A DNA stretch of 64,000 bases from Lepisosteus oculatus (taxonomy: Eukaryota; Chordata; Actinopteri; Semionotiformes; Lepisosteidae). The first letter of the stretch is position 1, and each line of letters starts with the position of its first letter. The notes under the pieces were generated by a model. The model had not been told where the DNA came from and did not search any database. It saw only the letters and a list, made by a program, of their open reading frames with translations. Shown in pieces: positions 1 to 64,000 of the stretch. The position numbers and the translations under genes were made by a program. The stretch spans positions 12,725,532 to 12,789,531 of the forward strand of contig NC_090718.1 in NCBI RefSeq assembly GCF_040954835.1, in the 5' to 3' direction.

Positions 1-1009
1 TTAGTGTGAGAAGCTGGAGCCGTGGAGGGGTTAGAGGGACTGATAGAAGGTAATTAACACAACTAATTGTTCAGTAAGACAACATCAATTTTCACAACAT
101 CGCTACAGCATGTGCAGCTGAAAGCCCGACAGCGGCTGTTGTCAGGAGTCAAAATAGAGTATTTTTTTGCAGGTAATTTAGAAGCTTCTGTTCCATCTGC
201 AAGCCATCCATACGTAGCTAACTATTCTAACCAGCACCTGGATTTGCACAAAAATTACCAAGCGCAATAATTAAGATAACCGCGAAGCATGCGTGCATTT
301 AGCGGAGTTGTAAGAGGTTGTGGGGTGTGGGAGAACAGCTGCGGTTTACTTTAAAAACGTTTTGACAAAGCGATATTCGTTAACACTGGCATAATGCAAC
401 TTTCTTGCCTCGTATTTTATCGTTTCTATTTGTGCACTAAATTCTGTTCCTGTTCTGTTTTTTTTTAACTGGAAAATAGGCCAACAGAAGGTCACATTCC
501 TGTTTTGGGGTTTGAGTAAACAGTTTACCGACTTCACTCCTGTAACCGCCTTAGTTTCTTGGACACGGGTTGCTTTTGTAAATCTTCCTGAATGCCGGAG
601 CTCTTAATTGCTTGTAACCCTCAGCGGTGACTTCGATCAGATCTCTTCCTCTCTGCAAGTTAGTGATTTATTCTCAGGTGCTGTGAACGTGATCCCAAGA
701 GAATCCTAGGGCCCGGACTCCTATCTCTAAACATCGTTTTCTAATGTTTCTTATCCCGAAGACCAGTGTAAATGAAAGCTGTTCTCAGAAACAAGCGTGA
801 GAAACGTTTCGTTCGGGGTGTTTTAAGTCGTTGTGAGAGCAGTTACTTTGCTGTAATGCTGTTAATTTCCCATTTTTATTTAAAACCGCTTTTACTATCC
901 CTTCAGTGTTTTATAGATTTGTTTCCCCCCGCCTTTTATACAGTCTATAAAGCCTGCATGCAGTCTGCTTTAGATTTTAAACAGCAGTGTCAAGTTAAAT
1001 CAAAGTAGT

Positions 1010-1192
1010 CCAGTCCTGATCCTGGAGGGCCAGCGTGCCTCCAGGTCTTCATTCCAACTCTGCTTTTAACCGTGTAACTCGGGTTTAATTATTGGCTGAA
1101 TTCAGCCCATTTAACAGCTTCCCCCAACTCTTCAGGTGCAGACAAACTTAACCATCCAGTGCCAGGATTGCACATCCCTGAGTTAAATAGTG
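1010..1192. repeat. Dispersed foldback-type repeat, copy 1
   Basis: It begins with a CCAGTCCTGATCCTGGAGGG-type end and finishes with a GTGCCAGGATTGCACATCCC-like end. The same kind of end sequence occurs near 46488-46628 and 61212-61413. In those copies the two ends are rough reverse complements of each other around an AT-rich centre, as in an old non-autonomous foldback DNA element. I do not know its family name. Confidence 0.4.
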
Positions 1193-1372
1193 TGGGGAAA
1201 AAGAGAATATCATGCTCTTTGTGTCTCTGTGTCTTTGGACTGGTGTTTTAAAAGGAGTTTGAACAGTTGTGCTCTGAATACAATGTGAGAATCTGCAAAT
1301 CCTTAAATTCAGGAGGTGATGGGATGTGAAACCACATAACTGTGTATCGTACCCGACACCAGTGCTGTTAGG

Positions 1373-1530
1373 CAGCGGTGTGGCAGAGTGGATCAGGGTC
1401 TGGACTCCTCACTAGAAGGTTGTAGGTTCTGATCCTGGGGCAGTGCTGTTATAGGCTTGAGTAAGCTACAAACGTGCATCACTTTGGGTGTAGCCAAGCG
1501 CAAACCATAAAGAACGTAATAAAAACCCAG
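1373..1530 (+). repeat. tRNA-headed SINE fragment (V-SINE-like)
   Basis: The head has the tRNA-like order typical of fish SINEs: GTGGCAGAGTGG near the A-box position, then a B-box-like GGTTCTGATCC around 1424-1436. After it comes the 'gttataggcttgagtaagctac' type of body. The expected 'ggataaaagcgtctgc' tail is missing, so this is a truncated copy. Confidence 0.45.
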
Positions 1531-1798
1531 GCATCCATCTTGGAAGACTACACTGTGCCCCTCTATCTCTCTCTCCCTCCATCTGTCCCTGCACCCGTGT
1601 GCTTTGAGTGTATCATGCACTCACGTGAGCCACCATTTCACCTGAGCCTGCTGAACAAACAAGGTGCTTGGGATTGTCCTGTACATCAAGATGCAGGCCT
1701 GAAATTCTGAGGCTCTTGGCAAGAGGATGCCCAGCAAGTGCAGCTCTCTGTTCGTCTCGCCCCTCTGACCACTCCCTTCCCTCCTCTGCAGGTGTTAA

Positions 1799-10302
<8,504 letters not shown>

Positions 10303-10575
10303 TCCTCACCAATCTTCAGCTCCTCACAATCTCAGCACACAGCACTGAAGCCTTCACCTGTGAGACCTAGAACACGAGCTCAGTTTCTTTTTATACTTGC
10401 GTTTGTAATTGCAGAAAGAGATTTTTTTTTTTATTTACATGTGGGGATGGGATGCGGAATGGAACGAGGAGAATCGTGCGAAACGTCCAGCTTGATATGA
10501 TTGATGCGGTTTCTGCCATCAGGGCCCAGGAGAACAAAATTGACAGTCGTGGGCTTAAAGCTTTTACTGTGGGCA

Positions 10576-10581
10576 AATAAA
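10576..10581 (+). terminator. Candidate STT3A polyadenylation signal AATAAA
   Basis: The hexamer lies 274 bp after the STT3A stop codon and is the first good AATAAA on this strand. A TGTCTTTCTTTCC-rich stretch follows within 40 bp, as expected of a downstream element. This would give a 3' UTR of about 0.3 kb. Confidence 0.55.
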
Positions 10582-10609
10582 GGGAGAAAATGGGGTGAAA
10601 ACCTTCTGC

Positions 10610-13240
10610 GTGTCTTTCTTTCCATCTTTTATTTTCCGTTATGTCACTCTTATGTCAACAAGATCAGGTTTAATGGTTAAAAACGTTTTTCTCAGGTATG
10701 TAGGATAATGTTGCATTTCCACCTAGAGACAATTCTCATTTCTCCCAGAATTTCAGATTTATTTCATCGAGTTTACCCTTGCTTCCTTACTTAAGTAAAT
10801 CAAAGGCCAATGGGATAACATTTGAAGCTCTTTTGAAACTGTGCTTCCTTTATAGATCACAGCATATTTTTTTTTTCCTGTCTCACATCCAACCTGTTAA
10901 CCACCAGCTGACTGGATACAAAATTTTCATTTTTATCTACCTCTACATATTGTGAAAATAATTCCCCCAATCGGCTTGGATTCACAGCTAGCACTGCAGA
11001 GAATTGTGAATTAGTTTGTTTGACGGTTTCTCTGGATTTTAATGGAATGTAACAGTCCAGCTCCAAAAGAGCAGTGAGCAAAACTGACGAGTGTTGGGGG
11101 AGTTTTAAATCTCTCAAATCCTTGACTGAATGGTTTTATCAAATCACAACTCAGGCGTTTGAAATACATTTATGGCAGTTTTTTGTGGCCAAAAATAGTC
11201 TTTATAAACCCCTACTGTATATTTATATATAGATGGATGTGAACAAAGACGAAGCTGATCACCGGCGACAGAATGCTTAATAAAAGAATAATTAAACGTC
11301 ACCAACTGATTCATTGTGCCCATCAAGTGCCGTATTTCAGAAAAGATACCAAACAAAAAGAGATCCTAAAACAATGATGCTTGTAGTCTTATGAAGATGG
11401 TACAGGAACCACAATCCAGTGAAGGAGGGGGGGAGTGAAATAGGTCATCTTGCTCCTAGTGCTTCTTCCATGCACAGGGATTTTAGGAGATCATTGGTTA
11501 ATTTTGAAGTGTCATTCTTTTTGTTTCCCTGCTCCTAGAGCTGTTGATGTTTATATTTTAATGATTGTATTCATAAATGTATTTGTTTTGTTACCATAAA
11601 CCAGTGCTGCAAAGATTAGCTATTCTATCCAACTGGAAATGGTGTGGTACTTAATGTTGGGTTGCCAGTCGAGAGTTCCTGGCTGTAGTTCATGCCACTT
11701 CAGCAGATCACAGCAGAAAATTTCGAATGCTTTTGACATTATTATACTTGTTGAGTCTGCGAGTCAATCATGACCCCAGCTTCCTGACATTTGAATTCAA
11801 AAGCTTTTGAAAACCTAGGTTAGGGTTTTCTCAACAGCACTAATGTGGAATTAAGTGTTAGGAAAGGGTAGGCCATGGAACTCCAAAGATTTTCACAATT
11901 GTCTTTTAATATACTGAAGCTGCAAAACATGCATACAACACAAATTAATAGTGCAAAAATATCCCTCTTCTTAACTAAGCTTTTTTAGTGTAGCTCATCC
12001 CTCTATTGTTTATCAGAAAGCCACTCATAGTGCTGAAAATCCCAGTTTTCCCACCTTCTGCCCTGTTTGTATGGGATGCCAGAGCCACAGCGAAAGGCAA
12101 TTTAGAACAGCCAGTTATCCCAGGCCAGCATGTTTTCAGGATTTGGAAGGAATCCACCCAAACCTGGAAAGAACATGCAAATTCCACGTAGACATCAAAG
12201 CCCAGAACCAAACCCGAGAACCTGGAACTCCGATGTAGCAGAGCTGTCTTGCTCATTTCTGGCTGTCAAGAGCACCTGTGTCTTGAACTCTCCGGCTTCT
12301 TGACGACAAGGAGTATTTCAAGTTGTTTAGACGGCTGACGGCTCCGGCGGGTAGAAGAAAACCTCAATGAAGAACCTTACGGGCCTCCAGGATCGATGTC
12401 GTGCAGCGGTGGGACATAAACAAGGAACACTTCTCTGTATTATCCACCAGAGGGAGACACTGAGCTAAGAGACCTTTTATAAGAATGATACTGGCTTCAA
12501 GAAGCCTTCACCGTGTAAAAGGACGAGTTCACATCGTTCCCGAGGATAAAAGCGGTATGACAAATTATAAAAAGCGATAAAACGTCCGATTTTCTCATTG
12601 TACGTTTGTTGAGATCGTGATTTCATTTCCGTGACTAGCCTATGTACATCTCTATAATATCGAGAACACTGTGTATCACGTATGCAAGTCCAGTAGGACC
12701 TGTAGCATTATGTTCACTATTTCACGAACTAGGGAAAGATGTCAAATTATTGTTACATGTTGGATACTGAGATCATTTTAATAGTCAAGAACTTAGGTTG
12801 AACGGCGATGGTCCTACAGCACTAGAGACACAGATTCCTGTTTTAAATCCAAATGAGAAGGGATTTAGCTACTGCAAACGTAGCTGTAGCTGCAAAAGAT
12901 ACTGTAATATACTGTAGCGATAGGTAATACATTAATATAGCGTCTATCGTATTTTCAGTTTTGTATTCTTGTTACGTACTATATCAAAAAAGCACTTAAA
13001 ACAAATATTGATTGTTTTCCCCACCCCTACCTTTATCATTCACTTTGTCCATGCTCATCCAAGTGTGCGATAAAATCCTTACTTTACGACGAAGACTGTA
13101 ATCGTCTAAAATGACATAGAGCCGTTTTTTTATTGCACTAAAAGCACCCTTCTTTGATCTTCGACACCCAAAGGCACCGCTTCGCCCTACTGTAGGCAGA
13201 AAGCGTGTATTGTCTTACTGGTAGAAAAGGTAACGCCGTC
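10610..13240. other. Spacer between STT3A and FAM118B, first part; no gene seen
   Basis: AT-rich sequence with only short, family-less open frames. It holds a degraded SINE (12092-12260) and a CTCF-like motif (near 12444). I see no exon of CHEK1 or of the other genes that lie between these two in mammals. Confidence 0.6.
12092..12260 (-). repeat. Degraded tRNA-headed SINE fragment (TCCCACAGTCCAAA type)
   Basis: The order of blocks (GGCAATTTAGAACAGCCAG, CCAGCATGTTTTCAGGATTT, AACATGCAAATTCCACGTAG, then a degenerate B box) is that of the family seen at 55926-56178, 59988-60305 and 62010-62328, on the minus strand and rather diverged. Confidence 0.55.
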
Positions 13241-13255
13241 AAAACTCACGCTGGC

Positions 13256-13620
13256 TTCTCAAGCTCAATGCCAGGGGGGAAAATGAAACCAGGCGCACCG
13301 ACAGTACGGGGAGGCGCGCCCTCCTTCTTCCCCTGCCTGAACTCCCGGCGCACTCGGTGAACCCGGGTGCTCCTGCGACGCGGCACCGCGCAGCGCTCTG
13401 AACTCGCCCGACCTCCCCGGCGCACCGAGGCTCCGCGGTGCGCTGCAGTTCGCGCGGGGGCGAACCCAGGACACGACCTGCCGTGACCTCGGTCAGGGAG
13501 CGCAGCGCCTCCGGTGCACTCGGGCGGAGCGAGGGCTCCAGCTGCCGTGTCAAACACAGAGCATGAGAAGCTCCCAGCGGGCAAAGCAGACCCGGCATCG
13601 CCCTCCCTCGGTTTTGGACA
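13256..13620. promoter_or_regulatory. Orphan CpG-rich island
   Basis: This stretch is far richer in G, C and CpG than its flanks, with many CGC, GCG and CCGG words. No known gene starts here. Long open frames on the minus strand (13239-13637 and 13246-13584) follow from the GC bias and show no family. It could be the promoter of a noncoding RNA, of an unannotated gene, or a distal alternative promoter of FAM118B. Confidence 0.4.
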
Positions 13621-13737
13621 AAAGGATTTTTGAACACCTTCGCTTACTTAGCTTGCGCCCTGAAAAACAGTTTTACTTTTGTGCAACGGTCAGATAACGA
13701 CACTAACCCCGAATTCACAGTTACTACATCGGACTGT

Positions 13738-13868
13738 AGTAGTTCGGGTGGGTAGCTGCGTCAGCATGCGTAGGCTGCAAAGGATCAAGTGATAGGTTTA
13801 TTCCATGCTGAAAACAGAAGAAAGAAAACACAGCGTTTCGGCCGTGGAGCCTTCTTCAGGTGTCATAC
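13738..13868 (-). mobile_element. Short retro-type foldback family, single-arm copy with 16-bp target duplication
   Basis: The 131 bp insert is flanked by the perfect 16-mer TACTACATCGGACTGT at 13722-13737 and 13869-13884. On the minus strand it reads CCTGAAGAAGGCTCC, then ACGGCCGAAACGC, a T-rich tract ending TTTTCAG, GGAATAAACC, CCTTTGCAGCC, and a GCATGCTGACGCAGCTACCC end. The same unit recurs near 16901, 41990, 44145 and 49876. Long target duplications point to retrotransposition and not to cut-and-paste. Family not recognised for certain. Confidence 0.7.
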
Positions 13869-14150
13869 TACTACATCGGACTGTTTAATGTGCAGGAGGG
13901 CTATCCGTCCAGGAATGGCGAATAGTACATAGTGGCTACACTGCGTGTCAACATTATTACGATCTTGTTTGCTCAGGTGGACCGATTTCTTGCAGTAGTT
14001 TATCCTTATGCTTACAATCGTTATACATCTAGGAGTTATAGAAGTTTTTCCTTTCTGTTGGTTTTACAACTATATTTTATTAACGATTCAGAACCTCGTT
14101 ACCGTCGATGTAGCTGCAAAAATAAACGTGTATGCTCTTTTGTCGCTTCG

Positions 14151-14570
14151 GCAGCTATATCACCCTGCAACTCACAACTGTCAGCCCCACTGCAGCTCAG
14201 CAGGAGTGAGCCTGGTCAGTACCTGGATGGGAGACCTCCTGGGAAAAACTAAGGCTACTGCTGGAAGAGGTGTTAGTGGGGCCAGCAGGGGGCGCTCACC
14301 CTGTGGTCCATGTGGGTCCTAATGCCCCAGTATAGTGATGGGGACACTATACTGTAAACAGGCACCGTCCTTCGGATGAGAAGTAAAACCAAGGTCCTGG
14401 CTCTCTGTGGTCATTAAAAGTCCCAGGGTGTTTCTCGTAAAGAGTAGGGGTGTTACCCTCGGAGCCCTGGCTAGATTTCCCATTGGCCCTTACCAATCAT
14501 GGCCTCCTAATAATCCCCATATATGAACTGGCTTCATTACTCTGCTCTCCTCCCCATTGATCGCTGAGGT
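14151..14570 (+). repeat. 5S rRNA-headed SINE, longest plus-strand copy
   Basis: The head (about 14153-14250) keeps the 3' half of 5S rRNA: AGCTCAGCAGG, then CCTGGTCAGTACCTGGATGG, then GAGACCTCCTGGGAA, covering the pol III C-box region. Next come a body with CCAGCAGGGGGCGCT (14282-14296), CCAGTATAGTGATGGGGACA, and CCTTCGGATGAGA. The copy stops before the GGAGTCCCC tail that other copies show. The 5S-like head assigns it to the 5S-derived (SINE3-type) class. Confidence 0.8.
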
Positions 14571-15060
14571 CCTCCAGGACTGGTATTTGTAGGAATCCTA
14601 ATTTAGCTAGACGTTTGGGGGAAACTCTGGGTTAAATGGTGTGTTTCATCTTCAATAAAATAAAGCATTTAAAGTTTCCAAAAGGGATGTTGCATTATAA
14701 TTATTGGGAGCTACAGTATGGCTGTAGCTCCAAATGTTTTAAATAGGCAGAACGCACTGCCCCCCTGGGATGGCGCTCTCCCGCTGTGCTCGGGGAGAAG
14801 CAGCTCCCCTAGCTGTAATGGTGACTGGAGGGGGTTGGAAGTGAGGAAGTGAATGGGTTAAGGGAAGGGCAGGGGCTGAAAGCACTGTGCGTGTGGAATT
14901 GTGTGAAAGCGCCTTTACAGTTTAACACATTTAACACAGAACATGAGGTGTTTCCCAAGCCTGTTCAGTATAGCAGATTGCCATTTGATTACTGCTGTGA
15001 CTAAGTGACTTGGTCTATCAAGTCTTTTTTAAAATGACACTTGTCCCAGTCATGCATCTT

Positions 15061-15336
15061 GGTGCAGTGGCTCTGGGGCTCAGGATCTGCGCCTGCGGCT
15101 GGAAGGTTGCCAGTTCGTATCCCGCAGCCGGCAGAGGAATCCTACTCCATTGGGGCCCTGAGCAAGGCCCTTAACCCCAGCTGCTCCAGGGGCGCTGTAT
15201 AAATGGCTGACCCTGCCCTCTGACCCCAAGCTTCTCTCCCTGTCTGTGTGTCTCATGGAGAGCAAGCTGGGGTATGCAAAAAGACAAATTACTCATACAA
15301 GAAATTGTTTATGGCCAATAGAGTGATCTTATCTTG
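15061..15336 (+). repeat. tRNA-headed SINE with CTTTATTGGCC-type tail, full-length copy
   Basis: Same family as 6864-7130. It starts GGTGCAGTGGCTCTGGGGCT, has the B-box-like GGTTGCCAGTTCGTATCCC at about 15106-15123, CCTGAGCAAGGCCCTTAACC in the body, and ends ATGGCCAATAGAGTGATCTT. Confidence 0.78.
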
Positions 15337-15339
15337 TTG

Positions 15340-16900
15340 ACTCAATTAAGGGATTTTTTTAAGAGCGTGGTGGGAATGAAAACCAGGACAGGAATGTCAG
15401 CTTCAAGAACCCGGATTGGAAATGCCTGGAGTTGAGTGGAGGGGGTGGTGCTGCTGCCTTGAGCTGTTAGGGAAGGTGAGAGCAGCCTTAGCTCTTCCGT
15501 TTCATGCAATTCCAGGACTTGCAGCCTTCCAGCCCGATAAACTCGTGCCTGACTGTAACCTTAATTACTTCAGATGTTGAAGATCGCCTTTGATAATAAT
15601 TTTGTAGTATTATAGAATTATTTATTTTTTAATAATATTCCACCACTGAAAATTAAGTAAGACAATACTTCATCTCTATTGCCGATGTGTTTCCCCCCAT
15701 AAAAGCCGGTTTTAGACCAACGTGATATGCTGTATCTGCTCTGTACTGAAGGCTGAGGACGATTAGAGGGCAGGCGCATGTGTGATTTATCCGCCTGCGG
15801 CGATTACTTTAATTTTCGAGTTGAGCGCGTTTATTCCCTAATAATTGAATCGTTTAATAGCGTAATCACTTCGTAGAGTCGTTGGTGATTGCTATTTAAG
15901 ACTTGATTGTATATTAAACACGTGAAAATTATTACTTTAATTAAAACGGCGAAAAGGTGGTTTGAATTATTTGCGTAATTGACTGCGTCTCGCCACGTGC
16001 GGATGTGAAGCTCGGTTTCTACCTGAGTGGCTAAGAGTCACTGGTGACGTCAAACACACAGGCCTCTCGAATCGACTTTGATCAGTGGTTAATCGGTTTT
16101 TCCCTGTTTAGGCACCAGGTGTCGCCCTTTTCCTAGGTTTTGGACGGTTTTTGGTTTTCGTGCGCAAGCGACAGCGATGCGATTTGGTTTGTTCTGATCG
16201 GAGAAAATTAATGTTCGTTACAAGGGTGCTTCCGGTGGTTCTCTTGGCACTTTTTTCAAAATGAGATTTTTTGCGCATATAATTGAACATTCAAGGAAAC
16301 GGCGTTGAAACTAAATGGTTTAAGTGCCTCCCAGCTGCTGAAAATTCCTAATTAAGGATTTGATTGGCTACCAGTTGATCCAGGGCTTTTCAATTCCGAG
16401 CAGGATTTCTGACATTTCTAAATTATTCAGTAGTAAAGATCCATGACTGCTAATTAATAGCTCTTTTTAGCAGTAATAGATGTATATAAAATAAATGATA
16501 AAAACGGGGGAATTAATATTTAATGCGTTCAGGATACAGAACTGATTATCTGTATCTTGAGATACACTTTGTCTACATAGAGATTAATCATACTGTATAC
16601 AAGACGTCCAAACAAAAGATTTGCTGCCCTTAGAAAGAAAATCATATAATAAATTGTCCAATCAGAACTGAATATCGGGCGTGGCTTTTTTGGATTTTGC
16701 ACTACTGCAGTCCACACACGTGCTCGAATAATGTAAGAAGTTCACGGAAAAAGACACCGTGATACATATGATACAGTATACTACAAAAATGTCAGTGATG
16801 ACCTAACGTTTTCTTTAAAAACAGAAGCAGATTTTGATCATATTGATATTATAAATACTCCTGATCCCCCAAACACAAGCTCAACATTATATTATTATAA
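15340..16900. other. Spacer sequence, no gene seen
   Basis: AT-rich single-copy-looking DNA. The piece at about 15740-16010 is less AT-rich in places, with CpG-bearing words and an NCACGTGN word at about 15993. This could be a conserved noncoding element, but I cannot test that from one sequence. Confidence 0.4.
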
Positions 16901-17076
16901 GTAATGGGTTTATTCCATGCTGAAAAAAAAGAAGAAAGAGAACACAACGTGAGATTGTGAAAGAGAACACAGAGCCTTCTTCCACGGCCGAAACGTTGTG
17001 TTCTTTTTTTCAGTATGGAATAAACCTAGTACTTGTTCCTTTGCAGCCCACGCATGCTGACGCAGCTACCCACCTG
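16901..17076. mobile_element. Short retro-type foldback family, two-arm copy with 15-bp target duplication
   Basis: The 176 bp insert is flanked by ATTATATTATTATAA at 16886-16900 and 17077-17091. The flanks are AT-rich, so chance is less excluded than at 13738. The left arm (GGTTTATTCCATGCTGAAAA ... AACACAACGT) is the reverse complement of the right arm (AACGTTGTGTTC ... CAGTATGGAATAAACC). The join lies near the GAGCCTTCTTCCACGGCC centre. Only the right arm keeps the outer GCATGCTGACGCAGCTACCC end. Confidence 0.7.
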
Positions 17077-17240
17077 ATTATATTATTATAATTATTATTG
17101 TGTTATTTTTCTATGTACTAAGGCCTGAGCGACACTCACTGGCAAAGCCTAAGGCGTCAAACTAGTCATTGAATCAGGCTTGGTATCTAAACTGGAATAT
17201 TAACTTTGGGAAGATGTACTGTATTCCATACCGATGTACT

Positions 17241-17241
<1 letters not shown>

Positions 17242-17326
<85 letters not shown>

Positions 17327-17353
17327 GTTGTTGTTGTTGTTGTTGTTGTTGTT
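17242..17353. repeat. Compound microsatellite (TTA)n(TTG)n
   Basis: About 28 TTA units (to about 17326) run directly into about nine TTG units. Both strands give artefactual homopolymer frames (poly-Leu on plus, poly-Ile/Thr on minus) that are not genes. Confidence 0.95.
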
Positions 17354-17819
17354 TGATAATATATAATCAGAGTAATCGCGGATAACGGATAAATCTTCCC
17401 TTTTCTGAAATTCTGTTGTATCCCATTCATTTAAGAAATGAAATTCTAGCTGACTCTGAACATGCCTTTATGACACCGGGTTGTTTATCTAGCCCTCGCG
17501 TCACAGTCCTATGTCCTGCTTTAATTGACAAGAACTATTGACTTTGCCTGAGTACTGTTTGCAAAGCCTAATTGCGCATGAGATGCGCTGAGACTCTGTT
17601 TCCATGACAGCTCCCATGAACAGTTTACGTGCGCTTCGCTAGGAAGTGCATCCAGTTGCACATCAACAAGTCGCTTTTACCACCACCTTGTAAGGTGATG
17701 CACCGGACACAAATCACTGGCTCTGGGTCAAGAAAGGGAAAAGCAAAGAAAATCCTTTCCCCTCAAGTGCAAACGCACGACTACTGAAGTCTATAACCGA
17801 AACTAAAAGAGCAACGTAT

Positions 17820-18116
17820 TCACTCCGAGCTCCAAAGCCGTCACTGGGTTTTAAATGGTTTTGCGGGCTCTCGGGTTTGTCCCTCACGGCGGCTCGTAGT
17901 TGAAGTACCTGAACCGACCGGTTGCTGTTTTTTTAAAGGGACAGAAGCGACAGAGGTTGCGTGCAAAAGCTCCGGAACGGACAGCAACTTTTACCATGAC
18001 GAAGGAAGAGAAACGCGGACTGCAGATGTTTCAGAACTGACGACTCAAAGAGGAGGGAAAGAAACCCCCGTTTTAACTGGGTTGAATATCTCGCACCTCT
18101 GGAGTTATAACAGGGG
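17820..18116 (+). promoter_or_regulatory. Candidate FAM118B 5' region with a splice donor
   Basis: FAM118B's first coding exon has an acceptor at 19985, so a noncoding 5' exon must exist upstream. This stretch is moderately CpG-bearing and ends in a good donor, ACAGGG|GTGAGTG at 18115/18116. That is only suggestive. Another CpG-bearing patch lies at 18780-18970. Confidence 0.3.
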
Positions 18117-19992
18117 TGAGTGAAGTCCATTTATGCCTTTAAAAAAAAAAAAGACCAAAGAGGAATCTCAGCAATTATAAACAGCAAGAAACTGTCTCCC
18201 AGAAATCACTTAAATAAATTAAGTTAAACGTCTCCAAACATTTTACAATTAGCTAGCAGTCACTGTGCTAACTCTTTTTCCGCTTATTTTATTTAGCAGA
18301 CGACGAAGGGTGAAGTGTTTTGAAGACGTCTAGCGCACACGATGTATAGATACAGTGCTGCGCTGGGTCACACGTCTGTGGTTTTGCGTCAATTTACTCT
18401 GAAAAATTAAACGGATTTACTTTCAGAGTTACGTCTCAGAGCCCCGAAAGTTCAATGGCTTTCTTGTGAGGAATAATTTCTATTTTCTTTTTTAAACAAA
18501 AAGAACATGTAACATGTAGCTCTTTGTAGCCACCCTGGTGTATTGACAACGCAACAGCTGTCGCTGAAGTCGGGTACGTCGCCTACATTACCAGTAACAT
18601 CGGGGAGGAAAAAAAAAAACTTTTTCAGTATTGTTGAGCTCATGATACCCGAAAGGTAACCTCATCTCGGTGAAGCCTGAGCTTCGGGGGGCTTTTGCGT
18701 ACCCGTAAATGACCGATAACACCAATACCAGCTGCAGCCCTTTATTGCAGCTGCTGTTGGAGAAAAAGATGGATAACCATGGCAACGGGGCCAGGGGGAA
18801 CCGAGAGGGCTCCGCTGGAAGAGTTGACTTCGTCACCATTTGCACACACCTGTTGAGGCTCCTTTTCCCAGATTCTAGTAAAATACGGTCAGATAGGAGA
18901 GTAGTGCTTGCAGGCTTGAGTAGAAGCACTACTGTAGCAGCTGCCTCGGAAAGGGGAAGTCGGCTGTAGGTAGGCTTACTGAAGCTGTAGCTTCTTTGAA
19001 GGCACAGTTTGCATGCTGCTTGTAAGAAAAAAAAAACATTCCGTTCCACTTTTAGTTTCTTAGATTTGAATTGTCCACGTTATTGCTCTATTTTGTAGCG
19101 AACGGTTTCGTATAAAAATCTCTCGGTGCCACAAGAAAAATGTGGCATTTGACATTTGCTATTGTGTTTTAAAGCAGTGGGACAAAATGTGGATGCTGCC
19201 GTAATTTTCAGTGGTGGATGGAAATATGAGAAGTCAGTGCCCCCCCCCTTTCCTTTAAACAGGCCTTGTACTGAGATAAAGATGTTATTTGTGGTTGATA
19301 AGCACAGGCATGAAACACTGGGTACTGGAACAGCAGCACATCTTCGAAGGAGGTCTTGTTAGTGTCACATAGACTCGGGTGCCCTGTCCTGACGTCTTGG
19401 AAACATGTGGCCTTGAAAGAATTGAACAAGTTTCAGATTCTTGTCTTATATGTGTTTGCCGAGCTGCTGGAGGAATCCAAAGGCTGCAGGTGATCATCTT
19501 ATCTGCTGTTTCTGTTTGCCTTGCTTGTCCTTTGTGTGTGGGCCCACTGAGGGGGGGGAGAAGTGTGTTTTTTTTGTTAGAAATGGAAACAATTATTGGC
19601 AAGGTCCTCGACAATTCCATTTTGTGGAAAAGAAACAAAGAACGGAATGGATTTTCATCTCAAATGTGTATCAGAGTCGTTCCAGCGGACACTTGAGTTC
19701 CAGAAATACAGCGGTGCAGAGAAACCCTCGCTTCATTTCCTGCTCCTAAAGTCCCCCGGGTGGCTTAGAGATGTACAGATTGGCGTTCTGGGGAAAACAA
19801 ATCAAAAGTCAAGATTATGGGAGACATTTCTTTCCAGCCATGGATTTGGGTTAGACCTGTCTTGTCCCGTCTAACCCCATCCTACCCCTGTGTGCACGGT
19901 TCTTTGTGCAGTCGGCTGTTTGTTGTGATGACAGGGGCTGTTTCCAGCTTTATTTCATGGTGGTGTGACTGCGGTTGTGTTGCAGGAACTGG

Positions 19993-29149
<9,157 letters not shown>

Positions 29150-30403
29150 CAGAGGAATGGATGGGCTGTGGGGAAACAACATCTGCGCTCTCGCAGATCA
29201 TTAACCTGCCAGCCTGAAACCGGAGCTTAATTCGATGACCAGGTCCAATAACGCAAAAGGACTGTGATCTGATCCACGAAAGAGACCCACTCTGGCTCTT
29301 CCAAGAAAGAAGAAAAATCATACCATTCCTCTCCAAAGCCACTATGGTTTTGTGTGGCTTCCATCATATTGCAAATAGCAGCAAGGGAGGAACAGCCTCT
29401 ACACAGAGCCAAGTTCTAATCATGCGTAATTGGAAATGCTGTCCTCACAATGTCATGGTTTAGGCTCCCTTTCAAGAAAGAAAAGAGTAAAAAAAAAAAT
29501 GTCAAGATCTGCGGTTAAGTGTCAGAATGGCCTTGCAGACAGGCTCGAGTGAGGTGTTTCTAGGATCTGAAAAGGGTGGAAGCTGTCTGGCATTTTGGCA
29601 AAATGTTTTATGATCTTTGATGTAGCACCAGACTGAGAGGCTGTGATAGGGGAAAAAAAAGCTAGGGATTGGATCCCCCTTTGGAACTGTGAATCATCTT
29701 TGATAAGAAAGCCATCGGTCAGCAGCCATCATGCAGAATGTCAATATGGCCTGAAACCGCTTGCACAGGGAGGCAGGGAGGTGAGTGACGCCTTATTTGT
29801 AAGAGGCTTGTTTCCTCCATGACGTGAGGTTTGCTCTGAGTCTCTCTAGGACACACCAGGTTGTTTCCTTTTGACAGACCAGGATCATGGGCTCAGTTAT
29901 CATTTCTATGATAGAGCCTCCAAAAAAAGCAATATCATTTCTCTACCAAAGGCCTGAGCTGCTTGTGACATAGTTGCTCTAACTATATCATGCTGGTGTA
30001 TGGTTTTCCTGCACAGGCCCTGGATGTGTGCGTAGGAGTAGTCTTTTATTCAATTTAATTACCATTTTGTCTTGATGTCGAATCCTCCATTATTGTAAAA
30101 ACAACCACTTATACGAAGTCCAGCGGGATGATCAGTACACAGACAGGTCCATCCAGTTCCTCTGAACTCTTCTGGTTTTAAAAGTAAAAGCTTTATTAAC
30201 TTTTATTGACTTATTTTCTTAACAAAGGAAAGAGCTCTTGGTTTGTATACTTACACCCTAGTATGATGATTTTGTTTTGCAATCAAAAAGCCAGGGGTGG
30301 TCTTCTCTGTACTATGAAACGTTATAGCTTTTATTTCCATAAATTCTTTTTTTTATTTTTTTTTTGTAGGGATTGAAATTTGAGTCTTTATGTCACGACT
30401 TGA

Positions 30404-30409
30404 AATAAA
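30404..30409 (+). terminator. Candidate FAM118B polyadenylation signal AATAAA
   Basis: AATAAA in TGAAATAAAAAGTTTTATTT, followed by a T-rich then GATGTT-bearing stretch. It would give a 3' UTR of about 1.25 kb. Other AT-rich words nearby make this a guess. Confidence 0.4.
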
Positions 30410-30429
30410 AAGTTTTATTTCCCCCAGGT

Positions 30430-31690
30430 GATGTTACTAAAGAAGCATGTTGCTGAGTACTGCACAGTTCTGATTCTTTGCTGTACGTTTCCCTAATGAA
30501 CCACAGGGGCAAAATGAATGTGATCGTGGCAATTCTGCAAAGAGCACTCCAATTGATAAAACCCCAAGAACAGCCACCCCATGAGGAAGAATGCGAAGCA
30601 GGAAGTGCTGATATCCGTCACCTTCACCAGAATTCTGTTCTGCTTCAAGTGCTGTGAACCACCACTATATTACCAAAAAAAGCCTTAACCACAGATCCAA
30701 GCAATGCCCCAGGCTTTGAGTGAAAAACAGACTAATTCCCTGAGTTTTATTCCCAACTACAGGACAACCAAAATAAAGACTTGGGTGCCCTGAGGAGCTG
30801 GCAAAAAGGAAATGCAGGGCTTCTTGATAGTTGATGAAGGGTCGAGACAAAGTAAAAGCAAGGTCAACGAAGAGGGTTAATACCTTTTGCATATCAAGGT
30901 TACTAATTAATATCTACTCCTTCAAACACAAAATTGAATTTTCTAGAATGTCTTCGGTGCAGGTAACATGCTTAATTTAACTAGGCATGGAAGAAAAGAA
31001 TCCCAAGGCTTTATATGCAGAAATGAAATAGAAAGATTTAAGGCACCGTTTCCAGGAGACAATAGAAATGCAGACAATGGAGAAGACGTGGCTGCCTTCG
31101 TCCATCGTATTATAGTCCAACCTATTCAAAACTATGAGGAAAGCGAGACAGACTTCTCCAGTTTTCCACTGGAAATGTAACTTTACATTTCCAGTTAGCT
31201 GGTAGCCATGAAGATGGAACACTTCATAACACAGCAGGTACATGCTGTAAATAAATGTTAGTAAATAATATATTCATAACTAATAAATTAGTGGCTCTTT
31301 CACAATGCAATACTAGAATTGTGACTTTTGCAGGTGCCAACTCAACAGAAGCATGCCATAGGTCGCCAAAGCACTCTTTAGCTTTTCCCCCACATCAGTC
31401 TTGCTGTATAACATATTGCTGTATTTTAATGGCGCTTAAGTAAATTTTGTTCTATGCCCTTGCTTTTGCAATATAAAGATTTCTACCATCTAGTCAAAGA
31501 GCACATTGTCAGAGAAACAGCTTGTAATGTTCCACACAGCGTAACACAGACCTGGTCATTTCCAGCTTCCTATTGCTGTTTGACAAACTTCAAATAAGAG
31601 CCCACAGGTTTCCATATGTGCCCCTGAGATTCACCCTCCCCAACCCCCCCCACCCCCCAAAAAAAATAAGAGCCACGGGAAGGCTATCAT
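30430..31690. other. Spacer between the convergent 3' ends of FAM118B and SRPRA
   Basis: I see no exon or recognisable repeat. The open frames here are short and without family. Confidence 0.5.
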
Positions 31691-31696
31691 AGCAGC

Positions 31697-31702
31697 TTTA
31701 TT
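31697..31702 (-). terminator. Candidate SRPRA polyadenylation signal (AATAAA on minus strand)
   Basis: TTTATT on the plus strand, in GCTTTATTTTAACA, lies 1.1 kb beyond the SRPRA stop. It would give a 3' UTR typical for the gene. Chosen as the best hexamer; not proven. Confidence 0.35.
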
Positions 31703-32794
31703 TTAACAAATGTATTACATTCTCATAAATTATGACATGGACTTTTCTATATAGCTCTCAATTCTCTTTTATTGCACTACTGCATAAAGGGTTTGGAAGC
31801 TTCAACACCTTTGTATTGTAAATTCTTTTAGACTAGACTAAAAAAAAATTCAGTCACTTAAACAGCCCACACCAAAGGTGTGTGGGTGCCTTTAGCCACT
31901 GAGAGTTACTGGGATAAAAGACCTTTTGTCATGTAAATGCCCACCCCCCCACCCCACCCCCAACAAAAGAAACAGAGCAGAGGACTAAGGCTCAAATCAT
32001 GGATAAGTCATTGGAATTTCCATAGCAGGTACCTCAAGGTGCAACAGTAAAACCTACAGGCAGGATCCCTCACAAGATCTGAGACATTTCAGATTTCATA
32101 GCCGGGCTGAGATTATCTACTGCACAAAGCTGTGAATCGGTGGAGAGTAATACAGGCACTATGGTAACTTCTTTCTCCAGGGGTTTGACTTTGGCTGGAT
32201 TCAGTTGTGGTTAAGACCGGATTTTCCAGACATAGGACTGCGTCTTCAGAACACCGAATAGAGTTCTGCTGTGAGCTGGACAGCTAGTTGTGATAAACAA
32301 TAGTTCTGCCTCGCGATCTTCAAAAATGGACATCAGAACAAGAGCAAACAAAAAAAATAAATAAAAAACAATGCCACTTTAACCATTTGCCACTTTTAAG
32401 CGATTTCGTAAAAAGTCATCATTCCCTGAACTATGACAGAAAACTAATTTGTGTTGATAAAACATATTCAAACGGGGATACAGGAATTCTCAGCTTCAGG
32501 TCTCTTGCGTCTAGCCAGCCCCCAACAGCCGGAGCAGGGCTGAGGTAAACGTCAGCTGGACCCCAGGTCTCATAAGGAGAAGGGCTCAAACAGGAGGATC
32601 TCACAGTACAGTCTCTTCCCAACGACGCATGCTGTCGTGAGCAGGGTTCGGTTCCACCCCATGTCCAAACGGTGCCAAGCCTGTGTGTGTCATGTGTGCA
32701 CATGGTCTGTGGATGTGAAGATGGAAGCTGCTGCAGGACTGGAATTCTCAAAAGCGGGCGGCCAGGGGGAGAGCGATGGCGGTCGCGTCTCCCT

Positions 32795-35700
32795 CTAGGC
32801 CTTCATGAGGGCGCCGACCACAGCCTTGGCGTTGAGGCTACGCAGGTCGCTATAGGTCTGCCCAGTGCCCACAAACACGATGGGCTGGCCGGTGATGTAC
32901 GTCATCGAAATGGCAGCCCCCACCTGAGGAACCACAGAACAACAGAGGAAAGGGGTGAGAAACCCAGGATCATGCCCTTAGTGGGGACTGGGAAATCATG
33001 TTAGATCATAAGGTCACTAATAACTCCTTACACTTATATAGCGCTTTTCTGGACACTCCACTCAAAGCGCTTTACAGGTAATGGGGACTCCCCTCCATCA
33101 CCACCAGTGTGCAGCCCCACCTGGATGATGCAACGGCAGCCATAGTGCACCAGTACGCTCCCAAAACATCAGCAGATTTTAACACTGCATTGCAATCACC
33201 CCATTACTACAGCCAGATCCATCTTTCTATGTAAAATATATATTTAGGGATTCTTATTTTTTCCACCCCATTTAAAAAGAAGCTCATGGTTTTATCTTTC
33301 CCCTCCCTTTGAACCGGGAAAACTAAACCCCCTTAACCACTTCATATAGGACTTCCATATAGGAGAAAAATGAGTTCCTGAACTGAACTGTTGCCTGCTG
33401 CTATACAAACCTTGTCGTCGATGGTGTCGAACTTGGTGAGGACGATGCCGTCGATGAGCCGCGGTTTATCAGACATGGAGTGGTCAGCCAGGGCCTGGTT
33501 AAACTTGACCTGCGGGGGGACGCAAAGCCACAGCCTGACTTGTGGGGACAAAACGCGCACCAGATGCCCACAAACCCGCAAAATGACAAAAGCAGCACGG
33601 TATATACTGTCCGTGCTGAAAAAGACCAGCATTCTTAAGATTCTTGGATCCTGAATGAGCCTGAAACAGCGACTTGCGGACAAGCACAGGAGCGCCCTCT
33701 CCTGGAATGTTACCGGTAATGGCCTGCAACTTGAAATGCGCCCCTCCCGCTTTTCAAATCAAACAAATAAAACACACCAATCAAAATGAATAGCACAAGG
33801 CAGCAGATACATTTCATAATATAACTCCAATAGTTCCCCCCAGGTAAGTCAAGTGGGGAGGGGAAAAAACTTGAAAAACGTCTCCCACTTAGCCTGCTCT
33901 CTCTCTCTCACTCACTCACACAGAGCAAGGACGCGGCGGGCACTGACCAGCTGGTCGACGGCCTCATTGCCCACCAGGGCCTCCCCCACGAACAGCACCA
34001 GGTCGGGCATGTTGACGGCGATCAGCTTGGCCAGGGCGGTCATCAGGGGGGCGTTGTCCTGCATGCGGCCTGCTGTGTCCACCAGCACCACGTCAAAACC
34101 CTGGTTCCGGGCTGAGCGGGGAAAAAAAGCAGGTCTTTTTTTGCTTTTCTGCAAACAAGATCTCGGCCTGGCAAAGCCAAACAAATCTGCTAATGGCACG
34201 TTTGAGCCGTAGTCTATATGTGACAGCATAACATTAAAAAATAGGAAAAATAATAATTCCTGATAAGCTTTATAGCGCTTTTCTGGACACTCCACTCAAA
34301 GCGCTTTACAGGTAATGGGGACTCCCCTCCACCACCACCACCAGTATCCCCACCTGGATGATGCACCAGTACTCTCACCACACACCACCTCTTAGTGGGG
34401 AGGAGAGCAGAGTGATGGAAGATTTCGAGAAACTCCCTGGGATTTTTAATGACCACAGAGTCAGGACCTTGGTTTTACAGTTGCAAGAAAAAGTTTGTGA
34501 ACCATTTCCAACATTAATTGCTCATAAAAATGTGGTCTGAAAAAGTAGGGCTACTAAGTCACAATAAAAGACAAACACAATTTGCTTAAACTAATAACAC
34601 ACAAACAATTGTACTTCTTGTCAATATTTAACACTCGTTGAGAAAGGATTTTTCTTGCAACTGTACGTCTCATCCGAAGGACAGCGCCTTATAATAGTAC
34701 AGTGTCCCCGTCACTATACTGGGGCATTAGGACCCACACAGACCGCAGGGTGAGCGCCCCCTGCTGGCCCCACTAACACCTCTTCATGCAGCAACCTTAG
34801 TTTTTCCCAGGAGGTCTCCCATCCAGGTACTGACCAGGCTCACACCTGCTGAGCTGCAGTGGGGCTGGGAGCTGCAGGGTGATATGGCTGCTGGCAAATA
34901 ATCGTGTCTCTTCAACGACACTGAAGCAGTCTGAACGTTTTGATGTGTATTTAACTGAAGCGAAGGGGCTGGGGGCCTGCGGTTACCGTAGGCGATGGCC
35001 TCCATGGCGATGCCGGCGGCGTCCTTGCCGTAGCCCTTCTCGTAGAGCTGCACGCGGGGCCGCCCGCCGGCCTGCGCCTCGGGCGGGTGCAGGGCGCTGA
35101 GGCGCCGCTGGTGGGTGCGCAGCTGCTCCACCGCCCCGGCCCGGAAGGTGTCGCAGGCGGCGATCAGCACCGTGAAGCCGTTCTCGATGAGCCAGAAGGA
35201 GATCTGCGGAGGACGGGGGAGCAGTGAGACCGCAGCTACCGTCCTCTCAAGCTGCGACGGGCTGATAAGGACGTTTTCTTCCCCCAAACGTCTGCCTTTG
35301 GATTTTGGCACATACCCTTGGCTGACCACCTCGAGATGAATGCAAACGGCCCGAGAGACTGAAATGTCTGGGATCAATTAACTCCGCACTATCAAAACGA
35401 CCTAGAGGGGTCCAACGGGGCCTTTGTGACCGTTCTTACGCTGGGGCAGGCTAATGATGACACTAAGGCAGTGTAGTGTAGTGTATTATGTTCACACTTG
35501 TTTTTTTCCACCTTTTTTTTACATTTTTGTAAATTACACCTGGCGTGTGACCAACTTGGGATGAATTTAACAGCTCCAGCGACTGAAACGTCTGGATGAA
35601 ACCCTGGGATCAATTAACCACTCACTACCAAACGAGCTAGAGGGGGCAAATGAGTATTTTAATAATAATTCCTTACACTTATATAGCGCTTTTCTGGACA

Positions 35701-38700
35701 CTCCACTCAAAGCGCTTCACAGGTATTGGGGACTCCCCTCCACTTGGATGATGCGACGGCAGCCATAGTGCGCCAAAACGCTCACCACACATCAGCTATC
35801 AGTGGGGAGGAGAGCAGAGTAATGAAGCCAATTCATAGATGGGGATTATTAGGAGGCCATGACTTATAAGGGCCCATGGGAAATTTGGCCAGGACACTGG
35901 GGTTACACCCTGGGGTTTTTAATAACCGCAGAGATTCAGGACCTCGGTTTTACATCTCATCCGAAGGACGGCGCCTGTTTACTTTTGTAACCATCCTTGA
36001 GTTCTAAAGGCCCCGGCCCATCTCAAGGAGCTCGTTTTTGTACTTCGCCAACTCTGAACTCCAGCTCTGGTTTCGCGCTCCCCAGAAGGGGCTCCGCAGT
36101 TCCTCAAGGGGCTCCGCCGTTCGGATGGCCGAAAGGCGTCTTTGGGTGGTGCTGCCAGCTCGGCGGCCGCTGACCTTGGCCAGGTTGGTGGACTTGCCGA
36201 CGCCGTTCACGCCGCAGAAGGTGATGATGAAGGGCCGGCGCTGAGCCTGCGCCTCCAGCACGTCTCTCAGGATGTCCACGCGCCGCTTGGGCTGCAGGAT
36301 CTGGACCAGGGAGTCCTGGAGGGCCTGCTTCACGGTGGAGGTGACGGCTGAGGGACACACACACACACACGTCACGCGCCGAGAGGGAGACGGCTTTCCG
36401 CACAGAGGACAAGCCCCCACCTCACAGCTGCATCCCATATAAGCAGCTTTCACACAGACGAATAGGTAACAGGCTGGACCAACAGCCAAGCACCCAAATC
36501 TGTGCTGTTCGGTGCCATTTACTGTCTTTGTCTTTTTTCAACCTCGAAATACCAGCGGACCGGCGCGTGAGTGCACCCTCAGGCCTAGAATCGGACTGAA
36601 AAACAATAATTGCTTACACTTATGTAGCGCTTTTTTAAACACTCAGCTCAAAGTGCTTTATAGGTATTGGGGACTCCCCTCCACCACCACCCGTGTGCAG
36701 CCCCACCTGGATGATGCTCCAGTACTCAGTCGGGGCGGGGCATCATCATGACCACAGACCTAGGTTTTACATCTCATCAGAGGTTTTTATGGCCTAGTGT
36801 CCCCATCACTATACCAGGGCATTAGGACGCACACAGATCGCGAGTGAACGCCCCCTACTGGTCCCACTAACACCTCTCCGAGCAGCAACCTTAGTTTTTC
36901 CATCAGTACCATCCAGGTACTGGCCAGGCTCACACCTGCTGAGCTTCAGGGCGTTGTCAGCTGCGAGATGCAGGGTGACATGGCTGCTGGTGATATTTCA
37001 AAGCGATTGAAAAAAAAACGGGCGCTGTGCCACACTGTGTATCGGATGCTCACCACAGACCTGGGCTGAATTAGCACATTAAGTATGGCACCTCGTTGTA
37101 AGCACACTGTCTCTTCAACGATGCGTGAAGATCCGATCAGACTACATCAGCGCCAGTCCGCCGACCTCTGAAGCCGTTCACTGTCAGCGCTGTCTGGCAT
37201 CAGACCCTACGACGCACACTTCCGAGCTCAGAGGCGTCGGCAGGGGTACTCACTGGTGAAGGTGCCCATGGCTTTGCCCTCCAGCTTTTTTGCCACAGAT
37301 TCGCAGAGCTGAGAGGCAATGTCGGCTGCTACATTCTTCGCTGCATGAAAAAAAAAAGGGGGGCATTTGACAAACGAGTTTTAGCTTTGTTCAGGTGCCA
37401 TAGCAGAAATTTTGAACAAAACCTCCAGCACCATTCCTGTTTTGTAGACCTGCTGCACAGTCAGCTTATGCCTCATAATATGGATATACAAGTGACCATT
37501 TGAGATAAAGAATAAAACTGCAAACAGCTCTTACGCCCAATCACCCCGAAGCACGTAATGACGAAACGCACTTCTCATTCTCAAGCCTCAACATAGCGCC
37601 TTACTGAGTAAAGATGGGGTTTTTATAATGAGAGGGGTCAAACAGTCCTGTACACTCTTCATTCCCAGCTAAAATCGATGTGTGGCTGAACCGCCTTAAC
37701 ATTTTCTTCAGCCTGTTAGCAATGTTTTTTTTCCTGCAAATGCAGTTCCTGGACAGGTCAATAGTGCACTGCCCGCCGCAGTCTGTCATACCGATGAGAT
37801 GGTCCCTCATCTTCTCCAGCACAGGCTCCATGTCCTCCTGGGTCAGGCTCTTGGAGCCCACGAGACCCTTCAGCATGCTGAACATCCCCCCGAAGCCTCC
37901 TTTCTTAGAGCTGGGAAAAGCAGAGAACGATTAGTCTGTCGCAGATTTCTAAAACACCTGTTTCTACACTCAAGGCACAGGGTTTCACATAATAACAGAA
38001 ACTGCACCCGCACGCGTCTCATCTGCCTGAACACCGAAGGAGCCACTCCACTGTGTGCACTCTGCACGCGTCTCATCTGCCTGAACACCGAAGGAGCCAC
38101 TCCACTGTGTTCACTCTGCACGCGTCTCATCTGCCTGAACACCGAAGGAGCTACTCCACTGTCTTCATTCTGCACGTGTCGCATCTGCCTGAACACCAAA
38201 GGAGCCACTCCACTGTCTTCATGTGCTCTTTCATGCCTAAAAATAAGCAACATCTGTTTTTGCTGTAAAATGACAACCCCTGCCTCACCTTTTCTTACTG
38301 GCACTGGAGACCACCTGCTCCTCCTCCTCCTCCTCTTCCTCCTCCTCCTCCTCCTCTTCCTCGCTGGACTCGTAATCCACCGGGCGCAGGTCTCCCCCCA
38401 TGGTACCAGGCTGCACCCCCTGATGGAGACGGGGAGTCTGGGGGTCAGAGCGAAGTCACGCAGCAGGCTGCCACCTCCCTGACGCCCAGCTCCCATTTGA
38501 CTTGACAAGCTCAAACCCCCGTTCGGCCAATACGAAAAAATGCCGATAATCCGAACGCCTTCGTGCCGAGAGAAGATTACTGTGCTATTAAGAGCAGGGA
38601 TGACAAAAATCAGTGGGAGTTAATGATTCCATTTCATTTCCACCCCGTACCGATTTCCCTGCATGGAGTCCCAAGCTTTGACTGCAGTATAGATTATTAT

Positions 38701-41700
38701 ACCCGACACTGAATCTAATTCCAAGACAGGGTGGACGCTGACCCGACTGTAACCGGCCCCCCCCCCAGCCAGGCACCTACCAGGTCGGCAGACGTGTCTT
38801 CCAGCGTGCCCTCCCCGTCCTGGGTGCCGTTGAAGCTGCTTTTGCTGTAGTCCAGGTCTCTGCTGCTGCTGCCCCCGTTGTCCCACACGCGGTTTTCCTT
38901 GCCACGCGGTTTCGGCGGCCGGGGGGACTTGCTGCTGCCGGGGGAGAGAGCGGAGCAGCCCTGAGACACGAGCTGTCTCGCCCCCACCTCCCCGAAACAC
39001 ATTCCTGCTGGCGGCTCAATGCAAACGTGAGCCGAAGTGTCTCAGCGAGACTTGCATGAAGCAAAGTGACTTGGTCGTAGAGTTCTAGGAGAAACCTGGA
39101 TAACCGTCTCAGATCAGAGGAGGGGAGTCCCCCTTACTTGGAAAGCGTTTCGAGAGGAGTGCCCAGAAAAGCGCTATACCAGTATATGGAATTATTATTA
39201 GTCATCGCCCCATCTCTGCCTAGGAACTCAAATCAGAACGTGATTTTATTTTAAAGAACACATTTTACTGCTGTAAATGACGCTGACGAATGTCACCGGC
39301 CAGTCCTATGCCATCTGCCAACACCCCCCCACCCCCTCCCCCGCCGGCCCCTCACCTCTGCTTGTCGGGGGCCGTGGCCTTTCCACGCTTGCGGAAGAAC
39401 TCCTCGCGGTTCCTCTGGATGATCTCCTCCGAGCTCAGGCCCTGGCTCCCGTTCTCCGCGGCCTTGAGGGAACTCTTGGGGGCACTCTTGGGGGCCCCCC
39501 CCCTGGGCGAGTCGCCCGCCGTCTCCGCCGCGGGAGCAGGAGCTGGGGAGACAGTTATCAGGGAGTTAGAAAGTGCTTTATACTTGGCATGGCGCATTGC
39601 GCTTTGAGCATTCTGAATGGCTGGACTGGCATGTGCAGTAAGTGCACCAGCATGGTCCCATGAACACAGAATGCACTGAATGTATTAGTGGCTAATTGTA
39701 TTCTAATTAGTAAAGTGCTGTTTGCTCGAGATCGAGAGCATTGTAGCTATGCATCAGTCAACAGTGATTCTTTCTGATTGGTGAGATTCCTTTAAAAGAC
39801 CCTTTTTTTCTAATATTTTGGATTCATAAAAATATGAACTGGGGAAAATTAAAAAAAACTGGTGTCTCTCCCCCTGCCAACGCGGGGCTGCAGAGCTCAT
39901 GCCTTCCTCTTGCATTCCAGAGCTCCGCTGTCAGAAGGCTCCTGATCTCCCCCCCCCCCCCCAGGACATTTTAAATAGCAGGAAACTAAGAATCCAGCAG
40001 CAGCAGGAAGCACAAAGTGAACCGTCACAACTGCCCTCCAGAAATGATCTGAAACCAAGAGTGTCGCCTGAGACCAAAGCAGCACAAAGCCTTTTCTCTG
40101 GGTGTCCTACTGTGATAGGACCAAGATGCCCAGAATGAAAACTGCCATCGGATCCCGACGCCCACCCCTGCCGAGCCTCCGCAAGCAGAGAGCCTCACCT
40201 TCCTTTTTGGCCGTTTTGTTCTTCTTGCTGCTCTCCTTTCCTTTGTCCCCTCCCTTTGTCTCGATCATGGACTTGACCGTCTTCTGGGATTTCTGGGACT
40301 CCTGGAAGGTCTTCATGGCGACAGGGGCGCGGGCCTTGCTGCTGTCCTCCGCCTGCCTGCGAGAGAGAGAGAGAGATCACGGCGTCGGGGCAGGGTCGGG
40401 AAAAGCCGGAGAGGAGGGGCAGCGCCTGGGTTTGGCCCAGGCTGGCACAACAAAATCAAAACTGCGCTCTGAAAGGTTACAGAAAGCATATCGGTGTATC
40501 TTTTACTGGAACGGAAGGATCACAGAAAAGAGTAGGGGTGTTACCCCGGCGTCCTGGCCAGATTTCCCCTTCGCCTTTCCCAGTCATGACCTCCCAATAA
40601 CCCCCATCTCTGAACTGGCTTCATCACTCACTCACTGATAGCTGGTGTGTGGTGAGAGTACAGGCATACTTTGGCTGCCGTCTCATCATCCAAGTACTGC
40701 TACACACCGATTGGGGTGGAGGGGAGTCCCCATTACCTGTAAAGCGCTTTTGAGTGGATTGTGCAGAAAAGGGCTACACAAGTATATGAAATTATTATGA
40801 ATTATCATCCCATCTCTGCCTAGGAACTCAAATCAGAATGCGATTTTGTTATTCCAAAATTCTTAACACACTATACGGCTGGATGCGGGACTTCTGAACG
40901 CTATAAATGACTCTGACGAGTGATCCTGTCAAAGGGCGTACCGAAGAAGCTGCAGGAAGTCACTCCCGAACTCAAAAGTGTAGCTGAGCAGCATTAGGGC
41001 TCCTCTGTGCTCCAGCTCGTTCTTGTAGCGGTCCCGGAACAGCAGCTGCACGTCGTCTATGAGCTTGTCCACATACGTCAGCGTCAGGATCTTCTGGAAC
41101 CCAACCTGCACCGCACAACCAAACAACGCGTACTGATTCGGAGCCCGGGAGCTCCGAACGCACGAGTCACAGCGAGCAAACAAAAGGAGGGAAACTGCTA
41201 CCGAAACTCATTCTGGCCCCCTGTCAATCGCATCTACTGACAGAAAGATCTTGGAAAATGGAGGACACCCCCCAGGGGGATTCATGCTTCGAATTCACAG
41301 AGTGCAGGTGTGTCGCACTACGTTTCCCTTTCAGATTAGTTACCACCAGCGTCCTGCAGGGTGGTCACCCGGAGTTTGAGAGCCGATCACAAGAAAGGGG
41401 CAACAGATGAACAAGGACAACGAACAATCAGAGAAAAAAAGATGTCCACAGCGTCATGCTGCGTCAAGGAGAAAAATGACTTTGAGGTAATAAGATCTCC
41501 ATTGATTTTGCAATTCACTGCCGGGGGTGGTGGGTGGCAGATGCTGACTTTAGGTCTATGTACTGAATTGATCTGTTTTGGTTTTCTTTAAAAAAATACA
41601 AGTCTACGCCAGTCTGTTAGCCAAGACATTCCAAAATAACCGTCTAAATATTAAAGACATTGTTTCCCTGTCAGTGAAGACCAGAAAAGCATCAAAGGGG

Positions 41701-43033
41701 GAGATTTTTAAACCGATTTAAAACCTTTCCCTCGGAATTAAAATGAACCACTTGTACAACACTAAATTACTTACAACGAACACCAGCTCAAACTCATTGT
41801 CCAGTTTGTACTTGAGGCTTAAGGAATCGTAGGTGAAGGAATTGTTCCCACTGCGCTCCTAGAAAAAAAAAAGGCTGCATCAGTACTAGAAGGTTTTATT
41901 ATAGTCCACTCTCGACAACCAATTCTCCCCAACAGCACAGTCTGGCGCTCAGATTGCTTCACAACACTATGGGGCACAAAGCACACTTCAAAGGAACAAG
42001 TAAAGGTTTATTCCAGGCTGAAAAGAGAAGAAAAGAAACACAATGTTTCGGCTGTGGAGCCTTCCTGAAGAAACATCGTGTCTCCTTTCTTTCTAGCACG
42101 GAATAAACCTTTATTCGTCTCTTTGCAGCCTCCGCATGCCGACACGGCTCGCTACCTGCACAAAGCACGCTTCTATGTCCATGTTAAGCTCAAGAGTGAC
42201 AGACCACACAGAGCATGCTTCTGATCCACCTCATCAGAACAGGAGATCACAATAAACTTTTCAAATGAGAGGATCTTGCTGGGGTTCACTAGTGCCACCC
42301 ATTTGTAAAGAATCGAAGCTTTTACTTGAAAACAGCCAAGGTCAGCTTCGACATCGCCGCTTGCTCCACACTCCTACCACTCTTTGTGTAAAGGGCCACG
42401 GCTATAAGCACTGCTTACGACAGGCGCTTGCAGGCTTACTACGATTACAGCTCATTTTCTTCCCGATATTTGTGACACGAACACACTGGAAAATATTTAA
42501 GGGATCTTAAGACCCTGCTCAGGCAAGGCGTTAAGAAGAGACGACAATTACCAATTAAAGAAGACCTCGCCCATCTACCATAATCAGCAAAAGGAATAAA
42601 CTAATGATAATGAGTTGCTGTTGTTTTGTTTGCATAAATCAAAGCACGTTCAGACATGCAACTCCATAAAGCTGTCACTTGGAAAAGCCATAAGGAACGG
42701 AAAACATAAAAACAGGACTCGATTGCGAAAAAGCACAACTTGCTTTTTAAAGGACCAGGAAAAGGGTGCGCATTTGTTGTTTGCAATCAATGTTATCTGG
42801 GGCTCGTTAAACGATCCCAGCTCGCTGCAGCCAAGCGAACCTCGCCGCCGGCCGGCTCCCCCGGCGCTGACAGCTGTCACGCTGGGTCCGTCTCTCCGCG
42901 TCGCCGTTACCTGCAGAATGACGGAGCGGATGAGCGCATTGACAGGCCCCGTGAAGGACCCGCTGGCGCCGGCCCCCTGGAAGCACCACAGCACGATGCC
43001 TCCTTTGCTGAAGATGGTGAAAAAATCCAACAT
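32795..43033 (-). CDS. srpra: Signal recognition particle receptor subunit alpha (SRP docking protein)
   Basis: SRPRA is the SRP-family GTPase that docks the SRP-ribosome complex on the ER membrane through SRPRB. I place 14 coding exons in transcript order: 42911-43033, 41775-41858, 40942-41105, 40199-40356, 39356-39542, 38781-38934, 38289-38419, 37792-37910, 37254-37340, 36175-36347, 34987-35203, 33948-34111, 33411-33509, 32795-32923. They sum to 1989 nt, 662 aa (human 638). The N-terminal SRX domain starts [13 protein letters not shown] charged linker includes a run of 14 consecutive Glu coded near 38317-38360. The NG domain has GVNGVGKST (G1, residues 448-456), DTAGR (544-548) and TKFD (612-615), ending in a VVGALMKA C-terminus. 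The extra length lies in the linker. Two or three linker exons have tandem AG acceptors, so small in-frame variants are possible. The introns are crowded with 5S-headed SINEs. Confidence 0.95.
33018..33173 (-). repeat. 5S-headed SINE, 3' fragment in SRPRA intron
   Basis: Tail blocks CTTATATAGCGCTTTTCTGG, CTCAAAGCGCTTTACAGG, GGGGACTCCCCTCC and CAGCCCCACCTGGATGATGC are present, then the copy ends near CATCAGCAG. Confidence 0.75.
34247..34894 (-). repeat. 5S-headed SINE, full-length copy split by a Tc1-like MITE
   Basis: This runs from the TATAGCGCTTTTCTGG tail block to the 5S head (CCATCCAGGTACTGACCAGG at about 34821-34840 and the CACCTGCTGAGC block), all on the minus strand. The CTCF-type word is at 34753-34767. 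The copy is interrupted at its GGTTTTA/CGTCTCATCC site by a 186 bp insert (34478-34663). Removing it restores the family sequence. Confidence 0.85.
34478..34663. mobile_element. Tc1/mariner-type MITE with TA target duplication
   Basis: It starts CAGTTGCAAGAAAAAGTTTG and ends in AAGGATTTTTCTTGCAACTG, so the ends are inverted repeats (TTGCAAGAAAAA). TA lies on both sides (34476-34477 and 34664-34665), the TA duplication of Tc1/mariner elements. The CAGTTGCAAGAAAAAG end is typical of fish Tc1-like families. No transposase frame remains, so it is non-autonomous. Confidence 0.88.
35661..35980 (-). repeat. 5S-headed SINE, 3' two-thirds
   Basis: The copy runs from the (AAT)n and CTTATATAGCGC tail to the TACATCTCATCCGAAGGACG block, then stops before the CTCF-type word and the head. 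It sits in the SRPRA intron between the exons at 34987-35203 and 36175-36347. Confidence 0.8.
36603..36990 (-). repeat. 5S-headed SINE, near full-length, internally shortened copy
   Basis: It holds the tail, a shortened body, the CTCF-type word (36847-36861, as CCAGTAGGGGGCGTT) and a decayed 5S head (CATCCAGGTACTGGCCAGGC, CACCTGCTGAGC). Confidence 0.8.
38010..38225. repeat. 54-bp minisatellite, four units
   Basis: Units start at 38010, 38064, 38118 and 38172. Each opens GCACGCGTCTCATCTGCCTG and contains GAACACCGAAGGAGC. The first three are nearly identical; the fourth is more diverged. It lies in the SRPRA intron 37911-38288. Because the unit is a multiple of 3, both strands stay open through it, but neither frame joins the SRPRA exons. 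Confidence 0.92.
39117..39195 (+). repeat. 5S-headed SINE, 3' tail fragment
   Basis: GGAGGGGAGTCCCCCTTACT, AAAGCGTTTCGAGAGGAGTG, and CCAGAAAAGCGCTATACCAG match the tail of the family on the plus strand. Confidence 0.7.
40526..40797 (+). repeat. 5S-headed SINE, 3' half
   Basis: The copy reads from GAGTAGGGGTGTTACCCCGG through CTGATAGCTGGTGTGTGGTG to CACAAGTATATGAAATTATT. It lacks the head and the CTCF-type word. Confidence 0.78.
41990..42157. mobile_element. Short retro-type foldback family, two-arm copy with 16-bp target duplication
   Basis: The 168 bp insert is flanked by GCACAAAGCACACTTC (41974-41989) and GCACAAAGCACGCTTC (42158-42173), which differ at one base. Left arm AAGGTTTATTCCAGGCTGAA faces the right arm AGCACGGAATAAACCTTTAT. 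The right outer end is GCAGCCTCCGCATGCCGACA, a decayed form of the family end. It lies in SRPRA intron 1. Confidence 0.85.
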
Positions 43034-43597
43034 CTTGCCACACAGCGGAGTCGAGTTCAGCAATAACACCACAGGGAAGGGAAAACAAAGATCGGAACGG
43101 CACAACAGAACAATAAATAATAGATACGTGCTCAGACTGGCCGATAACACCGTGCCCCGCGGAAAGCGGGCGACCTGATCAGATTAAATTTTGTTTTAAG
43201 AAAGTAAAAAAAAAAAAAGAGCGAGGGACTTTCCCCCCTGCCTTATGCAACTCGGCTACAGACACGTCACGTCAGTTGCACGCAGGGAAATGACGTTTTG
43301 TTTCCGGTGAAGCCCGTACCCACCGGACTTACACACCCTCTTGTCATGTGATCAGGGACTTCGGTTTTACGCTATTAAGACGCGACCAACAGCAACCTTG
43401 TAACGTGATCCGGGAATGAACCTTAAGAGTCTGGCCTGTTGGCTTCTAACATCTTAAATCACGTGTTTCTGGCTCCGCCGACCTACGGTACCAATGAGAG
43501 GGCTCCCCTCTGCTTCACTCGGGGCTGTTTAGCTAGAATACGATATCTAGTACAGCTGTACAAGTCATTTACTACTTATCCAGCCTGTGCGTGAGAA
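43034..43597. promoter_or_regulatory. Bidirectional promoter SRPRA(-)/FOXRED1(+)
   Basis: The two start codons face away from each other across 564 bp, an arrangement known for this pair in other vertebrates. Visible words: TTTCCGG (43301-43307, an ETS-type core on the minus strand), TGACGT (43291-43296) and a second GTCACGTCAG word near 43266, CACGTG (43460-43465) and CCAAT (43491-43495). No TATA box is clear. The transcription starts are not known. Confidence 0.7.
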
Positions 43598-46500
43598 ATG
43601 GCAACGTGGAGCGGTTGTTTGCGGGTCGCCAGAGCCAGGACTGGCACCGTCAGCCACGGCTGCAGGTTCGTTGAGCATGCCCTCCGGACACCTGTCAGCC
43701 CCAGGGGCTTCAGCACCGGCAAAACGACCCGACAGGACTTCTTTAAAGGTGACTTCTGTTCGTTTTTTCCCCCTAAGTACGCCATGCATTTGCTTCTAAG
43801 ATAACAAGAAATCATCTTTGCTGGCAATACATTATTATTACTAAAAACACCAATACCTTTTCATGTTTTATGTGCTTACTGTTAGATTATTAACTGTAGT
43901 GTATGGTTACTAACAAATTTATCTTTGAGCTATGAGGGGCTAAAACCCAGCAGTGAAGAGAATCGCGGTCAAATATTTCATGCATAGTTCAGTTTCCACT
44001 GAAATAGCCGTGTGTCATAAAATGAGATTTCTGTTAGAATGAGATGGAATGAAATCATTCATTAGCAGTTGCCATTTTATTTAAAATACTGGGGCAAACA
44101 TTTTATCCAAACTAGTGACAAGTTGCCCGCCAGGTGCATGTTTGCACTGGGACAGGTAAAGGTTTATTCTGTGCTGAAAGGAAAAGAAAAAAAGAGACAC
44201 AGCATCGTCACACACCTGCTCCACAGCGATGACTGTTGTCTCTCTTTTCCTTTCCATACAGAATAAACTTTTCCTTGTCCCTTTTGCAGCCTACGCATGC
44301 TGACCCAGCTGTTTGAAGTCAGACCTGTAGTCCCCAGTTATATCAGACATGACGTCCCGAAAGCACTGGGACACGGTCTTGATTCTGCAGTCCCACTGCG
44401 TGTCCTGGGCTTTGTGGAGCGGTGCTTTTGCTAAATGTTTGACTCAACGAATTAATCAGTCATTTCCACATGCAAGTCCTTGGTGCTGATTAGCTCAGAC
44501 TTGAACCTGGTTTCCAGGACGAAAGATGAAAGGTGACTCCCCCCCCCCCCTTCCTGGGTGGGCCTCCAGACTGTGATAGGGATGCACCCAAGCCCACAGG
44601 GCTGATCCCCTCTTAGACAGCTGGGGGGGACTGGAGCAACTGGTAGAGCGGCAGTGTCTGCAGCAGGTACTCGAACCTGCACCCCCCCCCAGTAAACACC
44701 GCAGCTCAGTAATGTCACCGTCACTGAGCACAGCCCTGTCCTGTCCTGTTCCTCCCGCGCAGATCTGGAGGCGCAGCTGAAGGCGTTCCGGGAGAAAGCG
44801 GCCGCGGTTCTCCCCACCAGCGGCTGGACCCCCCCGGAGATCAACCCCGACCCGCCTCCCGAGCGGGCCGACGTCGTGATCGTGGGCGGCGGGGTGGTGG
44901 GCTGGTCCGTGGCCTACTGGCTGAAGAGGAAGCAGAAGTTCCCGGAGAGGTTTGAAGTGGTCGTGGTGGAGAAAGACCCTACGGTGGGTGCCGGCCGACG
45001 GGCTGGGGAGAAGTGGAAGAGAAATGGCCTTAATCTATATATTAATAATCCTGCTTCCTATACATTGCTGCAGTGTTCGCCTTAGGGTGGGCGAGTCGTA
45101 CTTGCATGCACAGTTAATGTTATACCTTATATCCAACGTGTCGTCTGTGTACAGTACAGACCCCTGCATCGGAGGGGCTGATAATCTGGTGAGTGGGAAC
45201 ACAGCCGCTGCCGAATGGTTACAGAGGCACTTTTAATTAGCATGGCCGCCATTCCTCCCCCAGGGGGCGCCCCACTACTCCTGTCATTAGTTCCGGGATT
45301 GTTGCCGTGTTCCCCAGGTCTGGCCTGTTGTCTACTGTTATTTAAAGCCTAGCTCCAGTCCTCGGGGCTCAACATTAGGGTACGGGTGTCATGAAGGCCG
45401 CCTAGCACCAGGAAACCCTACGTCCGTCTCCTGAGGGCATAGGCCTCATCCCCGACACCTCCCGGGGTCTGAGCCTGGGGTCTGGAGGATCTCCCCCCGT
45501 TATCCCAGGATCTCCACGTTTTGCGGTGTGTTTTCCCCCTACCAGGGGATTTTAACCCTACTCGCATCAGAGGATGGATTCATTGTTAATGGACTTTTGG
45601 ACTGTGCCCTGACCTGCCTTTGGACCTGCTCGGATTTGGATGCCATTCTTTGTCTCCCCGGCTCACTGTCTCATGGACTGTCACTATTCTTTTGTGCACC
45701 ATTACCCAGTTTTCCCATACCGCGCCTCCTGTTTCCTCCAGCTCTTACCCAATCACATAGGCTCCACTACAAAACCCGACACGGACTGCAGACGACGTCC
45801 GTAACGCTGAAGGGGTTTTTTCCATGGATCTCAAGCTCAAAGAAGTGCTGTAATCGTGATCTCCTGAACCCAATGTGTGGAAATAACAGCCTGAAAAGGT
45901 TTTGCAGAGGAAGGAGCAAGGCACAGCTCTAGCAGTGTACCTTATGACAGGGTTATCTAATAAATAACTCAAAACTGTACTATATTATATTAGGGTCCTG
46001 TTTCAGTTAGGAATCTCAATTTTTGTTTCTGTTTGGTATCACGAAACTGATTGAAAAAGGAATTCCTTCATTTGCAAACTGTATTGGCATTGTCCAGACC
46101 ACAAAATACTACTATTTCGGCTTGTAATTTTTTTTTTTATTTTGGAGTCATTTCTTTCCTTTCCCTTTTCCGTTGCAGTATTCCCAAGCTTCCACTGTGC
46201 TCTCTGCTGGAGGGATCCGACAGCAGTTCTCCATGCTTGAAAACATCCGCCTCTCTCTGGACTCTTCCATGTTCTTGAAGAACATCAATGTAAGAGCATG
46301 GAAGGTGTTAGCAAGCAGACCAAGGCTATAAGGAGTTCATATGCCTTTTCTTCCTAGCATGTTACTCGGATTAATTGCCAGGTACATTCGTTGAGCATCG
46401 GGAATTGGGGTAACCAGCTGTTCCTCGATAAAGTGTTGGGACAGGAATTGACAATCAAGGAAAAGGCCCACATTTTGTATAGCTTATAGCACAAGGCTGG

Positions 46501-49500
46501 CTGGTCCTGGTCCCGGAGAGCTGGGAGAAATTATTTAATTGCTTTCGTAAAGTTGATAATGAGCTGATGAGACAGAATTAATATCTGTAGACATGCCAGC
46601 TCTCCTGGATCAGGGTTTACTGCCCCTGCTAAAGCAAGTTGCCAGTAGTGTCTCTTAACTGTCTCCAAAACTTGAGCACATTGCTATTGCAAGTGGTACT
46701 GGCAGACCAGTAGGTGGCTCCACTTCCTCCAATCCAATATTCCAGTATAGTGAAGCAGAGTACCTTGCTGTAGGAGGTATAGGAGCTTCTATTAACAGGC
46801 AGACTGCTTAAAAAGAATTAAAATACAGCAGAATACAAAGGAAATCTTAGTTTGTGATTTGTGCTATCACTGCACTGTGTCAAAATTGAGCATTTTTATT
46901 TTAGGAAGCTTCCCTTTATGCTTTGGTTGAATGTGTTATGGGGGTAAAACGTTTGTGCTCTGTAACATTTTGATAACCAAGGTAATTTCCTTTCACTCTC
47001 CAGGAGCATCTTCATGTGTTGAATGAAGATCCAATTGACCTGCAGTTCAATCACTCGGGGTATCTGTTCCTAGCAAGCGAGAAAGGAGCTGAAGTGATGG
47101 AGGAGAACCATCTTCTCCAGAGGTGATTTGAAGAGTGGCTTCTTAACCTCCCAGATGCTGAAACATCTGTCCGCCTTGGCTCCATGCAGAAAGAGTGCTT
47201 TCATATGTGTATTGGCCCAATGTTTTGTGTCAGAGTTCACTATTCTTGAATATGTTTTATTTGTACACCTAAGTTCAAAAAGGTTGGCATCCAACCGTTC
47301 AGTTGAATCTCAGGTGCTCATGTCTACGAAGTCCTTTAAAGTTGTGACAAAAATCAATGTTCTTACCAACTAAATGTTCAGTTTGGTTTTACCTTTACTG
47401 AAAGTGCTAAAATGATTGAAGTGATTTGCCTTAGTGCTGCAGGTGGCATTCTGTGGGAGTCCTTTGTCAGTACACTGGTTTAAAAAAGAGTCCAGTGAAA
47501 GTGGTCGGAAAATCACTCTCCTCCGAAGCAGCCGGAGAAATTCCTCTTGCACTGCAGGGCCGATTTCCATCGCGACGGGACTATAATGAGGTTTTCGGTC
47601 TGAAGCCAGGATGGCCGGTATGAAACGATGTGGCTGTTTGCCTTTTAGGAACGTCGGAGCCAAAGTTGCTCTGTTCTCACCAACGCAGCTGAAGGAGAAA
47701 TTTCCGTGGATCAACACGGATGGTGTGGCCTTGGCTTCATACGGTAATTCAGAGTTCAGTTTTGCCCTTCTCAGAAGTTGCCGCGCACTGTCCTAAAGAC
47801 CATGGAAGTGAGACGAGTACAGGTCTCCCTGGCCTTGCTGGGATTGGCTCATGGGCCCAGAGCCACGTGGCGCCTCAGCTGCAGCAGAACTCTACAATGT
47901 CTGAGTTGCGGGGGGGGTGGAGTGATGTCACTTCTGCAACATGCTTGGTGCGTTGAGCCCTGTTTTACATAAGGTGATGCCCGTGACCCATGACGCAAAC
48001 GTGCGAAAACCCCCAACCTTTCTTGACTGAGCTGCTGTCTGGATGGGTCACAGTGGCCCAGCCCCTGATTCTGGTCATTCATGTCAAACCTGTCACTAAA
48101 GGCACCCAGTATTGCTGCAGTACAGGTTTCTGGACCGATATCTCCTGTGGTCTTCATTCCAGTCAGCCTAAGTCTGATTTACGCTTGCTCTGAGCTGAGG
48201 GTTTTGGGAGAACAGTGGTTATATGGTTCTGACCCTGTTAATTCATAGACTGCAATACTGTTCCGCCACCTCTGCACAGCATTTGCCATTTACCTAGTGC
48301 TGTGTGTGGTCTGTTCTTGAGCAGGTAGGAACTCCACGCCCCATGAATTCAGGCACTGCCTTTTCTGATCATGTGTGACCCATCAGTCCAGATGCCTCTC
48401 AAGCTGCAGCCGTTTTGTCCCTGGAACAGTATTTGCATTCGTGGTATGTGAAGACTACGTTGTCATAGGTGTTGCATGGGAACAGTCACTCCCAGTGGTA
48501 CTCCTGAGATGATGCACCTGATAGTTTGCACAAACTCTATTGAGGAAACGTCAAAAGAAAATGCATTTAGCATTGTTTCCACTTCATGAACCTAAGGTCA
48601 CATGCTTGCGATTTTGCCAGCTTGTTGGCTTGCTTAAGAGTCTTTAGCTCATAGATGCTGAAACGTATCATACCATAGAGTGTCTTTGTTCTTGCATTGC
48701 AGGCTTGGAAAATGAGGGCTGGTTTGATCCCTGGACTCTGCTGAATGCTTTCAGACGCAAAGCAATGTCTATGGGAGTCCACCAGTGTTTTGGAGATGTC
48801 AAAGGTCAGTGGGTACTGTCCTAATTAAATCCCGCTCTTTGGCACTTTATTCTTATCCGTAAAGCTGTTTGCATTCAGAACAGAAGTTAATGTTGTACAA
48901 AGGAGTGCCAGTATTGTGATCAGTAGTAGTAATGCCATTTTATGTTCATTCATATATACCAAATCTTAATATGAATCCACAATTAATTACCACCTCCCAG
49001 TCCATCTCATCAGATCACTTCCTAAATGTGGTTGAGTTACCCAAGTCTTTGCTTCTGTGCCACTCGGCACAAAACAAAATCAGTCCCTCAGCATCGCGAT
49101 TTTTTCAGGAAAAGTCTTTGGTTTAGTAATATTTGCTAACCGACCCCAGTTATGTGGCCATTAAATAAGATGTCTAATGCTCTTCTGCACTGCAGGGTTC
49201 AAGATTGTCAACAACAAGATTCACAATGTCATCGTAAGTATTGTGGCTACAGTTGAAATTTTTTGAGTAATGAGTAATGGAAACGCTGCTTTCTCCCGGA
49301 GAATCATTGATTTCTTCGTGTTTGGAATTTTACAGAATGACCGTAAGACATACTGGAGGAGTGATCTAGCTGCCTTTGTTTGGCAAAAGCAGAAATACCC
49401 CTTGAGTTTCTCTGTATTACCGATTTAATTCCTGAATTATTATCGTCTTTTCCCCATGCAAAAATAACATTTGCACTGCAATGGAAACCTTTTATCTCGT

Positions 49501-52500
49501 CTTCGCTCTCTGAATGTGTAACATCTACTGTCGGATCCAGTTGCCTGAGGATGCGGTCATCTTGTAGTGTGCCAGAACAATATATTCCTGTCGTTCATTC
49601 AGAATGTATGGCTTTCCCAATTTTGCTTTATTGTTGACATTGCAGACGTTGTAAAACAGATTTGTAACCTCACAGCTTTTGTTTTCTGGGCGACATGTAC
49701 TGCAAAGAAACCAAACTGGTTTTGTCAGAGACCCTTTCATACATGTCTTACTGTTTCGGTGATCTGGTTACTCCTTTTACATTTTCTGTCTTTCCTGCGC
49801 TGTGTAATGATTGTTAGCTTCCTCTTGACATCGCAGACTGCTAGTCAGGGCTGCTGCCATCAGTATTATCAAGCAGGTAGCTGCATCAGCATGCGTAGGC
49901 TGCAAAGGGGCAAGTAAAGGTTTATTCCATGCTGAAAAGAGAAGACAAACAGTGGAGCTTTCTTCAGGTGTACTATCATATCCATTTCCTCACAGAAGAA
50001 CAAGAGCAGGCTCTTTGTGTGAAGTCAATGGAATCTCTGGTTCTCCATCTTTCTGTGGGAGCTCTTCCTCGTTCTGTACCCACTCAGGTCCGCATTCCCA
50101 ACAGCCTGGAGCAGTACTCCATAAAGTGCAGCGCGTTGGTGAACGCCGCCGGCGCGCAGTCCGGGAAGGTGGCGGAGCTGGCTGGCATCGGCGTGGACCC
50201 CGCCAACACCACGAGCAATATGCCTGTCCCGGTGGAGCCCCGCAAGAGGTACGTGGCGTCGCCGGTTACCCACCCTCAGTCAGTCCGGTGTGCAGCTTGT
50301 TTCTTCCTTCTCGAGGAAGGAGGACGTAAACTCTACATATTTATTGTGTCATACAGGTGTCTGTGTAGTAGAAGTCTCTTTATTTCATATGCATATGGAA
50401 GAACAGCTAGTGACCACCAGACTCAAAAATAAGTAACTAAAGATGGTCTTTTATACCTTAAAACAAACAAGTTGCTACGTCACTTTCTGAACAAATGATA
50501 AGACAGCAACACATGCCAATATTGTAATTAATTATACCTGAGTTGCAGACTAGACAACAGTAAGTTCTTTTCATATGTTCTGGGCACACAGCCAGCTTAC
50601 CAAATACATGCCCTTTATCTCACTGACCAAGGACAGGCAGTATATTTACATATTTGGGTGCAAAGCCAACGTCTAGCCACTAGACTGCATAGTTTACAAA
50701 AAATGATATTATTATCTCACTTCCCAGGTGTCTCCCTTATCTCTTCATATTCCCACATGAAGAGGACAGGAATTTAAATTCACATCATCATTATTACCTA
50801 GAAATATTGTCATATGCTCTTTGGCAGGGGAAATAAAAACACCTCTTGTTTTCTCGTTTGTATTTTCTGAATGTCCTCCAGAACATGGTGATGCAGCTGG
50901 AGCAAACTGAAAATTCTGTTTTCTGAACATGAGCGACAGATTAGCAGCTGCAGATGTTTCACAGGACAAAAAAAACTCTTTAGCAAGCGGAGACGTTCGG
51001 TTTGTCTCCTTGTGTAAAGACTGTCCTCAGTCCGCCGTAAGGTGTATCGCTAAATGAAGATTAATGGTAAGATGGCGGGTGCTACAGCTGAACTGAAAAT
51101 AAATCATGTAGCTTATTCCCTCCTCCCCCCCCCCCCCAGTCACTGGGTGTAATGCTTCTTGATTCCCAAACTCTGGCAGATGTAGCCCAGTGTATCTGTC
51201 CAGATGCAGTATTCAGGACTGGTGAATCGTTGAAAGCGGAAAGGGTTCACTGGTGACTTCAGGGTTTTGGAAACGTGCTTATTCTGTGCACCCTCTCAAT
51301 CCCCCTCCAGGTACATCTATGTCGTTCACTGTCCTGATGGGCCTGGGTTAGACATGCCCTTCGTCATCGACTACTCAGGCTTTTACATCAGAAGAGAAGG
51401 ACTGGGGGGCAACTACATTACAGGAAAGTCCCCTGAGGAGGTGAGCAAGGAGGCTGGACTGGGTGAAGACTATGCATAGTGATGCAAAAACATAATTTAA
51501 GCAGACTGCCAAGTTACATAGAGAGTATCTTCTTTGAGGGTGCTCATCTGCAGCAGTGAGTTCCTCGGGTGGTTTTCCCAACGCAGAAGTCAAACGATTT
51601 AGAATCTCTTATGACACTCTTGGATGTTCAGGCGTTACGAATTGATCAGAAACAATGCAAATGAGATTTAACGAGAAGCTCACCCGTTTTAATAACCTGC
51701 TACCCGCCGTACAGAAGTGTTTGCTGAAGTTGTCAAATATACAGTAAAACACTCTTAAGATGGTTTAATTCATTTTTAATAAACTGCAGTCATTTATGAG
51801 TGATTTAATCCTACACAGTGAGATGCTATGAATGAGATGCTGGGCCTGATCTACTGTAGTTTACAGCATAATCTACTGTTTGGATATGAAATGCTTTCTT
51901 TCTCTTGCTTCTCTGAGGTAGAAAGTACAAATGCTTGACAATTTCTGGTCCAGAGTTTTATACCACACTTTGCCAAATGTTTGCTGTTGTTCAGGAAGAA
52001 GAGCCAGACACCAGTGACCTGGAAGTGGATCATGAGTTCTTCCATGAGCAAGTGTGGCCCAGATTAGCCAGCCGAATCCCATGTTTCGAGAGCCTGAAGG
52101 TGGGTCAGTGAGCAGAGTGTAAGAGATGAGGTTTTAGTACTTTCATTGACATTTGCATCCTGCAGCTTCAGTATATTATTTTAAAAGTAAGCTCTTTGTC
52201 AAAAATATGCTTTCCATCCATCATTGCTGCATGTTTATGATTCCTATATTAAGGAAAATTGATTTCTAAGAACAGAGGATCTCATTTAGACAGTGGCTTG
52301 ATGGCAGTGATAAATGAGATCCACTGCATTAATAACCAGTGCCTGGAGAGCTTAAACTACACAATCTGTTTTCCTTTATGTAGCTATGACTTGGATAGCC
52401 CCTGCAGCTGCCTGAAAGTATACAGACAGGACTGAAACCAAGGAGAGAAAAAGAACATGGGATTAAGCTCTTCTTGTTCCTTACTATACACCATACTGTA

Positions 52501-53122
52501 AAAAAGGCGCTGTCCTTCAGATGTGACGTAAAACCGTGGTTCTGACTCTCTGTGCTCGTTAAAAATCCCAGGGCGTTTCTCGAAAAGAGTAGGGGTGTAA
52601 CCCTGGTGTCCTGGCCAAATTTCCCCACTGGCCTTTACCAATCATGGCCTCCAAATCATCCCCATCTATGAATTGGCTTCATTACTCTGTTCTCCTCCCC
52701 ACTGATAGCTGATGTGTGGTGAGCGTTCTGGCGCACTATGGCCTCCGTCGCATCATCCAGGTGGATGCTGCACATTGGTGGTGGTGGAGAGGAGTCCCCA
52801 TTTCCTGTGTAATGCTTTGAGTGGAGTGTCCAGAAAAGTGTCCACTGTTTACTTGCCTCTCCACCAGGTGACCAGCGCGTGGGCCGGTTACTACGACTAC
52901 AACACCTTCGATCAGAACGGCATCGTGGGGCAACACCCTCTGGTCGAAAACATGTACTTCGCCACGGGCTTCAGCGGGCACGGCCTGCAGCAGGCGCCCG
53001 CCGTGGGCAGGGCGGTGGCCGAGCTCATCCTGGACTACAAGTACACGACCCTGGACCTCAAGGCGCTGGGCTTCATGCGCATCCTCACCAGCTCGCCCAA
53101 GCTGGAGAGGAACATCATCTGA
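43598..53122 (+). CDS. foxred1: FOXRED1, FAD-dependent oxidoreductase domain protein 1
   Basis: FOXRED1 is a mitochondrial flavoprotein-like factor needed for assembly of respiratory complex I. I place 11 exons: 43598-43748, 44763-44983, 46179-46289, 47004-47122, 47649-47743, 48703-48804, 49196-49233, 50088-50248, 51311-51440, 51995-52099, 52868-53122. They sum to 1488 nt, 495 aa (human 486). The N-terminus is Arg-rich and lacks acidic residues at first, as in a mitochondrial targeting sequence. The Rossmann FAD motif GGGVVG is at residues 92-97. Conserved blocks include [26 protein letters not shown] and [12 protein letters not shown]. The C-terminus ends in NII as in human. Between exons 7 and 8 the protein is about 13 residues shorter than human, so a mini-exon may be missed or lost there. 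Confidence 0.93.
44145..44315. mobile_element. Short retro-type foldback family, two-arm copy
   Basis: Left arm GGTAAAGGTTTATTCTGTGC and right arm CAGAATAAACTTTTCCTTG are roughly inverted, and the outer end GCAGCCTACGCATGCTGACC is that of the family. The centre differs from the other copies (no intact CCGAAACG word). I see no clear target duplication. It lies in FOXRED1 intron 1. Confidence 0.65.
46488..46628. repeat. Dispersed foldback-type repeat, copy 2
   Basis: The left end (GGTCCTGGTCCCGGAGAGCT) and the right end (AGCTCTCCTGGATCAGGG) are near reverse complements about an AT-rich centre with TTTAATTGC and GATAATGAGCTGATGAG. Related to 1010-1192 and 61212-61413. It lies in FOXRED1 intron 3. 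Confidence 0.45.
49876..49970 (-). mobile_element. Short retro-type foldback family, single-arm copy
   Basis: On the minus strand it reads CCTGAAGAAAGCTCC, a shortened middle, TTTTCAGCATGGAATAAACC, CCTTTGCAGCCTACGCATGC and the TGATGCAGCTACC end. The flanks (TATTATCA left, TACTATCA right) may be a decayed target duplication. The copy lies 118 bp before FOXRED1 exon 8. Confidence 0.65.
52500..52838 (+). repeat. 5S-headed SINE, 3' two-thirds, next to FOXRED1 exon 11
   Basis: Family blocks from AAAGGCGCTGTCCTTCAGAT to GAGTGGAGTGTCCAGAAAAG, plus strand, head missing. The element ends about 29 bp before the acceptor at 52867, so it supplies sequence just upstream of the polypyrimidine tract CTTGCCTCTCCACCAG. 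Confidence 0.8.
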
Positions 53123-53559
53123 CCAAGCGACTGTGGACGGAGGCGGAGGCGGTTCGAGAGAGTTGTACGTGGGGTGGCAAGGGGGGGGTCATGACAGATT
53201 CATTATTTTGTTGGGTAAGAAGATATCAATAGACTTTTAACTTGTTCAGTAACAAAACGGTTGTTTTTGATGCTTAATACAGGAAGCTTTTTTAAAAAAA
53301 ATCTGATCATCAAGGTTGTGGTTTTAGTTGCATAGACCACCCCCCCACCAAGGGTCACTTATGTTTTCACAAGAGAAGGACACATCCAGCATCAGTGTAG
53401 TCATCGCCAAAAAGTCGCCAAAACTGGTCAGTTGTTTGATGAACACCAATCCTCCAAGCAGACAACAAAGTCCTGAATATAACGTTCAACACAATTTATT
53501 TTGCAATATCTTGACGTGTTGCAATAACGCTACAACGGCAAGGTTAAACAGGCTTCTCG

Positions 53560-53990
53560 TGACTATGAGAGCTGAAGGCGGCGATTGCCGTGGTGTACGG
53601 CACATCGCCTCGCAAACTCGTCCAAATCCAGAGCTTCGTTGAGACTCCATGCTGAGAGCCGCTGTACTTGTTCAAGGAAGAGGGCATGGAAGTGATTCTT
53701 CACTAGCTGAAGAGCTGGAAAAAAACTCCCTTCACATGTTGCACTGCTGGCCGGCACTACCACAACTGTTTTACATAACCGGAACAGCTCAAGAGAAAAA
53801 AACCTCTTTGTACGGATCCAAAAAGGTCAGAAGTTCGATCAGACAGGATGGATGGTCTTTCCCACTTTTTGTTTGTCGATCCAATGATCTCCAAGTTTGA
53901 TGCACTTGATTGTTTGAGATCCTCAACATCTGCTCCCAATGCATTTGCCAATAAGAGAATAGCCCCCTCATTTAAAAAAAAACATGCTGC
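53560..53990 (-). mobile_element. Probable hAT-type transposase remnant
   Basis: The minus strand frame 53563-53763 contains VPASSATCEGSFFPALQLVK, which resembles the (S/P)xSSAxxERxFS block at the C-terminal dimerisation region of hAT transposases. The neighbouring minus strand frame 53757-53951 may hold the part just before it. There is no intact transposase frame and no terminal repeats could be placed. Host genes derived from hAT transposases are an alternative, but the decay argues against one. Confidence 0.4.
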
Positions 53991-55229
53991 TTGATGGATT
54001 TAATGCCTGGATACCCTTCATGATCTCACAATCTTTTGAGTTGGAGAAACACCTTTTCATTTCACCAATCATACAGTCAATGCCGGGGGGTAATGTACTT
54101 TGAACTCAAAAAACTTTAACTGAATATTTAGGCATTTTTAACAATCTGCTAAAGGCATTTCATATTATATTATTATAAAATAATTTCATATTATATTATC
54201 AGGTTTTCACAAGCCCTTTGTACCAAGGCCAGAGATTGTAGAAATCTGACTGCTTGTGGTTGAAGCCACCATGAGCTGTGAATGAAGTGGCTGTTACAGG
54301 AGGTGGGTGTCTGATCTGCCTCACCTGGAGCAGCCAGCAGGTGGAAGTGTGCCGCTGCAGTGCAGATATTCCCAAGGGAATTTTCACTCTTCCGGCAGGG
54401 CTCATTCCCGTTAATTTGGGCTGTAGCTGAGCATCAGTTTTCTCTGCCTCCCACTACATTCCTGCGTCTTCAGTAACTTGCTTCAAATATTTTGCCTTTC
54501 CTTTTGTTACACAAAATTGTATACTATTAAATTGGTTTCAGTGCTTATTAAATTGAGCTAGTTTAGGAAAATGTGTACAGTTGGGCTTTTTTTTTTAAAC
54601 TTACTTTCTTTGTATTTAATGTTTTAAGTCCTACACTAGAGTGAATAAGGAGCCCCCCTCTGGGGAACAATGTGTAGAGAGAGAAAGACTTCAGGAATCA
54701 CCAGTTTTGGGGAGCGCAGGTTCCTTTCGACAAAGGCACATTAAATTCAATTTTCCTTCAGAAACGACAAATCTTGTTTGATTTCTGCTGTCGTCTTAAC
54801 CAGATCTAAGTATTGAAAAATGTACCGAAAATGAGGACATTAATTTTTGAGGGTCCAGTGAATTTGGGGCATCTGCTATAAAGGGTTATTATCTCATGGT
54901 AGTGATTAGGTATTACCTTATTCACTCCTGCACAGCTCCAATCACTACCCAAGAATGACAAGAGCATAATTATTCCCATCTTTCTTTACTGGCACCATTA
55001 GGAAGGACATAGCAAAAGACACAATTTTGGTTTGTACTCGTTACAGGCATGTAGCAAGAACTATAGAAAAAAAAGTTAGAAAAATCTACATGTGACAAAA
55101 ACTTGTGTATCTACAGGATGCTGACATCTTCCTCTTCAAGGAAAGGTGGGAGAGCAACAAAAGGCGAACTGGCATGATATTCAGTTAAATGTGCAATTTC
55201 AACAGCTCTTGGGCTAACATTTTCACCAG

Positions 55230-55610
55230 ACGCTGATAAGACCTTATTTAGAATACTGTGTACAGTTTTCAACACCAGTTACATAGCCTTAGTGAAAAGA
55301 GAAGACAAAAAAAAAAGAGTAGGCAATTCAAGTATTGAGATCAAAGGCACTGAAGACTGGACTTTTTCCTTAGTTAACAGTGAAAACGGACCGAACAGTG
55401 TGAAAACCACAAGGAACCACATTTAAAACACAACAGAAGGCTCTTTTCTTTTTTTTTTTTACACAAAAGGGCTGTGAATGTCTGCAACAAGCTACGCATT
55501 CAAGATGTCAAAGCCAACTGGCTTTTTTAAAGACAGTTGGTTGAGGTCCTTCGGTCAGTTGGTTACTGGCAATCAAATGACATTTTGGACCAAACAGCCT
55601 CCTCTCATTT
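55230..55610 (+). repeat. Degraded LINE-like 3' fragment
   Basis: The order of words (TAAGACCTTATTTAGAATAC, TGTGTACAGTTTTCA, then GGCTGTGAATGTCTGCAACAAG, then GCCTCCTCTCATTTG) is that of a LINE 3' region common in fish genomes, of L2/CR1-like type in my reading. It is too decayed to place in a clade. Confidence 0.4.
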
Positions 55611-55698
55611 GTAACCTTACTTAAGTGTGTGGTTAACAACTATTTTAAGTTATTTCCAAACCATATCAAAAACTTACAGCTCAGGGGTAAGCTAAATG

Positions 55699-55704
55699 TT
55701 TATT
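55699..55704 (-). terminator. Candidate photolyase-gene polyadenylation signal
   Basis: TTTATT on the plus strand, about 630 bp beyond the stop codon. It lies among several AT-rich words, so the choice is tentative. Confidence 0.3.
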
Positions 55705-55925
55705 ATTTCCTAGCACAATTACCTTATTTTTTAAATTGCGAACAGTGAGCTTGGTCTTCAGGGTTCACACAGCTGTCCTATGTACCTCAGCAACAAAACA
55801 TGGCTAAAGATCCTAATAATAAAACAAGCAGTACTATTAGTTTACAAGACAGTTTTTAACCCCCAAGCTTTTATATATTTATACCAATATTTCCAGAAGA
55901 CAACAGAAGGTATATAAATACCCCC

Positions 55926-56178
55926 ATCCATCTAACCATTTCACTGAAAATGGTGTCACGGGGCAGCCGAAGCCTATCTCCAGCCTATTGCAGGCTGCAC
56001 ACACTCACACCAGGGCCAATTTTCCCAGAAGCCAGTTAACCTACCAGTATGTCTGTGGACTGTGGGAGGAAACTGGTACCCTGAGGGAAACCAGGTGAAT
56101 ATTGAAAGTCTAGAACTGGACCCAGGGCCCTAGCGCTGCAAGGCAGCAATGCTAACTACTGTGACACCAAGCCACCCT
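55926..56178 (-). repeat. tRNA-headed SINE (TCCCACAGTCCAAA type) in the photolyase 3' UTR region
   Basis: Minus strand copy with the tRNA-like head near 56150-56178, then the GTTTCCTCCCACAGTCCA block (56064-56081 region) and the GATAGGCTTCGGCTGCCCC type 3' end. It lies between the stop codon and the candidate poly(A) signal. Confidence 0.6.
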
Positions 56179-56328
56179 GTATATAAATACTCTTGCAATC
56201 TAAAATGTCATGGGAAAAAAAACTTCCAAGTAAAAGGCGTACAGCTGTGCTTTACGACCCTTCCTGCCTCATCGAACGCCCTCTCCTTCCATGTGCAGGA
56301 CACATTCCTGGAGGCCCGCAGTCACTCG

Positions 56329-59300
56329 CTATCCACTTAGCGTCATCTTCTCTTCAACAGAATTTCGCTTTTGTTTCTTCGTCAGCAGGTCTGCCACTGA
56401 CTGCCCTTTGCGTTTCATTCCTGGAAGAAAAGGAAATACACTTTATCATCATCATCCATTCTGAAGGGAAGAGTCAAGACGGTTAAATGCTTATTTTTCT
56501 TTTCACTTGGCCCTAGGAACCGCAGTTCAACAGGAAAACTGGTCAGGCTCAGAATCCGGCCAGTGGAAGCATAAGGAAGTACTCTGCTCTGCGGACACCT
56601 TCCGTACGAGAATGTTAAAGTTGCACTTGGAAACTGTTCCAATCCTTCTCCGTGTCCTCAGTCTCACCTTTCCCCGTGCCCTCTTGCTCGCCACCGAGTT
56701 GGGCACGCCGTGCGTATGCCAGCTTCATCCTCTGGATGTTCTTCTTGCTGACTACATCATGGTCCACAATTGGCCGGGGGTAATCTTTTCCCACAATGCA
56801 CCCTGCTTGCTCTTGGACGCTGCGTGGCGCCTTCCAGGGCTCGTAGATATATGCCGATGGGAACTTTTTGAGTACAGGCAGGTACTTCCTATAACAGGAT
56901 AGAGACTGTCAAGGAACTCCCTCCATTCCCTAAATCAGGGAATAAAAGCCATAGAATAGTGGGCACTGTTTCTGAGGCACTAACGTACCAAAGAAGGGAT
57001 TTCTTATTCCTTTATATTAATATGTGAAGGTCAATTTGCGATTTTGTTTATATGCCATAAGACAATAAATCTTCAATAGGTGTCGTAATATCAACTTGAC
57101 GTGAATAAACGAAAGAGAATCGAAACCCAGTTAAAGAATATTTACTTTGGCAAATGGTGCAACTGTAAATTTAAGAGCAATGAAGCCTCATATGAAATGT
57201 ATTCCGCGGGTCTTCCTCAGATTGTCTGCATTAATTTGTAATTAAACATCCGTTATATAAAAAAAAATGCTTCCCAGTGAACAGCTGACCATGCTCTGGA
57301 CTTCAGAATGTCCCTGCTGCTGCTCAGCGAGGCCCATGGGATGAAGTCGGGGCTCTGCGGTACCTGATGTAGTCCCCGTTCTTGTCCGTCTTCTTCCCGA
57401 AGGCGATGGGAGAGTAGACCCTGTAGTACTGGTGGAAGAAAGCGCTGGCTGACAACCACTGCCAGTTGCCAGCGTTCAGGGCCCAGTCTGCATCCAGCAG
57501 CAGCTCCTCGAACACCTGAAACAGGTACCAGACACAAGCCCCTCAGGCCCCACGTACGCGCTACAGAGGAAAGGGGGCGGAGCCAATCATCAAACTGTAA
57601 TCTGTGACTGTCAAGGGGCGGGGGGGTGGAAAACCTATCTGCCTTCAAAACCTAGGACTATAATCTGCAAGGCCAACATTTGTCTTAGTAGTGTAGTGTT
57701 TGGTTAACACATACTCTTTGATAACGTGTACAATCACTTAAACGTTTCATTCAGATGAAGGCCATTAGAAAAGAAAACAGACTCTCAGCCTTTCCCTGCA
57801 ACACATCTTGGAATATTTTGTGGAGAAAATATAACCTTCCGAGGAACGATAACAAAAGCAAAGCAAAGCAAGGCGAGTGGTTTTTTGTCCCAGAAAATTT
57901 CATTTATAAACAGGCACTATGCATCGGCGCCGACGCCAACCCCAGGCTGTGAACCTATCCCTTCATGGGCTGCAGTCCGTTTCCTTTTAATGGCGCTTTT
58001 CTATCCTAGGAAAAACCGATGGCGAGCATGTAGTTAAAAAAAACTTGTTCGATTAAGGAAAATGGAAACGGCAGGGGTTGGGGGGGATAGAGAACGAGGC
58101 GTTTGCGAACGGGACAGAGCAGCACAGACGGCTTTCCTCCTGACCTTCTGGCCCTCCTGCCAGCTGATCCAGAGGTCTCCGCGCGTGAGGAAACAGGCCA
58201 CGGCGTGCCTGGCCAGGTGATGGACCCAGCCCTCGGACCGCAGCTGGGTCATGATGGCGTCGATGAAGGGGAAGCCCGTGCAACCCTGTGACACACACAC
58301 ACGCACGGACACTTGTGGGACAGAACGAGCAGCAGCGCTTGACGTAACCAGCCAGCCTGAAGAGCAGGCAGGCTGGGATAACCCATTTTCACTCGGGTAA
58401 CTAAATTATTCAAAACGGGGATGTTCGAGGAGTTGGGTGGTGTTGGTGTGCAAGATGAAGAACCTTCCTTAGAGAGCCTACAGCTCGTGAGTATTGGCCA
58501 TGGAGAGACAAGACCCTCTTGGCTCTTCGAGAGCACCTTTGGCATTGCTCATCACGGCCTTTTCACTCGCACTAATACGGGGGGGGGTCTTCCTTGGTTC
58601 TGGCGGCAGTGGGGGGTTCAGACTCACAAGCCCCTCCCGATCGCTCACCTCCCGCCAAGCCGCCAGGTGTTCTCCGTTCTCGTCCCAGTCGATCTGCACA
58701 CAAACCGGGTTGCCCTCCATGCGGTCGAAGTTGGGGATGCCCAGGCCGGCGGTGTAGAAGAATTCCCTCCACAGCAGCTGGCCGTGCAGGGAGACGGGGG
58801 GCTCCGAGTGCTTCCGCTGTAGGAAACAGACTCCAACTGTGCTCAGCCTTAACAGGACACGGCACGGTGTGCCACATCGTAAGAGACACAAAGCAAAGCA
58901 GGTGGTGGCTTGACCTGCTTGGACGTCTGGAAGGAAGAGGCTTAGCTTACATATAATGGATGAAGCATTAAAGCCGTCCAGGGCCAACCAGGAGGCAAGT
59001 GCCAGTTACTTTTAAGAAAATGGTTAGATAAGGCTCCATTCTTGCGCCCAGCTAACACAAAGCTGACAAAATCTTGCGCGGAGAAAGCACCAGGGGTGTG
59101 AGCAGCGTTTTAGACGGCATCCCTCAGTTCTGCTTGTTCGTTTAGTTTTGTACAGAGCTGAGAGATAAGCAAACCAAGCAGCACGTCTTATGAAGTTCAC
59201 GAGGGGCGGTTTTATTTCCAAAGTCGGGCAGACCCTCACCCCGCGGTACACGTCGGTCAGTCTCCACCAAAACGTGCGCGCCGACAGGCAGCCGAACTTC

Positions 59301-61937
59301 AGGTAGGGGCTGAGCACGGTGGTGCTGGGGCTGAGGGCGTTCGGCTCCGTGTTGGGCTTCTGGAAGCCACACACCCATGCCTGGGAAAGCAGACAATTCA
59401 GGTGAATTCAAGACCCAACCAAAAACTTGTTCGTGTTATCAACGGAGCTTCACAAGAAATAAAAATACTCTGGATGTGAGGCTTAACCAATTGATTCTCT
59501 CTGCCTCCTTCATTGTTTAAGTACAGCTTAAAGGGAGCCTTTTACAACACACATGTCCACCCTGCCCTGGACGCGCAACAGGTACCGTTCTCTGCATGTG
59601 TCGGTCCAGCCGGGACAGAGCCTCCGTCTCACCACCAGGGTACAATTCAGGACCAGCAGTCCGGGGATCCTGCCCCAGCTCCTCCAGGGTGGGGACCCCA
59701 AACTCCTCATCATGCCTCTCCGAACAGGGGGTGCACACACCTGTGGGGGAGTGGGGGGGGGAGAATATCAAAGGGAGCAAAATCCCCGTTCTTGGGTGTA
59801 CGTACTAAAAAGACGCAGTAAACTGGATGACTACAGACACGTGAAGGTACAGTTAGTAGGAAATGTTGCACTATGCAATGAAGGGGTTATGGTACGTGTG
59901 AGGTAGCTCACTGTGCAATCACCTCCTGTCTAGTCTACATTTTTGAATGAATATTCATGAAAAATGTCATTGATTTTAAAAATGGGCATTGAGGCACGGT
60001 GGCACTGGGGCCTTGGGTTCAGCTCTTGGGGTGCTGTCTGTGTGGAGTTTGTATGTTCTTCCTATGTTCATGTGGGCTCCCTCCAGGTGCTCCGGTTTCC
60101 TCCCACAGTCCAAAGACATGCCGGGAGGTTAGCTGGCTTCTGGGGAATTTGGTGCTGGCGTGAGGGTGTGTCCGAGTTTGTTTCTGCGGGGGCCATGCAA
60201 CAAACCGGCGTTTCATCCAGGGAGCGCCCTACCTCGCAACTGCTGCCTGCTGGGATAGGCTCCAGCTCCCCCGCAGGTCTGTACTGGATGTTAGAGAATA
60301 GATGGGCTTTGAGGGCGGGGCAGGGCCAGACCGCCTAACTCACACCTTCTCCACAACAAGCAGTTCATCAAAGTGAAGAAGGCTGCGCACACTTTCCGTG
60401 AAGCTTGAGGATGATAAACCCGCAGGTCCAGAAGCGGCCTGTGCTACTGCCAACGAACGCTCGATACCTTTCATGTCCTCGGCCGTCGGCGGTGGTACGG
60501 GTCTTTTGGGCGCACCGAGGGTTTTCAGCAGAGCCTGCAGCCGGTTATACGTCAGAGGAGCTTTCCCATTGTTCTCCACTAATATCCTGGTACGAGAAGA
60601 ATGGGAGACAACCATTTTTCACACTTTACAAGGCTTTGAGCAGAGGTACCAACATGTTATAGACACCCAGGAGGAATAACTCCTGACCTTTGCGACAGTG
60701 TAGATTTCCCACAATGCAATCTTTAAATCTGTGATCCACAGACAAGCCTTCATCGATTTTTTTGCCTGGCCGTGAAACCCTTGGAGCCACGTGAGCCCTG
60801 GTGGACCCCGATATGCGAGAGCCTTCCTCGCCGTTTTTCGGAGACAAGACCGGGGATCAAGCCCCGGGTGGATGGCCGCAGTACCTCTCCGTGTCGTACA
60901 GCGTGTGGGAGACCTTCTGGATGACTTCCACGCCATGCTCCTCCGCGATCTTCCCCACCTGGGCGTCTCGCTGCCGGGCGTAGGGCTCCGTGTCCACCTC
61001 GAAGGTCAGCCGGGTCACCTTCCACTGCTCGAAGAGGCGAGGGAAGACCTCGGCCGGTGACCCCCGCACCACAAACAGCCTGATGAAACAGGACCGCAGG
61101 TCACCCTCAAGTGCGTCCGTTCATATACCATTGCAACACTTCAATTCCAAGTCTTCCTCCCCACCCGTTAACTGAATAATGGGGGCGATCTTCAACAGCA
61201 GGAAGAATTAAGTCAGGGGTGTTTAACACTTATCCTGGCAGAGGACTGTCTGCAGGTTTTCTCTGGTCTTGTCCAAGCTGCAGCACCTGAAGAACTGGGA
61301 AAAAGTGTCTAATGGGTTCAATTATTCCAATAATGAGCTGATTGATTTTATAAAGAACCAATTAGAATGGAAATCTGCAAACAGGCCACTTTGGAGCAGG
61401 ACTGGGCACTCCTGAATCGAGTCACTAAAGAAAAGGATGGACATGGCCCACACTGGGTGTAGCGGAGCAAGTTTGGACACGGTGACATTATCGCCCTCCC
61501 TGCACGTAGCAGGGACCTCAGCCGCCTGGGCTGAGGGAGGTCTCCTTTAGCTCATGCAGCTGGTTCCCTAATGCGTTATGCCAGAGACCCGGGTTCGCGC
61601 CCCAGGTGTTGCGGGACTAAACGGGCGGGGTGGAGTGGCAGAGGGCACGAGCCCGCGCAGAACCGCGACGGTCACATGGGCACCCATCTCTGTTTAGCAG
61701 GCCGATCCAGCTCCCCTCTCACCTGGAGCCGAGCTTCCTCAGGTTACCGTCGAGGTCCTGGAGAGCCCGGAGGAGAAACCGCCAGCGGTTGACGCTCACC
61801 CGCGCGTTCTTGGGGAACCAGGGGTCCAGGAGGAAGACGGGCCAGAGCTCGGCGCAGTCCCGCAGCGAGGCCAGCAGAGCCGGGTTGTCGTGGAGACGGA
61901 GCCCCTTGCGGAACCAGTGGATGGAGCGGTGCATCAT
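56329..61937 (-). CDS. cry5: (6-4) photolyase, cryptochrome/photolyase family (cry5 type)
   Basis: This is a FAD enzyme that uses blue light to reverse UV-made (6-4) photoproducts in DNA. I place ten coding exons in transcript order: 61723-61937, 60885-61079, 60468-60586, 59586-59740, 59240-59380, 58649-58816, 58145-58285, 57364-57515, 56668-56888, 56329-56420. They sum to 1599 nt, 532 aa. The photolyase domain begins [19 protein letters not shown]. The two histidines of the (6-4) active site fall at residues 354 and 358 (HHLARH), the same numbers as in the Xenopus enzyme. The FAD pocket has [12 protein letters not shown] (391-402). The tail [14 protein letters not shown] and the later [17 protein letters not shown] are basic, consistent with nuclear import. 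There is no long CRY1/CRY2-type C-terminal extension, so a clock repressor is unlikely. Either of two adjacent ATGs (61935-61937 or 61932-61934) could start it. Confidence 0.92.
59988..60305 (+). repeat. tRNA-headed SINE (TCCCACAGTCCAAA type), long copy in photolyase intron
   Basis: It reads GAGGCACGGTGGCACTGGGG head, GTGTGGAGTTTGTATGTTCT, GTTTCCTCCCACAGTCCAAA (about 60092-60111) and the GGGATAGGCTCCAGCTCCCC 3' end. It is plus strand, antisense to the photolyase gene. Confidence 0.75.
61212..61413. repeat. Dispersed foldback-type repeat, copy 3
   Basis: The left end (CTGTCTGCAGGTTTTCTCTG) and right end (CTGCAAACAGGCCACTTTGG) face each other around TTCAATTATTCCAATAATGA. The longest of the three copies seen; class unknown, foldback DNA element likely. 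It lies in the first coding intron of the photolyase gene. Confidence 0.45.
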
Positions 61938-62009
61938 GGGCCTGGCGCCTGGGTGAAGGACACTGCTGGTAATTAGCGCGAGGCAGACCGGGAGCACAGA
62001 GGTTAAGAC

Positions 62010-62328
62010 ATCCATCCATCCACCTTCCAGACCGCTTCCTCTGGTTAAGGGTAGTGGGGGAGTCGGAGCCTATTCTGCCTAGCAACAGGCGCAAGACAGG
62101 GCACACCCTGGCTGGAACGCCAGTCCACTGCAGAGCAGCTACACACTCACAACAGGGACAATTTTCCTAGAAGCCAAATGACCTACCAGTGTGTCTCTGA
62201 GCTGCGAGACCCACTCGAACGCAGGGAGAAAGTACACATTTCCATACAGACAGCACGCCAAGTCCAGGATTGAACACAGGGTCCCAGTGCTGCCAGACAG
62301 CAGTGCCACTGTGACCACTGCGCCCAAG
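62010..62328 (-). repeat. tRNA-headed SINE (TCCCACAGTCCAAA type), long copy upstream of the photolyase start
   Basis: From the (CATC)n end at about 62011 through CACACTCACAACAGGGACAA and CCAGTGTGTCTCTGAGCTGC to the head (CCACTGTGACCACTGCGCCC). It lies in the likely 5' UTR intron of the photolyase gene. Confidence 0.72.
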
Positions 62329-63187
62329 GTTAAAACTACACGTGGGAAAATTACAGTCCCAGCACTCCACTGACACAGCCTTATGGATGAGGCCAGCACA
62401 GTGCTCTATACTCTAGTGGGAGCACAACACAGTCACTCCAGTGTGCAGACTGGAGCAGGGCGTCATGCATGGGTGAAACCTATAGTAACAAGTATTAAAG
62501 TATATGAAACGAAATACGAACCGAATTAAAAAATGATAGAAAATAAAGTAATCTTTAAAACAATACCTTACGTATTCCTATGAATGTTACAGCCAAGAGC
62601 CGGGACATTATTGTCAGAAACCTTTTGGAGTACATCTAATTATTTTGAAAAAAACCATGTTCCATAGTGATTTCATACACATCTTTATTTTGTAGATCTT
62701 TGTACAAAGCAAGGAAAACGGGTGCATGCCTGATTTACTTGAAAATTGTTTGTTGTTTTTTTGGAGCTACACGCGTTGTGTAACGCAGTAATTACACAAG
62801 CATGACAGAAAACAGGGCACTTTTTTTTAAACCGTGCGTGGAGGAACCGGCAGATTACAGGACCGTGAAAGTGCAAAAAAAAGAGTTGATACAAAGAAAA
62901 TGGTCAAGATTTAATAAAGCAACCATTTTAATATTTAAATATAATTAAATGGCAAACCTGGCAAATGCTTCCAGCCAAATCCAGTCAGAGTCCATATACT
63001 GTACCAGTACTAATTCCCAGATTCCACTTTAAAGACTGAGGTTCGAAGATTATCATTCAAAAAAAAAAAACCTGCCCGTGAAAACACGGTAGAATTGTTC
63101 ATTTGCTTGACGTTTCCTTCTTCTTGTGCACCGACTTGCAAATTACTTAACCAGCATCCTGCAGCCTGAACAGTGTTACAAAACTCA

Positions 63188-63420
63188 CCGCAACCCATGA
63201 CGTCAGAAGAGCGAGACAGAAACTTCCAAGAGCCAATTAAAGCGCTCAATTCGGTGCCCATCTCATATGTACACTACATGCATGCACACGTGGTGCCGGT
63301 TCGATGCGATCAATCGCTGAGGTTTAGAAGCAGGCGAGAGACGCTTGAGGGTGCACAAGCGACGATACTGTGTGTGGAGGGGGTTATTGACAAGAGAATT
63401 CTGCGGCTCCCCACGATGAG
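63188..63420 (-). promoter_or_regulatory. Candidate noncoding first exon and promoter of the photolyase gene
   Basis: On the minus strand a strong donor, TTGCG|GTGAGTTTTG, lies at 63188/63187. The coding exon has a good acceptor (TCCTTCACCCAG) ending at 61949, which would join to the transcript at 61948. Upstream on the minus strand are a perfect CRE, TGACGTCA (63197-63204), and an E-box, CACGTG (63287-63292). Both site types are known in light- and clock-driven photolyase promoters. The transcription start is not known. Confidence 0.4.
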
Positions 63421-64000
63421 TGAAATGAAAGCAGCAGATGACATTAAGACTCATTTACAGTGTGTTTTCGGTTGGCTGCCGCCCCTGTTGAACTGTTTTG
63501 CGGAAGGAAGCAAAAGGGGCTCAATGCCCGTCTCGGCACTGTTATTTCATTTGCTAAACACAACAGGAAGTAAACTTTGCAGGCTGCTAGGGGAAGTATA
63601 AACGTCGACAGTCCCGAAATCTCGGTTTGCATTGCTCATGATTCGGTCACAGGTAGAGTTTTCAACGCGGTGAGTTGCTTGTGCTGTGAACCCTCATCTT
63701 CTCGTTTTTTGTACTTTAGCAGCATTTTAATATGGGAAGAAACTGGGGGGGAAACTCCAATACGTTTTCGGTACCAGCAGGCAATAGGTGTGCTGAGGGT
63801 TCTAGTCCCTGTCATCACACGACTCTTTTTAAAATACAAAATGTTAAGTTCTGGAAGTCGGAGACTTCATGAACCTCACTTTTGGTATGAGGCGTCGGAA
63901 GGCGAGAGAGAAAAAAAAAGCAAAAGTATGATTTTTAATTGTAACGGATCTAAAAAAAAAAAGGCAGAAGGAATCCTGCAGGAAAAAACTGACACGTCAC
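63421..64000. other. Right end of the window; no gene seen
   Basis: Short open frames of no known family and A-rich runs only. Part may be further promoter sequence of the photolyase gene. Confidence 0.45.

Follow-up and report, generated by a model that had tools for sequence, protein, structure and literature searches.

Minimal hammerhead ribozymes of Penelope-like elements (PLEs) were reportedly described by Cervera and De la Pena in 2014 and by Lunse et al. in 2017, and are said to act as dimers. Retrozymes, the animal ones included, carry tandem ribozyme units placed one monomer apart. Reviews, in the portions available to us, attribute to animal PLEs minimal type I hammerheads that have no helix III. 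Two PLE systems are close enough for a detailed comparison, and both are cited here from parts of the respective reports. In A. vaga Penelope elements, inverted pseudo-LTRs (pLTRs) are found, the pLTR extends into the start of the ORF, the commonest inverted arrangement is head to head, a 31-bp tail is optionally present on one of the inverted pLTRs, and target duplications measure 8–10 bp or are absent; the authors prefer self-priming on an antisense template as the origin of the inverted arms (PMC3846280). In the PLE of the anole Anolis carolinensis (PAc), each of the two DNA strands is cut and extended, an AC-rich site 111–118 nt into the ORF serves as the internal start of reverse transcription on the RNA, the ribozyme cut lies at +26 and the tail of 30–40 bp corresponds to the stretch between two reverse-transcription start sites; the element prefers AT-rich DNA, its ribozyme does not cleave in the absence of its protein, and the main template in vitro is unprocessed RNA (PMC11167929). 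A cut at +26 and a start at 111–118 give a cut-to-start distance of 85–92 nt. Other literature drawn on, again in part, comprises PMC7761336, PMC6155905, PMC12910113 and PMC6431247.

The window analysed here is the whole stretch of 64 000 nt of Lepisosteus oculatus DNA. It belongs to a gene-bearing animal region, since exons of STT3A (8259–8705), of the SRP receptor alpha gene (33915–34295, minus strand), of an animal cryptochrome (58037–58405, minus strand) and of a SIR2-like gene (a weak match, E = 0.005) were matched; 25180–25701 and 34787–35377 are further exon-matching stretches. A preliminary description, made from the letters alone, had claimed five related copies of a short element in this window, and their relationship was borne out both by blastn, in which the best E-values of copy 1 against copies 2, 5, 3 and 4 were 4e-30, 1e-23, 2e-21 and 4e-11, respectively, and by an arm profile. 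The profile, built from six arms, returned eight arms at the five places (E = 6e-11 and 4e-7 for the two arms outside the model), with the next match at E = 0.16. Exact-pattern searches of the viral_contigs and genome_contigs collections and a blastn search of phages with copy 1 gave no match; the host is not expected in these collections. The copies are as follows.

13738–13868, minus strand: copy 1, a single arm with tail in which the hammerhead region is kept (blastn, arm profile)
16901–17076, plus strand: copy 2, two head-to-head arms with the tail on the right (plus) arm (blastn, arm profile, fold)
41990–42157, plus strand: copy 3, two head-to-head arms with the tail on the right arm (blastn, arm profile)
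44145–44315, plus strand: copy 4, two head-to-head arms, the most decayed copy, duplication not convincing (blastn, arm profile)
49876–49970, minus strand: copy 5, a single arm with tail, CTGAAGA kept, GAAAC and cut site lost, duplication not convincing

We consider it very probable that these copies are old, decayed and strongly 5'-truncated insertions, that is pseudo-LTR ends, of a PLE of the Penelope/Poseidon type which carried a minimal hammerhead and moved by target-primed reverse transcription.

By the plan and numbering of hammerheads, the two paired strands of stem I lie one 5' of CUGANGA and the other 3' of H17. A likeness of CTGAAGA, a GGC/GCC hairpin and GAAAC to such a core had been pointed out previously and holds, with the correction that copy 1 carries it on the minus strand, which reads GACAC-CUGAAGA-A-GGCUCCACGGCC-GAAA-CGC-U-GUGUU and can be divided as follows (all minus strand).

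13860–13864, minus strand: hammerhead stem I, 5' strand GACAC (in-register fold)
13853–13859, minus strand: hammerhead core CUGAAGA
13840–13851, minus strand: hammerhead stem II with its loop, GGCUCCACGGCC; an unpaired A is at 13852
13836–13839, minus strand: GAAA of the core, including A15.1
13832–13835, minus strand: C15.2, G16.2, position 16.1 and H17, which is U; cleavage is expected between 13832 and 13831
13827–13831, minus strand: hammerhead stem I, 3' strand GUGUU

Stem I (GACAC/GUGUU) has five pairs, one of them G-U. Stem II consists of GGC/GCC, or of four pairs if a U-A of the loop is counted, and adjoins the unpaired A at 13852, so that the three-pair stem II with an unpaired A, previously held against a hammerhead, is indeed seen. 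Stem III is loopless and 2 bp long (A15.1–16.1 and C15.2–G16.2). Stems I and III, which the preliminary description could not place, have thus both found a position, and its doubts about them are answered by the fact that PLE hammerheads devoid of helix III are in print, at least in the portions of the literature cited above. Position 16.1 is C in copy 1 and T in the other arms that keep GAAAC (right arm of copy 2, left and right arms of copy 3). The resemblance to the minimal PLE hammerheads lies in a type I core with no helix III loop; the differences are the damage found in every copy and, apparently, the additional unpaired A that separates stem II from the core.

The window contains six CTGANGA..GAAA cores when both strands are considered, and only one of them, that of copy 1 (13827–13864, minus strand), has H17 together with four or more pairs in stem I, three or more in stem II and one or more in stem III; in 300 random windows having the dinucleotide frequencies of this window, none of 904 cores did so. 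For folding, we also used a family version, namely copy 1 with the U provided by the sister arms at 16.1, a letter chosen before folding. Its unconstrained best fold consists of exactly stems I and II. When the non-core letters were shuffled 20 000 times, both stems formed in register in 2 cases, a figure which is somewhat favourable because the test was devised after the fold had been seen; stem I alone formed in 69 cases and stem II alone in 375. The sequence features of the minimal PLE hammerheads (core, stems I and II, UH cut site and loopless helix III) are all present in the family version, and all but 16.1 in copy 1. It can be noted that for 13827–13864 the single letter at 16.1 decides the predicted best fold: C gives a plain hairpin, U the hammerhead stems.

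That hairpin could in principle be the whole story: the GGCUCCACGGCCGAAAC stretch would then be a simple CACGGC/GCUGUG hairpin and no ribozyme relic, irrespective of whether the ends are Penelope-like. Copy 1 itself, with C at 16.1, does adopt it as its best fold (−10.2 versus −8.7 kcal/mol). However, the hammerhead stems become the best fold with the sister-arm letter at 16.1, and the core letters, the cut site and stem I match the hammerhead plan at positions that are fixed in advance, which makes the plain hairpin improbable. As for the dimer, a hammerhead (−15.7) is not the best dimeric fold, even in the family version (−20.6).

None of the five copies has a complete hammerhead. CUGANGA is missing from the right arm of copy 2 and from the left arm of copy 3, the right arm of copy 3 has no stem II, and both arms of copy 3 have A instead of G at 16.2, which breaks the 2-bp stem III; both core parts are missing from copy 4, and GAAAC and the cut site from copy 5. 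The covariance-model check suggested earlier gave no hammerhead, either in the whole window at the Rfam gathering score or, with the limit relaxed to E = 10, in the surroundings of copies 1 and 2. The only Rfam matches at the gathering score in the window were two 5S rRNA-like stretches (14147–14266, plus strand, 47.4 bits, and 34783–34895, minus strand, 46.6 bits); close to the 3' end the two have deviations from the consensus in common, and they are probably 5S-derived SINEs rather than 5S genes. Motifs of this kind are weak when unassisted according to published work, as with the anole ribozyme mentioned above. For the family RNA we infer past ribozyme activity.

The arrangement of the arms provides the second line of comparison. 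Copies 2–4 each consist of two arms fused head to head as inverted repeats, and copies 1 and 5 of one arm. In each arm of copies 2–4, read outwards and with variations, the ribozyme region is followed by a pyrimidine tract and GGAATAAACC. From the AATAAAC anchor to the arm end, the right and left arms measure 51 and 7 nt in copy 2, 49 and 16 nt in copy 3, and 47 and 17 nt in copy 4, which gives the right arm an excess of 44, 33 and 30 nt, respectively; counted from the cut site, copy 2 has an excess of 34 nt and copy 3 one of 28 nt, the two measures disagreeing since the pyrimidine tract, too, varies between the arms. The single arms are of the long kind, with 58 nt (copy 1) and 44 nt (copy 5) after the anchor. 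The distance from the cut site to the outer end is 94, 79 and 80 nt in the long arms of copies 1, 2 and 3, and 45 and 52 nt in the short arms of copies 2 and 3; the shared CCACC is reached after 85 nt in copy 1 and 77 nt in copy 2. In copy 1 the tail can be placed approximately.

13747–13786, minus strand: approximate 3' tail, ending in AC-rich CAGCUACCCACC, the likely region of the reverse-transcription start

Copy 1 extends 9 nt beyond this tail (13738–13746). Folding gave a z-score of −9.3 for positions 16901–17026 of copy 2. That the 3' tail forms a stable stem-loop was not supported, its fold being no better than those of shuffled sequences (z = 0.12 and 0.15). At the other extremity, the first letters of copies 1 and 5 (GTATGACACCTG and CACCTG, respectively) belong to stem I or lie a little 5' of it, and the arm junctions of copies 2 and 3 are within the ribozyme region. 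The insertions end or switch strand in or near the hammerhead, as is clear for all but copy 4, where decay leaves the point uncertain.

Head-to-head pLTR-like arms with a tail of the 30–40 bp type on one of them (copies 2–4) are a PLE feature, and recall the inverted head-to-head pLTRs and the optional tail of A. vaga Penelope, target duplications being a further point in common. With the anole PLE the shared points are a hammerhead near an internal reverse-transcription start and an AC-rich 3' end; the cut-to-end distances of 94, 79 and 80 nt are near the 85–92 nt of that element, none of them falling inside the range.

Target duplication is another PLE feature present here, in three of the five copies. 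The preliminary description had reported repeats of 15–16 bp at the borders of three copies, and these were confirmed.

13722–13737: left 16-bp target duplication of copy 1 (16/16 identical)
13869–13884: right 16-bp target duplication of copy 1 (16/16)
16886–16900: left 15-bp target duplication of copy 2, made of A and T only (15/15)
17077–17091: right 15-bp target duplication of copy 2 (15/15)
41974–41989: left 16-bp target duplication of copy 3 (15/16)
42158–42173: right 16-bp target duplication of copy 3 (15/16)

The repeat scores of copies 1–5 are 16, 15, 12, 4 and 5, the first three exceeding those of all 3000 random site pairs (top score 11). Copies 4 and 5, flanked by repeats of only 7/8 and 8/9, have no convincing duplication, since scores of at least 4 and at least 5 were reached by 144 and 56 of the random pairs, respectively. 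The duplication of copy 2 is the weaker evidence because its repeat is a simple, low-complexity ATT run. These duplications are longer than those of A. vaga Penelope (8–10 bp or none). The AT fraction of the targets is 1.0 for copy 2, 0.56 for copy 1 and 0.50 for copy 3, against 0.53 for the window, so that only one of the three marked targets, that of copy 2, conforms to the preference of the anole PLE for AT-rich DNA.

Two other kinds of element can be weighed against this anatomy. The near-palindromic structure of copies 2–4 would suit a fold-back DNA transposon or MITE mobilized by a transposase, the arms being its terminal inverted repeats and the likeness to a hammerhead a matter of chance. 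Duplications of 15–16 bp do not suit the usual transposases. Together with arm lengths that differ by 30–44 nt, the single-armed copies 1 and 5, and stems in register that are improbable by chance (the 2 in 20 000 given above), they speak against this reading, which we reject as highly improbable. An animal retrozyme, that is a non-autonomous element with type I hammerheads which spreads via circular RNAs, would account for a short non-autonomous element with a type I-like core and a weak helix III; the reviews, in the portions cited, state that amphibian retrozyme hammerheads are likewise devoid of a clear helix III, but also that most type I hammerheads have tertiary contacts. No tandem hammerhead units were found in the window, where the arms are only single or head to head, and the ends are of the Penelope type. 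Such arms, their inequality due to the tail and the long flanking duplications argue against a retrozyme, and we reject it as highly improbable.

Among the window's ORFs of 110 amino acids or more, 85 in number, no Penelope reverse transcriptase or GIY-YIG domain was detected (20 scanned at E up to 0.1 and 65 at E up to 0.01; 84 were scanned in exactly the window's letters and the remaining one, at 25307–25714, in a differing form, probably with its first codon taken as a start), and the copies themselves are too short to encode one. Membership of the PLEs is therefore based on end anatomy and the ribozyme, not on an enzyme; compared with Penelope/Poseidon PLEs, this family is known from short ends only, with no ORF. 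The reading as a Penelope-like element with a hammerhead is well supported: stems I and II are present, stem III is of the minimal kind, a UH site is in place, and the arms are head to head and carry a tail.

For this Penelope-type element the following course of insertion can be proposed. The RNA would carry the minimal hammerhead at the pLTR/ORF junction, by analogy with described PLEs, and a putative element endonuclease would cut the target with a stagger of ~15 bp. Reverse transcription would start inside the RNA, either ~79–94 nt 3' of the ribozyme cut site, yielding the long arms of copies 1–3, or at an alternative start ~45–52 nt 3' of it, giving copies 2 and 3 their short arms. It would proceed into or through the ribozyme and then halt. 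If both target strands served as primers, the two cDNAs could join in head-to-head orientation, which would account for the two-armed copies. Target-primed reverse transcription of a PLE RNA from two strands would explain why the head-to-head arms are unequal, why the duplications are long and why the junctions fall at the ribozyme. Alternatively, the inverted arms could stem from self-priming on an antisense template, as preferred by the A. vaga authors, rather than from two-strand priming.

The preliminary description had proposed a non-autonomous Penelope-like derivative. Its Penelope-like character and the hammerhead are well supported; as to a dedicated non-autonomous family, plain 5' truncation of an autonomous element explains the copies equally well. 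Such a family would be a SINE-like derivative of ~95–175 bp, with its own transcription and moved in trans by the Penelope enzyme. In its favour, all five copies are short, copies 1 and 5 begin at stem I or slightly 5' of it, and copies 2 and 3 have their junctions in the ribozyme region. However, five copies are few, and the same outcome results from 5' truncation or from a reverse transcriptase that stalls on structured RNA; we hold a dedicated family to be distinctly unlikely and retain truncated insertions of a PLE.

What the truncated insertions say about the ribozyme can be considered from the cut site itself. In four arms (copy 1, right arm of copy 2, left and right arms of copy 3) the sequence runs unbroken from GAAAC across the cut site, so the template RNAs of these arms were uncleaved at the ribozyme. 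This agrees with the in vitro result for the anole PLE, whose main template is unprocessed RNA according to the part of that report cited here (PMC11167929). A more tentative idea, which we think rather unlikely, is that the ribozyme region sets the cDNA ends, the folded RNA or a bound protein halting the reverse transcriptase and thereby producing short two-armed inserts; if true, this would be a role of the PLE ribozyme other than cleavage.

Hammerheads in PLEs, mentioned as known in the preliminary description, are indeed already in print, in the portions of the literature cited, and the kind of element is therefore not new. The locus adds one example in which the tail, the inverted arms and the ribozyme junction are directly readable. 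Were 5' ends throughout the genome to accumulate at the ribozyme, the role of PLE hammerheads, so far unexplained, would become testable.
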